Assembly: GCA_002737365.1 (NCBI GenBank) | Contig: NSIL01000001.1 | Coordinates: forward strand, 62,001-126,000 | DNA: 64,000 bases | Origin: Acidobacterium sp. | GTDB taxonomy: Bacteria; Acidobacteriota; Vicinamibacteria; Vicinamibacterales; UBA2999 | Direction of reading: 5' to 3' | Shown here: piece by piece, positions 1 through 64,000 of the stretch | Layout: every line of letters begins with the position of its first letter | Position numbering within the stretch: position 1 is the first letter of the stretch | Position numbers and translations under genes: made by a program | The notes under the pieces: generated by a model | What the model saw: only the letters and a program-made list of their open reading frames with translations | Told to the model about the DNA's origin: nothing | Database searches by the model: none

Positions 1-2
1 CG

Positions 3-29
3 CAATTCTGAAAATCTGTCTCAGAATTG
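3..29. repeat. inverted repeat beyond the S9 peptidase stop
   Basis: Perfect 9-bp arms CAATTCTGA (3-11) and TCAGAATTG (21-29) flank a 9-nt spacer. It lies 40 bp past the stop of the leftward S9 peptidase gene and could form a transcript hairpin there, but no U-tract follows, so it is not a convincing intrinsic terminator. A loosely similar string (TTCTGAGAATTG) occurs near 47200. Confidence 0.5.
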
Positions 30-68
30 TGATGTTACCAAACAGATTGCCGCGAAACGCCACCGCGT

Positions 69-2138
69 TCAGGGTGCCGAGGTCGGCTGCCCCGGCGTCA
101 GATAGCGGCTGAACCAGGCCACATAGCGCTGCAGCCGATCGCGCTCATAGCTGGGGATCGTCAGGCCGTGAAACTGTCCCGGATAAATCACCAGTTCGGT
201 GGGCACCCCGAGGCTGCGCAGGGCCTGATACATCTGCTCGCTGCCCATGATGGGGACGTTGAAATCCTTCTCTCCCCCCATGAAGAGCGTCGGCGTCCGG
301 ATGCGGTCGGCATGCAGGAACGGATACGACACCTTGGTCCACACTCCGGGATTCTTCCAGGGCGGGCCCATCTCCTGGTCGTACTGCACGATGTATTGAT
401 CGACGCCGTAGATGCCGAACTGCATCGCGCTGCCGGCCCCGCTGATGGCCGCCTTGAAGCGCGTGTCGCTGGCGATGGTGTAGTTGGTGGAAATGCCTCC
501 GTAGCTCCATCCGCCGATGCCCAGCCGCTGCGGGTCGGCAATGCCCTGGCGCACCGCCTCGTCCACCGCCCCCAGCAGATCCATCACCTCGAGCCGACCC
601 CAGTCGGCGTGGATGGCCTTCTGATAGGCCGCCCCACGGCCCGCACTGCCGCGATAGTTGATAGCCAGCACCACGAGGCCCTGCGCCGCGAGCACTTCGC
701 GATCGAATGAAAACGCATGCTCGTCCTGTGCATTCGGCCCGCCGTGGATGTAGAGCACCGTCGGATAGCGCGTGCCCTTCCTGTATCCCGCGGGCTTGAC
801 GATGAGGCCGTGCACCTCGGTGCCGTCCTGGCTCTTTGACTGGAAGTCGTCGGTGGTGGCCAGCTGCAGCTCGCCCATCAGCGCCGCGTTGTGCGACGTA
901 AGCGGACGCAGCTGCCGCCCTTCCAGGGCATACACTTCGGCCGGTGCGGCAGGCGTCGACATCAGCACGGCATAGTGGCCGTCGCGCCCCGGGCTGACGG
1001 CCCTGATGACCCGCTCGCCCGTGGTGATGGGCTCGACCCCGCGGGTCGCCACTCGCGCCGTCGGCACCGTTGCGACCTGCTGGCGGCGATCGTCCTGCAG
1101 CAGGAACGCGATCTCGGCCCCGTTGTTCACCCACTGCGGGCTGGCCACGGCCCGGTCAAGCTGCGTCATGAACAACGGCAGCGTCGTCAGGGGAGCGGCG
1201 GGCCCCGAAGGCGCCGCAAACACGGCCAGCTTATTCAGGTCGTACGCAAAGTTGCGGTCGGTATCGCCGGTCAGCATCGCCAGCCGCGTGCCATCGGGGC
1301 TCCACTGCGGCCGGCCCGACTCGGCTTCGGGCGTCGCGGTCACCTGCTGAGGCACCGCACCGGTGCGTGCCTCGACCATCCAGACGTCGGTGTTCACGGT
1401 GCGATCGGGATCGGCATGGGCCCGCTTGCTGAGGAAGGCCAGGCGCGTGCCGTCCGGCGACCACGCCGGGCTCTCGTCGTCCACCTGGCCGCTGGTGATC
1501 ACCGTGTGCGTGCGCGCGGCCACGTCGAACACCGCCAGGTGGCTGTACTGGCGCGTGAGATAGCCCTGGCGATCCTGCTTGAAGTGATAGCGGTCGATCA
1601 CGATCGGCGGCGGAGTCTTGCGCTTCCAGCCATCTTTCTTCTCGGGCTCGTCGTCGGGATTCTCGTCGGTGATGACAAACGCCATACGCGTGCTGTCGGG
1701 CGCCCACTGGATGTCGGACACGCCGCCCTTCACATCACTGGCCTTCTGCGCCTCGCCGCCCGCCCGGTTGAGCAGCCAGATCTGTCCGCCGCGCTTCTTG
1801 TCGTCCTCGGTGCCCCTCGATGCCACGAAGGCGAGGTATCGTCCGTCGGGGCTCCACCGCGGGGACGATTCACTGTCGGGCGAGGAGGTGAGTTGCAGCC
1901 GTTCCGAGCCGTCCCACTTCACCATCCAGATGTCGGTGTTCCGGCGATCCTTCTCGGCATCAATCGTTGTCAGGGTATAGGCCACCCACTGGCCATCGGG
2001 CGATCGCTGCGGGTCGGACACCGCCTGCAGTCGCGAGTGGTCGTCGATGGTGATGGCACGCCTGGCGGGCTGCGCATGGGCCTGCACCCCTGCGCAGAGC
2101 ATCAGCGTCGTAACGGCGGCGTAACAGGTGCAGCGCAT
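69..2138 (-). CDS. secreted S9-family (prolyl oligopeptidase/acylaminoacyl peptidase-like) serine peptidase
   Basis: A 689-residue protein with an N-terminal signal peptide ending near ...GVQAHA (about residue 22), a TolB/PD40-type beta-propeller (repeated SPDG-W/Y-AF strands, about 35-370) and a C-terminal alpha/beta-hydrolase domain. The catalytic triad is visible: Ser545 in GGWSYGGIS, Asp625 in GGEKDFNVP and His657 in PGQFHG. The family cleaves short peptides; the signal peptide implies periplasmic or secreted action. The ATG at 2138 was chosen over an upstream in-frame start at 2294 because it begins the signal peptide exactly and sits 6 nt after a TATAGT box. It is monocistronic and divergent from the broken superoxide dismutase gene. 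Exact substrate is unknown. Confidence 0.93.
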
Positions 2139-2144
2139 GGTGTC

Positions 2145-2150
2145 ACTATA
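2145..2150 (-). promoter_or_regulatory. -10-like TATAGT immediately before the S9 peptidase start
   Basis: On the minus strand TATAGT is followed by only 6 nt before the ATG at 2138, so transcription would begin at or next to the start codon. No good -35 is visible. Confidence 0.4.
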
Positions 2151-2218
2151 CGTGCGGGTGTAGACTGGCGCGCCCCCTTTTTTGCGGAGTTGCTCGGATA
2201 ACACTGACACGACGACAG

Positions 2219-2665
2219 ATGTTCTCCACGCTGGGTCTAGGCGGGTTGATGCTCTCACGCGGCGGTGCCGTGCTGGGCGCCACTGCACAGGCACCGGCCA
2301 CGCCCACGGGTCCGTACACCGTGCCCCCGCTGGCCTATCCGTTCGCCGCCCTCGAGCCGCACATCGACGCCATGACGATGCAGATTCACCACGATCGGCA
2401 TCATCAGACGTACGTCACCAACCTCAACAACCTCGTCGCCACCACCTTCACCATGGGCACGGATGGCAGTAATGTGCGTCGCGGCACCACCGACGTCCCT
2501 CAGGGAGGGTCGTCCTGGATCTCTCCCCGGTGGGCACCAGTGGCGGGGGTGTTCATGTCCAGATTGCGCTCCAGCGTGGCGGGAGATGAGGCGAGGGGGA
2601 TGGCGGTTCGAAACGGGACTCGGGTCGTGTTCGTGAGTCGCGCAAGCCAATGTGTCGCCGCCTAG
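2219..2665 (+). pseudogene. truncated Fe/Mn superoxide dismutase (N-terminal fragment only)
   Basis: The first ~75 codons read as a signal-bearing Fe/Mn superoxide dismutase N-terminus: [18 protein letters not shown], then IHHDRHH with the first metal-ligand His, then [10 protein letters not shown]. Similarity stops near 2450; the rest of the 148-codon frame (to 2665) is unrelated, and the other three metal ligands (a His in the middle, Asp and His near the C-terminus) are absent. Upstream of the ATG the frame stays open and encodes Arg-Arg-Gln before Met-Phe, resembling a twin-arginine signal whose true start is unclear. The fragment cannot be an active dismutase, so it is called a remnant. 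No other gene is seen between 2666 and 2872. Confidence 0.8.
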
Positions 2666-2793
2666 CGGGGATCTTTCTGTTAGCCCCGTGTTCGCCCGAA
2701 GACACAATCTGGCTCGTCGGGAGGCGAAACTCGCAAATTGTCTACGGAATCTTGAGCCGACGATCCGGTTTGAACGGACGACCTGCTGATAAA

Positions 2794-2860
2794 AAGACAG
2801 CCGCAGATTAAGCGCAGATTCGATATCGATGAAATCCTCTTCCTAATCTGCGGCCGTCTT
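2794..2860. repeat. imperfect inverted repeat downstream of the DUF1028 gene
   Basis: Arms AAGACAGCCGCAGATTA (2794-2810) and TAATCTGCGGCCGTCTT (2844-2860) pair over 17 bp with one G-T type mismatch around a 33-nt loop. The loop contains a partial copy of the arm (GCGCAGATT, 2812-2820). It lies 13-79 bp beyond the stop of the leftward DUF1028 gene and may end that transcript, although there is no clear U-tract. The string resembles dispersed intergenic repeats of environmental bacteria. Confidence 0.55.
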
Positions 2861-2872
2861 GAATCGGTGGCC

Positions 2873-3691
2873 TTACTTCACCGGCCGCTGACTGCCCTTC
2901 TCGCGCGCCGCGTTCCAGCTTTCGACGACCCGGCGCAGTTCCTTGAAGGGGTTGGGGCTGTCATCCACCTGCAGGCGCAGCACCGTGTCGTTGTTTAACC
3001 ACACGCCACCGCCCTTCTTGACGATCACCATCGACGCGGCCTGCATGCCGCGCGTGTCACCGCCCGCGGCCTGGCCGGCATCGAGCGCCGCCATCAGGCG
3101 CAACGACAAATGGCCCTTGGTCTCCTCGAACGCCTTCACCATGCCCTCGACGACAGCCGGACCAGCGAGGATGTTGCCCTGCGCCGTGCAGAACTTGCCC
3201 TGCTTGCCGCCGGCCCAGGTCGTGGCCTTCGGGCCGGTGAAGGTCGCGGTGTTGCCCTGCAGGTCGATGACGGCGAACTGCCGGCCCTGCTTGGTCCAGC
3301 GCTCGGGCTGTGGGTCGGGATCGCTATCCCAGATCGCCTTGATGATGGCGTCGGGCTTCATGCCGGCCTTAAGCAGCGCAATGCCCTTCGGCCCGTAACT
3401 CACATCCACGATCGCCTGCGTGGCGACCACGCCCGCGTCGGCATCGGCTGTCAGCACGCCGGTGAGCGTAAACACGCGGGACTGGACAGCTCCCCCCACT
3501 TCACCCGTTTCCGGGTCGTAGCCAAGAATGGAGAACGTCGCCACGGTGGGCGGCAACTGGTCCTGCGTCTGCGTCGCCGCGCCGACGCGCGTGACCGCGA
3601 GTCCGGCGCACAGAAGGAACCCAAGCCCCAGGCCCGCCACCTTCGCTGAAGCTACGGCGCCCAAGCACATCTCAAGTCGATTGTTCTTCAT
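2873..3691 (-). CDS. DUF1028 family protein, predicted exported
   Basis: 272 residues with a hydrophobic N-terminal signal (to about residue 36, ...VTRVGAA), then a DUF1028 core starting at ATFSILGYDPETGEVGGAVQS. DUF1028 proteins have an Ntn-hydrolase-like fold; their biochemical role is not settled. The ATG at 3691 shares its first base with the rsmE stop (TGATG), so translation is probably coupled; a GTG one codon upstream is equally possible, and a GGAG lies 9 nt before the ATG. Part of the signal-peptide region (3637-3659) is made from a short element that also forms the C-terminus of IlvE, which is odd. Function is not assigned. Confidence 0.85.
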   Translation of the reverse strand: MKNNRLEMCLGAVASAKVAGLGLGFLLCAGLAVTRVGAATQTQDQLPPTVATFSILGYDPETGEVGGAVQSRVFTLTGVLTADADAGVVATQAIVDVSYGPKGIALLKAGMKPDAIIKAIWDSDPDPQPERWTKQGRQFAVIDLQGNTATFTGPKATTWAGGKQGKFCTAQGNILAGPAVVEGMVKAFEETKGHLSLRLMAALDAGQAAGGDTRGMQAASMVIVKKGGGVWLNNDTVLRLQVDDSPNPFKELRRVVESWNAAREKGSQRPVK

Positions 3692-4437
3692 CACAACTCA
3701 CTCCAGGTTGTTAACAAGGCCGCCAAGGCCACGAGCGGGGCCGCATCAGCCCGCAAGGTGCGGCCGCCAAGCGACACCGGCACCACGCCAGCGGCGAATG
3801 CCGCCGAGAGTTCTGCAGGCGCCCACCCGCCTTCTGGTCCCACGATCACATGCGCGGATTCAGGTTTCCCAACCGCTTGCACTGGTAAGACACGGCCCCC
3901 CATCAAGGGGGGTCCTACCGGTTCAACACAAAGTAGCCGCACGCTGCTGGTCGGCTCGTTGAGATACGACGCCAGGCCTTGAGCGGGCGCGACCACCGGC
4001 ACTACGGCGCGACCGCACTGCTTGGTCGACGACACGGCAATCCGCTGCCACCGCGCCACGCGCTGGCTCTTCGCCACCGTCGACAGGCTGATTTCACTGC
4101 GGTCGCTCACCACGGGCCAAATGCCGGTGACGCCCAGCATCACCGCATCACGAACCACGTCGTCCATCTTGTCGGCCTTGAGGATGCTGATCACCAAGGT
4201 GAGGGGGACGGCGACTTCGGGCGCCGCGGCAATCGCTTCGATCGCGTGAATCGATGCCGAACGCTTCCCCGACTCGATGACCTCGGCGCGCCACAAACCG
4301 CCGCGACCGTCAAAGACCTCGACCTCGGCACCGGTCGCGAGTCTCAGCACGCGCACCAGATGCTCGGCCTCGTCATCGGGCAAGGGCACGCACGCCGCAG
4401 TCGCATCAAGGCCGGGCACGTAGAAACGCGGACGCAC
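3691..4437 (-). CDS. rsmE: 16S rRNA (uracil-1498-N3)-methyltransferase RsmE
   Basis: 248 residues. The N-terminal PUA-like part starts RPRFYVPGL and includes HLVRVLRLATGAEVEVFDG; the SPOUT methyltransferase part carries the knot motifs VGPEGGW and LGGRTLRADAAP typical of RsmE, which methylates U1498 of 16S rRNA using S-adenosylmethionine. A GTG start at 4437 is chosen because an upstream extension would run into the divergent kinase gene and the family begins at this point. Just before the VGPEGGW motif the protein has a Gly/Pro-rich loop (VGPPLMGGR) encoded by a C6/G6 hairpin. First gene of a two-gene unit with the DUF1028 gene. Confidence 0.93.
   Translation of the reverse strand: MRPRFYVPGLDATAACVPLPDDEAEHLVRVLRLATGAEVEVFDGRGGLWRAEVIESGKRSASIHAIEAIAAAPEVAVPLTLVISILKADKMDDVVRDAVMLGVTGIWPVVSDRSEISLSTVAKSQRVARWQRIAVSSTKQCGRAVVPVVAPAQGLASYLNEPTSSVRLLCVEPVGPPLMGGRVLPVQAVGKPESAHVIVGPEGGWAPAELSAAFAAGVVPVSLGGRTLRADAAPLVALAALLTTWSEL
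3894..3914. repeat. G/C hairpin inside rsmE
   Basis: CCCCCC (3896-3901) and GGGGGG (3907-3912) pair around the loop ATCAA, extended by a G-T and a G-C pair. It is inside the coding region, encoding a Gly/Pro-rich loop ahead of the SPOUT signature motif. Confidence 0.55.
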
Positions 4438-4442
4438 GCGGA

Positions 4443-4452
4443 GAGTATACTC
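4443..4452. promoter_or_regulatory. palindromic bidirectional -10 element (GAGTATACTC)
   Basis: The 25 bp between the divergent start codons of rsmE (4437) and the kinase gene (4463) hold a perfect 10-bp palindrome whose core reads TATACT on both strands. Forward TATACT (4446-4451) lies 11 nt before the kinase ATG; reverse TATACT (4449-4444) lies 6 nt before the rsmE GTG. Both mRNAs would be leaderless or nearly so. Confidence 0.5.
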
Positions 4453-4462
4453 AAGCCCACAG

Positions 4463-5446
4463 ATGTTCTTTCGCGGACAAACGGTCGGGAAGTACCGCAT
4501 CCTTTCCCCTCTTGGAAGCGGCGGCTTTGGCAGCGTTTATCTGGCCGAAGACACCTGGATCGACAAGAAAGTCGCAATCAAGGTTCCCCATCGCCAGAAC
4601 CTTGACTTCGGCGAATTGCTCCACGAACCCCGGCTGCTGGCCACGCTCAGCCATCCGAACATCGTCACCGTGCTCACCGCGGAGAAACAGGACGACATTT
4701 TCTTCATCGTGATGGAGTACGTGCCGGGCGACACGCTTGAAGCCGTGATCGATCGCGACGGCACGCTCGACCTGCCCAGGGCGCTGGACTACACCTGCCA
4801 GATCTGCAACGCGATGGACCATGCGCACAAGCACGGCGTCATCCACCGCGACCTGCGCCCCGGCAATGTGCTGGTGACCGAGCAGGGCCTGATCAAGGTC
4901 GCCGACTTCGGCACCTCGCGATTTCTCGAGATCGCCGCGCATGGCACAACCGTCATCGGCAGCCCGCCCTACATGGCGCCCGAGCAGTTTCAGGGCAAGG
5001 CAGTGTTTGCGTCGGATATTTATTCGCTCGGCGTGACGATGTATCAAATGTTCACCGGCGTGCTGCCCTACGAGACGCCGATGCCGGGCGACCTCGATCG
5101 GTTGATGCGCGGAGAGCTGGCGTCGCCGCCGAAGTTAAAGAACCCCAAGCTACCCAAGGCGATCAGCGACATCGTGATGAAGGCAATTGCGGCTGACATC
5201 CCCTCGCGCTATCAAAGCGCCTCCGCATTGCTCGAAGCCGTCCTCGCGGCCCGGACGCCGTCCCCTGCCTCGCGGCGCCCATGGCGGCCGATGACGACGA
5301 CCACCGGCACTGGCTCGGCAGAGGTCCAGGACATCCAGGCCCGTCTCAAGGCCCGCGAAACCGTGCAAGCTAAGTTCTGCTGGAAATGCGGCAAGGCGCT
5401 CGCGGCCCGCGCCGACGCCTGTCCCTTCTGCTCTGAACGGCAGTAG
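4463..5446 (+). CDS. Ser/Thr protein kinase with C-terminal zinc ribbon
   Basis: 327 residues. A Hanks-type kinase domain spans about 8-270: glycine loop GSGGFGSVY, VAIK lysine, HRDLRPGN catalytic loop (Arg replaces the usual Lys of HRDLKPxN), DFG and the APEQ motif. No transmembrane helix follows, so it should be cytosolic. A C-terminal CWKCGK...CPFC motif (about 306-324) looks like a zinc ribbon that may bind partners or nucleic acid. Substrates are unknown. It starts 26 bp from divergent rsmE with no clear Shine-Dalgarno site and is followed directly by a perfect hairpin. Confidence 0.92.
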   Translation: MFFRGQTVGKYRILSPLGSGGFGSVYLAEDTWIDKKVAIKVPHRQNLDFGELLHEPRLLATLSHPNIVTVLTAEKQDDIFFIVMEYVPGDTLEAVIDRDGTLDLPRALDYTCQICNAMDHAHKHGVIHRDLRPGNVLVTEQGLIKVADFGTSRFLEIAAHGTTVIGSPPYMAPEQFQGKAVFASDIYSLGVTMYQMFTGVLPYETPMPGDLDRLMRGELASPPKLKNPKLPKAISDIVMKAIAADIPSRYQSASALLEAVLAARTPSPASRRPWRPMTTTTGTGSAEVQDIQARLKARETVQAKFCWKCGKALAARADACPFCSERQ

Positions 5447-5447
5447 C

Positions 5448-5465
5448 CTCCGGCTTGAGCCGGAG
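5448..5465. repeat. palindromic element CTCCGGCT-TG-AGCCGGAG
   Basis: A perfect 8-bp inverted repeat with a 2-nt centre begins 2 nt after the kinase stop codon. The same architecture (GTCCGGCT-GA-AGCCGGAC) is inside the membrane spermidine-synthase-like gene at 51063-51080. As RNA it would form a stable hairpin but has no U-tract, so repeat is a safer call than terminator. Confidence 0.6.
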
Positions 5466-5479
5466 TGCACGACCCAGAG

Positions 5480-5485
5480 TACAAT
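5480..5485 (+). promoter_or_regulatory. -10-like TACAAT before ilvE
   Basis: TACAAT ends 9 nt before the ilvE ATG at 5495. There is no Shine-Dalgarno sequence in the gap, consistent with a very short or absent leader. Confidence 0.35.
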
Positions 5486-5494
5486 TCCGGCATC

Positions 5495-6463
5495 ATGTCA
5501 TTTGCGGGAACCGGCAAAATCTGGATGAACGGGGTGTTGGTGGACTGGAAGGACGCCACGATCCACGTCGCATCACACGCACTTCACTACGGCACCGGCG
5601 TCTTCGAGGGCATCCGCGCCTACGACTCCAAGACCGGCACCAACATCTTCCGCCTCGAACCGCACATGCGCCGGCTGCTGGACTCCTGCCGGGTGTACCG
5701 GATGGAACCGAAGTGGTCGCAGGCGGAGTTGACACAGGCCGTGCTCGAGACGGTGCGCGTCAACGGCTTCAAAAGCTGCTACATCCGTCCCCTGGTCTAT
5801 CGCGGCTACGACTCGCTGACGCTCGATCCCAGGCCCTGCCCGGTCGAGGCGTCGGTGGTCGTGTGGGAATGGAGCCTGATGATGGGTGCCGAGGCGCTCG
5901 AGAAAGGCATCGACGTCGGCGTCAGTTCGTGGACTCGTCTGGCGCCGAATACCCTGCCGGCGCTCGCCAAGGGGACTGCCAACTACGCCAACTCCGCGCT
6001 GATCAAGATGCAGGCGTCGCTCGACGGCTACGCCGACGCCGTGGCGCTCGATGAGAGCGGCCTGTTGAGCGAAGGCAGCGGCCAGAACTTGTTCTTGGTC
6101 CGCGACAACGTGATTTACACCCCCTCGCTCGGCTCGTCCGTGCTGCAGGGCCTGACCCGCGATTGCGTCATCACGCTGGCCGCCGACCTGGGCGTCACCG
6201 TTCGCGAGACGTCCATCCCGCGCGAGTTCTTGTACCTGGCGGACGAAGCGTTCTTCTGTGGCACGGCTGTCGAGATCACCCCGATTCGGTCGTTCGACAA
6301 GATCGCCGTTGGTAACGGTAAACGCGGCCCCCTCACCTCGGCATTGCAAACGCGCTTTTTCGGCATTCTCAGCGGTGACCAGCCCGACACGCATGGCTGG
6401 CTGACTCCCGTTGGTGTAACCGCCTTCGCCGAGGCGACGGCGAGCCAGGCTCAGTCGCGGTAA
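5495..6463 (+). CDS. ilvE: branched-chain amino acid aminotransferase
   Basis: 322 residues of fold-type IV PLP aminotransferase. Visible are KIWMNGVLVDWKDATIHV at the N-terminus, HYGTGVFEGIRAY, KGTANYANSALIKM (PLP-lysine region) and LSEGSGQNLFLVRD. It interconverts leucine, isoleucine or valine with their 2-oxo acids. The ATG at 5495 is favoured over an in-frame codon at 5465 because the family starts here and a TACAAT box lies just upstream. The native C-terminus should be near ...THGWLTPV; the last ~16 residues (GVTAFAEATASQAQSR) are encoded by a repeat-like element. Confidence 0.93.
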   Translation: MSFAGTGKIWMNGVLVDWKDATIHVASHALHYGTGVFEGIRAYDSKTGTNIFRLEPHMRRLLDSCRVYRMEPKWSQAELTQAVLETVRVNGFKSCYIRPLVYRGYDSLTLDPRPCPVEASVVVWEWSLMMGAEALEKGIDVGVSSWTRLAPNTLPALAKGTANYANSALIKMQASLDGYADAVALDESGLLSEGSGQNLFLVRDNVIYTPSLGSSVLQGLTRDCVITLAADLGVTVRETSIPREFLYLADEAFFCGTAVEITPIRSFDKIAVGNGKRGPLTSALQTRFFGILSGDQPDTHGWLTPVGVTAFAEATASQAQSR

Positions 6464-6476
6464 CCGGGGGGACTCA

Positions 6477-7646
6477 ATGCACGTCAATGACCTGCTGAAG
6501 CTGGCCGTCGAACGGGGCGCCTCCGACCTGCACCTGAAAGTCGGCAGCTACCCCATGGCGCGGACCCATGGGCACCTGGCGACCGTGTCGGAGGAGAAGC
6601 AACTCGGTCACGAGGATCTGGTCGAGATGGCCGCGTCGATCATGTCGACGGCACAACGCCAGAAATTCCAAGACTCGCAGGAAGTCGACCTGGCCTACAG
6701 CGTCCCTGGCCTGGGCCGCTTCCGTTGCAACGTGTTCCAGCAGCGCGGCACTATTGGCTGCGTGCTCCGCGTGATTCCAGTCACCGTCAAGAGCCTCGAC
6801 GATCTGGGCCTGCCGCCGATCCTGAAACAGATCGCCGAGGAAGAGCGTGGGCTGGTGCTGGTGACCGGCACCACCGGCAGCGGTAAGAGCACCACGCTCG
6901 CCGGAATGGTCGACCACATCAACAAGACCCGCACCTCGCACATCATCACCATCGAAGACCCGATCGAGTACTTGCACCGCGACAACCGGTGCATCATCAA
7001 CCAGCGAGAGATCGGCGTCGACACGCGTTCGTTTGCGCATGCCCTGCGCAGCGCCTTGCGCCAGGACCCGGACGTGATTCTGGTCGGCGAAATGCGCGAC
7101 ATGGAGACCATTGAGACGGCCATGCATGCGGCCGAGACCGGTCACCTGGTGTTCTCGACGCTGCACACGCTGGATGCGACCGAAACCATCAACCGCATCA
7201 TCTCGGTGTTCCCGCCGCATCAACAGAAGCAAATCCGCCTGCAGTTGGCATCGGTGCTGAAGGCGGCGATCGCCCAGCGCCTGATTCCGCGCATCGACGG
7301 CACGGGCCGCACCCCGGCGGTCGAAGTGCTGGTCGCCACGCCGTTCATCAAGGACTGCGTGGTCGACAAGGACAAGACCCACCTGATCGCGGGCGCCATT
7401 GCCCAGGGCACGTCGCAGTACAGCATGCAGACGTTCGACCAGTCGATCTTCAGCCTGTTCAAGGGCGATCTGATCAGCTACAAAGAGGCCTTGTGCTGGG
7501 CGTCGAACGTGGACGAGTTCAAGCTGCGGGTGCAGGGCATTTCAACTACCGCCGACATCTCGCGCGACCAGATGGCGGGCACCATCTTCGCCGGGCTGTC
7601 GCAGCCTCCACCCAAGGCGCCTGAAATCACGCGGTTTGGGAAATAA
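6477..7646 (+). CDS. pilT: type IV pilus retraction ATPase PilT
   Basis: 389 residues. N-terminal PAS-like domain (about 1-110, MHVNDLLKLAVERGASDLHL), then a RecA-like secretion ATPase with Walker A GTTGSGKST (about 131-139), the Asp box and catalytic Glu (ITIEDPIEYLH), Walker B (DPDVILVGEMRD) and His box (GHLVFSTLHT). PilT powers pilus disassembly and twitching motility. The C-terminal tail beyond residue ~355 is less typical, and PilU is an alternative. A purine-rich GGGGGGA lies just before the ATG. No other pilus gene is in the window. Confidence 0.93.
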   Translation: MHVNDLLKLAVERGASDLHLKVGSYPMARTHGHLATVSEEKQLGHEDLVEMAASIMSTAQRQKFQDSQEVDLAYSVPGLGRFRCNVFQQRGTIGCVLRVIPVTVKSLDDLGLPPILKQIAEEERGLVLVTGTTGSGKSTTLAGMVDHINKTRTSHIITIEDPIEYLHRDNRCIINQREIGVDTRSFAHALRSALRQDPDVILVGEMRDMETIETAMHAAETGHLVFSTLHTLDATETINRIISVFPPHQQKQIRLQLASVLKAAIAQRLIPRIDGTGRTPAVEVLVATPFIKDCVVDKDKTHLIAGAIAQGTSQYSMQTFDQSIFSLFKGDLISYKEALCWASNVDEFKLRVQGISTTADISRDQMAGTIFAGLSQPPPKAPEITRFGK

Positions 7647-7649
7647 GTC

Positions 7650-7664
7650 AACCTGCTTCACTTT
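7650..7664. repeat. repeat AACCTGCTTCACTTT, copy 1
   Basis: In the pilT-recX gap. Exact 15-nt copies occur at 32475-32489 (inside ubiE) and 49535-49549 (inside the sarcosine-oxidase-like gene). Here AAGTCAA before CCTGC pairs imperfectly with TTCACTT after it. Confidence 0.6.
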
Positions 7665-7673
7665 TACTCACTT

Positions 7674-7696
7674 TTACGGGCACCGTAAGTGGCAGA
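7674..7696. repeat. short palindrome plus GTGGCAGA tail, copy 1
   Basis: Arms TTACGG and CCGTAA flank GCA and are followed by GTGGCAGA, in which the GTG is the recX start. A second copy (CTACGG-TGC-CCGTAA then GTGGCAGA) is at 47164-47186 upstream of clpC. The 14-mer CCGTAAGTGGCAGA is identical in both. Confidence 0.5.
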
Positions 7697-8147
7697 TGCC
7701 TACCTCGTCGCGCTGACCATGCTGTCGCGGCGTGAGCTGTCCGAGGCGCAAATTCGCACCCGCCTGGCTCGGAAAGAATTTGAGGACGATGAGATCGAGA
7801 CCGCGGTGGAGCAGTTGCGGCGGGACGGAACGATCAACGACCGCCGCGTGGCACTGGCCGCCGCCCGCCTCGAAAGCACCATCCGCCACCGTGGCCGCGC
7901 CCGGGTCATCCAGAAGCTGCGCTCGCTCGGCATTGACGGCGACGTGATCGAATCGGCGGTCAACGAAGTGTTCGAAGAAGTGGACGAGGGCGCCCTGCTC
8001 GACCGCGCCTTCGAGCGCCGGCTCCGGGGCAAGGCCCCGAAAGACCTCGACGAAAGAGGCCGCGCCCGCGTGGTCCGCGGCCTGGCTGGTCAGGGCTTCT
8101 CCATTGCTGCCATTTTGAAGCGGCTCAAGGGCACTCCCGACCGATAG
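7689..8147 (+). CDS. recX: regulatory protein RecX
   Basis: 152 residues made of repeated three-helix RecX units: LTMLSRRELSEAQIRTRLARKEF, then RLESTIRHRGRARVIQKLRSLGI, then ARVVRGLAGQGFSIAAILKRL. RecX binds and inhibits RecA filaments. The GTG at 7689 gives a normal N-terminus; it lies within the small repeat at 7674-7696 and has no evident Shine-Dalgarno site. recA itself is not in the window. The alaS start follows 23 bp downstream. Confidence 0.9.
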   Translation: MADAYLVALTMLSRRELSEAQIRTRLARKEFEDDEIETAVEQLRRDGTINDRRVALAAARLESTIRHRGRARVIQKLRSLGIDGDVIESAVNEVFEEVDEGALLDRAFERRLRGKAPKDLDERGRARVVRGLAGQGFSIAAILKRLKGTPDR

Positions 8148-8157
8148 GCAGAGACCT

Positions 8158-8169
8158 TACAATAGGAGG
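8158..8169 (+). promoter_or_regulatory. TACAAT box and AGGAGG directly before alaS
   Basis: TACAAT (8158-8163) is followed immediately by AGGAGG (8164-8169) and the ATG at 8170. A Shine-Dalgarno touching the start is too close for normal use, whereas a -10 ending 6 nt before the ATG fits a leaderless transcript. The two readings cannot be separated by eye. Confidence 0.4.
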
Positions 8170-10878
8170 ATGCATCCCCGCGAAATACGCGCCTCCTTCC
8201 TGACGTACTTCGAGCAGCACGGTCACCGCGTGGTCCCCAGCAGCCCGCTGTTGCCTGGCGATGACCCCACCCTGCTGTTCACCAATGCCGGGATGAATCA
8301 GTTCAAGGACGTATTCCTCGGCCGCGAGAGGCGAGACTACAACCGCGCCACGACCTCGCAGAAGTGCATGCGCGTCAGCGGCAAGCACAACGATCTCGAC
8401 AACGTCGGTCCCTCGCTGCGCCACCACACCTTCTTCGAGATGCTCGGCAATTTCTCATTCGGCAACTACTTCAAGCACGACGCGATCGAGCTGGCGTGGA
8501 ACCTGCTGACCAGGGAATGGAAGCTGGATCCGGCCACGCTGTACGTCACGGTCTTCAAGGGCGCGCCTGGCATTCCGCGCGACGAAGACGCCTACCAGCG
8601 CTGGCTGGACTTCGTCCCCGCTGACCACATTGGCGAACTGGGCATGGCCGACAACTTCTGGGCCATGGGCGACACCGGCCCATGTGGCCGCTGCTCTGAG
8701 ATCTACGTGGACCGCGGCGCCACGGTGCCCGGTACCGGCAACTTCGTCGTGGATGTCGAGTCGGGCAGCGAGCGCTTCGTCGAGATCTGGAACAACGTGT
8801 TCATGGAGTTCGAGCGTGACGACCAGGGCACGCTCACGCCGCTGCCGGCACCGTCGATCGACACCGGCATGGGTCTCGAGCGCATCGCGGCGGTCATGCA
8901 GGGCACCACCTCGAACTACGACACGCCGCTGTTCATGCCGCTGCTGACGGCGATCGGCGAGCAGACCGGCCACGTGTATGGCAAGTCGATGTCGGCCACC
9001 GACATCTCCATGCGCGTGGTCGCCGATCACGTCCGCGCCGCGACCTTCCTGATCGCTGATGGTGTCGTCCCGTCGAACGAATGGCGAGGCTACGTGCTGC
9101 GCAAGATCATGCGCCGCGCCATGCGGCACGGCCGCAAGCTCGGCAAGCATGAGCCGTTCCTGTTTTCGCTCGCTGACGTCCTGATTCAGGAGATGGGCGA
9201 CGCCTATCCAGAGCTCAAGGCCGGACGCGACTCGGTGGTGCTGGTGATCAAGAGCGAAGAAGAACGCTTCGACGCCGTGCTCACCGGCGGCCTGCCCCGC
9301 CTCGAGGAGGTGCTTGAGCGCGCGGCCAAGACGACCAGGGTGCTACCAGGAGACGAGGCCTTCAAACTGTACGACACCTTCGGCCTGCCCCGCGACTTCA
9401 TCGAGGATCTCGCTGTCAACCAGGGGCTGGGGTTCGACGCCGAAGGATTCGACGCCGCCATGGATGGCCAGAAGGCCAAGGCCCGCGCCGGCAGTTCGTT
9501 CGACAGCAAGAAGGGCGACAATTTTACTTTCATGGCCGGCGACGAGCGCGAGGAACTGCGTGCCGTCGGTGATCACTTCGATGGCTACACCGAGACCACG
9601 CTGAAGGGCGTCCCGGTGCTGGCCCTGTTCAACGACCAGAACACCTCGGTCGTTTCACTCGAGGCCGGCGAGAACGGCTACGTCGCCCTCGGCAAGACGC
9701 CGTTCTACCTCGAGGCCGGTGGCCAGGTCTCAGACCAGGGTTGGATGGAGCCGGCATCGGGCCAGCGTTTGCGCGTCACAGGCGTCTCGCGCCTTGGGCC
9801 GGGCCTGCCACGCCTGCACCGCGTGGAGAACATTGAAGGCCGGCTCGCGCTGCGCGACCTGGTGACGACGCACGTCGACGTGGCATTGCGTGATGCGACT
9901 CGGCGCAATCACACCGGCACGCACTTGCTGCACGCAGCGCTGCGCAAGGTGCTGGGCCCGCACGTCAAGCAAGCAGGCTCACTCGTCTCGCCCGATCGCC
10001 TGCGTTTCGACTTTCAGCATTTCTCGGCGGTGACCACCGAACAACTGCTCGACGTCGAGCGCATCGTCAATTCCGCAATCCTGAAAAATGACGCGCTGAG
10101 CACTGCGGTCCGTAATACGCAGGAAGCCATCGCCGCTGGCGCGATGGCGCTGTTCGGTGAGAAATACGGCGATCAGGTCCGCGTGGTCGCGGTCGGCGAC
10201 GGTTCGTTCAGCACCGAACTCTGTGGCGGCACGCACGTGAAAGCCACTGGCGACATCGGCTCGTTGTTGATTACCGCCGAGTCCGGCGTCGCCGCCGGCG
10301 TGCGGCGCGTCGAGGCCGTCACGGGCCTCGGCGCGCTCGGCCTTGCGCGGCAAGCGCTCGATGAGGTCAAGATGGCGATGGACGTGTCAGGGGCCAAGCG
10401 CGGCGAGGTGCCGCTCTACATCCAGGGCATCCAGCAAGTCCTGAGCAAGACGCAGAAAGACCTTCAGCAGGCTAAGACGAAGCTCGCGATTGGCGGCACC
10501 GGCGGCGGCACCGACGAAGACCAGGTGGAGATTTCCGGCACCACGTTCATTGCCCGCGAGGTCAAGGACGTGGACAAAGAATCGCTCCGCGCTCTCGCCG
10601 ACACCCTCAAGTCGCGGCTCAAGAGCGGTGTGATCGTCTTGGCCGCAGCCATGCCTGACGGTAAGGTGTCGCTGGTCGCCACCGTGACGCCAGACGTGGC
10701 GACGAAGGCGCCCGCTGGCCAACTCGTGAAGCAGTTGGCGCCGATCGTGGGCGGCGGCGGGGGGGGTCGCGCCGACTTTGCCGAGGCCGGCGGCAAAGAT
10801 CCGGCGAAGATTCAGGATTTACTGAAGGAAGCCCGTGGGTTGGTCGAAAAGCTCCTCGCCGCCGATAAGGTAAGCTGA
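8170..10878 (+). CDS. alaS: alanyl-tRNA synthetase
   Basis: 902 residues, close to the usual ~875. The class II catalytic core is at the N-terminus (SPLLPGDDPTLLFTNAGMNQFK, LRHHTFFEMLGNFSFGNYFK). The editing domain carries the zinc-site motifs HTGTHLLHAAL and CGGTH, and the C-Ala/DHHA1-type region ends with GGGGGGRADFAEAGGKD. It charges tRNA-Ala and clears mischarged Ser and Gly. ATG at 8170. The lytic transglycosylase starts 6 bp after its stop, so the two are probably co-transcribed. Confidence 0.97.
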   Translation: MHPREIRASFLTYFEQHGHRVVPSSPLLPGDDPTLLFTNAGMNQFKDVFLGRERRDYNRATTSQKCMRVSGKHNDLDNVGPSLRHHTFFEMLGNFSFGNYFKHDAIELAWNLLTREWKLDPATLYVTVFKGAPGIPRDEDAYQRWLDFVPADHIGELGMADNFWAMGDTGPCGRCSEIYVDRGATVPGTGNFVVDVESGSERFVEIWNNVFMEFERDDQGTLTPLPAPSIDTGMGLERIAAVMQGTTSNYDTPLFMPLLTAIGEQTGHVYGKSMSATDISMRVVADHVRAATFLIADGVVPSNEWRGYVLRKIMRRAMRHGRKLGKHEPFLFSLADVLIQEMGDAYPELKAGRDSVVLVIKSEEERFDAVLTGGLPRLEEVLERAAKTTRVLPGDEAFKLYDTFGLPRDFIEDLAVNQGLGFDAEGFDAAMDGQKAKARAGSSFDSKKGDNFTFMAGDEREELRAVGDHFDGYTETTLKGVPVLALFNDQNTSVVSLEAGENGYVALGKTPFYLEAGGQVSDQGWMEPASGQRLRVTGVSRLGPGLPRLHRVENIEGRLALRDLVTTHVDVALRDATRRNHTGTHLLHAALRKVLGPHVKQAGSLVSPDRLRFDFQHFSAVTTEQLLDVERIVNSAILKNDALSTAVRNTQEAIAAGAMALFGEKYGDQVRVVAVGDGSFSTELCGGTHVKATGDIGSLLITAESGVAAGVRRVEAVTGLGALGLARQALDEVKMAMDVSGAKRGEVPLYIQGIQQVLSKTQKDLQQAKTKLAIGGTGGGTDEDQVEISGTTFIAREVKDVDKESLRALADTLKSRLKSGVIVLAAAMPDGKVSLVATVTPDVATKAPAGQLVKQLAPIVGGGGGGRADFAEAGGKDPAKIQDLLKEARGLVEKLLAADKVS

Positions 10879-10884
10879 GGCTTC

Positions 10885-11577
10885 TTGAAGAACGGTCTAC
10901 TTCTTTTCGTCCTGACTATCGGCCTGGCTTCACCCGCCGCCGCCCAGATTTATTCTTGGCGCGATGCCGATGGCAAACTCGTGCTGTCGGACCAGCCGCG
11001 CGTGGACCGCGGCACAATGACGACGTACGCCGTGTCTGGGGCCACCACCGTCCGCGCCACGAAGCCACTAATACCCAGCCTCAAGAGCACCCGCTACGAC
11101 GCCTCCATTAACGAGCATTCGAGCCGGATGGGCGTCTCCGCCGATCTGGTGCGCGCCGTGATCCAGGTGGAATCGGCCTTCAACCCCTCCGCCGTCTCGA
11201 CCAAGGGCGCCATGGGCCTGATGCAGCTGATGCCCGCCACCGCCCGTGAGCTGGGCGTGACGAACCCGTTCGAGCCCGACCAGAATATTCGCGGCGGCGT
11301 GACCTATTTGAAGCGCCTGCTGGACCGCTACGACCACAAGGTCGAATTGGCGCTGGCCGCCTACAACGCGGGCATGGGCAACGTCGAAAAATACGGCGAC
11401 GTGCCCCCGTTCAAGGAAACGCGCAACTACGTGAAGAAGATCACCGGTGCGGCCCCCTCGGCCCCGTCCAACGCCATCTACAAGTGGATGGAGGTGGTCG
11501 ACGGCAAGCCGGTCGCCCGATATTCCAACAAACCCCCGGAATCGGGCGCCTACGAAGTCGTGTCGTCCAGACGCTAA
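10885..11577 (+). CDS. lytic transglycosylase, SLT domain with DUF4124-like N-terminus
   Basis: 230 residues. A signal peptide (to about residue 20, ...SPAAA) precedes a DUF4124-like segment (IYSWRDADGKLVLSDQP). The soluble-lytic-transglycosylase domain (about 75-195) has catalytic Glu in VIQVESAFNPSAVS, then KGAMGLMQLMPATA and LALAAYNAGMGNVEKY. It cleaves peptidoglycan glycan strands in the periplasm to give anhydromuropeptides. The start is a TTG at 10885 with GAGG 4 nt upstream, overlapping the alaS stop region. A GCCCC-TTC-GGGGC hairpin lies 10 bp after the stop (11587-11599) without a U-run. Confidence 0.9.
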   Translation: MKNGLLLFVLTIGLASPAAAQIYSWRDADGKLVLSDQPRVDRGTMTTYAVSGATTVRATKPLIPSLKSTRYDASINEHSSRMGVSADLVRAVIQVESAFNPSAVSTKGAMGLMQLMPATARELGVTNPFEPDQNIRGGVTYLKRLLDRYDHKVELALAAYNAGMGNVEKYGDVPPFKETRNYVKKITGAAPSAPSNAIYKWMEVVDGKPVARYSNKPPESGAYEVVSSRR

Positions 11578-11631
11578 CCCGTTTTCGCCCCTTCGGGGCT
11601 TCGGCGCGGCAGGCTCGCGGCGTCCTCGTGA

Positions 11632-11637
11632 TATGAT
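11632..11637 (+). promoter_or_regulatory. -10-like TATGAT for rpsT
   Basis: TATGAT lies 38 nt before the rpsT GTG start, leaving a conventional leader that contains a GAGG (11664-11667). Confidence 0.35.
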
Positions 11638-11675
11638 TACGCGTTTAGAATTCCTTTGAGATTGAGGTCTGTGAC

Positions 11676-11936
11676 GTGGCGAAGAGAAACAAGTCGGCCC
11701 TGAAGGCCAATCGGCAGAATGTGAAGCGGCGCGAACACAACCGTGAGTTGCGCTCGAAGCTCCGTACGGGCCTGAAGGCTGTCCGGAAGTCACTCGACGA
11801 CAAGAATGTCGACGGCGCGAAGGCCGCCCTGAAGACGCTGCAGTCGCTCGTGGACAAGATGGCCACCAAGGGCATCATCCACAAGAACACGGCATCGCGC
11901 TTGAAGTCGCGCCTCGCCGCCAAAGCCGGCAAGTAG
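11676..11936 (+). CDS. rpsT: 30S ribosomal protein S20
   Basis: 86 residues starting MAKRNKSALKANRQN, lysine/arginine rich and helical throughout, with KKx-type ending ASRLKSRLAAKAGK; both length and sequence match bS20, which binds 16S rRNA near the base of the small subunit. GTG start at 11676. It is followed by a strong hairpin shared with the convergent holA gene. Confidence 0.97.
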   Translation: MAKRNKSALKANRQNVKRREHNRELRSKLRTGLKAVRKSLDDKNVDGAKAALKTLQSLVDKMATKGIIHKNTASRLKSRLAAKAGK

Positions 11937-11945
11937 TGTCAGGAG

Positions 11946-11965
11946 GGCGGCACTTCAGTGCCGCC
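11946..11965. terminator. bidirectional hairpin between rpsT and holA
   Basis: Perfect 8-bp stem GGCGGCAC / GTGCCGCC with loop TTCA, placed 9 bp after rpsT and 6 bp after holA on the other strand. TGGTTCTT follows it on the plus strand, a weak U-rich tail. Confidence 0.6.
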
Positions 11966-11971
11966 TGGTTC

Positions 11972-12964
11972 TTACCTCCCGCAAATCTCCACCACCAGCC
12001 TCTCCAGGAGAAATCGTGGGGCGCCAACCGACGATTTGATTGCCAGGTCGGTGCGGAACACCGCGTCGAGGCTGTTCTTGACGCGCGTGTCTGGCCGTAA
12101 GCGAATTGCGGCCGCGCGAATTTGCCCCAGGATCATCGGCGGCTGCGCGCCGGCATCAATCTGCGCCGCGATCTCCCGCAGCGCACCGGCGGCATCGGCG
12201 TTCCAAATCGCCTTGCCCAGGGCAAAGTCCTCACCCGGCTCATTCTGCGGCATCACCAGGTCGCGGATGTGGTTGGCGGTAATCGCCGACTCCCCCGCCG
12301 CGTAGAGCACCAGCTTCTCGATCTCGGCGCGGATACGGCCCAGGCTCAAGCCGGTCGTGGCGAGCAACAGCGACAGTGCCTTGGGCTCAATGGTGAGTTC
12401 GTCCTTGTCGAGACGCTTCTGGATCCAGGTGACGGCATCACGGTCTGAGGCGAGCGACCCACAATCCACGCAGTCGGCCTTTTTCCTCAGCAGCTTCACC
12501 AGGCGGCGATTGCCGTCCAGCCCGCCGGCGACGAATACGAGCGTCGTCATGGGCTCGGGCTTCTCGCAGTAGGCCTCGAGTTCCTCGGCTGGTGTGGAGC
12601 CGCGCTTGCCCTTCTTGACCAGATCCAGCGAGCCTTGCGAATCGTCTTCGTCCTTGCCACCGCGCTTGGGCGACAACAGGGTCTCGGCCTCGTGGATGAT
12701 GATGACCCGCCGCGGCGACATCATCGGCAGGGTGCGAGCCGTGGAGAGAATGGCGCCGATCAGCGAGTCGCGGCCGGCCGCGTTGCCGGCCTCATTCGCG
12801 TAGAGACTCTCGACGTTGAAGGCATGCAAGCCCTCGTCCACGACCCCGGCAAACTCAAGCGCGAGGTCGTGCCGCGACTGCAGGTCGTCGCCCTCGAGCA
12901 GGTAGAGCGGCGCCGTCTTGCCCGACTTGATCAGCTTGCGGACGTCGACGGGGGTCAGGTTCAT
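11972..12964 (-). CDS. holA: DNA polymerase III delta subunit
   Basis: 330 residues. Recognisable HolA layout: N-terminal domain APLYLLEGDDLQSRHDLAL, a central region with the TLVFVAGG strand and a variable acidic insert (about 95-125), and a C-terminal helical collar domain (LLLATTGLSLGRIRAEIEKLVLYAAGES and DLVMPQNEPGEDFALGKAIW). Delta opens the beta sliding clamp in the clamp-loader complex. Its P-loop is degenerate, as expected for the family. ATG at 12964. It is the last gene of the HDAC-leuS-lptE-holA run, an order (leuS-lptE-holA) also known in Proteobacteria. Confidence 0.88.
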   Translation of the reverse strand: MNLTPVDVRKLIKSGKTAPLYLLEGDDLQSRHDLALEFAGVVDEGLHAFNVESLYANEAGNAAGRDSLIGAILSTARTLPMMSPRRVIIIHEAETLLSPKRGGKDEDDSQGSLDLVKKGKRGSTPAEELEAYCEKPEPMTTLVFVAGGLDGNRRLVKLLRKKADCVDCGSLASDRDAVTWIQKRLDKDELTIEPKALSLLLATTGLSLGRIRAEIEKLVLYAAGESAITANHIRDLVMPQNEPGEDFALGKAIWNADAAGALREIAAQIDAGAQPPMILGQIRAAAIRLRPDTRVKNSLDAVFRTDLAIKSSVGAPRFLLERLVVEICGR

Positions 12965-12977
12965 TGCGTTACTTTTC

Positions 12978-13006
12978 GGATCCCGGGTCCCGGGTCACGG
13001 ATCCCG
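12978..13006. repeat. GGATCCCGGGTCCCGGGTC-type repeat, intergenic copy
   Basis: Nearly the whole lptE-holA gap is the palindrome-rich string from CGGATCCCGGG to CGGATCCCG. A longer related block sits in frame in the deaminase gene at 34732-34797. Confidence 0.55.
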
Positions 13007-13558
13007 TCAGAAGGCTTCCAGAATGGCGCTGACGACCGACTTGGCGAAGTCGGTGGCGACGCGGTCGAAGGCCGCGCGATTGCTGCCGGCAAGCGCCGAG
13101 AAATCCTGCACGGTGCTGGTCGGCGTGCCGAGGTCGTACTCCTCGGAAAACGACAGCGCCGCGTTCTCCCACAACGTCTTCTGTTGCTTGACGTCTTCGA
13201 AGGCCACCTTGGCGACCATCGTGAAGCGATAGCGCGAGGCCAGTTGCGCATCGTTCAGTCCGACCGGCTGAGTCGAGACCGCGGTGATTTCACCGCGAAC
13301 AATGCCATCGGCACCAGCCTCGGCCGGAATGACGGTGTAGCGGCCGCTGGCCTGGAACTCCTCGCGCACTTTCTGGGTGAGGATCTGCTCAATGGTCGGG
13401 TTCGGCGTGGTGTTACCGAACATCGGGATGCCGAGCGTCTGAATGTAGGCCGGCAGGAACGAGCCTCGGCCGGCCAGCGCATAGCCGCACGAGGCCGCAC
13501 TTACGCCGGCCGCCAGGGCGGGGAACGCTCGCAACACCTGCCGTCTGGTGAGAATCAT
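13007..13558 (-). CDS. lptE: LPS-assembly lipoprotein LptE
   Basis: 183 residues. The N-terminus is a lipoprotein signal with lipobox-like SAASC (Cys24), followed by GYALAGRG as in LptE/RlpB proteins, then the IQTLGIPMFGNTTPNPTIE segment and beta-rich remainder (GEITAVSTQPVG, ASRYRFTMVAKVAFED). LptE plugs the LptD barrel and helps place LPS in the outer membrane. The signal contains TRRQVLRAF, a twin-arginine-like motif that is unusual for LptE. It starts 9 bp after leuS ends. lptD is not in the window. Confidence 0.85.
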   Translation of the reverse strand: MILTRRQVLRAFPALAAGVSAASCGYALAGRGSFLPAYIQTLGIPMFGNTTPNPTIEQILTQKVREEFQASGRYTVIPAEAGADGIVRGEITAVSTQPVGLNDAQLASRYRFTMVAKVAFEDVKQQKTLWENAALSFSEEYDLGTPTSTVQDFSALAGSNRAAFDRVATDFAKSVVSAILEAF

Positions 13559-13567
13559 CTCCCGCTA

Positions 13568-16030
13568 TTAGGCCACAACCACCGAAACAAGGCGACCCTT
13601 GGCAATGACCACCTTCCTGATCGTCTTGCCGGCGGTGTGCGCCTGCACGTTCGGGTCGGCGAGCGCTAATGCCTCCAGGGCCTGGTCGTCGATGTCGGGC
13701 GCGGCGACCACGCGGCCACGCAGCTTGCCGTTGACCTGCACCGGAATCTCCAGTTCCTCGGCCTTGGCGACGATGGCGTCAAACGCGGGCCACGATGCCC
13801 CGGCCAGGCCGTCGGCGTGTCCGTACATCTGCCACAGCTCTTCCATGGTGTGCGGCGCGAATGGCGACAGCATGACGATCAGCGTCTCGATCGCCTCGCG
13901 CGCCACCTTGGGCGCCTGTGCCGAGCGTTTATCCTCCGTAGCATTAGCGGCGGAGAACCGATCGGTGAAGGCATACAACTCGTTGACCAGCTCCATCATC
14001 GCCGAGACTGCCGTGTTCATCTGCTGCCGCACGTCGATATCGGCGGTCACCCGACGAATCGTGTCGTGCGTCTTACGCCGCAGACCGCGCTCGGCTGCTG
14101 TGAGGCTGGCGTGGTCGATGGGACCAGCGCCAGAGGCGAGCACTTGCTCGCGCCACTGATCGGCACCGCGCCACACGCGCGCCAGGAAGCGGAAGCTGCC
14201 TTCAAGTCCCGAATCAGACCACTCGACTTCTTTCTCGGGTGGGGCCACGAACATCACGTACAAGCGCAACGCGTCGGAGCCGTACTTCTGGATCATCGAG
14301 TCCGGATCGACGACGTTGCCCTTTGACTTCGACATCACCGCGCCGTCCTTCAGCACCATGCCCTGCGTCAACAGGTGCGTGAACGGCTCGACATGGTCGA
14401 TCATGCCGAGATCGTGGAAGACACGGGCAAAGAAGCGCGAGTAGATCAGGTGCAGGATGGCGTGCTCGACGCCGCCGCTGTAAAAGTCGACCGGGCACCA
14501 GTAGGCGACCTTCTTCGGGTCGAACGGCATCTGGTCGTTGTGGGCGTCGGCGAACCGGTAGAAGTACCAGGACGAATCGACAAACGTGTCCATGGTGTCG
14601 GTCTCGCGCCGGGCCGGACCGCCACACTTCGGACACTTGACGTTGACGAATTCCGGCACGCTTGCCAGCGGCGAGTCGCCGCGACCCGTGAACTCTGTGA
14701 TCATCGGCAGGGTCACGGGGAGCTGGTAGTCCGGGACCGGCACGACCCCGTCCACCGGGCAATGGATCATCGGGATGGGCGTCCCCCAATACCGCTGTCG
14801 CGAGATGCCCCAGTCCTTCAACCGGAACTGCACCGTGCCCTCACCAATGCCGCGCTCCTCGGCCTCTTCAGTAATGGCCTTGATAGCCTCAGCCGCCGGC
14901 ATCCCGGTGTACAGGCCCGACTCGATCAGCACCTCGTCGTCGTTGATCACCGGGACGATCGGCAAATCGTACTTCGTAGCGAACTCGCGATCGCGGTCGT
15001 CGTGCGCCGCCACGCCCATCACCGCGCCGGTGCCGTACTCGGCCAGCACGTAGTTGGCGACCCAAATCGGCATGGGCTGGTTCGTGAAGGGATTGATCAC
15101 AAAGCGGCCGGTGAAGAAGCCTTCCTTCTCCACTTCTCCGGTCAGCCGGCCGGAGCGGTCCTGCGATCGGAACCGCTGCACCTTCTCCATGAAGGCCTTT
15201 TCGTCCTGCGACTCCTTGGCGAACGACGTCACGAGGGCGTGTTCAGGAGCCAGCATCATGAACGTGGCGCCGTAAATGGTGTCGATGCGCGTCGTGAACA
15301 CTTCGATCGACGCGTCATCGCCCTGGATCGCGAACCTGACCTTGGCACCTTCCGAACGCCCGATCCAGTTCCGCTGCATCGTCAGAACCTTCTCGGGCCA
15401 CTTCGACAGGCCTTCGGCGGCGTGCAGCAGGTCATCGGCGTAGTGCGTGATCTTGAAGAACCACTGCTCCAGATCCTTCTGCGTCACCTGGGTGCCGCAG
15501 CGCCAGCAGGCGCCGTCGACCACCTGTTCGTTGGCCAGCACGGTGTGGCAGCTCGGGCACCAGTTGACGGTCGAGCGGCGGCGATAGGCCAGGCCCTTCT
15601 CGAACATGCGCGTGAACAGCCACTGGTTCCAGCGGTAGTAGTTCGGCAGGCACGTAGCCAGCTCGCGGCCCCACGCGTAGCTGATGCCCAGGCGCTGCAA
15701 CTGCCCCTTCATGTGCGCGATGTTGCCGAGCGTGGACGTCTCGGGATGAATGCCGTTCTTGATGGCGGCGTTCTCCGCCGGCAGCCCGAACGCATCCCAC
15801 CCAAACGGGTGCAGCACGTTGAAGCCCTGCAGCCGCTTCAGGCGCGAGACGACGTCGCCGATGATGTAGTTGCGGACGTGACCGACGTGCGCGTGCCCCG
15901 AGGGATACGCGAACATCTCGAGGCAGTAGAACTTCGGCTTCGCGTGGTCTTCGGTGACTTCAAACGCCTGGGTGTCGGCCCAGTGCTGCTGCCATTTCTT
16001 GTCGAGGTCTTGCGGATGATATTCAGCCAC
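13568..16030 (-). CDS. leuS: leucyl-tRNA synthetase
   Basis: 820 residues, typical bacterial length. The HIGH-type motif is [14 protein letters not shown], the zinc/CP1 region has [21 protein letters not shown], the editing site has [15 protein letters not shown], and the KMSKS loop reads [14 protein letters not shown]. The C-terminal anticodon-binding and Leu-specific domains ([13 protein letters not shown]) are complete. It charges tRNA-Leu. GTG start at 16030, 18 bp after the HDAC-like gene's stop, so the two are likely co-transcribed. Confidence 0.97.
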
Positions 16031-16048
16031 GGTGATCCATCGATTTTA

Positions 16049-16975
16049 CTACCGACAGACCTCAATCACCGCATCCAGGCTGTCTGACAGGGCCTTCAGG
16101 TCGTAGCCGCCTTCGGTCACGAGCACCACCCGGCCCTCGCACATCTCGTCCGCCACGCGCAGAAGGGCCTGGGTCAGACGGGCGAAGCCGGCGGTGGTCA
16201 TGCGGAGCTGCCCCAGCGGGTCCTGCTCGTGGGCATCGAAGCCGGCCGAGATCATCAGCAGCTCCGGCTTGAACTCACGCAGCCGCGGCAGCACCGTCTC
16301 CGCATACGTTCGCTCGACGACATCGTCCCGGTCACCCATCTTGAGCGGGACATTGAGGGTAAACCCCTCTCCCGCTCCCCGTCCGGTCTCGCTTGCCGCG
16401 CCACTGCCAGGCCAGAACGGGTACTGATGCGACGACACGAACAACACGCTCGGGTCCTCGTAGAACATCGCCTGCGTGCCGTTGCCGTGGTGGACGTCAT
16501 AGTCCACGATCGCCACGCGCGACACCCCCCGCGACCGCGCATAGGCAGCGCCGACGGCGATGTTGTTGTAGAGGCAGAAACCCATCGCCTTATCAGCCTC
16601 GGCGTGATGGCCCGGCGGCCGCACCATGGCCAGCGCGCGCGATCCTGGAGGACCGTCTAGCGCATGATCAACAGCCGTCAACACCGCCCCGGCCGCGAGC
16701 CGGGCGATACCGTCAGAGTCGGGCGAGGTGAACGTGTCCTCGTCGATCATCGACGCACGCCCTCGTCGCGCGACGATGCCGGCGACGTGTTCGCGTGTGT
16801 GAACGCGAGCCAGGTCCTCGTCCGTGGCCGATCGCGGTTCGACCACAGTGCCGCCCTGTTTGCGAAACCGCGCCGCCACGGCCTCAAGCGTTTCGGCGCG
16901 CTCTGGCCGTTCCGGGTGGCCGGCGGGAGTCACGTGATCGACAAAGCGAAGCGAGCTGACGAGCACGAGAGTCAT
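16049..16975 (-). CDS. histone deacetylase-superfamily (acetoin-utilization/class II-type) zinc hydrolase
   Basis: 308 residues. Core motifs are HPERPERAE near the N-terminus, RPPGHHAEADKAMGFCLYNN (tandem catalytic His), VDYDVHHGNGTQAMFY (zinc ligands Asp and His), SSHQYPFWPGSG and SAGFDAHEQDPL (third zinc ligand Asp). Bacterial members deacetylate acyl-lysines, polyamines or small molecules; the substrate here is unknown. ATG at 16975. It leads the leuS-lptE-holA operon, which does not reveal a substrate. Confidence 0.92.
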   Translation of the reverse strand: MTLVLVSSLRFVDHVTPAGHPERPERAETLEAVAARFRKQGGTVVEPRSATDEDLARVHTREHVAGIVARRGRASMIDEDTFTSPDSDGIARLAAGAVLTAVDHALDGPPGSRALAMVRPPGHHAEADKAMGFCLYNNIAVGAAYARSRGVSRVAIVDYDVHHGNGTQAMFYEDPSVLFVSSHQYPFWPGSGAASETGRGAGEGFTLNVPLKMGDRDDVVERTYAETVLPRLREFKPELLMISAGFDAHEQDPLGQLRMTTAGFARLTQALLRVADEMCEGRVVLVTEGGYDLKALSDSLDAVIEVCR

Positions 16976-16983
16976 GTCTTAGG

Positions 16984-17382
16984 TTATGCCAACCAGTTTT
17001 CAATCCGAAGGCCTCGGACCCGGGCGAATTCTCGCTCGTTGGCGGTCACCAGCGTCAGGTCCAGGGCCAGGGCATAGCTGGCGATCAGCAGGTCGTTGCC
17101 GCCGATCGGCGTCCCCGCCTTCTCCAGCCTGGTGCGGACTCGCGCGTAGATCGTGTCGACCGGTGACTCGTAGGCGGCAACCTCGATGGCGCCCAGAACG
17201 GCTTCGACCTGGCGCGTCAACCGGACCGAGTTTCTCTTGAGAGCCCCATAGCGCAGTTCGGACGCGACAATAATGCTGGTGCAGACGTTTCGTTCCCCGA
17301 CGACGGCAATTCGGGAAGCACAGCGCCCTTGGGGGTTGCGAACCAGATCCGAGACGGTGTTGGTATCGAGCAGGAACCGCAT
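16984..17382 (-). CDS. vapC: VapC-type PIN-domain toxin
   Basis: 132 residues. PIN acidic residues are visible: Asp6 in FLLDTNTVSDL, Glu in IIVASELRYGA, Asp in GGNDLLIASYALA and the ending TANEREFARVRGLRIENW, matching the VapC/FitB type that cleaves RNA (often initiator tRNA or rRNA) and is neutralised by its antitoxin. The start lies 1 bp after the antitoxin stop. It sits just upstream of the HDAC-leuS operon on the same strand, so read-through is possible. Confidence 0.92.
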   Translation of the reverse strand: MRFLLDTNTVSDLVRNPQGRCASRIAVVGERNVCTSIIVASELRYGALKRNSVRLTRQVEAVLGAIEVAAYESPVDTIYARVRTRLEKAGTPIGGNDLLIASYALALDLTLVTANEREFARVRGLRIENWLA

Positions 17383-17383
17383 G

Positions 17384-17638
17384 TCAGAATGTCACGGGCC
17401 TGGGCGGCTGGTCGGTGATGTCCGGGAACGTCTCCTTCAGGGGCTTCAATCGCGACAACACCCCGAGCAGCGATCGCGACGGCGTCGGCTCGATCACCAG
17501 CCGGCCGCCCTCTTTCCGCATCACGGCTTCGTCCCCCGGAAACTCGAACTCCCTGGGAATGCGCACGGCCAGGTTGCGGCCGTTGCGAAAAACTTTCACG
17601 CGCCGTTCGGCGGGCACGCTCGCGGCTTGGTGGGCCAT
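17384..17638 (-). CDS. vapB: VapB-type AbrB/SpoVT-fold antitoxin
   Basis: 84 residues from the ATG at 17638. A swapped-hairpin DNA-binding fold is suggested by AERRVKVFRNGRNLAVRIPREFEFPGDEAVMRKEGGRLVIEP, and a C-terminal toxin-binding tail follows. It should neutralise the neighbouring PIN toxin and repress its own operon. The start is placed by the promoter (TTGACG, 17 bp, TATGCT) whose -10 ends 10 nt upstream; earlier in-frame starts would lie inside that promoter. Confidence 0.88.
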   Translation of the reverse strand: MAHQAASVPAERRVKVFRNGRNLAVRIPREFEFPGDEAVMRKEGGRLVIEPTPSRSLLGVLSRLKPLKETFPDITDQPPRPVTF

Positions 17639-17640
17639 AA

Positions 17641-17659
17641 CATATGCCAGCATATGCCA
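17641..17659. promoter_or_regulatory. tandem operator candidate at the vapB promoter
   Basis: Two CATATGCCA copies (17641-17649 and 17651-17659) repeat with 10-bp spacing, one helical turn, overlapping the -10 and start site. This is a natural site for cooperative VapB/VapBC autorepression. Confidence 0.5.
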
Positions 17660-17677
17660 CCCTGCCGTGGACGTCAA
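17649..17677 (-). promoter_or_regulatory. vapBC promoter (TTGACG-17-TATGCT)
   Basis: -35 TTGACG (17677-17672) and -10 TATGCT (17654-17649) with the ideal 17-bp spacer; predicted start near 17642, just before the ATG at 17638. The -35 begins right at the 3' boundary of the kinase fragment, suggesting the promoter arrived with vapBC. Confidence 0.6.
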
Positions 17678-17757
17678 CCCACCTCGCCCATGCCGCCTTC
17701 GCCGATCTTGGCGACGACTTCATACGGGCCGATACGGGTGCCGGGAACCAGGCTCAT
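17674..17757 (-). pseudogene. 5' fragment of a Ser/Thr protein kinase gene
   Basis: Twenty-seven codons read MSLVPGTRIGPYEVVAKIG then EGGMGEVG and stop. The N-terminal leader and glycine-rich loop are those of Acidobacteria-type Ser/Thr kinases, where GGMGEVY normally continues into the VAIK region. The break falls immediately after GEV, precisely where the vapBC promoter begins. The ATG overlaps the MazF/PemK-type toxin stop as ATGA, so the peptide could still be translated, but nothing of the catalytic domain remains. The rest of the kinase is not in the window. Confidence 0.75.
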
Positions 17758-18095
17758 GGGAGCGCCAGCGACGACCGCAACTGCGCCTCGACGCCGGCGA
17801 GGTCGTCGCGCGACAGGGAACCCAGTGTGCGCAGGATCATGTCTTGTTTGATGGTCCGGACGATACCGGTGACCGTGGACGGCAGCGGAAGTCCGGCGGC
17901 GGCCCAATCCGCCAACTGGTAGTCGCCGACCAACGTTCGCCCAACGTGACTGGTGATGGCCGCGAGCACGGCCTCGGGCCGGCCCTGCTGATAGGTCTCG
18001 CTGCTGATCAGCACCGCTGGCCGCCGCTTCACACCTTTTTCGTCAGCGAATACAAACTTCACCAGCACCACGTCGCCGCGTCTAGAGATCGTCAT
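17754..18095 (-). CDS. MazF/PemK-type toxin (endoribonuclease)
   Basis: 113 residues. The N-terminus RRGDVVLVKFVFADEKGVKRRPAVLIS matches the MazF/PemK beta-barrel (RGDIW...KxRPAvVls), with VLAAITSHV and a later TVTGIVRTIKQDMILRTLGSLS segment. Such toxins cut mRNA at short motifs. It overlaps its presumed antitoxin by 14 bp. Its stop overlaps the start of a kinase fragment. Confidence 0.85.
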   Translation of the reverse strand: MTISRRGDVVLVKFVFADEKGVKRRPAVLISSETYQQGRPEAVLAAITSHVGRTLVGDYQLADWAAAGLPLPSTVTGIVRTIKQDMILRTLGSLSRDDLAGVEAQLRSSLALP

Positions 18096-18333
18096 ACACG
18101 GCGTCGGTCTTGTTCTTCCAGATGCCGGCCAGTACGGGATCCGTCTTCTCGGTCAGGGCCGCCGCATCGTCCATCTCCTCGTCACCCAGGTCTTCACGCA
18201 ACTTGTGCTGCAGCGCTGCAACCACGTAATCGCGAATCGACAGGTCGGCCCGCGAGGCCGCGACGCGGACCCGACGGCGCACCAGTGGCGACACGTCGAT
18301 GCTCAAGCGGGCCCGATTGGTGGTGGACTCCAT
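18082..18333 (-). CDS. antitoxin paired with the MazF/PemK-type toxin
   Basis: 83 residues. ARLSIDVSPLVRRRVRVAASRADLSIRDYVVAALQ has the strand-helix-helix pattern of a ribbon-helix-helix DNA-binding antitoxin, followed by an acidic tail (EDLGDEEMDDAAALTEKTD) that would wrap the toxin. ATG at 18333; the last 14 bp overlap the toxin gene, so synthesis is probably coupled with antitoxin first. The upstream 123 bp to the acyltransferase gene hold no other gene that I can recognise. Confidence 0.8.
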   Translation of the reverse strand: MESTTNRARLSIDVSPLVRRRVRVAASRADLSIRDYVVAALQHKLREDLGDEEMDDAAALTEKTDPVLAGIWKNKTDAVYDDL

Positions 18334-18456
18334 GTCGGCACATCACCACATCTACGTATTGACACACCTGTCCGAGTGGGCTGTGGAGACGGGCGCCTGC
18401 GGACGGGCTACTTCATGACGACGGCGGTATTGAAGCGCACCGACTGGATATCGCCC

Positions 18457-19131
18457 CTATTCCAACAGCATCTGGCACTCCGACTGTGCGGCTTTAAGTG
18501 AGGCTTCCAGTTCACACCGATACGCCTCCAGGGCATCGGCGTCTGCCTCTCGTGGCACGTAGATTGGCGGTCGGATGGCCATAGCGACGATCGTGAACGG
18601 CTGCGGAATCTGCGTGCGGTCCCAGCTGTTCAACGTCCACGCCGCCGCCGCATCCGAATGAAACGGCAGCAGCGGCTGGCCGGTGGCCTTTGCCAGCCAC
18701 AGGGCGCCCGGCTGGGCAACCTCGGCCGGACCGCGAGGGCCATCGAGGGTAAATGCCACTCCGTGGGCCTTCACGTCTCTCACCAGCTGCCTGAGGGCCG
18801 CGGGACCGCCCCTGGAAGTCGATCCGCGGGCGGCGCCGTAGCCGAACTTGCCGAGCAGCCGCGCAATCCATTCACCATCGAAGTTCTCGCTAGCCATAGC
18901 GACGATGCCACGGTTGGCGAAATAGGGAGTGGCGGCCAGGATGCGGCCATGCCACAAGGCGAGGATGGGATGGTGGCCAGCCTGCGTAATGGCGTCGACG
19001 TGCTCGGCGCCGCTCACCTTCCACTTCCACGTCGACGTCAAGGCGCGGACGACCGGGTATCCCAGAGTGGCGATCGCCACCGCTGCCGCGCGCTTGCGCG
19101 GAGACTGCCGCCAGTCTGGTGTCTCGGTCAC
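18457..19131 (-). CDS. lysophospholipid acyltransferase family protein (DUF374)
   Basis: 224 residues. It has HPILALWHGRILAATPYFANRG (the DUF374 equivalent of an HX4D-like region), SENFDGEWIARLLGKFGYGAARGSTSRGG and a GVAFTLDGPRGPAEVAQPG motif typical of the family related to LpxL and KDO-linked acyltransferases. Members probably acylate lipid A or phospholipid precursors at the inner membrane; specificity is not known. A GTG start at 19131 overlaps the ETF-QO stop as GTGA and gives a short basic N-terminus with a hydrophobic helix. It ends the fab-etf gene run. Confidence 0.82.
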   Translation of the reverse strand: MTETPDWRQSPRKRAAAVAIATLGYPVVRALTSTWKWKVSGAEHVDAITQAGHHPILALWHGRILAATPYFANRGIVAMASENFDGEWIARLLGKFGYGAARGSTSRGGPAALRQLVRDVKAHGVAFTLDGPRGPAEVAQPGALWLAKATGQPLLPFHSDAAAAWTLNSWDRTQIPQPFTIVAMAIRPPIYVPREADADALEAYRCELEASLKAAQSECQMLLE

Positions 19132-20813
19132 ATTCCGTCGTACGACGGCCCCTCGCCCCCTTCGGGCGCGACCCACGTGATGACGCCGTACGGGTCCATG
19201 ATGTCGCAGGTCTTGCAGTGGACGCAGTTCGAGGCGTTGATCTGCAGCTTCAATCCGCCGGCACCGTTGTCGACCATCTCGTACACGTTGGCCGGACAAA
19301 ACCGCACGCACGGGTGACCGAACTCAGGACCGCAGATGCTGTGGCAGACGTCGGTCTGCACCAGCAGGTGAACCGGTTGGTCCTCAGCATGGTGCGTGCC
19401 GGAGTAGTGCGCGCCGGTGACCTTGTCGAAGGTGATGCGGCGATCGATCGGGGCAGTATTTGACGGGACCAAAATGTCCCGCTTGGTCATGCCGTAGTAG
19501 TCCTCGATCTTCTGCATCGCGTGGTGGCCGGCATGCCCGGGCACGTCGGGCAGACCCTTGCCATTCGTGAACATCGCGATGCCCGCGTAGGCACTGCCCA
19601 ACATGGTGCCGGCGCCAAACGCCTGGTGCACGTTGCGAACGGGATAGAGCTCGGTCCTAATCGCGCTCGCATCCACCAGCGCCTTGTAGCGGCCGAGCGA
19701 CGCCGAGGTGGTATCCCCTGACCGCACGGCATCGAACGCGGCTTCCGCCGCGAGCATGCCGCTGCGCATGGCGAGGTGAATGCCCTTCAACCGCGTCGAG
19801 TTCACGAAGTTGGCCGCGTCGCCGATAATCACGCCGCCATCGAAGTACAGGCGCGGCTGGGTATTCCAGCCGCCTTCGGGCAGGGCCTTGGCGCCATACC
19901 GAACGATCGTGCCGCTATCCAGAATGCCGCTGATGAACGGGTGACGCTTGAAGTGCTGAAAAGCGGCGTGCGGATCGAACAGGGGATCCTTGTAATCGAG
20001 CCCGACGACGAAGCCAATCGAAATACGGCCGTCGGGCATCGAGTAGAGCCAGCTGCCGCCGAACTCCTCGTCACGCAGCGGATAGCCCAGCGTGTGGATC
20101 ACGGTGCCAGGCGCGAGACGATCCTTCGGGAGGTCCCACAGTTCCTTGATGCCGATCGCAAACTGCGCCGGCTCGGATGCTTCCGCGAGGTGCAGCGTTT
20201 GAATCAGTTGCTTGGTGAGATGCCCGCGCACGCCGTCGGCAAAGATCGTGACCTTGGCATGAATGTCAGCGCCGGGCTCGAACGCGCCCTTCGGCTGGCC
20301 GTCCTTGCCAAGGCCGCGGTCGCCGGTGCGCACGCCAATTACCTTACGGCGCTCCGCGCCGGGGGCTGCCCTGTCGTCGAACAGGACCGTCTGTCCCGGG
20401 AACCCCATAAACAGGTCGATGCCTTCGGCTTCGACCTGCGACGCCAGCCACTTTGCGAACTGGTTGAGCGAGATGATGTAGTTGCCGTGGTTCTGAAACG
20501 GCGGTGGCGTAATCGGCAGCCGGAATTTGCTCTCGGGCGTCAGGAAGTAGATGTTGTCCTGATGCACTTCCTGGGCGAGCGGCGCGCCCTTGGCGAGAAA
20601 ATCGGGAATCAGGTCCTTCAGCGTCGACGGATCGAGCAACGCCCCCGAAAACTGGTGCTGCCCGGCGTTGGCGGCCTTCTCGATCACGGCAATCGCTAGC
20701 GGCTCGCCGCCCTTCTGCTTCTGGAGTTGCCCGAGCCGCAGCGCGGCGGACAAGCCGGCCGGCCCGCCGCCGACAATCAGGATGTCGACTTCAAGCGTCT
20801 CGCGCTCAGCCAT
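19128..20813 (-). CDS. electron-transfer flavoprotein:ubiquinone oxidoreductase (ETF-QO)
   Basis: 561 residues. The FAD-binding GGGPAGLSAALRLGQLQ motif is at the N-terminus, the quinone-binding/membrane region is central, and the C-terminal ferredoxin-like domain carries HPCVRFCPANVY and NCVHCKTCDIMDPYGVI for a [4Fe-4S] cluster. It passes electrons from ETF to the membrane quinone pool, here probably menaquinone given the Mqn genes. The ATG at 20813 overlaps the etfA stop by one base (TGATG), so the three etf genes form one coupled unit. Confidence 0.94.
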   Translation of the reverse strand: MAERETLEVDILIVGGGPAGLSAALRLGQLQKQKGGEPLAIAVIEKAANAGQHQFSGALLDPSTLKDLIPDFLAKGAPLAQEVHQDNIYFLTPESKFRLPITPPPFQNHGNYIISLNQFAKWLASQVEAEGIDLFMGFPGQTVLFDDRAAPGAERRKVIGVRTGDRGLGKDGQPKGAFEPGADIHAKVTIFADGVRGHLTKQLIQTLHLAEASEPAQFAIGIKELWDLPKDRLAPGTVIHTLGYPLRDEEFGGSWLYSMPDGRISIGFVVGLDYKDPLFDPHAAFQHFKRHPFISGILDSGTIVRYGAKALPEGGWNTQPRLYFDGGVIIGDAANFVNSTRLKGIHLAMRSGMLAAEAAFDAVRSGDTTSASLGRYKALVDASAIRTELYPVRNVHQAFGAGTMLGSAYAGIAMFTNGKGLPDVPGHAGHHAMQKIEDYYGMTKRDILVPSNTAPIDRRITFDKVTGAHYSGTHHAEDQPVHLLVQTDVCHSICGPEFGHPCVRFCPANVYEMVDNGAGGLKLQINASNCVHCKTCDIMDPYGVITWVAPEGGEGPSYDGM

Positions 20814-21787
20814 CAGCCCTTCTGCAATTCCGCAATAATCGCGGGCGCCAGTTCGAACAGGTCGCCCTGGATGCCGTAGTCGGCCACTTCGAAGATCGGC
20901 GCATCGGCATCCTTGTTGATGGCGACGATGACGCGCGAGCCCTTCATGCCAACCAGGTGCTGGATGGCACCCGAAATCCCGAGCGCCACATACAGCTTCG
21001 GCGCGACGGTCTGCCCCGAGCTGCCAATCTGGCGTTCCATGGGCAGCCAGCCATTGTCGCAAATCGGCCGCGAGGCCGCCAGCTCCGCGCCGAAGGCCTT
21101 GGCGAGCTGTTCCGCGATGGCGATGTTCTCCACCGTCTTGATGCCACGGCCCACCGAGACGATGCGTTCGGCCTGCGACAGGTCGACCGCCTGTTTGGCT
21201 TCCTGGAACGGTAGCTCGGGCTTCTGCCGAATCTTCGATTCGTCGATCGTGATGCTCGCCGCCGTGATCGGGACCACGGCACTACCCTTCGCTGCCGCGT
21301 CGGCACGATACGCGCCGATCTGGATGCTGATCAGAAACGGGCCCTCGCCCTGCGGCACGACCTCGGCAACGAGCTTGCCCTGGAACATCGGCCGCGCGAA
21401 CACGGTCGCGCCGCCGACCGCCCGGATGGCAATCACGTCGGTGACCAGCGCCCGATCCATCCGGGTCGCCAGTGTCGGCGAAAAATCTCGCGTCTGGTAG
21501 GTGTGCGAGAAGAACACGTAGGTGGGAGCGACCTGCGCAATGACCTGCTGCAGGGCCTGCACGAAGCCGTCGGGCGTGTAAGTGGCCAGCGCGGCGTGCT
21601 CGATGGTCAGCACCTCGGCCACGGCGGCCTGTGCCAACTCCCCGGCCACGCCGGCCAGATTGAACCCGCCGGCCACCGCGACTGTGATCGGCATGGCGCC
21701 GGCCGCGAGTTGCTGCGCGGCCGCAATGGCCTCCCAGCTAGCGCGATTGAGCTTGCCCTGCTGTTGTTCCGCGATGACGAGAATCAC
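20813..21787 (-). CDS. etfA: electron transfer flavoprotein alpha subunit
   Basis: 324 residues. The C-terminal FAD-binding domain is clear: VSVGRGIKTVENIAIAEQLA, GAELAASRPICDNGWLP, RQIGSSGQTVAPKLYVALGISGAIQHLVGM and VAINKDADAPIFEVADYGI. With EtfB it collects electrons from acyl-CoA and related dehydrogenases. Its ATG at 21787 overlaps the etfB stop (ATGA). Confidence 0.96.
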   Translation of the reverse strand: MILVIAEQQQGKLNRASWEAIAAAQQLAAGAMPITVAVAGGFNLAGVAGELAQAAVAEVLTIEHAALATYTPDGFVQALQQVIAQVAPTYVFFSHTYQTRDFSPTLATRMDRALVTDVIAIRAVGGATVFARPMFQGKLVAEVVPQGEGPFLISIQIGAYRADAAAKGSAVVPITAASITIDESKIRQKPELPFQEAKQAVDLSQAERIVSVGRGIKTVENIAIAEQLAKAFGAELAASRPICDNGWLPMERQIGSSGQTVAPKLYVALGISGAIQHLVGMKGSRVIVAINKDADAPIFEVADYGIQGDLFELAPAIIAELQKG

Positions 21788-22590
21788 AGGACCCTCGCTT
21801 CTTCGCGCAACCGTTTCACGAGTTCCTTCGCGGCCTCGGCCGGCGAGCCGCCAATCATCAGGGTCTGCTTCGACTTCTGCGGCGCGCTGAGCGCCACCAC
21901 CTTCAGCCGCGGCGACAGGCCCGCGGGCGCGGCCACCTTGGTGATCTCCTTCTTCTTCGCCGCCATGATGCCCTTCAGAGTGGCGTAACGCAGTTGATTG
22001 ATGCCGCTCTGAATGGTCAACAGCGCCGGTAGCGGCATGGTGACGTGCTGGAACCAGCCGCCTTCGAGCTCGCGCTTCACCCTCAGCCTGCCGGCCTGTC
22101 CTGAGCGAGCGGCACCGCCTTCAGTGTCGAGAGTCGAAGGGTCGACGTGAACTTCCATGATGATGGTCGAATGCGGCATGCCGAGCTTCTCGGCCAGCAC
22201 CGGACCGAACTGGGCATGGCCCTGATCGTCAGACTGCAGGCCGGTGAGAATCAGATCAAACTTCTGCTCGGCCATGGCCGGCGCCAGTGCCGAGGCGGCG
22301 GTGGACGCATCGGCCGCGCCGAGTGAATCATCCTCCACGTGCAACGCGCGATCAGCGCCGCGGGCCAAGGCCTCGCGAATCACCTGCTGCACGCGGGTCG
22401 GACCGGCCGAGCACACGACCACTTCGCCGCCATGCTTCTCGCGGAGGCGCAGGCTCTCTTCGAGCGCATACGCGTCCGGTTCGTTCATCTCGTAGCTGAC
22501 ATCCTGCTCGCGGACCCACGTCTTGTCATCGTTCAGACGCGGCTGCCACTCACGGGTCGGGACTTGCTTGATGCAGACGGCGATCTTCAC
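21784..22590 (-). CDS. etfB: electron transfer flavoprotein beta subunit
   Basis: 268 residues from GTG at 22590, beginning MKIAVCIKQVPTRE. Family features are the YEMNEPDAYALEESLRL region, DLILTGLQSDDQGHAQFGPVLAEKLGMP and the AMP-binding-type ending. A short charged/Gly-rich insert (about 165-180, DTEGGAARSGQAGR) is unusual. It lies after a long hairpin that separates it from fabF. Confidence 0.95.
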   Translation of the reverse strand: MKIAVCIKQVPTREWQPRLNDDKTWVREQDVSYEMNEPDAYALEESLRLREKHGGEVVVCSAGPTRVQQVIREALARGADRALHVEDDSLGAADASTAASALAPAMAEQKFDLILTGLQSDDQGHAQFGPVLAEKLGMPHSTIIMEVHVDPSTLDTEGGAARSGQAGRLRVKRELEGGWFQHVTMPLPALLTIQSGINQLRYATLKGIMAAKKKEITKVAAPAGLSPRLKVVALSAPQKSKQTLMIGGSPAEAAKELVKRLREEARVL

Positions 22591-22682
22591 GGTGTCAAAC
22601 ACCCTTCCAGAATTTGCGTACTGCGGCGCCGCGCCTGTCCCAGCTTGCGAAGTACGCAAATCCTGGAACGGCGTCTGACACC
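22591..22682. repeat. long imperfect hairpin between fabF and etfB
   Basis: Arms 22591-22622 and 22651-22682 pair across 32 bp with four mismatches; the outer ends are GGTGTCA and TGACACC and the inner ends TTTGCGTACT and AGTACGCAAA. The 28-nt centre is GC-rich. It fills the whole gap and overlaps nothing essential except the etfB leader. Size and symmetry resemble REP-like elements. Confidence 0.7.
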
Positions 22683-22683
22683 G

Positions 22684-23925
22684 TCACTCCTCGTATTTCT
22701 TCATCAACAGCGCGCCGTTGGTGCCGCCGAAACCAAACGAGTTCGATAGGGCATAGTCGATCTTCATGGGCCGCGCTTTAAGCGGAACGTAGTCGAGGTC
22801 GCAGCCCTCGTCGACCTGTTCGAGGTTGATCGTCGGCGCCGCTATCTGGTGGCGCACCGACAGCGCGGTAATGCCGGCTTCGAGGCCGCCGGCCGCGCCC
22901 AGCAAGTGGCCAGTCATCGACTTGGTCGATGAAATCGCCAGCTTGTAGGCGTGCTCGCCGAACACGCGCTTGATCGCGGTCGTCTCGATGCGATCGTTGT
23001 GCGGCGTCGAGGTACCGTGGGCGTTGATGTAGTTGACCTGGTCGGGGCGGATGCCGGCCGAGGCGATCGCCGCGTTCATCACGCGGAACGCGCCATCGCC
23101 GTTCTCCGATGGCGCGGTCATATGGTACGCGTCACCGGACATACCGTAGCCAATCATCTCGGCATAGATCGTCGCGCCACGGCGCTTCGCGAACTCGAGC
23201 TCCTCGAGCACGACGATGCCGGCGCCCTCGCCCAGCACGAAGCCATCGCGGTCTTTCTCGAACGGCCGGCTGGCGCGGGACGGATCGTCGTTGCGCGTCG
23301 ACAGTGCGCGCAGCGCGGCAAACCCGCCGACGCCCATCGGGCAGACCGCCGCTTCGGCGCCGCCCGTGATCATGGCATCGGCCGCGCCGCGCTTGATGAT
23401 CTCGAACGAATCGCCGATCGCATGCGCCGACGCCGTGCACGCGGTGCAGGTCGCCAGGTTCGGGCCCTTGGCGCCATAGCGAATCGAGACCTGTCCCGCC
23501 GCCAGGTTGATGATCGAGGCGGGAATAAAGAAGGGAGAAATCTTGCGCGGACCGCCGTCGAGATACGCCTTATGCTCGCGCTCGATGGTGTTGAAGCCAC
23601 CGATGCCCGAGCCAATGAACACGCCGACGCGATCCGCGACGTCAGGCGTGATCGTCAGTCGCGCATCATCCATCGCGAACTGCGACGCGGCGATGGCGAA
23701 CTGAATGAAGATGTCGACCTTCTTTAGTTCTTTCTTCTCGATGAACTGGAGCGGATCGAAGTTCTTCACTTCGCCCGCAAACCGCGTCGAGAAGGCCGCC
23801 GCGTCAAAGCGCGTGATCGGTCCGATGCCGCTAGTGCCCGCGCAGAGCGCGGCCCAGTTTGCCTGTGTGCCCATGCCTACCGGCGACACCAGGCCCACGC
23901 CGGTCACTACTACTCGCCTGTTCAC
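22684..23925 (-). CDS. fabF: 3-oxoacyl-[acyl-carrier-protein] synthase II
   Basis: 413 residues from GTG at 23925, preceded by GGAGG at 4 nt. The N-terminus reads NRRVVVTGVGLVSPVG. The Cys-His-His triad is visible in NLATCTACTASAHAIG, NAHGTSTPHND and TKSMTGHLLGAAGG, and the C-terminus is SNSFGFGGTNGALL. It elongates acyl-ACP with malonyl-ACP. It is the last fatty-acid gene of the cluster; no fabH is present in the cluster. Confidence 0.96.
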   Translation of the reverse strand: MNRRVVVTGVGLVSPVGMGTQANWAALCAGTSGIGPITRFDAAAFSTRFAGEVKNFDPLQFIEKKELKKVDIFIQFAIAASQFAMDDARLTITPDVADRVGVFIGSGIGGFNTIEREHKAYLDGGPRKISPFFIPASIINLAAGQVSIRYGAKGPNLATCTACTASAHAIGDSFEIIKRGAADAMITGGAEAAVCPMGVGGFAALRALSTRNDDPSRASRPFEKDRDGFVLGEGAGIVVLEELEFAKRRGATIYAEMIGYGMSGDAYHMTAPSENGDGAFRVMNAAIASAGIRPDQVNYINAHGTSTPHNDRIETTAIKRVFGEHAYKLAISSTKSMTGHLLGAAGGLEAGITALSVRHQIAAPTINLEQVDEGCDLDYVPLKARPMKIDYALSNSFGFGGTNGALLMKKYEE

Positions 23926-23943
23926 TGGACCTCCGAACCAAAC

Positions 23944-23964
23944 GGCACCCCACAACGGGGTGCC
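23944..23964. terminator. hairpin in the acpP-fabF gap
   Basis: Perfect 8-bp stem GGCACCCC / GGGGTGCC with loop ACAAC, between the acpP stop and the fabF ribosome-binding site. No U-tract follows on the minus strand. It could attenuate or stabilise, allowing much more acpP than fabF product. Confidence 0.45.
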
Positions 23965-23979
23965 TGCACTGGTCGCGTG

Positions 23980-24219
23980 CTACTTCTTCTTGGCGTGCGA
24001 CTCGATGTAGTCGACCGCTTCCTTGACGCGCGTGATCTTCTCCGCCTCATCGTCAGGAATTTCAATGCCAAACTCTTCCTCGAACGCCATCACGAGCTCG
24101 ACTGTGTCGAGCGAATCGGCGCCCAGGTCGTCCACAAACGAAGCATCCGGCGTGACTTCTTCCTCGTCCACACCCAACTGCTCCACGATAATGCTCTTCA
24201 CCTTGTCGGCAACGGCCAC
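23980..24219 (-). CDS. acpP: acyl carrier protein
   Basis: 79 residues, very acidic, with the phosphopantetheine serine in [19 protein letters not shown]. The GTG start has a strong AGGAGGG 5 nt upstream. It carries growing acyl chains for FabD, FabG and FabF encoded beside it and for the FabZ and LpxA domains encoded further along. Confidence 0.98.
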
Positions 24220-24228
24220 GAGTCCCTC

Positions 24229-24969
24229 CTACATGTACATCCCGCCGTTGACGGCGAGAACCTGACCAGTAATATACGCCGCTTCGTCTGATGCCAGGAA
24301 GCCGACGGCCGCGGCAATGTCATCCGGCGAGCCCAGGCGGCCCAGCGGAATGCGCGTTGACCAGTCGTTCTTGACGTCTTCGGTGATCGTGCGCGTCATG
24401 TCGGTCTCGACCAACCCTGGCGCCACCACATTCACCGTTACCTGGCGCGATGCGACTTCACGCGCCAGGGCCTTGCAGAATCCAATCAATCCGGCCTTCG
24501 ACGCCGCGTAGTTCGCCTGGCCGGCATTCCCCATCTGCCCGACCACGGAGCTGATCGCGACGATCCGGCCCGCCCGCTGCTTGATCATCGGCTTGAGCGC
24601 CGCCTGGCAGAGCGTGAACGCCGCCGTCAGGTTGGTCGCCAGCACGTCGTCCCAGTCGGCGCGCTTCATCCGTAGCATCAACTGGTCGCGGGCAATACCG
24701 GCGTTGCTGACGAGAATATCGAGGCGGCCGTGGGTTTCGACGGTGCCCTTGACCAACGCCTCGACCGCCGCCGCATCCGTGACGTCGGCGCTGTGAGCAA
24801 GCGCCACGCCGCCGCTCGCGGCAATCTCCGCCGCGGTGGCCTCGGCATTCGTGCCGCGCGCCACGCAAATCACGGTCGCGCCGCCGGTCGCCAGGCGCCG
24901 CGCAATGGCGCGCCCGATGCCCCGGGAGGCACCCGTCACAATCGCAATCTTGCCGTCGAACTGTCTCAG
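24229..24969 (-). CDS. fabG: 3-oxoacyl-[acyl-carrier-protein] reductase
   Basis: 246 residues if read from a CTG at 24969 (MRQFDGKIAIVTGASRGIGRAI). The short-chain dehydrogenase signature is complete: TGASRGIG cofactor loop, NAGI, catalytic Ser (SSVVGQMG) and YAASK. No ATG, GTG or TTG lies in the frame upstream of the cofactor loop; the first GTG (24939) would remove the first beta strand. The CTG overlaps the fabD stop as CTGA, the same geometry as the ATGA and GTGA junctions around it, and a GAGG lies 7 nt upstream. The start is therefore inferred, not certain. Confidence 0.92.
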   Translation of the reverse strand: MRQFDGKIAIVTGASRGIGRAIARRLATGGATVICVARGTNAEATAAEIAASGGVALAHSADVTDAAAVEALVKGTVETHGRLDILVSNAGIARDQLMLRMKRADWDDVLATNLTAAFTLCQAALKPMIKQRAGRIVAISSVVGQMGNAGQANYAASKAGLIGFCKALAREVASRQVTVNVVAPGLVETDMTRTITEDVKNDWSTRIPLGRLGSPDDIAAAVGFLASDEAAYITGQVLAVNGGMYM

Positions 24970-25889
24970 AGGAATGCCTCGATTGCCGCCAGGTCTTTGG
25001 GACCTTCGACGTTAAGAATGGTCGCACCCGGGACGATCTTTTTCACCAGACCGCTCAGAACTTTCCCTGGACCTACTTCAACATATCGGGTGACGCCTTC
25101 CGACGCAAGGCGTTGGATGACGTCTTCCCACCGCACCGGCGACGACACCTGCCGAATCAGCGCCTCAATTGACTCCGCCGCCGAGCGCTTGGGCTCGGCA
25201 TCAACATTGGCCACGACCGGCACGCGTGGGTCGTATGACTCGACGGCACGCAGTTCCGGCGCCAGCCGCTCTTCGGCCGGCTTCATCAGCGCGCAATGAA
25301 ACGGCGCGCTCACGGGCAACGGAATGGCACGCTTGGCGCCCAACTGCTTGGCGTACTCACTGGCGCGCGCGACCGCGGCCGCCGAGCCGGCGATGACGAT
25401 CTGGCCGGGGCTGTTGATGTTGGCGGGGCTCACGACGTCGCCCTGCGCCGCCTCAAGGCAGGCCTGCGTCACGCCGGCTTCGTCGAGGCCGAGAATGGCG
25501 GCCATGGCGCCCTGGCCGACGGGCACGGCTTCCTGCATGTAGCGACCGCGATTGCGAACCAGCCGAACCGCATCGGCAAACGCCAGCGTGCCCGCCGCGA
25601 CGTGCGCCGAGTACTCGCCCAGGCTGTGGCCGGCGACAAACGATGGCGACAGGCCGCGCTCGCTCAGTAAGCGCCACACCGCGACGCTCATGGTCAGGAT
25701 GGCGGGCTGGGTGTTGGCGGTCAGCGTCAACTGTTCCGCGGGACCGTTGAAAATGAGGCTGCTCAGGGACTCACCGAGCGCGGCATCGGCTTCGGCAAAG
25801 GTTTGCGCGCAGATCGGAAATTGATCCACCAGCGCCTTGCCCATGCCAACCGCCTGTGAGCCCTGGCCGGGGAACACGCAGGCGATCAT
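24966..25889 (-). CDS. fabD: malonyl-CoA:ACP transacylase
   Basis: 307 residues from ATG at 25889 (MIACVFPGQGSQAVGMG). The catalytic Ser is in GHSLGEYSAHVAAG and the His in SAPFHCALM; VEVGPGKVLSGLVKKI closes the fold. It loads malonyl groups onto ACP. The start overlaps the plsX stop (ATGA). Confidence 0.96.
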   Translation of the reverse strand: MIACVFPGQGSQAVGMGKALVDQFPICAQTFAEADAALGESLSSLIFNGPAEQLTLTANTQPAILTMSVAVWRLLSERGLSPSFVAGHSLGEYSAHVAAGTLAFADAVRLVRNRGRYMQEAVPVGQGAMAAILGLDEAGVTQACLEAAQGDVVSPANINSPGQIVIAGSAAAVARASEYAKQLGAKRAIPLPVSAPFHCALMKPAEERLAPELRAVESYDPRVPVVANVDAEPKRSAAESIEALIRQVSSPVRWEDVIQRLASEGVTRYVEVGPGKVLSGLVKKIVPGATILNVEGPKDLAAIEAFL

Positions 25890-26893
25890 GACCGTGTCAC
25901 CGCAAAGGTTGCCATTTCGTGTCGCACTCGCTCCACCACACGCTGGTCCGCCAGGCGCGACGCCATGGCCACCGCATTGCGAACTGCCTTCACCGACGAG
26001 CGTCCATGCCCGACGATGCACACGCCGGCAACGCCAAGGAGAGGGGCGCCGCCAAACTCCGAATAGTCCACGCGCTTGCGAAACCGCCGAAACGCGCGCC
26101 GCGACAGCAAGTAGCCCATCTGGCTCGAGAACGTGCTCTGCAATTCCTCGCCAAGCAGTTCTTCCACCATCTCGACCAGGCCTTCGCTCAGCTTCAACGC
26201 CACGTTGCCGGTGAAACCGTCGCAGACAATCACGTCGGCGGCGCCGGAGAAGATGCTGCGCGCTTCGACGTTGCCGACAAACTCCAGCGCCGAGGCCCTG
26301 ATTAACTGATGCGCCTCGCGCGTCAGGTCATTGCCCTTCGTGGCTTCCTCGCCAATCGACAGCAGGCCGATGCGCGGCCGGGCCACACCCAAGCCGACCC
26401 GCGCGTAGACCGCCCCCATGTGGGCGAACTGCAGCAGGTGAGCCGGGCGGCATTCCGCGGTCGCGCCGACATCCAGCAACACGGCCGAGCCTTGCCGCGT
26501 CGGGACGGTCGGCGCCAGTGCCGGACGGTCGACGCCAGGCAACATCCCGAACGCGGCGTGTGCCGCGACCACACACGCCCCGGTGTGGCCGGCGCTGAAC
26601 AGCGCCGCGGCTTCGCCCGACGCCACCCGCCCGGCAGCGACACGGATCGAGGCTTTCGGCTTGCGGCGCAAGGCCTGGACTGGCGACTCGGCCATGTCGA
26701 TCACGTCTGGCGCGTCAATCACGCGCACATCCAGTGACTCGACGTCAGGGTGGCGTTGGAGTTCGGCACGGATCTCGCCGGCCCGGCCAACGAGATCGAT
26801 GCCCAGGCCAAGATCGCGCGCGGCCGCCAAGGCACCATCGACCGGGCGCCCGGGTGCGTGGTCGCCGCCCATCGCGTCAACCGCGATGCGCAT
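25886..26893 (-). CDS. plsX: phosphate acyltransferase PlsX
   Basis: 335 residues from ATG at 26893 (MRIAVDAMGGDHAPG). Family blocks include ASIRVAAGRVASGEAAALFSAGHTGA, VLLDVGATAECRP, GLLSIGEEATKGNDLTREAHQL and VCDGFTGNVALKLSEGLVEM. It makes acyl-phosphate from acyl-ACP for phospholipid synthesis. Starts 8 bp after rpmF, the standard rpmF-plsX-fab order. Confidence 0.96.
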   Translation of the reverse strand: MRIAVDAMGGDHAPGRPVDGALAAARDLGLGIDLVGRAGEIRAELQRHPDVESLDVRVIDAPDVIDMAESPVQALRRKPKASIRVAAGRVASGEAAALFSAGHTGACVVAAHAAFGMLPGVDRPALAPTVPTRQGSAVLLDVGATAECRPAHLLQFAHMGAVYARVGLGVARPRIGLLSIGEEATKGNDLTREAHQLIRASALEFVGNVEARSIFSGAADVIVCDGFTGNVALKLSEGLVEMVEELLGEELQSTFSSQMGYLLSRRAFRRFRKRVDYSEFGGAPLLGVAGVCIVGHGRSSVKAVRNAVAMASRLADQRVVERVRHEMATFAVTRS

Positions 26894-26901
26894 TGGTGTC
26901 G

Positions 26902-27084
26902 TTAGTCGGTATTGACGGGACGCACCTGGCGCGCGCGGTAGAAACCGCAATACGCGCACACGCGGTGAGCGGCCTTCGGCTCGCTGCACTGCGGGCACAG
27001 GCCGGGCGTGGTGGCCTTGAGCGCGTCGTGAGTGCGGCGCTTACGGCCGCGGGTCTTGGAATGTCTGCGTTTTGGATTAGGCAT
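26902..27084 (-). CDS. rpmF: 50S ribosomal protein L32
   Basis: 60 residues, MPNPKRRHSKTRGRKRRTHD, with four zinc-binding cysteines in CPQCSEP and CAYCGFY, i.e. the zinc-binding C+ form. Its start overlaps the yceD stop by 8 bp. Confidence 0.97.
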   Translation of the reverse strand: MPNPKRRHSKTRGRKRRTHDALKATTPGLCPQCSEPKAAHRVCAYCGFYRARQVRPVNTD

Positions 27085-27622
27085 CGTCGTGCTTTCGCTT
27101 GGTAATCAACGTCTTCAACACATCCATCCGCGTATCTTCCAGCTGCGGATGGCAATCGCAGGCGGCGAGATTACGGTTGGTCCCACATTGCGGGCAGATC
27201 CCCTTGCATGCCGGTGTGCACAGCGGCTTCATCGGCAACGCCAGGTAGAACTGCTCCCGCAACAACTCGATCAGGTCGATCTGATCATCTCGATAATAGG
27301 TAATCGAAACGTCGTCATCTTCGACCTCAGTCTCCGCGTCTTCGTCCTTCTCGGCCACCGCCGTCGCGGGCAGGAACCTGAGGTCAAACGCGCGATCGAC
27401 CGGCAACACAAACGGTTCGAGACACCGGCTGCAGTCCAGCCCGAGCTCGGTCTTCAAGGTGCCAACCAGCCGATACCGGTCCTGATCCTTGTGGATCGTG
27501 AGCCGGAGGTCGACCGGGATGTTCACCCGATACTCATCGCCCTCTCCCGGCAAGTCGGCCGGTTCAAAGACCTTGGCAATCTCGGTCTCGGGCAGACGAA
27601 TATGGGGCAGTTCGAGGCGCAT
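27077..27622 (-). CDS. yceD: YceD/DUF177 family protein
   Basis: 181 residues. DUF177 core includes LGLDCSRCLEPFVLPVDRAFDL, an acidic middle (about 105-120) and a CTPACKGICPQCGTNRNLAACDC cysteine cluster at the C-terminus. YceD is genetically linked to rpmF across bacteria and is implicated in 23S rRNA/large-subunit maturation. ATG at 27622; overlaps rpmF by 8 bp. Confidence 0.9.
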   Translation of the reverse strand: MRLELPHIRLPETEIAKVFEPADLPGEGDEYRVNIPVDLRLTIHKDQDRYRLVGTLKTELGLDCSRCLEPFVLPVDRAFDLRFLPATAVAEKDEDAETEVEDDDVSITYYRDDQIDLIELLREQFYLALPMKPLCTPACKGICPQCGTNRNLAACDCHPQLEDTRMDVLKTLITKRKHDDA

Positions 27623-27655
27623 GTCGGGAATTTCCCCGGCGTACAGGACTTTTAA

Positions 27656-28720
27656 CTATACCACGATGGGGCCGACCCAGGGTTTGGGGATAAAGAGGCG
27701 CTCGAAGAGGTTGACCGCGAACCGGTCGGTCATGCCGGCCACGAAGTCCTGTGCCGCCACGTCCACCCCCTCGGCGGCGATGGTCCGGATGTCCAGGAAC
27801 TCCTCGGGGCGCTGCTGGACCTTTTCCCACAGTCCGCCCAGGATGCCCGCGGCCTTGCCAAACTCGGCAGTGGCGGTCTGGTTCTCGTAGACCGCATCGA
27901 ACAGGTAGCTGCGCAGATCCACCAGGGCGGTCAGCACAGGATCGCTCATGCGGACCTCGGTCAGGCCGCCATCGAGGGTCTGGTGCACCACGTCGGTGAC
28001 CAGCCGGCCAATGCGCTCGGACGAAGAGTGCCCCAGCACATCGGTAGCCGCCCTGGGCAGGCTGGCTTCCGAAATAATCCCTGCCCGGACCGCATCGTCG
28101 ATGTCGTGGTTCACATAGGCCGCGATATCGGCCACGCGGGCCACCTGCCCCTCAATGGTGCTGGCGCGATGTTCGGGCGGCGCGCCGACCGGCATGCCGT
28201 GCTTGCCCTTGGAGTGACGGGCAATGCCATCGCGCACTTCCCAGGTCAGGTTCAGCCCGTGGCGATCGTTCTCGAGCACGTCGACAATGCGCAGGCTCTG
28301 TTCGTAGTGGTTGAAACCGCCCGGCACGAGCGAACTGAGGACCCGTTCGCCGGCATGGCCAAACGGCGTGTGCCCCAGGTCGTGCCCAAGCGCAATCGCC
28401 TCGGTCAACTCCTCGTGCAGTTGCAGCACCTTCGCGATGGTTCTGGCGATCTGTGCCACTTCGAGGGTGTGCGTCAGGCGGGTGCGATAGTGATCGCCGG
28501 TCGGTGAAAAGAACACCTGCGTCTTGTGCTTCAGCCGACGGAAGGCCTTGGTATGGACAATGCGGTCGCGATCGCGCTGAAAAGCCGGTCGAATCGCATC
28601 CTCAGTTTCTGGACGGACCCGGCCTTGGCTGGCGGCGCTCTTCGACGCCTGCGGCGCCAGCGCCTCGCGCTCGCGCGCTTCCAGCTGTTCGCGAATCACC
28701 GGTCGCCCCACGGTCGTCAT
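27656..28720 (-). CDS. dGTP triphosphohydrolase-like HD-domain protein
   Basis: 354 residues. The HD-domain metal ligands are in HYRTRLTHTLEVAQIARTIA and ALGHDLGHTPFGHAGE; RDRDRIVHTKAFRRLKHKTQVF and the FNHYEQSLRIVD segment match deoxyguanosinetriphosphate triphosphohydrolase-like proteins. It would remove triphosphate from dNTPs and tune dNTP pools. ATG at 28720 overlaps the deoB stop (ATGA). Confidence 0.92.
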   Translation of the reverse strand: MTTVGRPVIREQLEAREREALAPQASKSAASQGRVRPETEDAIRPAFQRDRDRIVHTKAFRRLKHKTQVFFSPTGDHYRTRLTHTLEVAQIARTIAKVLQLHEELTEAIALGHDLGHTPFGHAGERVLSSLVPGGFNHYEQSLRIVDVLENDRHGLNLTWEVRDGIARHSKGKHGMPVGAPPEHRASTIEGQVARVADIAAYVNHDIDDAVRAGIISEASLPRAATDVLGHSSSERIGRLVTDVVHQTLDGGLTEVRMSDPVLTALVDLRSYLFDAVYENQTATAEFGKAAGILGGLWEKVQQRPEEFLDIRTIAAEGVDVAAQDFVAGMTDRFAVNLFERLFIPKPWVGPIVV

Positions 28721-29889
28721 TTGACCATTATCTCCGACAAGAAACTCTTGCCGTGAGTCAGCGGCCCCACTGCAAACACCTCGGCCAGCGTCTGCCCCAG
28801 GTCGGCGAACGTCGCGCGCGTGCCCAGGTCGACAGCGGCGCGCACGCCAGCGCCGTAAAGGAGCACGGGCACAAACTCGCGGGCGTGGTCGGTGCTGGGG
28901 GTCGTCGGGTCGTTGCCGTGATCGGCAGTCACGACCAGTAAATCATCAGGCCGCAGCTGTGGCAGCAGCGCCGCCAGCCGCATATCGAACCGATCGAGAT
29001 TGGCGCCGTAACCAGCCGTGTCGTTGCGATGGCCGTAGAGCGCGTCGAAGTCTACCAGGTTGGCGAAGATCAAGCCGCGCTCCTGCGTCGCCATCAGCGC
29101 TTCGACGCGATCCATGCCGTCGGCGTCACTCCTGGTCGGATGCGATTCGGAAATGCCCTTCCCGGCGAACAGGTCGGCGATCTTCCCCACCGACGTGACG
29201 TGGTGGCCGGCGGCGGTCAGCCGATCGAGCAGCGTCTCGGCAATCGGCGGCATGGCGTAATCGTGACGGTTCGAGGTCCGCGCGAACGAACCAGGCAGGC
29301 CGATGAACGGCCGGGCAATCACGCGACCCAGTCCCAGGCCGAGCACCGCGAGGTCATACGCCGCAGCACACCATTCGTATAGCTGCGGCACCGGCACGAA
29401 CGCTTCGTGCGCTGCGATCTGGAACACGCTGTCGGCCGAGGTGTAAACGATCGGGAACCCGGTCGCCATGTGCCTGGGTCCGAGCTCATCGATGATCGTG
29501 GTGCCCGAGGCCACCACATTGCCAATCGACGGGCGGCCAATGCGCTTTTCGAATGCCTGGATCAATTCCGGCGAGAACCCGTTCGGAAACGTCGGGAACG
29601 GGCGATCGAGCACGATTCCCATCAGCTCCCAATGGCCGGTGACCGAGTCCTTGCCGGCCGAACGCTCGGCCATGCGGCCGAACGCGCCGGCGGGAGTCAT
29701 GACGGGGCTGACGCCCGGCAACGCCACAAGGCGATCCAGGCCCAGGCTGACGAGCGTGGGAAGGTGCAGCGGCACGGTCGCCGCGATGTTGCCGAGGGTG
29801 TTGCTGCCTTGATCCTCATACAGCGCAGCATCGGGCAACTCGCCGATGCCGACACTGTCGAGGACGATGACGATGGCGCGTGCGAACAC
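28717..29889 (-). CDS. deoB: phosphopentomutase
   Basis: 390 residues. Alkaline-phosphatase-superfamily metal sites are visible in IVIVLDSVGIGELPDA, ADHGNDPTTPSTDHARE and the GKDSVTGHWEL loop that bears the phosphorylated threonine. It interconverts ribose-1-phosphate and ribose-5-phosphate in nucleoside salvage. GTG start 3 bp after hfq. Together with the dGTPase it suggests a small nucleotide-metabolism unit inside the operon. Confidence 0.95.
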   Translation of the reverse strand: MFARAIVIVLDSVGIGELPDAALYEDQGSNTLGNIAATVPLHLPTLVSLGLDRLVALPGVSPVMTPAGAFGRMAERSAGKDSVTGHWELMGIVLDRPFPTFPNGFSPELIQAFEKRIGRPSIGNVVASGTTIIDELGPRHMATGFPIVYTSADSVFQIAAHEAFVPVPQLYEWCAAAYDLAVLGLGLGRVIARPFIGLPGSFARTSNRHDYAMPPIAETLLDRLTAAGHHVTSVGKIADLFAGKGISESHPTRSDADGMDRVEALMATQERGLIFANLVDFDALYGHRNDTAGYGANLDRFDMRLAALLPQLRPDDLLVVTADHGNDPTTPSTDHAREFVPVLLYGAGVRAAVDLGTRATFADLGQTLAEVFAVGPLTHGKSFLSEIMVK

Positions 29890-29892
29890 GCG

Positions 29893-30150
29893 TCAGGGAT
29901 GGTGCGAAGAGAAGTAGTTCGGGACGCTGCGCGGCGTCCGGATGGTGGCGATGGCATGCTTGAAGACCAGGTGATCCATGCCCGCGTACTCAACGATCAA
30001 CGCAAACCGGTCGAAGTTCTTGATTCGTGCCTCAAACTCACGGCCATCGAGCAAGTGGACGGTGACGGGTAGTTTTTCGCGACGTGCATAGTTCAGGAAG
30101 ACGTCCTGAATGTTCGGCGCGCCGGTCTTGGCTCCAGGTATCGGCAACAT
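29893..30150 (-). CDS. hfq: RNA chaperone Hfq
   Basis: 85 residues. Sm1 motif: NIQDVFLNYARREKLPVTVHLLDGREFEARIKNFDRFALIVE; the Sm2 motif is VFKHAIATI (usually YKHAI). Only a short C-terminal tail follows. It binds small RNAs and mRNAs as a hexamer. It lies 12 bp after miaA, the conserved miaA-hfq order, with AGGACGG before its ATG. Confidence 0.93.
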   Translation of the reverse strand: MLPIPGAKTGAPNIQDVFLNYARREKLPVTVHLLDGREFEARIKNFDRFALIVEYAGMDHLVFKHAIATIRTPRSVPNYFSSHHP

Positions 30151-30162
30151 TGTTCCCGTCCT

Positions 30163-31092
30163 TCAACAGGTCCCACAGGACAACATCTCAACGACGCTGT
30201 CCTGCACTTCGGCGTGAGTGCCGGGACCATCAAACCACACAAGGTTAGGCTCTTTCCTGAACCAGATCAACTGTCGACGCGCGTAGCGGCGGTTCTCTTG
30301 CGCAATCAAGGCACGGGTGGCGGCCTCGTCTCGCAGCCCCCGCAGGTGCTCCATCGCCTGCCGGTAGACCAAGCCGCCGAACGGGCGCGCGTCGGGAGGC
30401 ACGCCAGCCGCCAGGAGCCCGCGAATCTCGTCCAACAGGCCTGCGTCGAACTGTGAATCCACCCGCTCGGTCAGCCGCTTCGACAGCCAGGCCGCCGGCA
30501 TGCGCAACCCGATCGGGATCACCTGCACGTCGGGGTCGAGCAGCGAGACGGTCTCCTCAAAATGCGCGGTCAGCGGCCGGCCAGTGAGGAAATACACCTC
30601 GAGCGCCCGGACCAGGCGCATCAAATCGCGAGGCATGATCCGCACCGCAGACTCAGGATCGACCCGCGCCACCAGCCGATGCAGCCGCTCGACGCCTCGC
30701 GTGGCGGCAATCGCTTCGAGGCGAGCCCTGAGCGGCGCATCGGCCGCGGGTCCCGGGAACAAGCCACGGGTCAGGGCCCGGTAATAGAATCCCGTGCCGC
30801 CCACCAGGATCGGCACCAGGCCGCGCGCATGAATGTCGCGGATGGTGGCAGTGGCGTCACGCGCGAACTGCGCGGCGGTGTATTCGTCGGTCGGATCTGC
30901 AATGTCGATCAGGTGATGAGGAATGCCCCGCCGTTCAGCCATCGGCACCTTGTCGGTGCCAATGTCAAAACCGCGATAGACAGCGGTGGAATCGCAGTTG
31001 AGAATCTCGCCACCTAGCCGTTCGGCCAGCGCGATGCCGAGGGCACTTTTGCCGGTGGCAGTGGCTCCGAGAACAGCGATGAGGAGTTTCAC
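30163..31092 (-). CDS. miaA: tRNA dimethylallyltransferase
   Basis: 309 residues from GTG at 31092 (MKLLIAVLGATATGKSALGI). P-loop GATATGKS, NCDSTAVYRGFDIGTDK, HHLIDIADPTDEYTAAQFARDA and LVGGTGFYYRALTRGL are diagnostic. It prenylates A37 of tRNAs reading UNN codons. The GTG overlaps the tonB-like gene's stop (GTGA). Confidence 0.95.
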   Translation of the reverse strand: MKLLIAVLGATATGKSALGIALAERLGGEILNCDSTAVYRGFDIGTDKVPMAERRGIPHHLIDIADPTDEYTAAQFARDATATIRDIHARGLVPILVGGTGFYYRALTRGLFPGPAADAPLRARLEAIAATRGVERLHRLVARVDPESAVRIMPRDLMRLVRALEVYFLTGRPLTAHFEETVSLLDPDVQVIPIGLRMPAAWLSKRLTERVDSQFDAGLLDEIRGLLAAGVPPDARPFGGLVYRQAMEHLRGLRDEAATRALIAQENRRYARRQLIWFRKEPNLVWFDGPGTHAEVQDSVVEMLSCGTC

Positions 31093-32009
31093 TGCCCCGG
31101 CGGATTTTCGTTGTAGTAGAACGTGACGGTGAAGAACGCCTTGTCGTCCGGATACGCCGGCGGCAACGCCGTGGTCGGGTTCGAGGCCAGCAACGCGTTG
31201 ACGGCGGAGATATTGAACGATTCGATCTCCGAAGGCCGCACGACCGTGACATCCGTGAGCGCGCCATTGCGGTGCACGTTGAAGGTGATCACGACGCGTC
31301 CGCGCATGGTCTGAGCGGCCATGGGCACAAACCAGTTGCGGCGGACCTGCGAGATGAAGCGGCGGATCCACGGCCCGAACTCGACGCCCTTGGTGTCGAA
31401 CTGCAGCGGCCCGAACTCCTGCGCCTGCCCTTTCTGATTGTTGAATGAGTCGTTCTGAACGTACTTCTGGAGGTTCTTCAACGCATCGCCGAGTGACCCC
31501 CCGGCCGGCGGCTGCACCTGCGGGCGCTGCATCATGGCCATTTGCGGATCCGTGCGTGGGTCGCTCATCGTCGGCGTCTCGACCGCCGGCGCGGGCGGCG
31601 CCGGCTGGGGCGCGGGACCATCGCCGCGCATTTTCTCTTCGGGCGTCGCCTCAGCGCGCTCGGTCGAGTTGCCACGGGCGGCCGGCAACGGGTTGGTCAT
31701 TTCCGGCATTTTGTCAGGCGTGCGGGCGCTGCGGTCGACGTCCGACATCTCGGCGCGTTCCGGCTGTCGCGTCGGCGGCAGGTCCATCTTGGGCTGCACA
31801 AACACGAAGGTCGGCTGGTTGTCAGGACGCTGCGGCGGCGGAATCGCCTGGGCGTCCTCAGATCGCTGCGGCAAATACTGCGGCAGGAACAACAAGGCGA
31901 GGATGAACGCGATGTGCACGAAGACGGACACGGCGACGCCATCGCGACGGTTGATGGCGGACCCAACCGGCTCAATATCGCGGTAGCGATCATCGAAGTC
32001 GAAGTGCAT
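31089..32009 (-). CDS. TonB C-terminal domain protein
   Basis: 306 residues. One transmembrane helix near residues 24-42 (VSVFVHIAFILALLFL), a long Pro-rich periplasmic linker (about 50-190), then a C-terminal TonB-type domain (about 215-305: IRRFISQVRRNWFVP, GRVVITFNVHRNGALTDVTV). TonB proteins energise outer-membrane receptors together with ExbB/ExbD, which are absent here, so a stand-alone or repurposed role is possible. A TATAAT box ends 14 nt before its ATG. Confidence 0.85.
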   Translation of the reverse strand: MHFDFDDRYRDIEPVGSAINRRDGVAVSVFVHIAFILALLFLPQYLPQRSEDAQAIPPPQRPDNQPTFVFVQPKMDLPPTRQPERAEMSDVDRSARTPDKMPEMTNPLPAARGNSTERAEATPEEKMRGDGPAPQPAPPAPAVETPTMSDPRTDPQMAMMQRPQVQPPAGGSLGDALKNLQKYVQNDSFNNQKGQAQEFGPLQFDTKGVEFGPWIRRFISQVRRNWFVPMAAQTMRGRVVITFNVHRNGALTDVTVVRPSEIESFNISAVNALLASNPTTALPPAYPDDKAFFTVTFYYNENPPGQ

Positions 32010-32023
32010 CAGTGAGTTGCACG

Positions 32024-32029
32024 ATTATA
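32024..32029 (-). promoter_or_regulatory. TATAAT -10 for the tonB-miaA-hfq run
   Basis: Consensus TATAAT on the minus strand overlaps the ubiE stop region and ends 14 nt before the ATG at 32009. It would separate this transcript from the upstream menaquinone operon. Confidence 0.45.
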
Positions 32030-32819
32030 CCGGCTTGGCGGCTTGGGGACCTGAGCCCTTTTGTCCCGTATAGAGATAGACGGCGCCAAACATGAATGGC
32101 CGTGCCTCAACCTGTGAAAACCCTGCGGCAGACAGAATGCCGGCAAACTCGGCGCCGTACGGGAACGCGCCGATGGACTCGGGGAGGTAGGAGTATGCCG
32201 CGTCATGGCGTGATATGGCACGCCCGATTCGCGGCAGGATGTTGCGTGAGTACCACTGGTAGATGGGCCCGAACACCGGCGAGCTGGGCGTGCCGAACTC
32301 CAGGATCGCCAGCCGGCCACCCGGACGAAGTACCCGCACCAGTTCCCGGCATGCCACCTCTGGCTGCTGGACATTGCGAATCCCAAACGCAATTGTCGCG
32401 GCATCCACCGAGGCGCTTGCCACTGGCAGGTTCATGGCATCGCCCCGAATCAGCTGGACCCGGCTCGATAAATCAACCTGCTTCACTTTCACGAGACCGT
32501 GCGTCAGCATGGCGCCCGAGAAATCGACGCCGACGACGCGGGCCGCTCCACTCGCCTTCCGGGCCGCGCCGAGGGCCACATCCGCGGTGCCGGTGCAGAC
32601 ATCAAGCAGCCGCTCGCGACCGGTGAGTTTGAGCGAGGCGATGGCGTGATGCCGCCAGTAGCGATCGACGCCGCCTGACAGCACCGTGTTCAATAGGTCA
32701 TAGCGGCCGGCGATGGCGTCGAACATGCCGGCGATCTTCGCGGGCGACTTGTCGACGGTCACACCGTGCGCTTCAGCCGCCGTGTCTCGCGCGATGGCGG
32801 ACGGGTCGTTAGCCGACAT
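32025..32819 (-). CDS. menG: demethylmenaquinone methyltransferase (UbiE/MenG)
   Basis: 264 residues. Class I methyltransferase with KIAGMFDAIAGRYDLLN, LLDVCTGTADVALG (SAM site), IAFGIRNV and LEFGTPSSPVFGPIYQWYSRNILPRIG, the UbiE/MenG signature. In this Mqn context it should carry out the last step, methylating demethylmenaquinone. It overlaps mqnP by 11 bp. The VKVKQVDLSS segment is encoded by copy 2 of the AACCTGCTTCACTTT repeat. Confidence 0.92.
   Translation of the reverse strand: MSANDPSAIARDTAAEAHGVTVDKSPAKIAGMFDAIAGRYDLLNTVLSGGVDRYWRHHAIASLKLTGRERLLDVCTGTADVALGAARKASGAARVVGVDFSGAMLTHGLVKVKQVDLSSRVQLIRGDAMNLPVASASVDAATIAFGIRNVQQPEVACRELVRVLRPGGRLAILEFGTPSSPVFGPIYQWYSRNILPRIGRAISRHDAAYSYLPESIGAFPYGAEFAGILSAAGFSQVEARPFMFGAVYLYTGQKGSGPQAAKPV
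32475..32489. repeat. repeat AACCTGCTTCACTTT, copy 2 (inside menG)
   Basis: Exact 15-mer shared with 7650-7664 and 49535-49549; on the coding strand it supplies a KVKQV stretch of MenG. Confidence 0.6.
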
Positions 32820-33666
32820 ACAACGCCGCGCCCGTCGTCAGGAAATACAAGATACCCACCCACCCATTCAAGTCGAACGCCCGCTTCACCTGCGACAGAT
32901 CGTGTGCGCTGACCAGCGATTGTTCGTAAATCAGCAGCACGGCAACGAGGCCGACGCCTGCCAGGTAGATCGCGCCCATCGGCACCAGCCACGCCAGTGC
33001 CGCCATACAGACGATGGTCGCGCCGTGCATTACGCGAGAGATCACCAGTGACTGGGCAATGCCGAAGCGCACGGGGATGGAGTTTAGCCCATTGGCGCGA
33101 TCGAACTCGAGGTCCTGGCAGGCATAGAGAATGTCGAATCCGCCGACCCACAGTCCGATGGCGAGCCCCAGCAACCACGGCTCCCATCCCCAACGCCCGC
33201 CGGCTGCAAGCCATCCGCCGACCGGCGCCACCGCCATGGCCAGGCCGAGGAAGGCTTGTGTATATGAGGTGAACCGTTTCGCAATCGAGTACCAAAATAC
33301 GACCGTCAGGGCCACGGGCGACAGCAGGCCGCAGACCGCGTTCAGTTGCACCGACGCGAAGATAAAGAATGCCGAGGACACGACGACAAAGATCGTGGCC
33401 TCGCCACGAGACAGGGCGCCGCGCGGAATCTCGCGCATGGCAGTCCGCGGGTTGCGAGCGTCGAACCGGGCGTCGACCAGGCGATTGAAACCCATGGCGG
33501 CGCTGCGAGCCGAAATCATGGCCGCCACCACCCACGCGACCTGGCTCCAGTAAAACGGCGCCTCGCGCCAGGCCAGCAACGCGCCTGTCAGCGCAAACGG
33601 CAACGCGAACACCGAGTGACTGAAGCGGACAAACGACAAATACGTGACGAGGCGATTAGTTGCCAC
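32809..33666 (-). CDS. mqnP: UbiA-family prenyltransferase, probable MqnP
   Basis: 285 residues, about eight to nine membrane helices. The two Asp-rich motifs are NRLVDARFDARN and ACQDLEFDRANGL. Between mqnC/deaminase and menG it is best read as the enzyme that prenylates the naphthoate precursor of menaquinone (MqnP, formerly annotated UbiA). A GTG start at 33666 gives a natural N-terminus (MATNRLVTYLSFVRFSHSVFALP) and overlaps the upstream gene by 11 bp. Confidence 0.88.
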   Translation of the reverse strand: MATNRLVTYLSFVRFSHSVFALPFALTGALLAWREAPFYWSQVAWVVAAMISARSAAMGFNRLVDARFDARNPRTAMREIPRGALSRGEATIFVVVSSAFFIFASVQLNAVCGLLSPVALTVVFWYSIAKRFTSYTQAFLGLAMAVAPVGGWLAAGGRWGWEPWLLGLAIGLWVGGFDILYACQDLEFDRANGLNSIPVRFGIAQSLVISRVMHGATIVCMAALAWLVPMGAIYLAGVGLVAVLLIYEQSLVSAHDLSQVKRAFDLNGWVGILYFLTTGAALYVG

Positions 33667-34885
33667 GGGTGCCCAAGTGGTGAATGCGAGACGGCGCCAC
33701 GCCGTTGACCAGATGTTCTTCAATATCATCCACCGGGCCGGGCAGGTCGATGGCGAGAATCTCGGCGCGCTTGCCCGGGGTAAGCGATCCCAGGTCAGCC
33801 TCCAGGCCCAGGCTGCGCGCGCCAACCAGCGTGGCGCTCTCCAACAGCTTCCGTGCCGGCACGGCGGGCGCAATCCGTCGCATGGCCTTCAACTCGCTGA
33901 ACAGGTTCAGGTCCTCGACGCTGGCCAGGCTGTCGGTGCCGACCGCAACGGCCACACCAGATCGGTAGAACCGCTCGATCGGCGGCACGCCGACACCGAC
34001 CCACTGGTTACTCCGCGGACAGGTCACGAGCGTCGCACCAATCGTTGCGAGACGCGAAAGGGCCGCCTCATCGAACTGAACACCATGCACCACGAGCGTA
34101 CGCGCGTCGATTACGCCAAGGCGGTCCAGATACTCCACAGGCCCGCACGCCGGGACCGACCAGTCGTCACGCCACAGGCCAATCGACTCCAGTATGCGGC
34201 GCCACGGTCCGGTGCCACCTTGCAGCAGTTCCGACTCCTCGGGAGACTCGCCGAGATGAACGCTCATGATCGGGCACGCGGCGCCTGTCACGGCCTCGCG
34301 AATGGCGCGAAAGAGTTCCGGCGAGGTCGAGTACGGCGCGTGCGGCGCCAGAGACACGCGTCCGGGCGCCGCGGCGCGGGCCGCCCGCCCCTCCTCAAGG
34401 ACGGCGCCATCGCGCTGTGTAAATCCCAGGAGCTCATGGAACACCACGCCATCCAGGCCCGCATCGCGCATCGGCCCCGGCGACGCCAGCGAATTACTGA
34501 TGTCCCCGACGGCGACGGTGCCCGAGGCGTGCAGCTCGGCAATGGCCGCACGCATGGATTCGACCACCGCAGGATCATCCGGTCGCTCCACGCCACCGCG
34601 GCTGGCCACTAACTGCTTGACCCAGTCGGTGAACTTGCCAGCCGGCGGCACGCGTCCGCGAAGCCAGGACAGTTCCAGATGAACATGCGCGTTGATCAAT
34701 CCGGGCAGCAGGACGGTGTTGCCCAAATCGCGAGGTCCGGGTTCCGGGGCCCGGGATCCGGATTGCGTTTGCCCGGGTCCCGGGCCTCGGATCCCGACTA
34801 TTCGTCCGGCCTCCACGACCACCAGGCCGTCCCTGATCGGGGGGCGATCGATCGGGCACACCCAAGCTGCCCGGTAGGTGGTCAT
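33656..34885 (-). CDS. amidohydrolase, probable aminodeoxyfutalosine deaminase (MqnX-type)
   Basis: 409 residues. Amidohydrolase metal ligands are in LINAHVHLELS, APHAPYS, MSVHLGES and VAVGTDSLASVEDLN. Position between mqnC and mqnP suggests it deaminates aminodeoxyfutalosine to futalosine. Residues about 34-53 (GPGPGQTQSGSRAPEPGPR), between the N-terminal beta-sandwich strand and the LPGLINAHVHLE motif, are encoded by a GGATCC/CCCGGG-rich repeat block and look like an in-frame insertion. ATG overlaps mqnC (ATGA). Substrate is inferred from context. Confidence 0.8.
   Translation of the reverse strand: MTTYRAAWVCPIDRPPIRDGLVVVEAGRIVGIRGPGPGQTQSGSRAPEPGPRDLGNTVLLPGLINAHVHLELSWLRGRVPPAGKFTDWVKQLVASRGGVERPDDPAVVESMRAAIAELHASGTVAVGDISNSLASPGPMRDAGLDGVVFHELLGFTQRDGAVLEEGRAARAAAPGRVSLAPHAPYSTSPELFRAIREAVTGAACPIMSVHLGESPEESELLQGGTGPWRRILESIGLWRDDWSVPACGPVEYLDRLGVIDARTLVVHGVQFDEAALSRLATIGATLVTCPRSNQWVGVGVPPIERFYRSGVAVAVGTDSLASVEDLNLFSELKAMRRIAPAVPARKLLESATLVGARSLGLEADLGSLTPGKRAEILAIDLPGPVDDIEEHLVNGVAPSRIHHLGTRGN
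34732..34797. repeat. GGGTCCCGGG/GGATCC repeat block inside the deaminase gene
   Basis: A 66-bp palindrome-rich stretch (GGGCCCGGGATCC ... GGGTCCCGGG ... GGATCCCG) related to 12978-13006. It is a multiple of three within the reading frame. Confidence 0.6.
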
Positions 34886-36105
34886 GCGACCGGCGACGCC
34901 GGAGGCTGCGACCGCTGCCGCTTGCCGGCGGCGCTACGGGCCGGATAGTTCACGAGCTCGACCGGCTCCGAGGTGTCGCCCGCCTCTCGCGCGGTTGACA
35001 GCTCGAGCGTGCGCGGAACGTGGTGTGCGCGGAAGAACGGGTCGCCGAGAATCTCGTAGTGCATGTTGCGCCGCTTGGCGGCAAAGCCGGCGTCTTCGGC
35101 GTTGCGGACAATCTCGACTTCGTCCATGCAATAGACCGCGCCGGCCGCCCGCACGACGTTTTCTTCGATCATCACGCTGCCCATGTCGTTGGCGCCAAAA
35201 GCCAGGCTCAACTGCCCCACCTTGCCGCCCTGGGTGACCCACGACGCCTGGAGGTTGTCGAAATTGTCGAGCACCAGGCGGGCGATGGCCAGCGTCCGCA
35301 GGTACTCGATGCCGGTCGCTTCGCGGCCGCCGCGTTCGGTATGTTCGGGCTGGTAGCTCCACGTGATGAAGGCCGTGAAGCCGCCGGTGTGGTCCTGCAA
35401 ATCGCGCAGCCGCAGCATGTGCTCGAGGCGCTCTTCGTCAGTCTCGACCGTGCCGTACATCATCGTCGCCGTGGTGCGCAGGCCGGCCTGGTGCGCGTCG
35501 CGCATCACACCCAGCCATTCGTCAGCCGACGCCTTGGCGTAACAATTCAGCAGCTTACGAACCCGGTCAACCAGGATCTCGGCGCCGCCGCCAGGGACGC
35601 TGTCGAGTCCCGATGCGATCAGGCGCTGAATCACTTCCGGCACCGGCAACTTCGACATGCGCGAGATGTGGAGCACTTCAGGCGGCGACAGCGCGTGCAG
35701 CTTGAAGTCCGGGAATCGCGCTTTCACGCCGCGGAACAGATCTTCGTACCAGGCCAGCGGCAAGTCAGGGTTGTGCCCGCCCTGCAGCAGCAACTGCCCG
35801 CCACCGAGCGCCTTGGTCTCTTCGATCTTCTGATAGATTTCGTCGAAGCCCAGCACGTAGCCTTCGCTGTGCCCCACTTCGCGATAGAAGGCGCAGAAGT
35901 TGCAGCGGGCGACGCACACGTTGGTGTAGTTGACGTTGCGATCGATGATGTAGGTGACGACGCCAGCGGGATGCTTGCGGCGTCGCACGCCGTCGGCCAT
36001 CCGGCCCAGCCAGTAGGTGGGCGCGTGACGATAGAGCTGCAGCGCCTCGTCGACGTTGAGACGGCTACCCGATTCAATTCGCTGCTCGAACGCCTTGAGG
36101 TCCAT
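34882..36105 (-). CDS. mqnC: cyclic dehypoxanthinyl futalosine synthase
   Basis: 407 residues, radical SAM. The cluster cysteines are 64, 68 and 71 in NVCVARCNFCAFYRE; LLLQGGHNPDLPLAWYEDLF, LDSVPGGGAEIL and FGANDMGSVMIEENV are MqnC blocks. It cyclises dehypoxanthine futalosine in menaquinone synthesis. The basic C-terminal tail beyond ~385 is not conserved. ATG at 36105, 3 bp after mqnA. Confidence 0.93.
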   Translation of the reverse strand: MDLKAFEQRIESGSRLNVDEALQLYRHAPTYWLGRMADGVRRRKHPAGVVTYIIDRNVNYTNVCVARCNFCAFYREVGHSEGYVLGFDEIYQKIEETKALGGGQLLLQGGHNPDLPLAWYEDLFRGVKARFPDFKLHALSPPEVLHISRMSKLPVPEVIQRLIASGLDSVPGGGAEILVDRVRKLLNCYAKASADEWLGVMRDAHQAGLRTTATMMYGTVETDEERLEHMLRLRDLQDHTGGFTAFITWSYQPEHTERGGREATGIEYLRTLAIARLVLDNFDNLQASWVTQGGKVGQLSLAFGANDMGSVMIEENVVRAAGAVYCMDEVEIVRNAEDAGFAAKRRNMHYEILGDPFFRAHHVPRTLELSTAREAGDTSEPVELVNYPARSAAGKRQRSQPPASPVA

Positions 36106-36108
36106 CGT

Positions 36109-36906
36109 CTAGGAGTAGAAGTTCAGGGACTTGACCGTAGCGGCCAGCCCCAATTCAACGGCCAGTTCGTGAAAGCGCCGCAACCCGGCGGCTTCACGCT
36201 GGCCTAGTCTGTATTTGAGATTATCACGCAGGTAGCGCAACGCCCGGTCGGTCCGGCCGGCATCGCCCGCGCCTGCCTGTGCGGCAATTCTCGCCAGGTT
36301 GGCCTCGCCGTCGTCGCGGGCCTTGCGCAGTGCCGAACACTGGGTCGGGGAAGCCGCGCCCTGGCGCCCTGTCCACATGGCATACACAAACGGCAGGCCG
36401 GTCATGGCGTTCCATTCACCGCCGAGATCAACCTTGTGCAGGCCGAGTGCGGCGGCATCGATCGCCATGGCCGGGTCGCCAATCACCAGCGCCGCGTCAG
36501 CGCGCGCCAGCATCGCGGCCAGCTCCGGCTCGGCCGACGTGAACACCGGGGCAACGCCCCATCGCTTCGCACACAGGATTTTCGTCAGCGCCACCGAGGT
36601 GCGAGAGCTCAGGTCGAGGGCAATCGTCTCGACCTGCTCGATCGGCTTGGTCGAGAACACCGCCACCGAGGCGACATCGCCTTCGGACGCAATCGCGACG
36701 CCTGGCACCATCCAATAGTCGTCGGCACCTCGGAGGAACTCGATGGCAGGGATCAATCCAAGGTCGACGTTCCTCTCGTGCAACAGCGTCGCGCATTTCG
36801 CGGGCACGTCGAACCGTAGGTCAAACTGCTCGGGGATGGCGTCGAGGCCATACACCAGCGGTTTCGTGTTCAGGTACGAGACCGCGCCGAGACGCAGAGC
36901 GGTCAT
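36109..36906 (-). CDS. mqnA: chorismate dehydratase MqnA
   Basis: 265 residues of the MqnA periplasmic-binding-protein-like fold: LRLGAVSYLNTKPLVYGL, VDLGLIPAIEFLRG, LDLSSRTSVALTKILCAKRWG and GLPFVYAMWTGRQG. It converts chorismate to 3-[(1-carboxyvinyl)oxy]benzoate, the first futalosine-pathway step. ATG overlaps the upstream MqnE-like gene (ATGA). Confidence 0.93.
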   Translation of the reverse strand: MTALRLGAVSYLNTKPLVYGLDAIPEQFDLRFDVPAKCATLLHERNVDLGLIPAIEFLRGADDYWMVPGVAIASEGDVASVAVFSTKPIEQVETIALDLSSRTSVALTKILCAKRWGVAPVFTSAEPELAAMLARADAALVIGDPAMAIDAAALGLHKVDLGGEWNAMTGLPFVYAMWTGRQGAASPTQCSALRKARDDGEANLARIAAQAGAGDAGRTDRALRYLRDNLKYRLGQREAAGLRRFHELAVELGLAATVKSLNFYS

Positions 36907-37748
36907 GCCCGAGCAGACCGCTCGCGCGGTTGGAAGCCTGCGGCGACGATATTCCGGGTCACGTCCTCGAGCGAAGTGCGGCGGCGGCCCAACGTCTCGT
37001 CATCGGTGACCGAGACGCGATCCAGGTCGTTGGCACCAAACGTCAACGCGACCTGCGCCAGCTTCGGACCGTACTGCGTCCAATCCACCTGCACGTTCGG
37101 CACCCCCGGCAAGGCCAATCTCGCGAGCGCCACGGCCCGCACATCGTCATACCCGGTAGTGGGCACCGCAATGGACTGCTCACGCGGCAACGGTGCAATG
37201 GTCGTCAGCCAGGGGAAGCGCGCGGCCAGTGCCCGCGCCTGCATCAGCATGGGTGTGCGGCCTTCAGCGTTGGGCTTCTGCAACGAGAGAGATTGAACCG
37301 TGATGCCGGCGTCCTGGCAGGCCTGCAAGGCCGCCTCCGGATTGCTGAGGCGATCCAGTGGCGCTTCGACAATGGCGCCGAGACCAGCCTGCTTCAGCTG
37401 TTTCAACACGCCGGCCAGGTCGCCCCAACCACGGTCGATGATGTCCGCCAGCGAGAAGCCGCTCAGCGCGGAGCCGCCGGTCGCGGCCTTTGCCTGCGCG
37501 ACCGCGGCCACGGTCGCGGCAAGCGTCTCAGGAAGCGAAGTCATACGCACCTCACCCGCCTCACCCGCCCCAGCCCCACTCGCCCCCACCCGCACAAACG
37601 TGACGACGTCGCCGACGCGAGCGCGCCGCACTTCGTCGGCGAGCATGCCGAGCGACAGGATGTCGGCCGTGGCGAGTTCGTCGAGCTCTGCCGCGGTCAA
37701 GGCTTCGTTGGCACGTGCGCGGTCGGCGATCGCGGTGTTGATACTCAC
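36903..37748 (-). CDS. MqnE-like protein lacking the radical-SAM cysteines
   Basis: 281 residues, shorter than MqnE or MqnC (about 370-400). The N-terminus (about 25-52, DILSLGMLADEVRRARVGDVVTFV) aligns with the entry to the MqnE/MqnC barrel, and residues 225-243 (QYGPKLAQVALTFGANDLD) are the family's C-terminal signature. Between them, the CxxxCxxC loop is replaced by a Gly/Ala linker (about 54-66) encoded by C-rich short repeats, and the protein has one cysteine in all (Cys144). It cannot hold a radical-SAM [4Fe-4S] cluster. It sits between a Gfo/Idh gene and mqnA with GTGA and ATGA overlaps, so it is expressed with the pathway. A non-catalytic partner or a new enzyme are both possible. Confidence 0.75.
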   Translation of the reverse strand: MSINTAIADRARANEALTAAELDELATADILSLGMLADEVRRARVGDVVTFVRVGASGAGAGEAGEVRMTSLPETLAATVAAVAQAKAATGGSALSGFSLADIIDRGWGDLAGVLKQLKQAGLGAIVEAPLDRLSNPEAALQACQDAGITVQSLSLQKPNAEGRTPMLMQARALAARFPWLTTIAPLPREQSIAVPTTGYDDVRAVALARLALPGVPNVQVDWTQYGPKLAQVALTFGANDLDRVSVTDDETLGRRRTSLEDVTRNIVAAGFQPRERSARA

Positions 37749-38671
37749 AGCTGGGGTCCCATCAGTTCGACAATCCGCGTCGCCAGCGCGAGCGCGGCGC
37801 GGCCTTGTTCGCCGCTCACGGCCGGCGCGCGGCCGTCGCGGACGGCCCCGAGGAAATCCTCAAGTTCGCTTTTCAGCGCTTCGTCGCCGGCCACCTCCAG
37901 CTTACCGCCGCCAATCGCCGGCACCCCAGTGGGCTGCGGCACCAGGCGCCACATCTCGACTTCCCGCGCCGCGGTATCGATCGACAGGTAGGCGTCCCGC
38001 TGGAAGAAACGGATCTTACGGACCGGTTCACGGCTGATGCGGCTGGCGGTCAGGTTGGCGATGCAGCCATTCGCGAAACGCAGCCGCACATTGGCGATGT
38101 CGATGCGTGGCGTCAGCACCGGCACGCCCACGGCTTCCACGCCCTCGACGTCACTGGGCACCAGGCTCAAGATCAAATCGAGGTCATGAATCATGAGGTC
38201 GAGCACGACGTCGATGTCGAGGCTGCGGCCCGGCATCTGTCCAAGGCGGTGGACCTCGATGAAGCGCGGATCCTTGACGTACGGACGCGCGGCCACCACC
38301 GCCGGATTGAAGCGCTCGCTGTGTCCGACCGCCAACACCACGCCGCGCGACTTGGCCAAGGCAATCAGTGCGTCTGCTTCGGCAACGGTTTGGGTAATCG
38401 GCTTTTCGACCAGGGTGTGCACGCCGGCCTCGAGCAGGCCTTGCGCCACTCGCGCGTGGCTCTCGGTCGGTACCGCCACCACCGCCACGTCGATTTTCCC
38501 AGGGACCTCGCTGACGTCGGCATACGCCTTCGTCTCACGTTCCGCGGCGATCCGGCCGGCACGCGCCAGGTCGGTATCGACGACGCCGGCCAGCGTCACG
38601 CCGGGCAGCGTGGCGAGAATGCGCGCGTGGTGCTGGCCTAGGTGCCCGACGCCGACGACCACGGCCCTCAC
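37745..38671 (-). CDS. Gfo/Idh/MocA-family NAD(P)-dependent oxidoreductase
   Basis: 308 residues. Rossmann motif [16 protein letters not shown], the EKPI motif ([14 protein letters not shown]) and [14 protein letters not shown] are typical. It lies directly after lpxI in the lipid A part of the operon. One family member, GnnA, oxidises UDP-GlcNAc at C3 for diamino-lipid A, and sits near lpxA elsewhere, but the partner aminotransferase GnnB is not present here, so the substrate is left open. GTG start overlaps lpxI (GTGA). Confidence 0.85.
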
Positions 38672-39486
38672 TTCGACCTCCCGACAATCGCAATCCCGGC
38701 CTCGTTGGCCGAGGCAAAGAACGCCTCGCGATCGAAGATCAACGTGCGCCCGGCATCGAGCGACAACACCGTGGCGCCCGCCACGCGCATCGCCTGGACC
38801 GTGGCGAGCCCGACGATCGGCACATCGAACCGCATGTCCTGATTGGGCTTGGCGACCTTGATGATGGTGACGCCATCGCCTGCCAGGTGTCCGGCCCGTG
38901 CGATGGTCTCGTCGGTGCCCTCCATGGCCTCAACGGCGACAACCGCCTGGTGCTTCACGGCGATGGTTTGGCCAATGTCGAGTCCGGCAATGGTGTCGGC
39001 CATGCGATAGCCAAAGTCGAGATCCTGACGCTCTGACTCGCTCGGGGCGCGGGCACTCAACTGCCCCGCTACCGCGAGCAGCGGTGTCAGGAAGGCTGTG
39101 GAGTTGACGAGTTCGACGCCGTGCTCGTGCATGAGGTCGGCCACCGCGGCCATCAGCGCATCGGTGTTCATCGACTTGATCCGCGACAGCAACGACATGG
39201 CCGTCAGGTCAGGGACGAAGCCGCCGAAAATCTTGATGTGCTTGACCTGTCCGGCCATCACTGCCTGCGTCAGGCCGGCGTCCTTGAGGATCTTGAGAAA
39301 CGTGCCCAGTTGCCCGATCGAGATCCAGTGCACGATGGCCTTCGGCGAGCGGGCCGCGGCCTCGTCGAGCTCAGTGGAGGCTTCCTCCTTGAGGGCAATG
39401 ATGGTGACCTCGTAGCCGAGCGATCGCGCGGCCTCGAGCACCAAGAACGGGAACCGGCCGTTCCCCGCAATTAGACCGATCTTCAT
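38668..39486 (-). CDS. lpxI: UDP-2,3-diacylglucosamine diphosphatase LpxI
   Basis: 272 residues of DUF1009/Lpx[39 protein letters not shown], the [24 protein letters not shown] segment and a C-terminal [12 protein letters not shown]...[15 protein letters not shown] domain. It makes lipid X from UDP-diacylglucosamine, replacing LpxH. ATG overlaps the fabZ-lpxA stop by one base. Confidence 0.94.
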
Positions 39487-40736
39487 CAGTCTTCGGCGGA
39501 CCCTTCCGCCTTCTTGCCACCGCGCCGTAGGATCACTCCGCGTGAGGCGCTGCGGATGAACTGCACCAGGTTATCGACCTCGGGGCACGACAGCGCCGGG
39601 TCCTGCTCGATCCGCTCCATCGCCTGGGTCGTGTTGAGCTTCGACTGCAGCAGGTAGCGATACGCCGCCCGCAGTTTCTTCAGCGTGCTGTCCGAAAAGC
39701 CGCGACGCTTCAGGCCGATCAGGTTCAGGCCGAAAATACGAGCTGGACGGCTGCCGACCGTACGCCCGTACGGGAGCGCGTCCTTGGTAATGACCGAGTA
39801 GCCGCCGATGAACGCGTAGGGGCCCACGCGGCAGAACTGGTGAACCGCCGAACCGGCGCTGACGTTGACGAAGTCCGAGATCGAGACATGTCCGCCGAGC
39901 GTGGCGTGCGGCCCGAAGATGGTCTCGTTGCCGACGTGGCAGTCGTGCGCCACGTGGACGTAGTTCATGAACAGGTTGCGATGCCCGATGGTCGTCACGC
40001 CGCCGCCGCCGGCCGTGCCGCGGTGGATGGTGACGAACTCGCGGAAGATATTGCCCTCGCCGATCACCAACTGGGTCGGCTCGCCCCGGTACTTGAGGTC
40101 CTGTGGCGGCAAGCCGATCGACGCGAACGGAAAGATCTCCGTGCCATCGCCTACGGTCGTGTGCCCGTCAATCACGGCCGAGGCGCCGATCTTGCAGTTG
40201 CGACCAATCCGGACACTCGGACCGATGGTCGCGAAGGCGCCGACGATGGTGCCGGCACCGATTGCCGCGCCGGTGTGCACTCGTGCCGACGGATCGATGT
40301 CGGCGCTCGGTGTCACCATCAGGACCAACTCGGCTTCGGCCACTTCCTGGCCATCGACATCAGCCGAGGCGGCGGCGCGCACCAGCGAGCCCTTGGTGTG
40401 CTTCAGGGTCACCGTCAGGCGGAGCCGATCGCCGGGCACCACCTGGCGGCGGAACTTGGCACCGTCGACGCCTCGCAGGTGGACCCGCGAGGTCGCAAAC
40501 GCGCCATTGCGATCGAGCAGCAAGGCGGTCGCGACCTGCGTCAGCGCCTCGATCATCAGCACCGCCGGCATCAGCGGCTTGCCGGGAAAATGACCCCGGA
40601 AGAAGTCTTCATTGACGGTGACGTTCTTGATCGCCACCATCCGCTTTCCCGGCTCATGCTCGTCGATGGTATCGACGAGGAGCGAGGGAAAGCGATGGTT
40701 CAGACGATCGAGAACCGCGGGGAGCCCAGCGCTCAC
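39486..40736 (-). CDS. FabZ-LpxA fusion: 3-hydroxyacyl-ACP dehydratase / UDP-GlcNAc acyltransferase
   Basis: 416 residues from GTG at 40736. Residues about 1-140 are a hot-dog FabZ domain with catalytic His49 ([20 protein letters not shown], Glu63). Residues about 145-410 are LpxA: left-handed beta-helix hexapeptides ([14 protein letters not shown]...), IHRGT, catalytic His264 in [12 protein letters not shown] and the C-terminal helices ([23 protein letters not shown]). Both active sites look intact. FabZ diverts 3-hydroxyacyl-ACP to fatty acids while LpxA uses it for lipid A, so one polypeptide joins two competing enzymes. GTGA overlap with ompH. Confidence 0.92.
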
Positions 40737-41410
40737 TGCCCGGGCGGCTTGGTGGGTGCAGCCGGCTTCGCCGTGACGGGCTTGGCCGAATCGAGCTTCT
40801 TGATGACTTCCGCCGAAATGTCGAGCGCCGCATCCGCCCACACCAGGCCGGCATCCGGGCCATTAAAGACGAACTGCAGGCCCATCTCGGCAGCGACCAC
40901 CTGCAACACCGGCTCGAGGCGCTGCTGGAACTCACCCTGCAGCTGCTGCTGCAGTTCCTGCACTTCGGCCTGTGCGTCCTGCGTAAAGCGCTGCACTTCG
41001 ACGTTGAGCTTCTCGATCTGCTTCTGCACGTCGGCGGCGACGGCGGCGTTCATCACGGCGCCTTCCTTCTCGAGGCGGCCCTGGAGGGAGGCCAGTTGGG
41101 TCTGCTTGTTCGTCAGCTCGGCGGCCTTCTTCTGCTGCAACGCCTGGATGCGCGTGGTCGCCACCCGGCCATCGGCCGACTCGTTGGCGATTCGCTGCAA
41201 GACCACATAGGCTACCTTCGAACCCTGCGGGAAGGGACGCGGAACGGCGGGCTGGGCCAGCACAGGAGCCGCTGCGACCGGGGCGGGCGCGACCGGCGCG
41301 GGCGCCGGAGCCGCCGGCCGGGCCGGGGCGGGCGCCGCAGGCGCCTGAGCGAACGTGGGAGATGCGGTCAGCACCACGCTGAGCACGACGACAACAGCAA
41401 AAGCTCTCAT
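40733..41410 (-). CDS. OmpH/Skp-family periplasmic chaperone
   Basis: 225 residues. Signal peptide (to about 21, ...PTFA), an Ala/Pro-rich linker (about 23-60), then an OmpH domain: VAYVVLQRIANESADGRV followed by a long coiled coil (about 85-175, rich in Lys/Gln/Glu) and a C-terminal strand. Skp-like proteins hold unfolded outer-membrane proteins for BamA, encoded two genes upstream. The Ala/Pro linker is longer than in E. coli Skp. Confidence 0.9.
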   Translation of the reverse strand: MRAFAVVVVLSVVLTASPTFAQAPAAPAPARPAAPAPAPVAPAPVAAAPVLAQPAVPRPFPQGSKVAYVVLQRIANESADGRVATTRIQALQQKKAAELTNKQTQLASLQGRLEKEGAVMNAAVAADVQKQIEKLNVEVQRFTQDAQAEVQELQQQLQGEFQQRLEPVLQVVAAEMGLQFVFNGPDAGLVWADAALDISAEVIKKLDSAKPVTAKPAAPTKPPGQ

Positions 41411-41456
41411 TACCAGGGTCCTTTCAGTCAGTTCACGCTAAGCCGATGATTTTACA

Positions 41457-41873
41457 CTACTTGTGTTCGACCTTGATTTCGTAGTCGGCGGGCCCGGTCA
41501 GGCTTCCCACGTCGTAAATGCGCACGCACAAACTGCCACCGAGCGTGGTCACGACCCCGGTGACGACGCTGGTCACGACCGCCTTGTCGTTGGTCAGCAC
41601 CAGGCTGCAGGTGGACCCGGCGTAGGTGCCCAGGCTGATCCCGATCGCCGACGGCGGGTTCTCGCCGAGCGAGGTTAGGGTCGCCGTAACCGCCCCGGTG
41701 GCCGTCGTGAAGAAGGTGTGCGTCGCCGCGCCATTGATGTTGACGCTGCCGGTGAACGTCTCGGTCACGGTGACCGGGTCTGGCGTCGTGGGAAAGCTAT
41801 CGATGGCACTGTCGCAACCTGCCGAGGCCAGCAACAGGGGTAACGCCACCGCGACGAACGTGAATGCACGCAT
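41457..41873 (-). CDS. hypothetical lipoprotein
   Basis: 138 residues. N-terminal lipobox LLASAGC then a Thr/Val/Ser-rich beta-type domain (FTGSVNINGAATHTFFTTATGAVTATL) with two cysteines near the middle and end. The ATG at 41873 has AAGGAAA 4 nt upstream, which decides the start over a GTG at 41888 lying inside that site. No family is recognised. Position between bamA and ompH suggests a periplasmic or outer-membrane role. Confidence 0.75.
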   Translation of the reverse strand: MRAFTFVAVALPLLLASAGCDSAIDSFPTTPDPVTVTETFTGSVNINGAATHTFFTTATGAVTATLTSLGENPPSAIGISLGTYAGSTCSLVLTNDKAVVTSVVTGVVTTLGGSLCVRIYDVGSLTGPADYEIKVEHK

Positions 41874-41899
41874 GAGTTTCCTTGGCACTGAAGTAAAGG

Positions 41900-44590
41900 C
41901 TAGAACGTCGAGCCCACCGCGAATTTGAACGTAAACTTCTTGGCCGGCTGCAGGTTGTTGTCGAGCACGCCGAACCGCGACGGGTTGTAAGCGAAAATCA
42001 GCCGAAACGGAACGTTGAGCACCGGCATGAAGAACCGGATCTCGGCGCCGGTCGAAGTCTTGAACGCGGCGGCCTGCCCGATGACCTCGCGATAGGTGGG
42101 TGGCCCATTCGGGTTGGTGAGCTGCGTGGTCGAGAACGGGTCGTAGATCACCGGCGTCGACGGGTCCACGGTTCGGAAGATGTCTTCCTTCCAGCCAAAC
42201 CGCTCTCCCACTTCGCGCACTTGGCCGGTGTCGTAGAACAGCACGAGGCGCACCGGACCGGCGATGTTGATCAGGAACTCGCCGTTGAACAACATGCTCT
42301 TGTTGCCGCCCAGCACGAGGGATGGGTTACTGGGATCGCGCGGACCAATCGAGCGGATGTCAAAGCCGCGGATGGTGTATTCGCCGCCCAGATAAAGCGT
42401 CTCGGTGATCGGCAGGGTCGTCGTACTGCCGTAGGGACGGATCCACTCAAACTGCGAGCGGAACCCGATCGACATCCGCCGGCTGAGCGGCTGGAACCGC
42501 GCGTACTCGGTCCGCGGCTTGACGAAGTTGGTGTTGCCACCGAGACCGGCGAAATCGACTGAGCCCGTCAAGCGAGTGCCGCTGTTCGGGAAGATCGGAT
42601 TATCAACCGTGTTGTGCACGAAGCTCGGCGTCACCTTGCTGATGGTGCGGCGGCCGCCTTCGCCAATCAGCAGAGAGTCAGCCAGGTACGGATTGCGGCG
42701 GACCAGTTCGTCCGAATAATACAGTGGATTGAGGTCCGACACGGTCACCGCCTCGTAGCTGTACACCAGGAACATGCGCGAGAAGCCGGCCAGCGGGAAG
42801 CCCGCGGTGACGTTGCCGCCTGTGGCCTCCTGCGTGAACTGGTCGATGTAGCGCAGCGTCCGCTTGTAGACGTCGAGGCCACCCGTGATATTGCGATCAA
42901 ACAGAAACGGCTCTGAGAATGCGACCTGGTAGTTCTCCGAGCGCGAGCCCATCTGCAGCGACACGGTCAGCGATTCGCCGCGGCCCATGAAGTTCGAGGT
43001 CTGGAACGACAACTGCCCGAAGAAGCCTTCGAACTGCGAGACGCCGGCGCCGAAGGTGAGCTGGTTGCGGTTCTGCTCTTCCAGCTTCAGCGTGACGTCA
43101 ACTTCGTTCTTGGCCCCGGGCGTCTTCTGGACGTCAACGCCCTGGCCCTCTTCGAGCGGCTTAAAGTAGCCGAGTTGGTTCAATCGCTTGATGCTGTACT
43201 TCAGCGACTCGGTGTTGAAGGGCGCGCCTTCGACCAACCGCACTTCTCGGCGAATTACGTTATCGCGCGTCGTCGTGTTGCCGATGAAGGTCAGGCGATT
43301 GACGAAGTACTGCTCGCCCTCCTGCATGCGCATGACGACGTTCACGGTCGGCTCGGCCGGACCGGCCAGTGGTCCGGTCGCCGCTTCCACCGGCGCAAGG
43401 TCGGGGAACCCGGTGAATTCAAAGTAGCCGCCGGCGCCGTAGACTTCCCGCGTCTTGACCAGGCCGGCGCGAATCGGCTTATCGCTGTACCAGTCCCCGG
43501 TCTTCAACTTGTAGAGCGGTTGCAGGAACTCGGTCTTGACGATCTTGTTGCCCTCGAATGTGAACTCGCCCACCTTGTAGCGCGGGCCTTCGTCCACCGG
43601 CACGCTCAACTCGACCCAGCGCGTGTTCTTGTCCTTGCTGTCCTCGAGCGTCTTGATCTCCGGCGTACCGACACGGGCGCTGATGTAGCCCTTGTTGCGG
43701 TAGTACTCGACCACCTTCTCGGCGTCTTCTTCGAACTTGGCTTCCTGGTAGATGCCCTTGCCGCCGATCCACGACAGCCAGCTGTGCGCCTTAGTCGACT
43801 TCATCTGCTTACTGAGCGTGCCGTCGCTGACCTCGGTATTGCCTTTGAAGTCGATGGTCCGGATCTTGACCTTCGGACCCTCCTGTACGTCGAACACCAC
43901 TTTCACCAGCTTGGGACCCGTCGGCAGCGGCTCGACCTTCGAGGTGACCTCGGCGAACTCGTAGCCCTTGTCGGCCATGAAGCTCTTGACCAGGCCCTGG
44001 ACCCGCCGGACGACGGCCTGATCGAGGAACGAGTCGAGCCGAAGCGAGATGCCGAGCTCCTTCATCTTCTCGTCGATCTTGGTGCGTTCGACCTTGCTTG
44101 AACCCGTGTAGTCGACAATCTTCACGCGCGGCCGTTCTTCCATGTGATAAATCACATGCTTCGCCATCACGCCATTGGCGAACTGTTCGTCGATCGTTTC
44201 AATCCACAGGTTGTCGAGGAAGCCGGTACCCCACAGCCGCTTGAAGTCGTCGAGCAGCGTCTTTTCGGTCGCCTCGTTGTAGGGCACCCACGCATTCTCG
44301 GAAGGTCGGCTGAGCGGCGTCTGAATGTAATAGAGATAGGTTTGCGGTTCGATGATTGATTCGTTGATCGGGTGGAACCGGATCTCGGTCGGCCAGACGA
44401 CCGCGCCCGAGCCGGTGGGCGGCTGGTTGGCAGCCGGCTGCGCGGCCGGAATGCCCGCAGCCTGAGCCGGCAGCGGCGGCGGCGGCACCGGAGCCTGGGC
44501 CATTGCCACCGACGGAACGGTCAATAATGCCGAAAGGACAAGGATTCGTGGAATCAAAACGTACACACCTGCCGAACGCTGGCTAGACAA
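41900..44590 (-). CDS. bamA: outer-membrane protein assembly factor BamA
   Basis: 896 residues. Signal peptide (...LLTVPSVAMA), Pro/Ala-rich segment, about five POTRA domains (about 95-490, with VKIVDYTGSSKVERTKIDEKM and VKIRTIDFKGNTEVSD) and an Omp85 barrel ending in FKFAVGSTF. The barrel has the IRGFDIRSIGPRDP motif. It inserts outer-membrane proteins. The TTG at 44590 is the longest start; a GTG at 44566 gives a tidier signal peptide and is possible. First gene of a long leftward operon. Confidence 0.95.
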   Translation of the reverse strand: MSSQRSAGVYVLIPRILVLSALLTVPSVAMAQAPVPPPPLPAQAAGIPAAQPAANQPPTGSGAVVWPTEIRFHPINESIIEPQTYLYYIQTPLSRPSENAWVPYNEATEKTLLDDFKRLWGTGFLDNLWIETIDEQFANGVMAKHVIYHMEERPRVKIVDYTGSSKVERTKIDEKMKELGISLRLDSFLDQAVVRRVQGLVKSFMADKGYEFAEVTSKVEPLPTGPKLVKVVFDVQEGPKVKIRTIDFKGNTEVSDGTLSKQMKSTKAHSWLSWIGGKGIYQEAKFEEDAEKVVEYYRNKGYISARVGTPEIKTLEDSKDKNTRWVELSVPVDEGPRYKVGEFTFEGNKIVKTEFLQPLYKLKTGDWYSDKPIRAGLVKTREVYGAGGYFEFTGFPDLAPVEAATGPLAGPAEPTVNVVMRMQEGEQYFVNRLTFIGNTTTRDNVIRREVRLVEGAPFNTESLKYSIKRLNQLGYFKPLEEGQGVDVQKTPGAKNEVDVTLKLEEQNRNQLTFGAGVSQFEGFFGQLSFQTSNFMGRGESLTVSLQMGSRSENYQVAFSEPFLFDRNITGGLDVYKRTLRYIDQFTQEATGGNVTAGFPLAGFSRMFLVYSYEAVTVSDLNPLYYSDELVRRNPYLADSLLIGEGGRRTISKVTPSFVHNTVDNPIFPNSGTRLTGSVDFAGLGGNTNFVKPRTEYARFQPLSRRMSIGFRSQFEWIRPYGSTTTLPITETLYLGGEYTIRGFDIRSIGPRDPSNPSLVLGGNKSMLFNGEFLINIAGPVRLVLFYDTGQVREVGERFGWKEDIFRTVDPSTPVIYDPFSTTQLTNPNGPPTYREVIGQAAAFKTSTGAEIRFFMPVLNVPFRLIFAYNPSRFGVLDNNLQPAKKFTFKFAVGSTF

Positions 44591-44663
44591 ACCTTAATGT
44601 TACCGCGACTCCGCCGTGGGCGGGCCAGCAAAAACCAACGCCGGAGGCGGGTTAGCCAAACTG

Positions 44664-47108
44664 TCAGACGTTCGAGCTCAACCGCCGGCCTGCGACGACC
44701 GGCTGGCCTGCCGGACGGTAGGCTAATAGGCCGCCTTCCAGGTAAACCTCGATCTCGCCCCCCTGCAGCTGCCCGCGGATAAGCTCCTCGGCCAAAGGGT
44801 CCTCGATGTAGCGCTGGATGGCGCGACGCAGCGGGCGGGCGCCATACGAGCGGTCCTTGCAGGTGATGTCGATAATCCAGTCCGCCACCTCGGGCGAGAC
44901 CAGCACCTTCATCCGGCGGTCGAGCAGGTTCAGGTTGAGCTGCTCCACGAGCAGCGTCAGAATCTTCCGCAGGTCATCGTCGTTCAAGGCCTCGAAGACG
45001 ATCAACTCGTCGACGCGGTTGATGAACTCGGGATTGAAGGTCCGCTTGACCTCGCCAAGCACCATCTCCTGCACGCCCTTCGCATCGCCGGCTTCCGACG
45101 CCTGGAAGCCCATCGACGCCTTTTTCTGGATGAAGCGCGCGCCGATGTTCGAAGTCATGATCAGAATCGCGTTCTTGAAGTTGACGCGATTGCCCAGGCC
45201 GTCGGTCAGGTGGCCGTCCTCGAACACCTGCAGCAGGATGTTGAAGATGTCGGGGTGCGCCTTCTCGATTTCATCGAGCAGCACCACGGAGTACGGATTC
45301 CGCTTGACCTTCTCGGTGAGCTGGCCGCCCTCTTCGTGGCCGACGTAGCCCGGCGGCGAGCCGATTAGCTTCGAGACCGAGTGCTTCTCCATGTATTCCG
45401 ACATGTCGAAGCGGATCAGGGCGTTCTCGCTGCCGAACAAGAACTGGGCGAGTGCGCGGGCCAGTTCGGTCTTGCCGACGCCGGTCGGCCCCAGGAACAT
45501 GAAGCTGCCCACAGGACGATTCGGGCTCTTGAGCCCGGCGCGCGATCGGCGAATGGCCCGTGACACCGCCGAGATGGCGCGCTCCTGGCTGATCACGCGC
45601 TTGTGGAGGTCCGCCTCCATGCGAATCAGCTTGTCGCTTTCGTCCTGGTTGATCGACGACAACGGGACGCCGGTCCACTTCGAGACGACCTCGTCAATCT
45701 CCGCGCGCGAGACCACGACCTTGCGGGCGCTCGAGCGCACGTCGAACTTCTCCCGGACGAACTGCAGGTTCTCGCGCGCCACCTGTTCCTGCTCACGGTA
45801 GAACTGCGCCTTGTCGAAGTCTTTCTGCGAGACCGCGCTTTCCATCTGCTCGACGGCGACGCGGATGCTCTTGTTGATTTCGCCGAACTCTGAGCTGTAG
45901 CCGGCCTCGCGCAGCTTGGCGCGCGCGCCGGCTTCGTCGACGAGGTCAATCGCCTTGTCGGGCAGGAAGCGATCGGTGATGTAGCGGCTCGACTGGTAGA
46001 CCGCGGCCTCGAGGGCCTCGCGGGTGTACTCGACGTGGTGAAACTGCTCGTAGCGCTCCTTGATTCCCAGCAGGATCGAGATGGTCTCCCCTTCCGACGG
46101 CGGATCGACCTTGATCGCCTGGAAGCGGCGCTCGAGCGAGCGGTCTTTCTCGATGTATTTCCGGTACTCGGCCGGCGTGGTCGCGCCAATACAGCGGATC
46201 TCGCCGCGGCTGAGGGCCGGCTTCAGGATGTTGGCCGCATCGAGCGATCCTTCCGCCGAGCCCGCCCCCACCAGCGTATGCAACTCGTCGATAAAGACGA
46301 TGATGTGCGGGTTGTCGACCAGCTCTTTCATGATCGCCTTGAGGCGCTCTTCGAACTGGCCACGATACTTGGTGCCGGCGACGATCAGCGAGATGTCGAG
46401 CGCCAACAGGCGCTTGTCGGCGAGGAAATGCGGGACATCACCGTAGACGATCTTCTGGGCGAGCCCTTCGACGATGGCGGTCTTGCCGACACCGGGTTCG
46501 CCGATCAGCACGGCGTTGTTCTTGGTGCGACGGCACAGCACCTGCTGCACGCGCTCCAACTCGTAGTCGCGGCCGACCAGCGGATCGAGCACGTTCTTCA
46601 TCGCGGCCTCGGTGAGGTCGCGGCTGAACTCCGCCAGCAGTGGGGTCTCCTTGACACGCGTCAGCGAGGTCTTCTCGTTCAGCAATTGCACGATGTCTTC
46701 GCGCACCTGGTGCAGGCGCATCCCTTTTTCCATGAGGATGGTCGCCGCTACCGAGCGCTCCTCGCGGAGGATGCCCAACAGCAGGTGCTCAGTGCCGATG
46801 TAGTTGTGCAGCAGCCGGTCGGCCTCTTCCGCGGCGTACTGCAACACGCGCTTGGTTTCGGCACTGAACGGGATCTCGACCGAGGTCGAGACCTTTTCGC
46901 GGAAGACCGTGCGGCCTTCGATGTCCTTGCGGATGTTCTCGAGGGAAAGATGGGATCGGGCGAAGATCCGGCTCGTCAGGCCCTTGCCCTCCCGGATCAA
47001 CCCTAGAAGCAGATGCTCGGTTTCAATCGAAATGCTGCCGAGCTGACTCGCTTCGTAGCGGGCGAAGAACAACACCCGCCTGGCTCGTTCAGTATAGCGT
47101 TCGAACAT
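44664..47108 (-). CDS. clpC: ATP-dependent Clp protease ATP-binding subunit ClpC
   Basis: 814 residues from ATG at 47108 ([20 protein letters not shown]). Two Clp-N repeats (1-145), AAA-1 with GEPGVGKT, a UVR-like middle (about 425-460), AAA-2 with GPTGVGKT and a C-terminal D2 domain. The [12 protein letters not shown] Walker B and [19 protein letters not shown] are typical. It unfolds proteins for ClpP, not encoded here. The spacing from bamA (73 bp) and a TATAAT 25 nt upstream mark a separate transcript. Confidence 0.96.
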
Positions 47109-47133
47109 CCGCCGCCCAAGCCCCCTGCACGAC

Positions 47134-47139
47134 ATTATA
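47134..47139 (-). promoter_or_regulatory. TATAAT -10 for clpC
   Basis: Consensus -10 on the minus strand ends 25 nt before the clpC ATG, leaving room for the GGCGGCGG stretch next to the start. Confidence 0.4.
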
Positions 47140-47163
47140 CGGCAGGAAGGCCTCGTTCCATGC

Positions 47164-47186
47164 CTACGGTGCCCGTAAGTGGCAGA
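47164..47186. repeat. short palindrome plus GTGGCAGA tail, copy 2
   Basis: CTACGG-TGC-CCGTAA followed by GTGGCAGA; matches 7674-7696. It lies between clpC and the antitoxin gene. Confidence 0.45.
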
Positions 47187-47225
47187 AATTGCGACACTTC
47201 TGAGAATTGGATCGCGTCTGGGCTC

Positions 47226-47266
47226 TTGGATTACGACCGCCGACCGCGTATGCTTACCATATATGG
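47226..47266 (+). promoter_or_regulatory. promoter (TTGGAT-17-TATGCT) and operator palindrome of the second VapBC-type module
   Basis: -35 TTGGAT (47226-47231) and -10 TATGCT (47249-47254) are separated by 17 bp. The perfect palindrome CCATATATGG (47257-47266) covers the start codon (47263), 8 nt after the -10. Both the near-leaderless start and the TATGCT box repeat those of the vapBC locus at 17.6 kb. Confidence 0.55.
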
Positions 47267-47508
47267 CAACAAGACGTGTCAAGACCACCGTCTACCTGGA
47301 CGCTGATGTCTATCGTCGGCTAAAGACACTCGGCCGTTCACGCTCGATGACGCCCGCTGCGCTGCTCCGGGAAGCCGTGGCCGTCTTCACCGACGCGCAT
47401 GAGACGCGCCGCCTGCCGCGGAGCATTGGCGCGGGGGCCAGCGGGACCGGCGATCTAGCCAGTCGTGTCGACGAAGTGCTCGCCAATGGCTTCGGCCGGG
47501 ACCAATGA
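47263..47508 (+). CDS. ribbon-helix-helix antitoxin (CopG-like)
   Basis: 81 residues from ATG at 47263. KTTVYLDADVYRRLKTLGRSRSMTPAALLREAVAVF is a ribbon-helix-helix DNA-binding domain; the C-terminal half (ASGTGDLASRVDEVLANGFG) would bind the toxin. A longer frame begins at 47179, but the promoter falls between the two starts, so the shorter one is chosen. Its stop overlaps the toxin start (ATGA). Confidence 0.88.
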   Translation: MATRRVKTTVYLDADVYRRLKTLGRSRSMTPAALLREAVAVFTDAHETRRLPRSIGAGASGTGDLASRVDEVLANGFGRDQ

Positions 47509-47918
47509 TCGTCGCCGACACGAGCGCGGTCATTGCCCTGCTCGATCGTGATGAGCGGCACCACGGGGTGATCAAGGCGTTGTTTGCGCGCGACGCTGAA
47601 CCGTGGCTGCTGCCGTGGGCGACGCTGCCGGAAGTGGACTATCTCGCGGCGCAGCGCATGGGCGCGCGCGTCCATGCGCTCTGGATGGACGACCTCACCG
47701 ACGGCACCTACCACGTGCACTGGGGTAACGACGAAGACCTGGAACACGCCAGGAAGATTCAGAAGAAATACCAATCACTCAATCTCGGCCTGGTCGACGC
47801 GATCGTAATGGCCGTCGCGGAAGGCGTCCGCGCCACGGCGATCGTCACGCTCGACCTACGTCACTTCGGTGCAGTGGAGCTAAAGGGCGCACCGAAACTC
47901 TATCCACGCGACCTGTAG
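47505..47918 (+). CDS. PIN-domain toxin (VapC-type)
   Basis: 137 residues. Acidic active-site residues: Asp5 in VADTSAVIALLDRDERHH, Glu in LPEVDYLAA, Asp in LGLVDAIVMAVAE and TLDLRHF. It should be an RNase toxin neutralised by the upstream antitoxin. It belongs to a different PIN subgroup from the toxin at 17 kb (no GGNDLLIA motif). Followed after 48 bp by an oxidoreductase with its own -10. Confidence 0.9.
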   Translation: MIVADTSAVIALLDRDERHHGVIKALFARDAEPWLLPWATLPEVDYLAAQRMGARVHALWMDDLTDGTYHVHWGNDEDLEHARKIQKKYQSLNLGLVDAIVMAVAEGVRATAIVTLDLRHFGAVELKGAPKLYPRDL

Positions 47919-47954
47919 TGGTCATCTCGCCGCCAGCCAGTCGCGCCCTTGAAC

Positions 47955-47960
47955 TATGAT
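47955..47960 (+). promoter_or_regulatory. -10-like TATGAT before the oxidoreductase at 47967
   Basis: TATGAT ends 6 nt before the ATG; no Shine-Dalgarno is present, so a leaderless mRNA is likely if this box is used. Confidence 0.4.
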
Positions 47961-47966
47961 TTCACA

Positions 47967-48854
47967 ATGTCAGCCACCATTGGATTCATCGGCCTGGGCC
48001 TCATGGGCAAGCCCATGGCCCTTAACCTCCTCAAAAAGGGCTTCGCCGTCGTCGTTCATAGCCGCAGTCGCGGCCCGGTCGACGAACTGGTCGCGGCCGG
48101 TGCCACCGCAGCCAACTCCCCTGCCGAAGTCGCACGAGCGGCGTCGAAGTTCGTCACAATGCTGCCGGATGGCCCGGACGTGTCGCTGGTGCTCGAAGGG
48201 GCAACCGGCATCTTCAGCGCGATGCAGCCGGGCACGGTCATCCTTGATTCATCGACCATCGCGCCGGCCACCGCCAAGCGCCTGGCGGCGGCGACGGCCG
48301 AACGCGGCGGCCAGTTCCTGGATGGCCCGGTCAGCGGCGGCGAGATCGGCGCGATTGCCGGCACGCTCGCCTTCATGATTGGCGGCGAGGCGGCGGCGGT
48401 CGAGGCCATGCGGCCGGTGATCGAGGCCATGGGGTCGCCGGACAAGCTCGTGCACGTCGGTGACTCCGGCGCTGGACAGGTCTGCAAAGCCTGCAACCAG
48501 ATCGTCCTGGGCGGCACCATGGCCGTCGTCGCCGAAGCGATCGCACTGTCGCGCAAGGCTGGAGTCGACCCCATGAAGGTGCGCGCCGCGCTGATGGGGG
48601 GCTTCGCGCAGAGCCGCGTGCTCGACGTGCACGGCGAGCGCATGATCACCGGCAACTGGAAGCCGGGCTTCAAGGCCAGGTTCTTCAAGAAGGATCTGGG
48701 GATCGCGATGAACACGTTGGCGGAGAACGGCGTGCCCGCCTATTCCAGCGCCGTGGTGCAACAGCTGGTGCAGGCACAGATCACCGCGGGCGAAGGCGAA
48801 GAGGATTACTCCGGTCTCGCCAAGGCGATCTTCAAGCTCGCTGGTCTGCAGTAG
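47967..48854 (+). CDS. NAD(P)-dependent beta-hydroxyacid dehydrogenase (3-hydroxyisobutyrate dehydrogenase/tartronate semialdehyde reductase family)
   Basis: 295 residues. Rossmann IGFIGLGLMGKPMALNL, substrate loop DGPVSGGEIGAIAGTLAFMIGG, catalytic Lys in GAGQVCKACNQIVLGG, and C-terminal KDLGIAMNTLAE. Substrate cannot be fixed from sequence. ATG at 47967 is supported by the -10 six nt upstream and by the family N-terminus; a TTG at 47949 is in frame but adds nothing conserved. Convergent with the next gene, 9 bp apart. Confidence 0.9.
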   Translation: MSATIGFIGLGLMGKPMALNLLKKGFAVVVHSRSRGPVDELVAAGATAANSPAEVARAASKFVTMLPDGPDVSLVLEGATGIFSAMQPGTVILDSSTIAPATAKRLAAATAERGGQFLDGPVSGGEIGAIAGTLAFMIGGEAAAVEAMRPVIEAMGSPDKLVHVGDSGAGQVCKACNQIVLGGTMAVVAEAIALSRKAGVDPMKVRAALMGGFAQSRVLDVHGERMITGNWKPGFKARFFKKDLGIAMNTLAENGVPAYSSAVVQQLVQAQITAGEGEEDYSGLAKAIFKLAGLQ

Positions 48855-48863
48855 CGCCGCACT

Positions 48864-49967
48864 TTAGCGCGGCCGAAATCGAGTCGGCGAGAACAGGTCG
48901 ATGGGGTGATGCGTCGCCCCGTCGATCGCCAGGTCGGCCAGGATCTCCCCTACTACGCTCGCAAACTTGTAGCCGTGGCCGGAACACGGCGACGCGATCA
49001 CAACTTGCTCGTGGTCGGGATGACTGCCGATCACGAAATGATGATCGGGTGTCAGCGTGTATTTGCAGGACACGGTCTCGACCAGCCTCCCCGCCGCGAG
49101 TGACGGCAGGCAGGGCGCAAGCGCAACGCGGATCGCCGCTTCGTCCTTCTGGAGGGAACGAAAGAACGCCACCTTCACGCGCCCGTCCTGATCGGCCGGA
49201 AATCCGTAGAACTGCACGCCGTCGCCGAGATCCCAGATGTAGATGGGAAACCGATCCGCGGCATATGCAGCAGCGCCGCCCGAGGGTTCGAGCCAATACA
49301 GCACCTGCGGCTCGACGACGAGCGGCAACTCGTCCACCTTGAATAGTGCTGATGCCCACGAGCCCGGCGCCAGGACGAGGCGACCGGCCTCGTATTGCGA
49401 GTGGGAGGTCGTCACTTCGACAGTTCCGGTGGCGGTGACGCGCCAGCCCTCGACCCGTTCGTCGAAGTGCAGGTGGGCGCCGTGAGCGGCCGCCACGTCC
49501 AAATGAGCCCGAATCGCTTCTTCCGGGAAAAGTGAACCTGCTTCACTTTCGTAAAAAGCGACGGTTTCTTGACGCGGGGTAAAAGGCGGAAACCGCCGAT
49601 GGATCTCCGCGGCATCGAGCAGTTCGTGCGCAAGGCCATGCTCACGCGCGCTGCGTAAGCTGCCGCTGACTACATCGCAGTCGGGCGCGCCGATCATCAG
49701 CCCACCGGTGATTTGGAGCAGCCGCCGCCCGGTATCGGTCTCGAGCCGACGCCATAACTCATAGGCCCGGCGCAGCAGCGGCACGTACGCGGGGTGTTCG
49801 AAATAGGCCAGGCGAATCACTCGCGACTTGCCATGGCTCGAGCCGCGATCGTGCGCGGCCTGGAACTGTTCAACGCCGAGCACGCGTTGGCCCCGCGACG
49901 CCAGGTGCGCGGCCGCCGCGCTCCCCATGCCGCCAAGGCCGACGACGATGGTGTCGAACGGTGGCAT
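48864..49967 (-). CDS. monomeric sarcosine oxidase / N-methyl-L-tryptophan oxidase family flavoenzyme
   Basis: 367 residues. FAD-binding VGLGGMGSAAAAHLASRG at the N-terminus, then GSSHGKSRVIRLAYFEHPAYVPL; the covalent-flavin Cys is in SCKYTLTPDHHFVIG, followed by SPCSGHGYKFASVVGEILADL. It oxidises secondary N-methyl amines to formaldehyde, amine and H2O2. The ESEAGSLFPEE segment contains copy 3 of the AACCTGCTTCACTTT repeat. Confidence 0.9.
   Translation of the reverse strand: MPPFDTIVVGLGGMGSAAAAHLASRGQRVLGVEQFQAAHDRGSSHGKSRVIRLAYFEHPAYVPLLRRAYELWRRLETDTGRRLLQITGGLMIGAPDCDVVSGSLRSAREHGLAHELLDAAEIHRRFPPFTPRQETVAFYESEAGSLFPEEAIRAHLDVAAAHGAHLHFDERVEGWRVTATGTVEVTTSHSQYEAGRLVLAPGSWASALFKVDELPLVVEPQVLYWLEPSGGAAAYAADRFPIYIWDLGDGVQFYGFPADQDGRVKVAFFRSLQKDEAAIRVALAPCLPSLAAGRLVETVSCKYTLTPDHHFVIGSHPDHEQVVIASPCSGHGYKFASVVGEILADLAIDGATHHPIDLFSPTRFRPR
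49535..49549. repeat. repeat AACCTGCTTCACTTT, copy 3
   Basis: Exact 15-mer inside the sarcosine-oxidase-like gene. Here GAAAAGTGAA before CCTGC and TTCACTTTC after it make a near-perfect stem, showing the element's palindromic design. Confidence 0.6.
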
Positions 49968-49976
49968 AGCGGATGA

Positions 49977-50180
49977 TCAGGCACACCAGGTCGCCACGCC
50001 GAGCGCGCGACAGACCTGCTGCATCTTGATGGCACTGAGCGTCCCGACCAAGCCCACCAGCCGCTCCTGCGCCACAGTCTGGACATGGTCAAGATTGATG
50101 GCCGAGTCGTACTTCAGGCCTTCGTCCACGCCGACATTGACCTCGCTCGGAGCCCCACGCCGCGCTACTCGGCGGGCCAT
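49977..50180 (-). pseudogene. MazF-type toxin lacking its N-terminal half
   Basis: 67 codons: after MARRVA the sequence RRGAPSEVNVGVDEGLKYDSAINLDHVQTV then LVGLVGTLSAIKMQQVCRALG matches the C-terminal half of MazF/PemK toxins (family about 110 residues). The first ~45-50 residues, including the RGD/RPxVV core with catalytic Arg, are missing. Its ATG overlaps the intact antitoxin's end, so the deletion removed sequence just after the junction. It is unlikely to have RNase activity. Confidence 0.78.
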
Positions 50181-50398
50181 TCCCCCTCCTTCTCCCAGCC
50201 GGCAAACTCGTCTTCGCGCCCGGTGTGGTCGGCGTCGGCGCGACGATACGCCGCCGAGATGGAGCCGGCTCGGCGCTGCCGCAGATACAGGTCGGCCGCA
50301 CGCCTCAACACCGCCGACCGGCCGTCGCGCTGCACTTCGCCGTCGCGATCGAGCCTGGCCAGCAGATGGTCGTCAAACGTGACCTGTATAGCTTTCAT
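50165..50398 (-). CDS. MazE-like ribbon-helix-helix antitoxin
   Basis: 77 residues. KAIQVTFDDHLLARLDRD and GRSAVLRRAADLYLRQRR form a ribbon-helix-helix domain; the tail (AYRRADADHTGREDEFAGWEKEGEWPAE) has the W-x-x-EG-WP motif typical of antitoxins of this MazF group. It overlaps the truncated toxin by 16 bp. It is intact and may still bind DNA or a toxin elsewhere. Confidence 0.85.
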   Translation of the reverse strand: MKAIQVTFDDHLLARLDRDGEVQRDGRSAVLRRAADLYLRQRRAGSISAAYRRADADHTGREDEFAGWEKEGEWPAE

Positions 50399-50462
50399 GT
50401 ACAGACCCTACAACATCTCCAATCCATCGACAAAATCCGGCTGCACTACAATCCCCGAGCCT

Positions 50463-52856
50463 ATGCTCCGCCCTCTCCTCCTGCTCTATTTCGCCAGTGG
50501 CTGCGCCGCCCTGATCTACGAGACGACCTGGTTTCATCTGGTGCAACTGGTGGTCGGGGCCTCGTCCATTTCGGTGGCGGTGCTGCTGTGCAGCTTCATG
50601 GGCGGCATGGCGCTCGGCAGCGCCTGGCTCCCCATGCTGATGCCAGCCACCGCGCATCCCCTGCGCGTCGTCGCGGCGCTTGAAGCGGGCATCGCGCTGT
50701 TCGGCTGGTTGATTCCGCTGCTGCTCCCGGTCGTGCAAGACATGTATGTCGCAGTCGTCGGCTACGGCTACGGCGGCATTCTGCTCAGAGGACTCGTGTG
50801 CGGGCTGGTGCTCGCGCCACCCACGATGTTGATGGGCGCGACCTTGCCCGTCGTGGCGAGGTGGCTGGAGACCGGGCGTGACGGCGCGTCGCGAACGGGC
50901 TTGATCTACGCCGCCAACATCGCCGGCGGTGCGCTCGGCACCGTGCTCGCCGGCTTCTACCTGCTGCGCGTATATGACACCGTCATCGCGGGCGCCGTCG
51001 CGGTCGCCATCAACAGTGTCGTCGCGGTGGTGGCCTGGACGTTGGCGAGGACGCACCCCGAGGTCCGGCTGAAGCCGGACGCTACCTCCGATGACGGCGC
51101 CACGCGATTGAACCACGCCACTGCCGGAGCCAGTCTCACGCCGATCTATGTCGTGGCTGCCATGTCGGGCTTCACCGCCCTCGGCGCGGAAGTGGTGTGG
51201 ACGCGCCAGCTCTCGCTGCTGTTCGGCGCCAGCGTCTACACCTTCTCGCTGATCCTCGCCGTGTTCCTGGCGGGACTCGGCGCCGGCAGCCTCGCCGGAT
51301 CGGCGCTCGGTCGCCGTTCGAGCGATCCGGCATTGTGGCTCGGCCGCGTTCAACTGTGTCTCGCGGCGGCGATTGGCTTCGGCGCCTGGATGATCGTGAA
51401 CGCGCTGCCGCTCTGGCAACCAACCAAGGAATTCCTGCCGTCGGTGCGCATGACACCGTCCTACGCGTTCGCCTTTGACGCCCTCCGCTGTGCTGTCGCG
51501 CTGCTTCCGGCCACGCTGCTCTGGGGCGCCAGCTTTCCGCTGACGCTGGCGGTCAAGAGTTCGGGGAACTTCATGCGCCACGTCTCGCGCATCAACGCCA
51601 TCAACACCGTTGGCGCGCTGGCCGGCACGCTGACGCTCACGCTGATCGGCATCCCCGTCTTCGGCAGCCAGCTCGCGCAGCAGTGGCTGGTGATGGTCGC
51701 TGCCGTGTCCGGACTGGGACTGCTGTGGACGCTCGGCGACCGCCGCGTCGGTTCGATCGGCGCCGCCGTCGCCATTGCCGCGATCGCCGTGGCGATCGTG
51801 CCGGCCGTGCCCGGACGGCTGATCGCCTATGGCCGCTCGGTCAACTCGTGGGCCTCGATCCAGCGCTTCCTCTACCTTGCCGAGGGGGCGACCTCATCGG
51901 TCGCCGTCACCGAGCACACCGGCGGCACGCGTCAGTTTCACATTGCCGGCAAGGTCGAGGCCTCGGACCTTGACGTCGACATGCGGCTCGAGCGGATGCT
52001 CGGCCACGTGCCGGCATTGCTGCATCCGAACCCACGTTCGATTCTGATCGTCGGCGTCGGCGCCGGCGTCACGGCGGGCGCACTCTCCATCCATCCCGAA
52101 GTGGAACGCATTGTCGTCTGCGAGATTGAGCCCATGGTGCCGCGGAGTGCACGCGCCTACTTCGGCGACGAGAACCACCACGTCTTCGACGACCCGCGCG
52201 TGGAGCTGATCTTCGACGATGCGCGGCATTTCCTGCAGACGACGCAGGAGACCTTCGACATCATCACGTCGGATCCGATTCATCCGTGGGTGCGGGGCGC
52301 CGCGACGCTCTACTCGCTCGAGTATCTGCAGTTGGCTCGCGCTCACTTGAATCCGGGCGGCGTCGTCACGCAGTGGATCCCGCTCTACGAGACCGACACA
52401 CGCTCGGTCAAGAGTGAGATCGCGACCTTCGCGCAAGTGTTTCCGGATACGACGTTCTGGAATCCCGACATGCTCGAGGAGGGCTACGACCTGGTCGCGC
52501 TCGGGCGCGTGGCCTCAGCACCGATCAGTCAGGCGGCGATCGAGCGGCGGCTCGTAGCGAGTCCGGCGGTACAACAGTCGCTCGCGCAGGTGTCGCTGCC
52601 CTCGGCCGCCAGTATCCTGTCGACCTATGCAGGCAGGGGCGCCGACCTGGCGCCGTGGCTGGTCGATGCGGAGATCAACCGCGAACGGCATTTGCGGTTG
52701 CAGTACCTGGCGGGACTGGCGGCGAATTTCGACGAGCGCTTCGTGATCTTCCAGGCGATGCTGGCGTATCGTCGGTATCCGGCGGACCTGTTCGTAGCAT
52801 CCGCCGAACTCGAAGCGCAATTGCGGCGTTGGTATGCGCCGGCGGGTGCTCGTTAG
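50463..52856 (+). CDS. membrane-fused spermidine-synthase-like protein
   Basis: 797 residues. About 10-14 membrane helices fill residues 1-430 (LLLLYFASGCAALIYETTWFHLVQLV is the typical first helix), then a class I methyltransferase-type spermidine synthase domain (about 450-700: ILIVGVGAGVTAGAL, ERIVVCEIEPMV, VELIFDDARHFL, SDPIHPWV). Whether it makes a polyamine is unknown; many such fusions have no shown activity. The RLKPDAT stretch at about 203-209, between helix blocks, is encoded by a palindrome repeat. ATG at 50463; the stop overlaps the next convergent gene. Confidence 0.88.
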   Translation: MLRPLLLLYFASGCAALIYETTWFHLVQLVVGASSISVAVLLCSFMGGMALGSAWLPMLMPATAHPLRVVAALEAGIALFGWLIPLLLPVVQDMYVAVVGYGYGGILLRGLVCGLVLAPPTMLMGATLPVVARWLETGRDGASRTGLIYAANIAGGALGTVLAGFYLLRVYDTVIAGAVAVAINSVVAVVAWTLARTHPEVRLKPDATSDDGATRLNHATAGASLTPIYVVAAMSGFTALGAEVVWTRQLSLLFGASVYTFSLILAVFLAGLGAGSLAGSALGRRSSDPALWLGRVQLCLAAAIGFGAWMIVNALPLWQPTKEFLPSVRMTPSYAFAFDALRCAVALLPATLLWGASFPLTLAVKSSGNFMRHVSRINAINTVGALAGTLTLTLIGIPVFGSQLAQQWLVMVAAVSGLGLLWTLGDRRVGSIGAAVAIAAIAVAIVPAVPGRLIAYGRSVNSWASIQRFLYLAEGATSSVAVTEHTGGTRQFHIAGKVEASDLDVDMRLERMLGHVPALLHPNPRSILIVGVGAGVTAGALSIHPEVERIVVCEIEPMVPRSARAYFGDENHHVFDDPRVELIFDDARHFLQTTQETFDIITSDPIHPWVRGAATLYSLEYLQLARAHLNPGGVVTQWIPLYETDTRSVKSEIATFAQVFPDTTFWNPDMLEEGYDLVALGRVASAPISQAAIERRLVASPAVQQSLAQVSLPSAASILSTYAGRGADLAPWLVDAEINRERHLRLQYLAGLAANFDERFVIFQAMLAYRRYPADLFVASAELEAQLRRWYAPAGAR
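51063..51080. repeat. palindromic element GTCCGGCT-GA-AGCCGGAC inside a coding region
   Basis: Same 8-2-8 architecture as 5448-5465, in frame in a loop between membrane-helix blocks. Confidence 0.6.
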
Positions 52857-53236
52857 CCCTTCTTCTTGCCGGTGCCGGCCTGGCTGAACTGGCCGCCGGC
52901 CATGTCCTGCTTCACGACCAGCGCGCCGTCTTTCAGCGTCAACGTCATCACGACGTCGATCGCGCCCTGGGGACCTTCCTGGTTCCACTTCAGGATCGCT
53001 TCCGAGCCCTTGACGGTGACGTCGGTGATGGCCACGGGGCCGCCCCGACCACCACCGAGCTCGGCCGACAACTTCCCGGCCGTGTCCTTGATGTTCAGGG
53101 GCCGCTCCTGCGGACCGCGCCGGCCTTCGATGGTCAGCACCCAATCACCGAGAAACGCCTTGCCATCCTGGGCCCAGCCAAACGCCGGCACCATCAGGAC
53201 CGTGCACACGAGAACTAATACGGCTCTACGAATCAT
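52853..53236 (-). CDS. hypothetical exported protein
   Basis: 127 residues. Signal peptide (...VPAFGWA, cleavage near residue 22), then a small beta-rich domain (KAFLGDWVLTIEG, ITDVTVKGSEAILKWNQEG, VVMTLTLKDGALVVKQD), resembling lipocalin-type or acidobacterial soluble proteins, with a Lys-rich end. ATG at 53236 has AAGGAG 7 nt upstream. No function assigned. Its stop (TAA) overlaps the neighbour's stop (TAG). Confidence 0.75.
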   Translation of the reverse strand: MIRRAVLVLVCTVLMVPAFGWAQDGKAFLGDWVLTIEGRRGPQERPLNIKDTAGKLSAELGGGRGGPVAITDVTVKGSEAILKWNQEGPQGAIDVVMTLTLKDGALVVKQDMAGGQFSQAGTGKKKG

Positions 53237-53303
53237 GTCTGCTCCTTGTCTGCCCAGATACCGACAGCACCGGTGTAGGATGCCACCAGTCATGAGGGGC
53301 AGT

Positions 53304-54341
53304 ATGCATACTCTTACGATCCTGATCGCCCTGGTCTTTACCTTGTTGGGGGCACCTGTGGCAGCGCAGGCGCCGGGCATGAATCCGGCCGATCCGCTGG
53401 GAATTGCCCGGGTCCTCGCAGCGAAGTATCCGACCCAGCCCATCATGAGTTATATCCCGGCCCTCTCGTGGTCCGGCAGCCTCCGGCTGGCGGCGCTGAC
53501 CGGCGAGGCGCAGTGGCGCGACGAGGCGATGAAGGACATGCAGACATTCATCAGCGGCCAGACGCCGGCCATTGCCGAACCCTACCGGCTCACCAGCCTT
53601 GCCGGGGCCCTGGCCTTCTTCGACGCCGCCGAACTGAACAAGAACGCCGATGCTGGCGTACTAGCGCAGAAGGTGGCCGACTTCATCACCGACACGCCGA
53701 TCGGGACTTACCGATTCGCGACCTACTGGACCGACGACATGTTCATGATGGGGTCGGTGCTCTCGCGCGCCGGCAACGCCGCCTGGTCGCCGTTGAGCAC
53801 CATGCTGACCACCTGGGCGAACAAGCTGCAGCGACCAGACGGCCTGTTCATCCACGCGAGCGACGGCCCGCACGCGTGGGGGCGCGGCAACGGCTTCGCG
53901 CTGCTTGGCGTCACCGAAGCCCTCACTCACCTCCCTGCGAGCGGTTCAACCCCCGCTCTGCTGACGATCTACCGCACGCACGTGGCCGCCCTGGTGAGAC
54001 ACCAGTCAGACGATGGCAGCTGGCGGCAAGTGATCGACGAGCCGGCCAGCTATCGGGAACTGACGGCGACGGCGATGATTGTCGCGGCGCTGGCGCGTGG
54101 CGTCGCGCACGGCTGGATCGACCGGACGACCTACCTGCCGATCGTCGACAAAGGCTGGGCCGCCGTGGCGGCGCGCGTGATGCCCGACGGCACCGTGCGC
54201 GATGTCTGCTCAGGGACGGGCGCGGGCCCGACGAAGGAGTACTACCTGAACCGGCCGGTGGTGAACGGTGCCGATGACCGCGGCGGCGCCATGGCGTTGC
54301 TGGCAGCCATTGAGGTCGCGACGCTGCGGAAGGGCCGCTAG
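53304..54341 (+). CDS. GH88/GH105-type glycoside hydrolase (unsaturated glycuronyl hydrolase-like)
   Basis: 345 residues. Signal peptide (to about 21, ...APVAAQA) and an (alpha/alpha)6 barrel with ATYWTDDMFMMGSVL (catalytic Asp region), HAWGRGNGFALLGVTEAL and SYRELTATAMIVAALARG. Family members hydrate the enol ether of unsaturated uronic acids released by polysaccharide lyases. ATG at 53304 has GAGGGG 4 nt upstream; another ATG at 53292 is in frame. The stop shares CTAG with the lolD stop on the other strand. Confidence 0.87.
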   Translation: MHTLTILIALVFTLLGAPVAAQAPGMNPADPLGIARVLAAKYPTQPIMSYIPALSWSGSLRLAALTGEAQWRDEAMKDMQTFISGQTPAIAEPYRLTSLAGALAFFDAAELNKNADAGVLAQKVADFITDTPIGTYRFATYWTDDMFMMGSVLSRAGNAAWSPLSTMLTTWANKLQRPDGLFIHASDGPHAWGRGNGFALLGVTEALTHLPASGSTPALLTIYRTHVAALVRHQSDDGSWRQVIDEPASYRELTATAMIVAALARGVAHGWIDRTTYLPIVDKGWAAVAARVMPDGTVRDVCSGTGAGPTKEYYLNRPVVNGADDRGGAMALLAAIEVATLRKGR

Positions 54342-55018
54342 GCCGGCGTCAACCGGCCGCCCTCGAGCCGCAGCGTACGATCGCACTGGGCCGCGAGCCG
54401 GGGGTTGTGGGTGGCGATCACCGCCGTCAACCCAAACTCCGCGTGCATGGCGCGCAGCAACTCATGCAACGAGTCGGCGGTGGCTTCGTCGAGGTCGCCG
54501 GTTGGCTCATCAGCCAGCAGCAGCGACGGCTGCATGACGAGCGCGCGTGACACCGCCACCCGCTGTTGTTCGCCGCCCGACAACATCCCAGGCCGGTGGT
54601 CTAATCGCTCACCAAGCCCGACTCGCCGTAGCAGCGCTTTCGCGCGGGGACGGGCCTCAGCGACCGAGAGACGCGAAATGCGCATCGGCATCATCGCGTT
54701 CTCAAGCGCGGTGAACTCCGGCAGCAAGTGGTGGAACTGAAACACGAAGCCGATGTGGCGATTCCGAAACGCCACCCGCGCGTCATCGCCCATCCCGGTC
54801 ACATCGTGCTCGCCGACGCGGATGCTGCCGCCATCAATGGTGTCGAGCCCGCCCATCACGTGCAGCAGCGTGCTTTTCCCGACACCGGAGGCGCCCATGA
54901 TCGCCACCATCTCGCCCTGCTCGACGGTGAGATCGAGATCGCGAAGCACGTGGAGGCGGTTGCCCGCGACGCTGTAGTACTTGTTGAGTCCCGAGACAGT
55001 GATGAAGGCCTCACTCAT
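54338..55018 (-). CDS. lolD: lipoprotein-releasing ABC transporter ATPase LolD
   Basis: 226 residues. Walker A GASGVGKST, signature LSGGEQQRVAVSRAL, Walker B LLLADEPTGDLD and HN-R ATHNPRLA. The FQFHHLLPEFTALENAMMPM Q-loop is typical of LolD. With LolC it extracts lipoproteins for the outer membrane. ATG at 55018, overlapping lolC by 8 bp. Confidence 0.94.
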   Translation of the reverse strand: MSEAFITVSGLNKYYSVAGNRLHVLRDLDLTVEQGEMVAIMGASGVGKSTLLHVMGGLDTIDGGSIRVGEHDVTGMGDDARVAFRNRHIGFVFQFHHLLPEFTALENAMMPMRISRLSVAEARPRAKALLRRVGLGERLDHRPGMLSGGEQQRVAVSRALVMQPSLLLADEPTGDLDEATADSLHELLRAMHAEFGLTAVIATHNPRLAAQCDRTLRLEGGRLTPA

Positions 55019-56234
55019 AGCGGAGGGCCTGCGCAGGATCGAGGCGCGCCGCCTGGCGCGAGGGATACAGGGTGGCGACGAAGCACACGAAGATGGCGAC
55101 CACGACGACCGTGAACAGATCCCACGGCAGCAGCTTGAATGGCAGGTAACTCACCTGGTAGACGTCACTGGGAATGGTGATCAGCTTGTAGCGATCGAGG
55201 ACGTACGCAGCCGTGGTACCCAACGTCGCCCCGACCAGCGTACCCAACACACCGATGATGGTGCCCTGCAGCAGGAAGATCACCGTGATGCTCCTGGACG
55301 AAGCGCCCATCGTCTTGAGGATGGCAATATCGCGCGTCTTCTCCATCACCAGCAGAATCAGCGAGGCGACGATGTTCAGGGCCGCGACCATCACGATCAG
55401 GCCAATGCCGATGCCCATGCCAATCTTCTCGAGCAGCAGCGCGGAATACAGCTGCTGGTTCAGGTCGCCCCAATCCGAGGTCACGTAGTCGGTGCCGAAG
55501 TCGGCGACGATCTGATCGGCGATGCGCGGCGCGTCGTAGACGTCGGCCACCTTGAGCTCAATGCGCGCGACGCGGTCGGTGCCGGCCACCCGCATGCCGG
55601 TATCGAGCGAGACCAGGCCGGTCCCGTTATCAACTTCGTACAGACCAAGACGGAACGTGCCGACGACCTTGAACCGCCGCTGCCGCGGCATCACGCCCAT
55701 CGGCGACAGCGTGCCATTCGGCGTGAGCAGCGTGACGGTGTCCCCCACCATCGCGCCAATCGAACCGGCCAGGTCCTTCCCCAACGCGATGCCCGGAAAC
55801 TCATCCTCGGACGGCGGGGTGAGTTGGTCGAGCGAACCATCGGTCAGGACCTTGCCGATATCGGTGACTGAAGGTTCCAGAGCGGGGTCGATGCCCTTGA
55901 CCATCACGAAGCCTTCGCCGCTGGCACTTGTGATCATGGCCTTGCCTTCGACGGCCGGCGCCGCCCCAATCACGCCGGGGACGGCGCGCAGCCTCGCCAC
56001 TTCAGCCCGGTAGTCGGTAATGCCGGCGGGCTTCCACACAAACACGTGCGCGGACGAACCGAGGATGCGGGCCTGCAGTTCCTGCTGGAGTCCGGTCATC
56101 AGCGCGAGCGCAATCACCAGAGCCATCACACCAACGGTGACGCCCAGCGTCGAGACGAGCGAAATGACGGAAATGAACACCTGGCGTCGCCTGGCCAGCA
56201 AGTAGCGCAGCGCGACCTGAAGTTCGAACGGCAT
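55011..56234 (-). CDS. lolC: lipoprotein-releasing ABC transporter permease LolC/LolE
   Basis: 407 residues: one helix at the N-terminus (VFISVISLVSTLGVTVGVMALVIALALMTG), a large periplasmic MacB-like domain (about 45-260) and three C-terminal FtsX helices. A single permease gene suggests a LolF-type homodimer. Starts 21 bp after lysS. Confidence 0.93.
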   Translation of the reverse strand: MPFELQVALRYLLARRRQVFISVISLVSTLGVTVGVMALVIALALMTGLQQELQARILGSSAHVFVWKPAGITDYRAEVARLRAVPGVIGAAPAVEGKAMITSASGEGFVMVKGIDPALEPSVTDIGKVLTDGSLDQLTPPSEDEFPGIALGKDLAGSIGAMVGDTVTLLTPNGTLSPMGVMPRQRRFKVVGTFRLGLYEVDNGTGLVSLDTGMRVAGTDRVARIELKVADVYDAPRIADQIVADFGTDYVTSDWGDLNQQLYSALLLEKIGMGIGIGLIVMVAALNIVASLILLVMEKTRDIAILKTMGASSRSITVIFLLQGTIIGVLGTLVGATLGTTAAYVLDRYKLITIPSDVYQVSYLPFKLLPWDLFTVVVVAIFVCFVATLYPSRQAARLDPAQALRYE

Positions 56235-56249
56235 GCTCCTTCTAGACTA

Positions 56250-56276
56250 CAGCCTTCAGCCTTCGGCCTTTGGCTG
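56250..56276. repeat. tandem CAGCCTTC-like repeat at the lysS 3' end
   Basis: Four 6-8-nt units related to AGCCTTC/GGCCTTT in a row; on the coding strand they make the last lysS codons (QPKAEG) and stop. Confidence 0.5.
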
Positions 56277-57779
56277 TTCATCGGCGCGCGGGCGCATCAG
56301 CGGGAACAGGATCACGTCGCGAATCGAGGACGAGTTGGACAACAGCATGACCAGCCGGTCAATGCCGATGCCCTCGCCACCGGCGGGCGGCATGCCGTAT
56401 TCGAGCGCCCGCACGTAGTCCTCGTCCATGGCGTGCGCTTCCTGATCACCAGCGGCGCGGTCGGTCAACTGCGCTTCGAACCGGCGCTGCTGCTCGTAGG
56501 GATCGTTGAGCTCGCTGAAGGCGTTGGCCACTTCGAAGCCGCCGATGTAGAGCTCGAACCGCTCGACGGTGTCAGGATCGTCCGGGCGCTGCTTCGACAG
56601 CGGCGACACCTCGGTCGGGAAGTCGTGGACGAAGGTGGGCTGGATTAGATCTTTCTCCCACAGCGCCTCGAAGATGTTGCTGGCGATCTTGCCGGCGCCG
56701 GCGCCCTTGGGGGCATCCACCCTCAACTGCCCAGCGATGGCGCGCGCGGATTCCACCTGGCGCAACTCGTCCACGGTGACGGTGCGGCCCAGCTGCTCGC
56801 CGGCCTTCTCCGCCGCGGCGTGCCGCAGCGACAGCCGGCGAAACGGCGCCGAGAGGTGGATCAGGTGCTCGCCAAACGGCAGCGTCGTGGTCCCGATCAC
56901 CTGCTGCGCGACGGTCGACAGCAGCTCCTCGGTAAACGTCATCAACCGCTGATAGTCCACGTAGGCCCAGTAAAACTCGAGCATCGTGAACTCGGGGTTG
57001 TGCTGCGTGGAGATACCTTCATTGCGAAAGTTTCGGTTGATCTCGAACACCCGCTCAATGCCGCCGACGGTCAGCCGCTTTAAGTACAGCTCCGGGGCAA
57101 TGCGCAGGTACAGCTTCATGTCGAGCGTGTGGTGATGCGTCACGAACGGCCGCGCCAGCGCGCCGCCGGCAATCGGCTGCATCATCGGCGTCTCGACCTC
57201 GAGGAACCCATGGGTCATCAGGAAGTCACGAATCGCCGATACCGCGCGGGTGCGGATTTCGAAAACGCGGCGGACGTCGGGATTAACAATCAGATCGAGG
57301 TAGCGCTGCCGGTAGCGAGTCTCCACGTCCTGCAGGCCGTGCCACTTTTCGGGCAAGGGCAGGAAGCACTTGGACAAAAATTCCAGCTTCGCCGCCCAGA
57401 TCGACAGCTCGTCAGTCTTGGTCCGGAACAGGTGCCCGCTCACGCCGACCTGGTCGCCGACGTCGAGCAGCTTCGCCATCTGGTAGTCGCGCTCACTGAG
57501 CACGTCCTGCCGGACGTAGACCTGCAGGCGCGAGCGACCGTCTGAAATCACGAGGAAGGCGGCCTTGCCGAAACTGCGGATGCCCACGACGCGGCCAGCC
57601 GCAACCGTCTCGATCTTCGGGTTCTCAAGAACCGCGGCCGAAGTAGCGGTGTGCGCGTCGACCAGTTGGCTGACCGTGTGGGTGGTGTCGAACTTGTTCG
57701 GGTAGGCGGCAAAGCCGAGGGCGACAATCGCCTCGAGGTTGGCCTTTCGCTGCCGGGTCTGTTCGTCTTCGTTACTCAT
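56256..57779 (-). CDS. lysS: lysyl-tRNA synthetase, class II
   Basis: 507 residues. OB anticodon domain (VGIRSFGKAAFLVISDGRSRLQVYV), class II motif 1 region, motif 2 FEINRNFRNEGISTQHNPEFTMLEFYWAY and motif 3 GGEGIGIDRLVMLLSNSSSIRDVILFP. It charges tRNA-Lys. The six terminal residues derive from a tandem repeat. GTG/ATG start at 57779, 19 bp after nusB. Confidence 0.97.
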   Translation of the reverse strand: MSNEDEQTRQRKANLEAIVALGFAAYPNKFDTTHTVSQLVDAHTATSAAVLENPKIETVAAGRVVGIRSFGKAAFLVISDGRSRLQVYVRQDVLSERDYQMAKLLDVGDQVGVSGHLFRTKTDELSIWAAKLEFLSKCFLPLPEKWHGLQDVETRYRQRYLDLIVNPDVRRVFEIRTRAVSAIRDFLMTHGFLEVETPMMQPIAGGALARPFVTHHHTLDMKLYLRIAPELYLKRLTVGGIERVFEINRNFRNEGISTQHNPEFTMLEFYWAYVDYQRLMTFTEELLSTVAQQVIGTTTLPFGEHLIHLSAPFRRLSLRHAAAEKAGEQLGRTVTVDELRQVESARAIAGQLRVDAPKGAGAGKIASNIFEALWEKDLIQPTFVHDFPTEVSPLSKQRPDDPDTVERFELYIGGFEVANAFSELNDPYEQQRRFEAQLTDRAAGDQEAHAMDEDYVRALEYGMPPAGGEGIGIDRLVMLLSNSSSIRDVILFPLMRPRADEQPKAEG

Positions 57780-57797
57780 GTTCCCTACTGAGCGTCC

Positions 57798-58271
57798 CTA
57801 CTGATCGACGAGTCCTTCGTCCTTCAACTTGCGAAACACGCCGTCGAGGACGCCGTTCACAAACTTGGCGGCTTCTTCCCCACTGAAGGCACGCGCCAAC
57901 TCAATTGCCTCGCTGATCACCACCCGCGGCGGACTGTCGCGATGGCTCATCATCTCTTCCACGGCCAGTTGCATCACCAACCGGTCGAGCACGGCCATGC
58001 GTTCGACTCGCCAGTTCTTGGCGGCATCGCCGATCCGCTCGTCCAGCGCCACCCGGTTCGCGATGGCACCCTTGACGAGGGCGATCACGAAGGCGTGTTC
58101 GGATTCACCAGGATCGGTCACGTCGGGCGGGCCGGCATGATGCAGCACACCCAGGGCCTGCTGCGGCGTCAAGCCACCGATCTCACACTCGTAGAGCGCC
58201 TGCAGGGCAGCCGCGCGGGCGTTGTGACGGCCGGTCCAGCGCGATCCGGCGTCAGGAGTGTCCAGGCTCAC
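57798..58271 (-). CDS. nusB: transcription antitermination factor NusB
   Basis: 157 residues from GTG at 58271. All-helical NusB fold: RHNARAAALQALYECEIGG, VERMAVLDRLVMQLAVEEMM, VVISEAIELARAFSGEEAAKFVNGVLD. Acts with NusE in rRNA antitermination. GTGA overlap with ribH, the conserved ribH-nusB pair. Confidence 0.96.
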   Translation of the reverse strand: MSLDTPDAGSRWTGRHNARAAALQALYECEIGGLTPQQALGVLHHAGPPDVTDPGESEHAFVIALVKGAIANRVALDERIGDAAKNWRVERMAVLDRLVMQLAVEEMMSHRDSPPRVVISEAIELARAFSGEEAAKFVNGVLDGVFRKLKDEGLVDQ

Positions 58272-58708
58272 GACCGGCCATCCCCAAGTCGTGCAAACAG
58301 CCGCGCCATCTCCACCGCCGCCTCGGCCGCCTCGCGGCCTTTGTGGGCCGGCCCTGGCGCCACGCGCTCGAGCGCCTCTTCCGCCGAATTTGTGGTCAGC
58401 ACGCCAAACGCCATCGGCACGCCGGTGCTCGCCGCAGCCGCGGTGACGCCATGCGCGCACGCCGAGGCGATGTATTCGAAATGCGGCGTCGCGCCGCGAA
58501 TCAGGCACCCGAGGCAGATCACCGCTTCGACGCGGCCGGTCTCGGCCACCCGCTGCGCCGCCATCGGCACCTCGAACGCCCCGGGCACGCGCAGCACTTC
58601 CACGGCATCGCCGCTCACGCCGGCGTCAGCCAGCGCCGCCGTCGCCCCTTCGAGCAGGCGTTCGGTGATGAAGTCGTTGAAGCGGGCCACGACGATGGCG
58701 ATGCGCAC
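58268..58708 (-). CDS. ribH: 6,7-dimethyl-8-ribityllumazine synthase
   Basis: 146 residues from GTG at 58708 (MRIAIVVARFNDFITERLLEGA). GAFEVPMAAQRVAETGRVEAVICLGCLIRGATPHFEYI contains the catalytic His; FGVLTTNSAEEALERV follows. Makes lumazine in riboflavin synthesis, supplying flavin for ETF-type enzymes. An alternative GTG at 58723 is in frame, but the chosen one has AAGG 6 nt upstream and fits the family start. Confidence 0.95.
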   Translation of the reverse strand: MRIAIVVARFNDFITERLLEGATAALADAGVSGDAVEVLRVPGAFEVPMAAQRVAETGRVEAVICLGCLIRGATPHFEYIASACAHGVTAAAASTGVPMAFGVLTTNSAEEALERVAPGPAHKGREAAEAAVEMARLFARLGDGRS

Positions 58709-59490
58709 TACTTGCCTTGCCACACGGGCTTGCGCTTGTCGAGAAAGGCCTTGGTGCCCTCGCGCATGTCTTCGGATGACGCGATGGTGCCGAATAACGA
58801 GGTTTCGAGATACTCGCCCACCGCGAAGGGCGCTTCGAGCCCCTGGTTGACGGCGTCAATGATGAAGCCCACGGCGATCGGCGCCTTGGCTGCCAGTGTC
58901 TGCGCCAGCGCCCTGGCTTCGGTCATGAGCTCTGCGGCCGGCACCACGCGATTGACCAAGCCAATCTCATACGCGCGCTGGGCACCGACCATATCGCCGG
59001 TCAGCAGCATCTCCATCGCGATGCCCTTGCCCACCAGGCGCGGCAAGCGCTGACTGCCGGCGTAACCAGGCATCAAGCCGAGGTTGATCTCGGGTTGGCC
59101 GAATCGCGCCGAGTCGGCCGCGAGACGGATCGTGCAGGCCATCGCCAACTCGCAGCCGCCGCCCAGGGCGAACCCGTTGATCGCGGCGATCACCGGCTTG
59201 CCGAGTTGCTCGATCGCATCGAGAATCAACTGGCCGCGGCGCGCATGTGCCTGCCCTTCAACCGGCGACTGCGTCGCCAACTCGTTGATGTCCGCGCCGG
59301 CAACGAATGACTTTTCGCCCGAGCCCGTCAGGATGATGGCGCGAACACCCTCATCGGCCTTGAGACTGGCCATGCACGCTGACAGTTCAGCGAGCGTCTG
59401 GTGGTTCAGGGCATTGAGGACTTTGGGACGGTTGAGCGTGACAATGGCGACGGCGCCATCACGTTCGAGCAAAAGGTTTTCAAAGGTCAT
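58708..59490 (-). CDS. enoyl-CoA hydratase/isomerase family protein
   Basis: 260 residues, crotonase fold. Oxyanion loops SFVAGADINELA and INGFALGGGCELAMAC; catalytic Glu in PEINLGLMPGYAGSQRLPRLVGK. Likely hydrates enoyl-CoA in beta-oxidation or butanoate metabolism. The stop overlaps ribH by one base (TAGTG). Separated by 25 bp from vanZ-like. Confidence 0.93.
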   Translation of the reverse strand: MTFENLLLERDGAVAIVTLNRPKVLNALNHQTLAELSACMASLKADEGVRAIILTGSGEKSFVAGADINELATQSPVEGQAHARRGQLILDAIEQLGKPVIAAINGFALGGGCELAMACTIRLAADSARFGQPEINLGLMPGYAGSQRLPRLVGKGIAMEMLLTGDMVGAQRAYEIGLVNRVVPAAELMTEARALAQTLAAKAPIAVGFIIDAVNQGLEAPFAVGEYLETSLFGTIASSEDMREGTKAFLDKRKPVWQGK

Positions 59491-59515
59491 GGAGAGCCCT
59501 GTACGCGGACGCTTT

Positions 59516-59899
59516 TTAACTGTTTGGCTCGGCCCGCGAAGTACTCCTCATGATACCCCACGCCCCTGCCGCACCGAGTGCCAGGCCGGCGCCAATCGCG
59601 TCGTTACCCAAATCGCGCCATTCGGCCAGTCGGGAGGGTACATACATCTGCATCCACTCGACGGCCGCGCCGTGGACGACGGAAATGCACCAGGCGGCCA
59701 GCATCGCGCCGAAGGTCACCTGCGACCAGCGACCGCGCGCCAGCGCCCGCAACGTCAGCAGCGCCAGAAAGAAGTAGCCGCCACCATGAAGCGCGGTATC
59801 GGAGAACCAGTTCCCGACCGGGCCAGGCACGGTGCTCATGGACGCCCCGTAAAAGATCATCGCCATGTAGATGGCGACGGGGGCCCAGTGCTGAATCAC
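59516..59899 (-). CDS. VanZ-like family membrane protein
   Basis: 127 residues with about four helices: WAPVAIYMAMIFYGASMSTVPG, HGGGYFFLALLTLRAL, AAWCISVVHGAAVEWMQMYVPSRLAEWRDLGNDAIGAGLALG. The E-x-x-Q-x-x-V-P-R-x-x-x-x-x-D motif is typical of VanZ. Function is unclear outside glycopeptide operons. GTG start overlaps the small upstream ORF (GTGA). Confidence 0.88.
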   Translation of the reverse strand: MIQHWAPVAIYMAMIFYGASMSTVPGPVGNWFSDTALHGGGYFFLALLTLRALARGRWSQVTFGAMLAAWCISVVHGAAVEWMQMYVPSRLAEWRDLGNDAIGAGLALGAAGAWGIMRSTSRAEPNS

Positions 59900-60069
59900 A
59901 GCGGCAGGAGACGCATCAGCCAGCCCAGCACGATGGCCGCGCCGACCAAGCTGCCCATCAGCGAGAGTCCCAACCGCGCCTGCTCCTTCGGTGAGTCCTT
60001 GGTGATGGTGGCAAAGATCAGCGACACGAAGGCCGCAAACAGCAGCAGGAGGCTGAAGTGACTGGTCAT
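59896..60069 (-). CDS. 57-residue membrane ORF
   Basis: MTSHFSLLLLFAAFVSLIFATITKDSPKEQARLGLSLMGSLVGAAIVLGWLMRLLPL in outline: helix 1 about 4-22, a short charged loop (KDSPKEQ) and helix 2 about 33-55. Both ends are locked by overlaps: ATGA with the upstream membrane gene and GTGA with vanZ-like. That continuity, the missing gap and the plausible two-helix topology support a real gene. No family recognised. Confidence 0.75.
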   Translation of the reverse strand: MTSHFSLLLLFAAFVSLIFATITKDSPKEQARLGLSLMGSLVGAAIVLGWLMRLLPL

Positions 60070-60428
60070 GACTTACGGCCCAACCGGACGTCGTAGGCGT
60101 CGATCACGACCAGCGTGTTCAACAGCCCCGACACAATCAGAAACGCATTGCCGTATTCGTACGACGCGGCGGTGACCACGCCCTGTCCCAGGTCGAGCGC
60201 GGATGCGATCAAGTACGGCACGCCCATGCCGACGTTGGCCAGCGCGGCCAAACCGACGAGTGGTTCCGAAAGGACAAATGGAAACAGCCGGCCGCTGAGC
60301 GCGAGCCCAACCGCAAACATGGCAGGCAGGGCGAGCAAGAAGATCACGCCCTTCTGCCGGCGTCCCTGGATGAGGTGTCCGGCCCCCGGCACAAGCCACG
60401 ACAGAACACAAATCACCGGTGGCGGCAC
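60066..60428 (-). CDS. DUF6677-like small membrane protein
   Basis: 120 residues, about three to four helices; begins VICVLSWLVPGAGHLIQGRRQKGVIFLL, a pattern shared with acidobacterial DUF6677 proteins. GTG start at 60428. It heads a three-gene membrane set (DUF6677-like, 57-aa ORF, VanZ-like) in an otherwise housekeeping operon. Function is unknown. Confidence 0.75.
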   Translation of the reverse strand: MPPPVICVLSWLVPGAGHLIQGRRQKGVIFLLALPAMFAVGLALSGRLFPFVLSEPLVGLAALANVGMGVPYLIASALDLGQGVVTAASYEYGNAFLIVSGLLNTLVVIDAYDVRLGRKS

Positions 60429-60545
60429 AATTTCCAGTTTACCTCAGGTCCCGCAAAATTCGAGGAAATCAGGGCCAATCATTGGCGTTTGACATGGTTT
60501 CACGGGCAGCTTGTGAAAGATGGAACTTGCCAAAGGGCCCAGGCG

Positions 60546-60577
60546 TCCAACACTATTGGAAGATTGAACACTGTTAA
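60546..60577. promoter_or_regulatory. operator candidates in front of tetR
   Basis: The palindrome TCCAA-CACTA-TTGGA (60546-60560) and a second imperfect one, TTGAACACTGTTAA (60564-60577), share AACACT and lie 1-2 helical turns before the ATG at 60580. They are suitable TetR autoregulatory sites. A TTGACA is at 60489-60494. Confidence 0.45.
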
Positions 60578-60579
60578 TT

Positions 60580-61272
60580 ATGGGAATTGAAGAACGACGC
60601 GACCGCGAACGGCAAGCCGTTACTGACTCGATTCTCGATGCGGCCCGGGAGCTCTTCCTTGCGGAAGGCTACCCCAGCGTTTCGATTCGGAAGATCGCCG
60701 AGCGCATCGAGTACAGCCCGGCCGCGATCTACAGCTACTATCCCAGCAAGGACGATATCTTTCTGGCTCTCGCCAAGGAGGGCTTCCGCCGCCTCGATGC
60801 CAAGGTGCAGTCGGCCGCCTGCACCGGTGGTCCGCTCGAGGATGTTCGCGCCTGTTGGTGGGCCTTCTACGAGTTCTCGAAGGAGCAGCCCGAGTACTTC
60901 CTGTTGATGTTCGTTGACCGGTCGGTGCCCCGGATCACCGAGCAATGGGACGGATTTGAGTTCCTTCAACAGATGCTCAACAACGCGGTGTCCGGCATCC
61001 AGAAGGCGATCGATGCCGGGGCCTTCCCCGCCACGCTGAACGCCAACGCGGCGATGCACATGCTGTGGGCCGGCCTCATCGGCCCGGCCGTGGTCGGCAT
61101 TCGCCATCGCCTAGCGTCGGGCGAAGACTACGACGCGCTCGCGCGCGACGTGCTGAACACCACCATCGCTGGACTGCAAGTCGGCGTCGCAACCACGTTT
61201 GTATCTTGTAAGTGTGCTGAAGAAATCGCGGGTGCCGCGATCCCCGCTGGAGCGAGCCGTCATGACTCGTAG
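60580..61272 (+). CDS. TetR/AcrR-family transcriptional regulator
   Basis: 230 residues. HTH in ILDAARELFLAEGYPSVSIRKIAERIEYSPAAIYSYYPSKDDIFLAL; C-terminal ligand domain is TetR_C-like. It is likely the local repressor of the adjacent efflux genes: its last 11 bp overlap the membrane-fusion gene. ATG at 60580. Confidence 0.93.
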   Translation: MGIEERRDRERQAVTDSILDAARELFLAEGYPSVSIRKIAERIEYSPAAIYSYYPSKDDIFLALAKEGFRRLDAKVQSAACTGGPLEDVRACWWAFYEFSKEQPEYFLLMFVDRSVPRITEQWDGFEFLQQMLNNAVSGIQKAIDAGAFPATLNANAAMHMLWAGLIGPAVVGIRHRLASGEDYDALARDVLNTTIAGLQVGVATTFVSCKCAEEIAGAAIPAGASRHDS

Positions 61273-62419
61273 AGTTAGCCTCGTCCGGACCTTTGTCGCT
61301 GCCGCCATTTTCGGGTCGTCGGTGGTCGCCATCGGTTGCGGCGCGTCCACCACCACCGAAGCCGCGCCGGAGTCCACGGCACCGGCGGCGACCGTGGTCG
61401 ATGTCACCACCGTCACGGCCTCGCTCGGCACGATCGAGTCGGCGCTCGAGATCTCGGGCACGCTGACGCCGCTCAGCCGGGTGGCTGTCAAGCCAAGGCT
61501 GCCGGGCACGATTGAGAAGATGCTCGTCGACATCGGCGACGCGGTCAGCATGGGCCAGACCATTGCCACCATCGACCGGCGCGAGATCGACGCGCAAGCC
61601 GACGCCGCCGTGGCGACCGTCTCGGTCGGCAAGGCGGCCCTTGAGAACGCCGAGGCGTCGCTCGCCAACGCGGTACTCGAGCGCGACCGCGCGCAGAACC
61701 TGTTCGACAAGGGCGCGCTGCCGCGTCAACGCCTTGACGGCGCGCAGTCCCTGCACCGCTCGGCCGTCGCCCAGCGCGACCTGGCCACCGCCAACCTGGC
61801 ACAGGCCGACGCCGCCCTGCGCAGCGCCCGCGAAGTGCAGCGCAACGCCACGGTCACGTCGCCGGTCAATGGTTATGTAGTGGAGCGCAACTACGACGCC
61901 GGCGCGATTCCCGGCGACAAGCCGGTGGTGGTGGTCGCCGACATGCGCCAGATGAAGCTCGCAGCCGGCGTCTCGGAACTTGAGGCCGGACGGATGCGCG
62001 TCGGCCTCAAGGCGCGGGTGTCGGTGCAGGCCAAACCGGGCCAGGCCTTCGACGGCGTGCTGGCGGCGATCGCCCCTGAAGTGGATGAGCGCAACCGTCA
62101 TTTCATGATCGACGTGCGCGTGCCGAACCCCAATCGCGCCCTTCTCTCCGGCATGTATGCCACCGCGCGCATCGTCGAGTCGACGGTCGCCAATGCGGTC
62201 CTCGTGCCGAAGGAAGCGGTGATCAGCAAGGACGGCAAGCGCGTGGTCCAGAAGGTCCAGGGCGACGTGCTCTTGACGGTGGTCGTGACCGAGGGCTTGT
62301 CTGACGGCACGCTGGTGCAGATTGTCAGCGGCCTCGCCGCCGGCGACACCGTGATGGCGGACGCGCGCCGGCAAGTGCCGGCCGGCTCGACGGTCCGCGG
62401 CATTGCCACCAAGAGTTAA
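61262..62419 (+). CDS. RND efflux membrane-fusion protein (HlyD/AcrA type)
   Basis: 385 residues. Lipobox SVVAIGC (Cys about 23), barrel-sandwich (SGTLTPLSRVAVKPRLPGTIEKMLVDIGDAV), a coiled-coil hairpin (about 105-180), the second lipoyl half (NATVTSPVNGYVVERNYDAGAIPGDKPVVVVAD) and beta-barrel/MP domains. It links the inner-membrane pump to an outer channel. ATG at 61262. Confidence 0.94.
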   Translation: MTRRVSLVRTFVAAAIFGSSVVAIGCGASTTTEAAPESTAPAATVVDVTTVTASLGTIESALEISGTLTPLSRVAVKPRLPGTIEKMLVDIGDAVSMGQTIATIDRREIDAQADAAVATVSVGKAALENAEASLANAVLERDRAQNLFDKGALPRQRLDGAQSLHRSAVAQRDLATANLAQADAALRSAREVQRNATVTSPVNGYVVERNYDAGAIPGDKPVVVVADMRQMKLAAGVSELEAGRMRVGLKARVSVQAKPGQAFDGVLAAIAPEVDERNRHFMIDVRVPNPNRALLSGMYATARIVESTVANAVLVPKEAVISKDGKRVVQKVQGDVLLTVVVTEGLSDGTLVQIVSGLAAGDTVMADARRQVPAGSTVRGIATKS

Positions 62420-62436
62420 GAGTTCAAAGCTGAGTC

Positions 62437-64000
62437 ATGTGGATATCTGATACGTCCATCAAACGGCCCGTCTTCGCGACGATGGTCATTGTGAGCCTGA
62501 TGGTGCTCGGTGCGGTCTCGATGACGCGCCTCGGCATCGACCTCTTCCCGGAGGTCAACTTCCCGTTCGTCAACGTCTCGATCGTGTATCCCGGCGCCGG
62601 GCCCGAAGAGGTCGAGACGCTGGTGACGCGGCCGGTTGAGGACGCGGTGGCCGGCATCGCCGGCGTCAAGCGCGTGGTCTCGACCTCGACCGAGGGATTC
62701 TCTCGCGTCGGCATCGAGCTGCGGCTCGAGGTCGACCCGCAGGCTGCCGCCGCCGAAGTGCGCGAGAAGGTCGCGGCGATTCGTGAGCGGCTGCCCGAAC
62801 AGATCAAGGACCCGACCATCCAGCGCTTCGACGTCTCGGCGCTGCCGATTGCCACCTACGCCGTCGGCTCGAACCTGTCGTCGGACGTGACCCGCCGCAT
62901 GGTCGAAGACGACCTGAAGCCGCTGCTCGGCCAGATCGATGGCGTCGCCGCAGTGGAGGTGAACGGCGGCGAAGTGCGCGAGCTGCACGTCGACCTCGAC
63001 CCGCGCCGGCTCGAAGCCCTCAACCTGCCGCTGACGGAAGTGGCGGCCAAGCTGGCGGCCGACAACCTCGATGTCCCCGGCGGCCAGATCAAGCGCGCCG
63101 GCAAGGTCGTCTCGCTCCGTACGCAGGGCCAGTACCGCTCGGCGTCAGAAATCGAGAACGTCATCCTGCGGTCCGCCGCCGGTTCGACGGTTCGCGTCAA
63201 GGATGTCGGCGTCGTCGTCGACGGCTACGAAGACCGCCTGTCGACGACCCGGCTGAACGGCGCCGATGCAGTGTCGTTCTCGGTCCGCAAGCAGGCGGGC
63301 GCCAACACCGTCGACGTCCAGGACCAGATCGACGCGGCACTGGCGAAGGCCGCGCCGAGCTTCCCCGCGCTGCAGATCAAGACCGTCCACACGGATGCAG
63401 AAGCCATCAAGGAGAATGTCAGCGACGTCCGCGGCCACATCATCTTCGGCGGCCTCATGGCGGTGCTGGTGATCTTCGTGTTCATGCGCGACTGGCGCTC
63501 GACGCTGATCACCGCGCTCGCGCTCCCCACCTCGGTGATCGCGACGTTCTTCTTCATGTATCTGGTCGGCTTCACCATCAACATGATGACGTTAATGGCG
63601 CTGTCGCTGGTGATCGGCATCCTGATCGACGATGCGGTAGTGGTGCGCGAGAACATCTATCGCCATATGGAGCGGGGTGATGATCCGATGACGGCTGCGC
63701 AGCGCGGCACCTCGGAGATCGGCTTGGCCGTGATGGCGACGACCTTCACCATCCTGGCGGTATTCCTGCCGGTCGGCTTCATGACCGGCCTGGTCGGCCA
63801 GTTCTTCAAGTCGTTCGCGCTGACCATTGCCTTCGCGGTCAGCATTTCTCTGCTGGTCGCGTTCACGCTCGACCCGATGTTGTCGTCGCGCTTCGTGCGG
63901 TTCATCCCGCTTGAGGAGCGCACGCGCACCGCGACCGGCCGATTCCTGGAACGCGTGGGCGGCTACTACGACCGACTCGATCGCCAGTATCACCGCCTGC
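62437..64000 (+). CDS. RND efflux pump, inner-membrane subunit (HAE1/AcrB type), partial
   Basis: At least 521 codons, cut by the window end without a stop. Begins [19 protein letters not shown] (first helix), then [25 protein letters not shown] (pore/PN1 region), the long periplasmic loop, and [26 protein letters not shown] with the paired Asp of the proton relay. ATG at 62437, 17 bp after the membrane-fusion gene. Substrate is unknown. Confidence 0.95.

Follow-up and report, generated by a model that had tools for sequence, protein, structure and literature searches.

The window, which is the whole 64-kb stretch of DNA that was analysed, belongs to a genome of 3,053,113 bases in 54 contigs (97% complete), here called G000; other genomes are cited by label (G002–G008), contigs by C number and loci by L number. 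A sequence-only reading of the window had reported three exact copies of a 15-mer, at 7650-7664, 32475-32489 and 49535-49549, and all of these coordinates are correct. The first copy lies between pilT, whose product is of the PilT/PilU family (TIGR01420), and recX (PF21982). The second lies in menG, which encodes a MenG/UbiE methyltransferase (TIGR01934). The third lies in a gene that had been called sarcosine-oxidase-like; this is fair at the family level, but TIGR01377 (soxA_mon) scores below its cut-off, and the product is an FAD oxidase that matches the NCBIfam N-methyl-L-tryptophan oxidase (NF008425) with 441.6 bits against a cut-off of 257. The features of the window are:

7643..7689, plus strand: complete REP element, occupying the gap between pilT and recX (from the sequence and from pattern and tail searches)
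7645-7663, plus strand: head of this element, AAGTCAACCTGCTTCACTT, with 0 mismatches to the genome-wide pattern
7674-7688, plus strand: tail hairpin of this element, TTACGGGCACCGTAA; head plus tail were found in the tail-based search
7644..7646, plus strand: pilT stop codon TAA (ORF 6477-7646), overlapping the REP element
32470..32488, plus strand: REP head AAATCAACCTGCTTCACTT, 1 mismatch, in menG (minus strand, 32025-32819)
49528..49549, plus strand: REP head AAAAGTGAACCTGCTTCACTTT in the oxidase gene (minus strand, 48864-49967)

In menG the head encodes KVKQVDL, in the oxidase gene ESEAGSLF, and neither protein is any longer for it. The menG copy lacks a CGTAA-type tail hairpin.

The three copies had been judged to be beyond chance, and the counts bear this out. 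The 15-mer occurs 3 times in the window and 0 times in 100 dinucleotide shuffles of it, and an order-2 Markov model trained on the window predicts 0.0021 exact copies per genome and 0.00004 per 64 kb. A genome-wide count, suggested earlier as a check against random expectation, gave 18 exact copies in G000 against 0 for the reversed pattern. Chance as the source of the whole family is ruled out by the shuffles, the reversed control and the Markov expectation. The 15-mer was found in 3 of the 40 genomes scanned (G000, G005 and G006). A scan of public genomes returned at least 114 stretches in 257 billion bases; the 80 matches listed came from many phyla, one match each with one exception, and such matches are what chance gives at 257 billion bases.

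Comparison of the contexts of the 18 exact copies showed that the 15-mer is half of a longer palindromic head, roughly AAAAGTSAA-CCTGC-TTCACTTTT, and that behind the head there is usually another short palindrome, TTACG-N5-CGTAA; in 12 of the 18, CGTAA is no more than 60 nt away, and no GT[AG]G foot is conserved beside them. The elements occur singly or as inverted pairs, with three head-tail-head inverted pairs (REPINs) in G000, on C37, C43 and C45, and more in G005 and G006. The copy number is low: 18 copies are exact, and about 24 heads in all are found when up to 1-2 mismatches are allowed in the better arm type. A tail-based search of 22 genomes, in which CCTGCT and the tail were fixed and the left arm was free, gave 9 matches in G000, 3 in G002, 7 in G004, 13 in G005 (including one, at C34:1089, whose arms do not pair and which is probably due to chance) and 19 in G006, nothing in the other 17 genomes, and for the reversed control a single match in total, in G000. 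Counting degenerate copies at 3 mismatches without reference to the tail gave results too noisy for a census (reversed controls 11+11, 5+3 and 8+3 versus real counts of 24+27, 18+16 and 18+15). G008 has a lone near-perfect head, AAGTGAACCCGCTTCACTT, at C28:12765-12783 (L309), and no other match to the head pattern at up to 2 mismatches.

The arms of the stem covary. The 51 rows of the tail-based search were reduced to 50 by removing identical contexts and then to 39 distinct heads, in which 258 of 351 arm positions form Watson-Crick pairs, as against 225.8 +/- 5.7 (maximum 244) in 2000 shuffles, which take no account of shared ancestry among the rows; the first base of the right arm is fixed by the pattern, as are its last two where the tail is adjacent. 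Stem pairs 2, 4 and 5 show A-T/G-C swaps on both sides. The near-perfect stem described at the best copy is real: at 49535 it has 8 bp and -6.1 kcal/mol as single-stranded DNA (z -1.77, equalled in 10 of 200 shuffles). The head of the intergenic copy at 7650 folds weakly (z -0.79), the best hairpin there being the tail at 7674-7688, and the menG copy gave no fold (z +0.32). Five loci (L001, L007, L015, L403 and L183) had no match in Rfam 15 at the gathering score.

The 23 heads of G000 make up 20 sites, 12 of which overlap a predicted stop codon or lie within 10 nt of one. In this census, stop codons were predicted with a simple codon-bias gene finder, except that the RAYT stop was read separately; one of the 12 stop-linked sites rests on a weak gene call, and heads with the loop CCTGC or CCGGC alone were taken in, so that the copy upstream of the RAYT gene (loop GCTGC) and other loop variants are outside the 20. 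Sixteen sites lie outside gene interiors and four inside genes, namely menG, the oxidase gene and two tandem genes for membrane proteins of ~900 aa; two overlap gene starts (an OppD-like ABC protein and MsrB) and two lie elsewhere. A variant head (AAAGGAACCTGCTTCACTTT and kin) was observed at the predicted starts of genes at L006:1504-1520, L065, L288:1559-1575, L298 and L297:1498-1514, among them genes for OppD-like, MsrB and glycine dehydrogenase proteins, which begin VKQVP, VEQVP or MKQVPF; the true starts of these genes may lie further downstream.

A position behind stop codons, together with the T-rich right arm, is what an intrinsic terminator or an mRNA 3'-end stabiliser would show, and REPs elsewhere are reported, in the sections of PMC3733652 and PMC6006769 consulted, to affect termination and mRNA stability. 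However, the stem is A+T-rich, and copies also occur within genes and around the RAYT gene. A terminator scan of 6400-8400 shows one site, at 7377-7394 (shuffles mean 1.7), and none at 7643-7689, so an intrinsic terminator at the element is rejected. We consider it very unlikely that termination or stabilisation explains the element, although either may be a secondary effect of it.

A profile search found one Y1/HUH transposase gene in G000 (PF01797, E 1.9e-10, 40.9 bits against a cut-off of 23). Its product, P0003, matches the NCBIfam model of the REP-associated tyrosine transposase (NF047646) with E 7.7e-18 and 64.8 bits, below the cut-off of 80, and it is therefore classed as a RAYT by its flanking repeats. 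The features, all on contig C21 outside the window, are:

C21:7136-7744: RAYT gene (product P0003)
C21:7024-7042, plus strand: upstream RAYT-flanking head with the loop variant GCTGC
C21:7739-7757, minus strand: downstream RAYT-flanking head

Both flanking copies face inward, with their tails toward the gene, and the RAYT stop codon TGA sits within the downstream copy. The RAYT gene is flanked on both sides likewise in G006 (14587, plus, and 15291, minus) and G005 (10692, plus, and 11387, minus). The HxH residues (H61 and H63) and Y123 are identical in 27 of 27 aligned homologues; no solved structure matched the RAYT in sequence at E 0.01. Across 119 genomes, RAYT identity is 100% in G000, 98% in G006 and 77% in G005, with 54% as the next best, and the genomes that have the 15-mer are exactly those with a RAYT at 77% identity or more. 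None of the Y1 genes detected in G004 (six) and G002 (one) is flanked by the element, and since both genomes carry relatives of it, its presence does not depend on the RAYT today. Inverted repeats of at least 15 nt flank 39 of 54 RAYT-homologue loci in the order (a set that includes 4 genes fetched twice) versus 40 of 2862 mismatched pairs. Within 300 nt either side, many RAYT homologues of relatives (L335-L361 and others) have inverted repeats that are quite unlike in sequence, being GGGGTCTGGCACC-, GGGGTCGGGAGTCATT- or GGGGACAGTCCCTGT-like, which suggests many separate REP families in the order.

The earlier description of a dispersed palindromic element is thus well founded, given the 18 copies, the covarying arms, the inverted pairs and the associated transposase. 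We conclude that the 15-mer is very likely part of a REP/REPIN family belonging to its single-copy flanked RAYT (TnpA-REP), and that the element was probably spread by the one transposase gene it flanks. Counting against this are the NF047646 score below its cut-off, the lack of a conserved GT[AG]G foot, the low copy number, and the relatives of the element in G004 and G002, whose detected Y1 genes it does not flank. As the sequences show, one strand folds into a hairpin of 7-9 bp with the loop CCTGC/GCAGG beside the conserved TTACG-N5-CGTAA, and the RAYT retains the HxH and Tyr residues. By analogy with studied TnpA-REP enzymes, it would bind and nick the single-stranded hairpin and move copies in trans, and the moved copies would persist mostly just 3' of stop codons, where they would do least harm.

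The element had also been proposed to be able to settle in coding frames. One in-frame insertion, outside the window, is plausible, but the menG and oxidase copies replaced sequence. Whether homologues of menG lack the encoded stretch had been put forward as a check, and the alignment shows that they do not: relatives without the element have their codons in register and no gap at the site; the 12 menG and 7 oxidase orthologues shown are all free of gaps there. Because these alignments with element-free orthologues are gap-free, about 24 nt appear to have been replaced codon for codon in each gene. The menG head is common to G000, G005 and G006 and absent from the 9 other orthologues shown. 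The oxidase head is exact in G000 and has one base different in G004, where it is the only match of that arm type (at up to 2 mismatches), and the other orthologues shown are without it; the tree places G004 relative to G005 with a support of 55% only.

It could be argued that the in-gene copies are codon coincidences, with KVKQ in MenG and E-x-E-A-G in the oxidase spelt like the element by luck, for the residues at both places resemble those of relatives, and G007, which lacks the element, has AAAGTGAAGAAGG at the same menG codons with a low GC3 (0.50). Against this stand the Markov expectation given above and the composition of the oxidase patch, whose GC3 is 0.12 versus 0.76 for the rest of the gene in G000 and 0.12 versus 0.81 in G004. 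In addition, the 24-nt menG patch is among the windows most divergent from G004, with 11 of 24 positions different against a window mean of 4.0 (only 5 of 216 windows reach this), while the three carriers differ from one another there at only 1-2 of 24. Other results run counter to replacement: the menG patch has an ordinary GC3 in G006 (0.75), and the divergence of the oxidase patch is not unusual against G005 (7 of 24, where windows average 6.1) or against G007 (11 of 24, a value reached by 47 of 355 windows). Coincidence is, in our judgement, most improbable.

Between G000 and G004 the oxidase patch differs at 1 of 24 positions, whereas windows of the gene average 5.3. Such constancy, like the palindromic form and the conserved loop CCTGC, would suit an operator or a nucleoid-protein site kept under selection, in genes as well. 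Most sites, however, lie behind stop codons and not ahead of genes, the arms vary freely provided that pairing holds, and the gene that is consistently flanked is that of the transposase, which makes selection for such a site highly improbable. As far as sequence comparison can tell, the menG and oxidase copies are in-register replacements, not insertions.

The two remaining in-gene sites lie outside the window:

L183:3-2615 and 2656-5427, minus strand: tandem genes for ~900-aa membrane proteins, both with an element-encoded loop

These proteins match the LA_3751/LA_3752 putative glycosyltransferase family weakly (45 bits against a cut-off of 200). The full element spells their loop in G000 (both paralogues) and in G005, and other arm types do so in G004, G006 and G002; G003 is without 8 codons at the loop, and in G008 a similar peptide, QNDPASLARNPR, is encoded by codons that do not resemble the element. 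It is plausible from these alignments that the loop is a true in-frame insertion; judging from the G008 codons, it may instead predate the element there. If all coding copies were ordinary insertions in the style of the Rickettsia palindromic elements, with the length later restored by deletion, this loop would be accounted for, including the absence of 8 codons from G003. For menG and the oxidase, however, the gap-free orthologues would require exact compensating deletions twice, and the peptide of G008 suggests that the membrane-protein loop, too, may be older than the element. We regard insertion followed by deletion as quite unlikely for the coding copies as a whole.

At sites with the same flanks, the head differs between genomes as a paired whole. 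The arms of site B are AAAAAGGGA/TCCCTTTTT in G006, AAAAAGGGA/TCCCCTTTT in G004 and AAAAAAGAA/TTCACTTTT in G005, and those of sites F and H are unchanged. Either compensatory mutation or conversion by another copy would fit this pattern. Some copies may have arisen or been renewed by replacing resident sequence of equal length, which would account both for the gene copies in the window and for the switching of arm type. A tentative and rather doubtful route is that REP sequence overwrites resident DNA, leaving its length unchanged, when the RAYT sets free single-stranded REP DNA, which pairs with a stretch of partial similarity and is copied in; that stretch would be an earlier REP, or part of a gene that half-matches by chance, and the REP strand would act like a recombineering oligonucleotide. 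If this were true, REP families would spread and homogenise by templated copying, arm switches as paired wholes would be explained, and KVKQVD in MenG, like ESEAGSLF in the oxidase, would be an 'overprint' left in coding sequence; REPs would edit coding sequence without indels and escape insertion-based searches. If it were false, the Acidobacteria would still provide a clear-cut REP-RAYT pair whose conserved block is not of the GTAG kind. Replacement may occur alongside transposition.

How REPs spread is described as still unexplained in the part of PMC8266576 consulted. In this genus a small family, of about 20 sites per genome, occurs with a single flanked RAYT and with equal-length copies in genes, and in related species the family is present while no RAYT is flanked by it; taken together, these features separate insertion from replacement, as the large families with their hundreds of copies do not. 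In the portions of the REP literature searched, we found no described case in which a REP replaces coding sequence at equal length, although one may exist.

The following comparison draws on excerpts of the papers cited. REPs, REPINs and RAYTs are already known (PMC3116915, PMC8266576), as are in-gene REPs and REPs that supply stop codons (PMC3733652) and atypical REP feet, one kind of which occurs in Acidobacteria (PMC6006769). With intragenic GTAG/CGTC REPs and the Rickettsia palindromic elements the present family shares in-frame copies and copies that give stop codons; those elements are described as insertions that mostly encode 20-30 aa, whereas the menG and oxidase copies add no length (PMC3733652). 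Atypical REP-like hairpins are shared with class 3 and subclass 2.6 Y1 genes. Class 3 is reported chiefly from Planctomycetes, Acidobacteria and Proteobacteria, with about 600 copies in Solibacter usitatus; compared by foot and motif, its foot is CnGA and its motif Y----Q, whereas the motif of P0003 reads Y-V-E-A-N (PMC6006769). With the REP/REPIN-RAYT systems of groups 2 and 3 (subclasses 2.2 and 2.5) the family shares a short dispersed palindrome, inverted pairs, sites mostly behind stops, a single RAYT between inverted copies and the HxH and Tyr residues (PMC3116915, PMC8266576, PMC6006769). Unlike them, it has the conserved block TTACG-N5-CGTAA and no conserved GT[AG]G foot, an A+T-rich stem, and about 20 sites per genome versus hundreds in the well-known families. 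The family is a new member of the REP/REPIN-RAYT systems and ordinary in kind, but shows two well-documented replacements inside genes and a conserved block other than GTAG.
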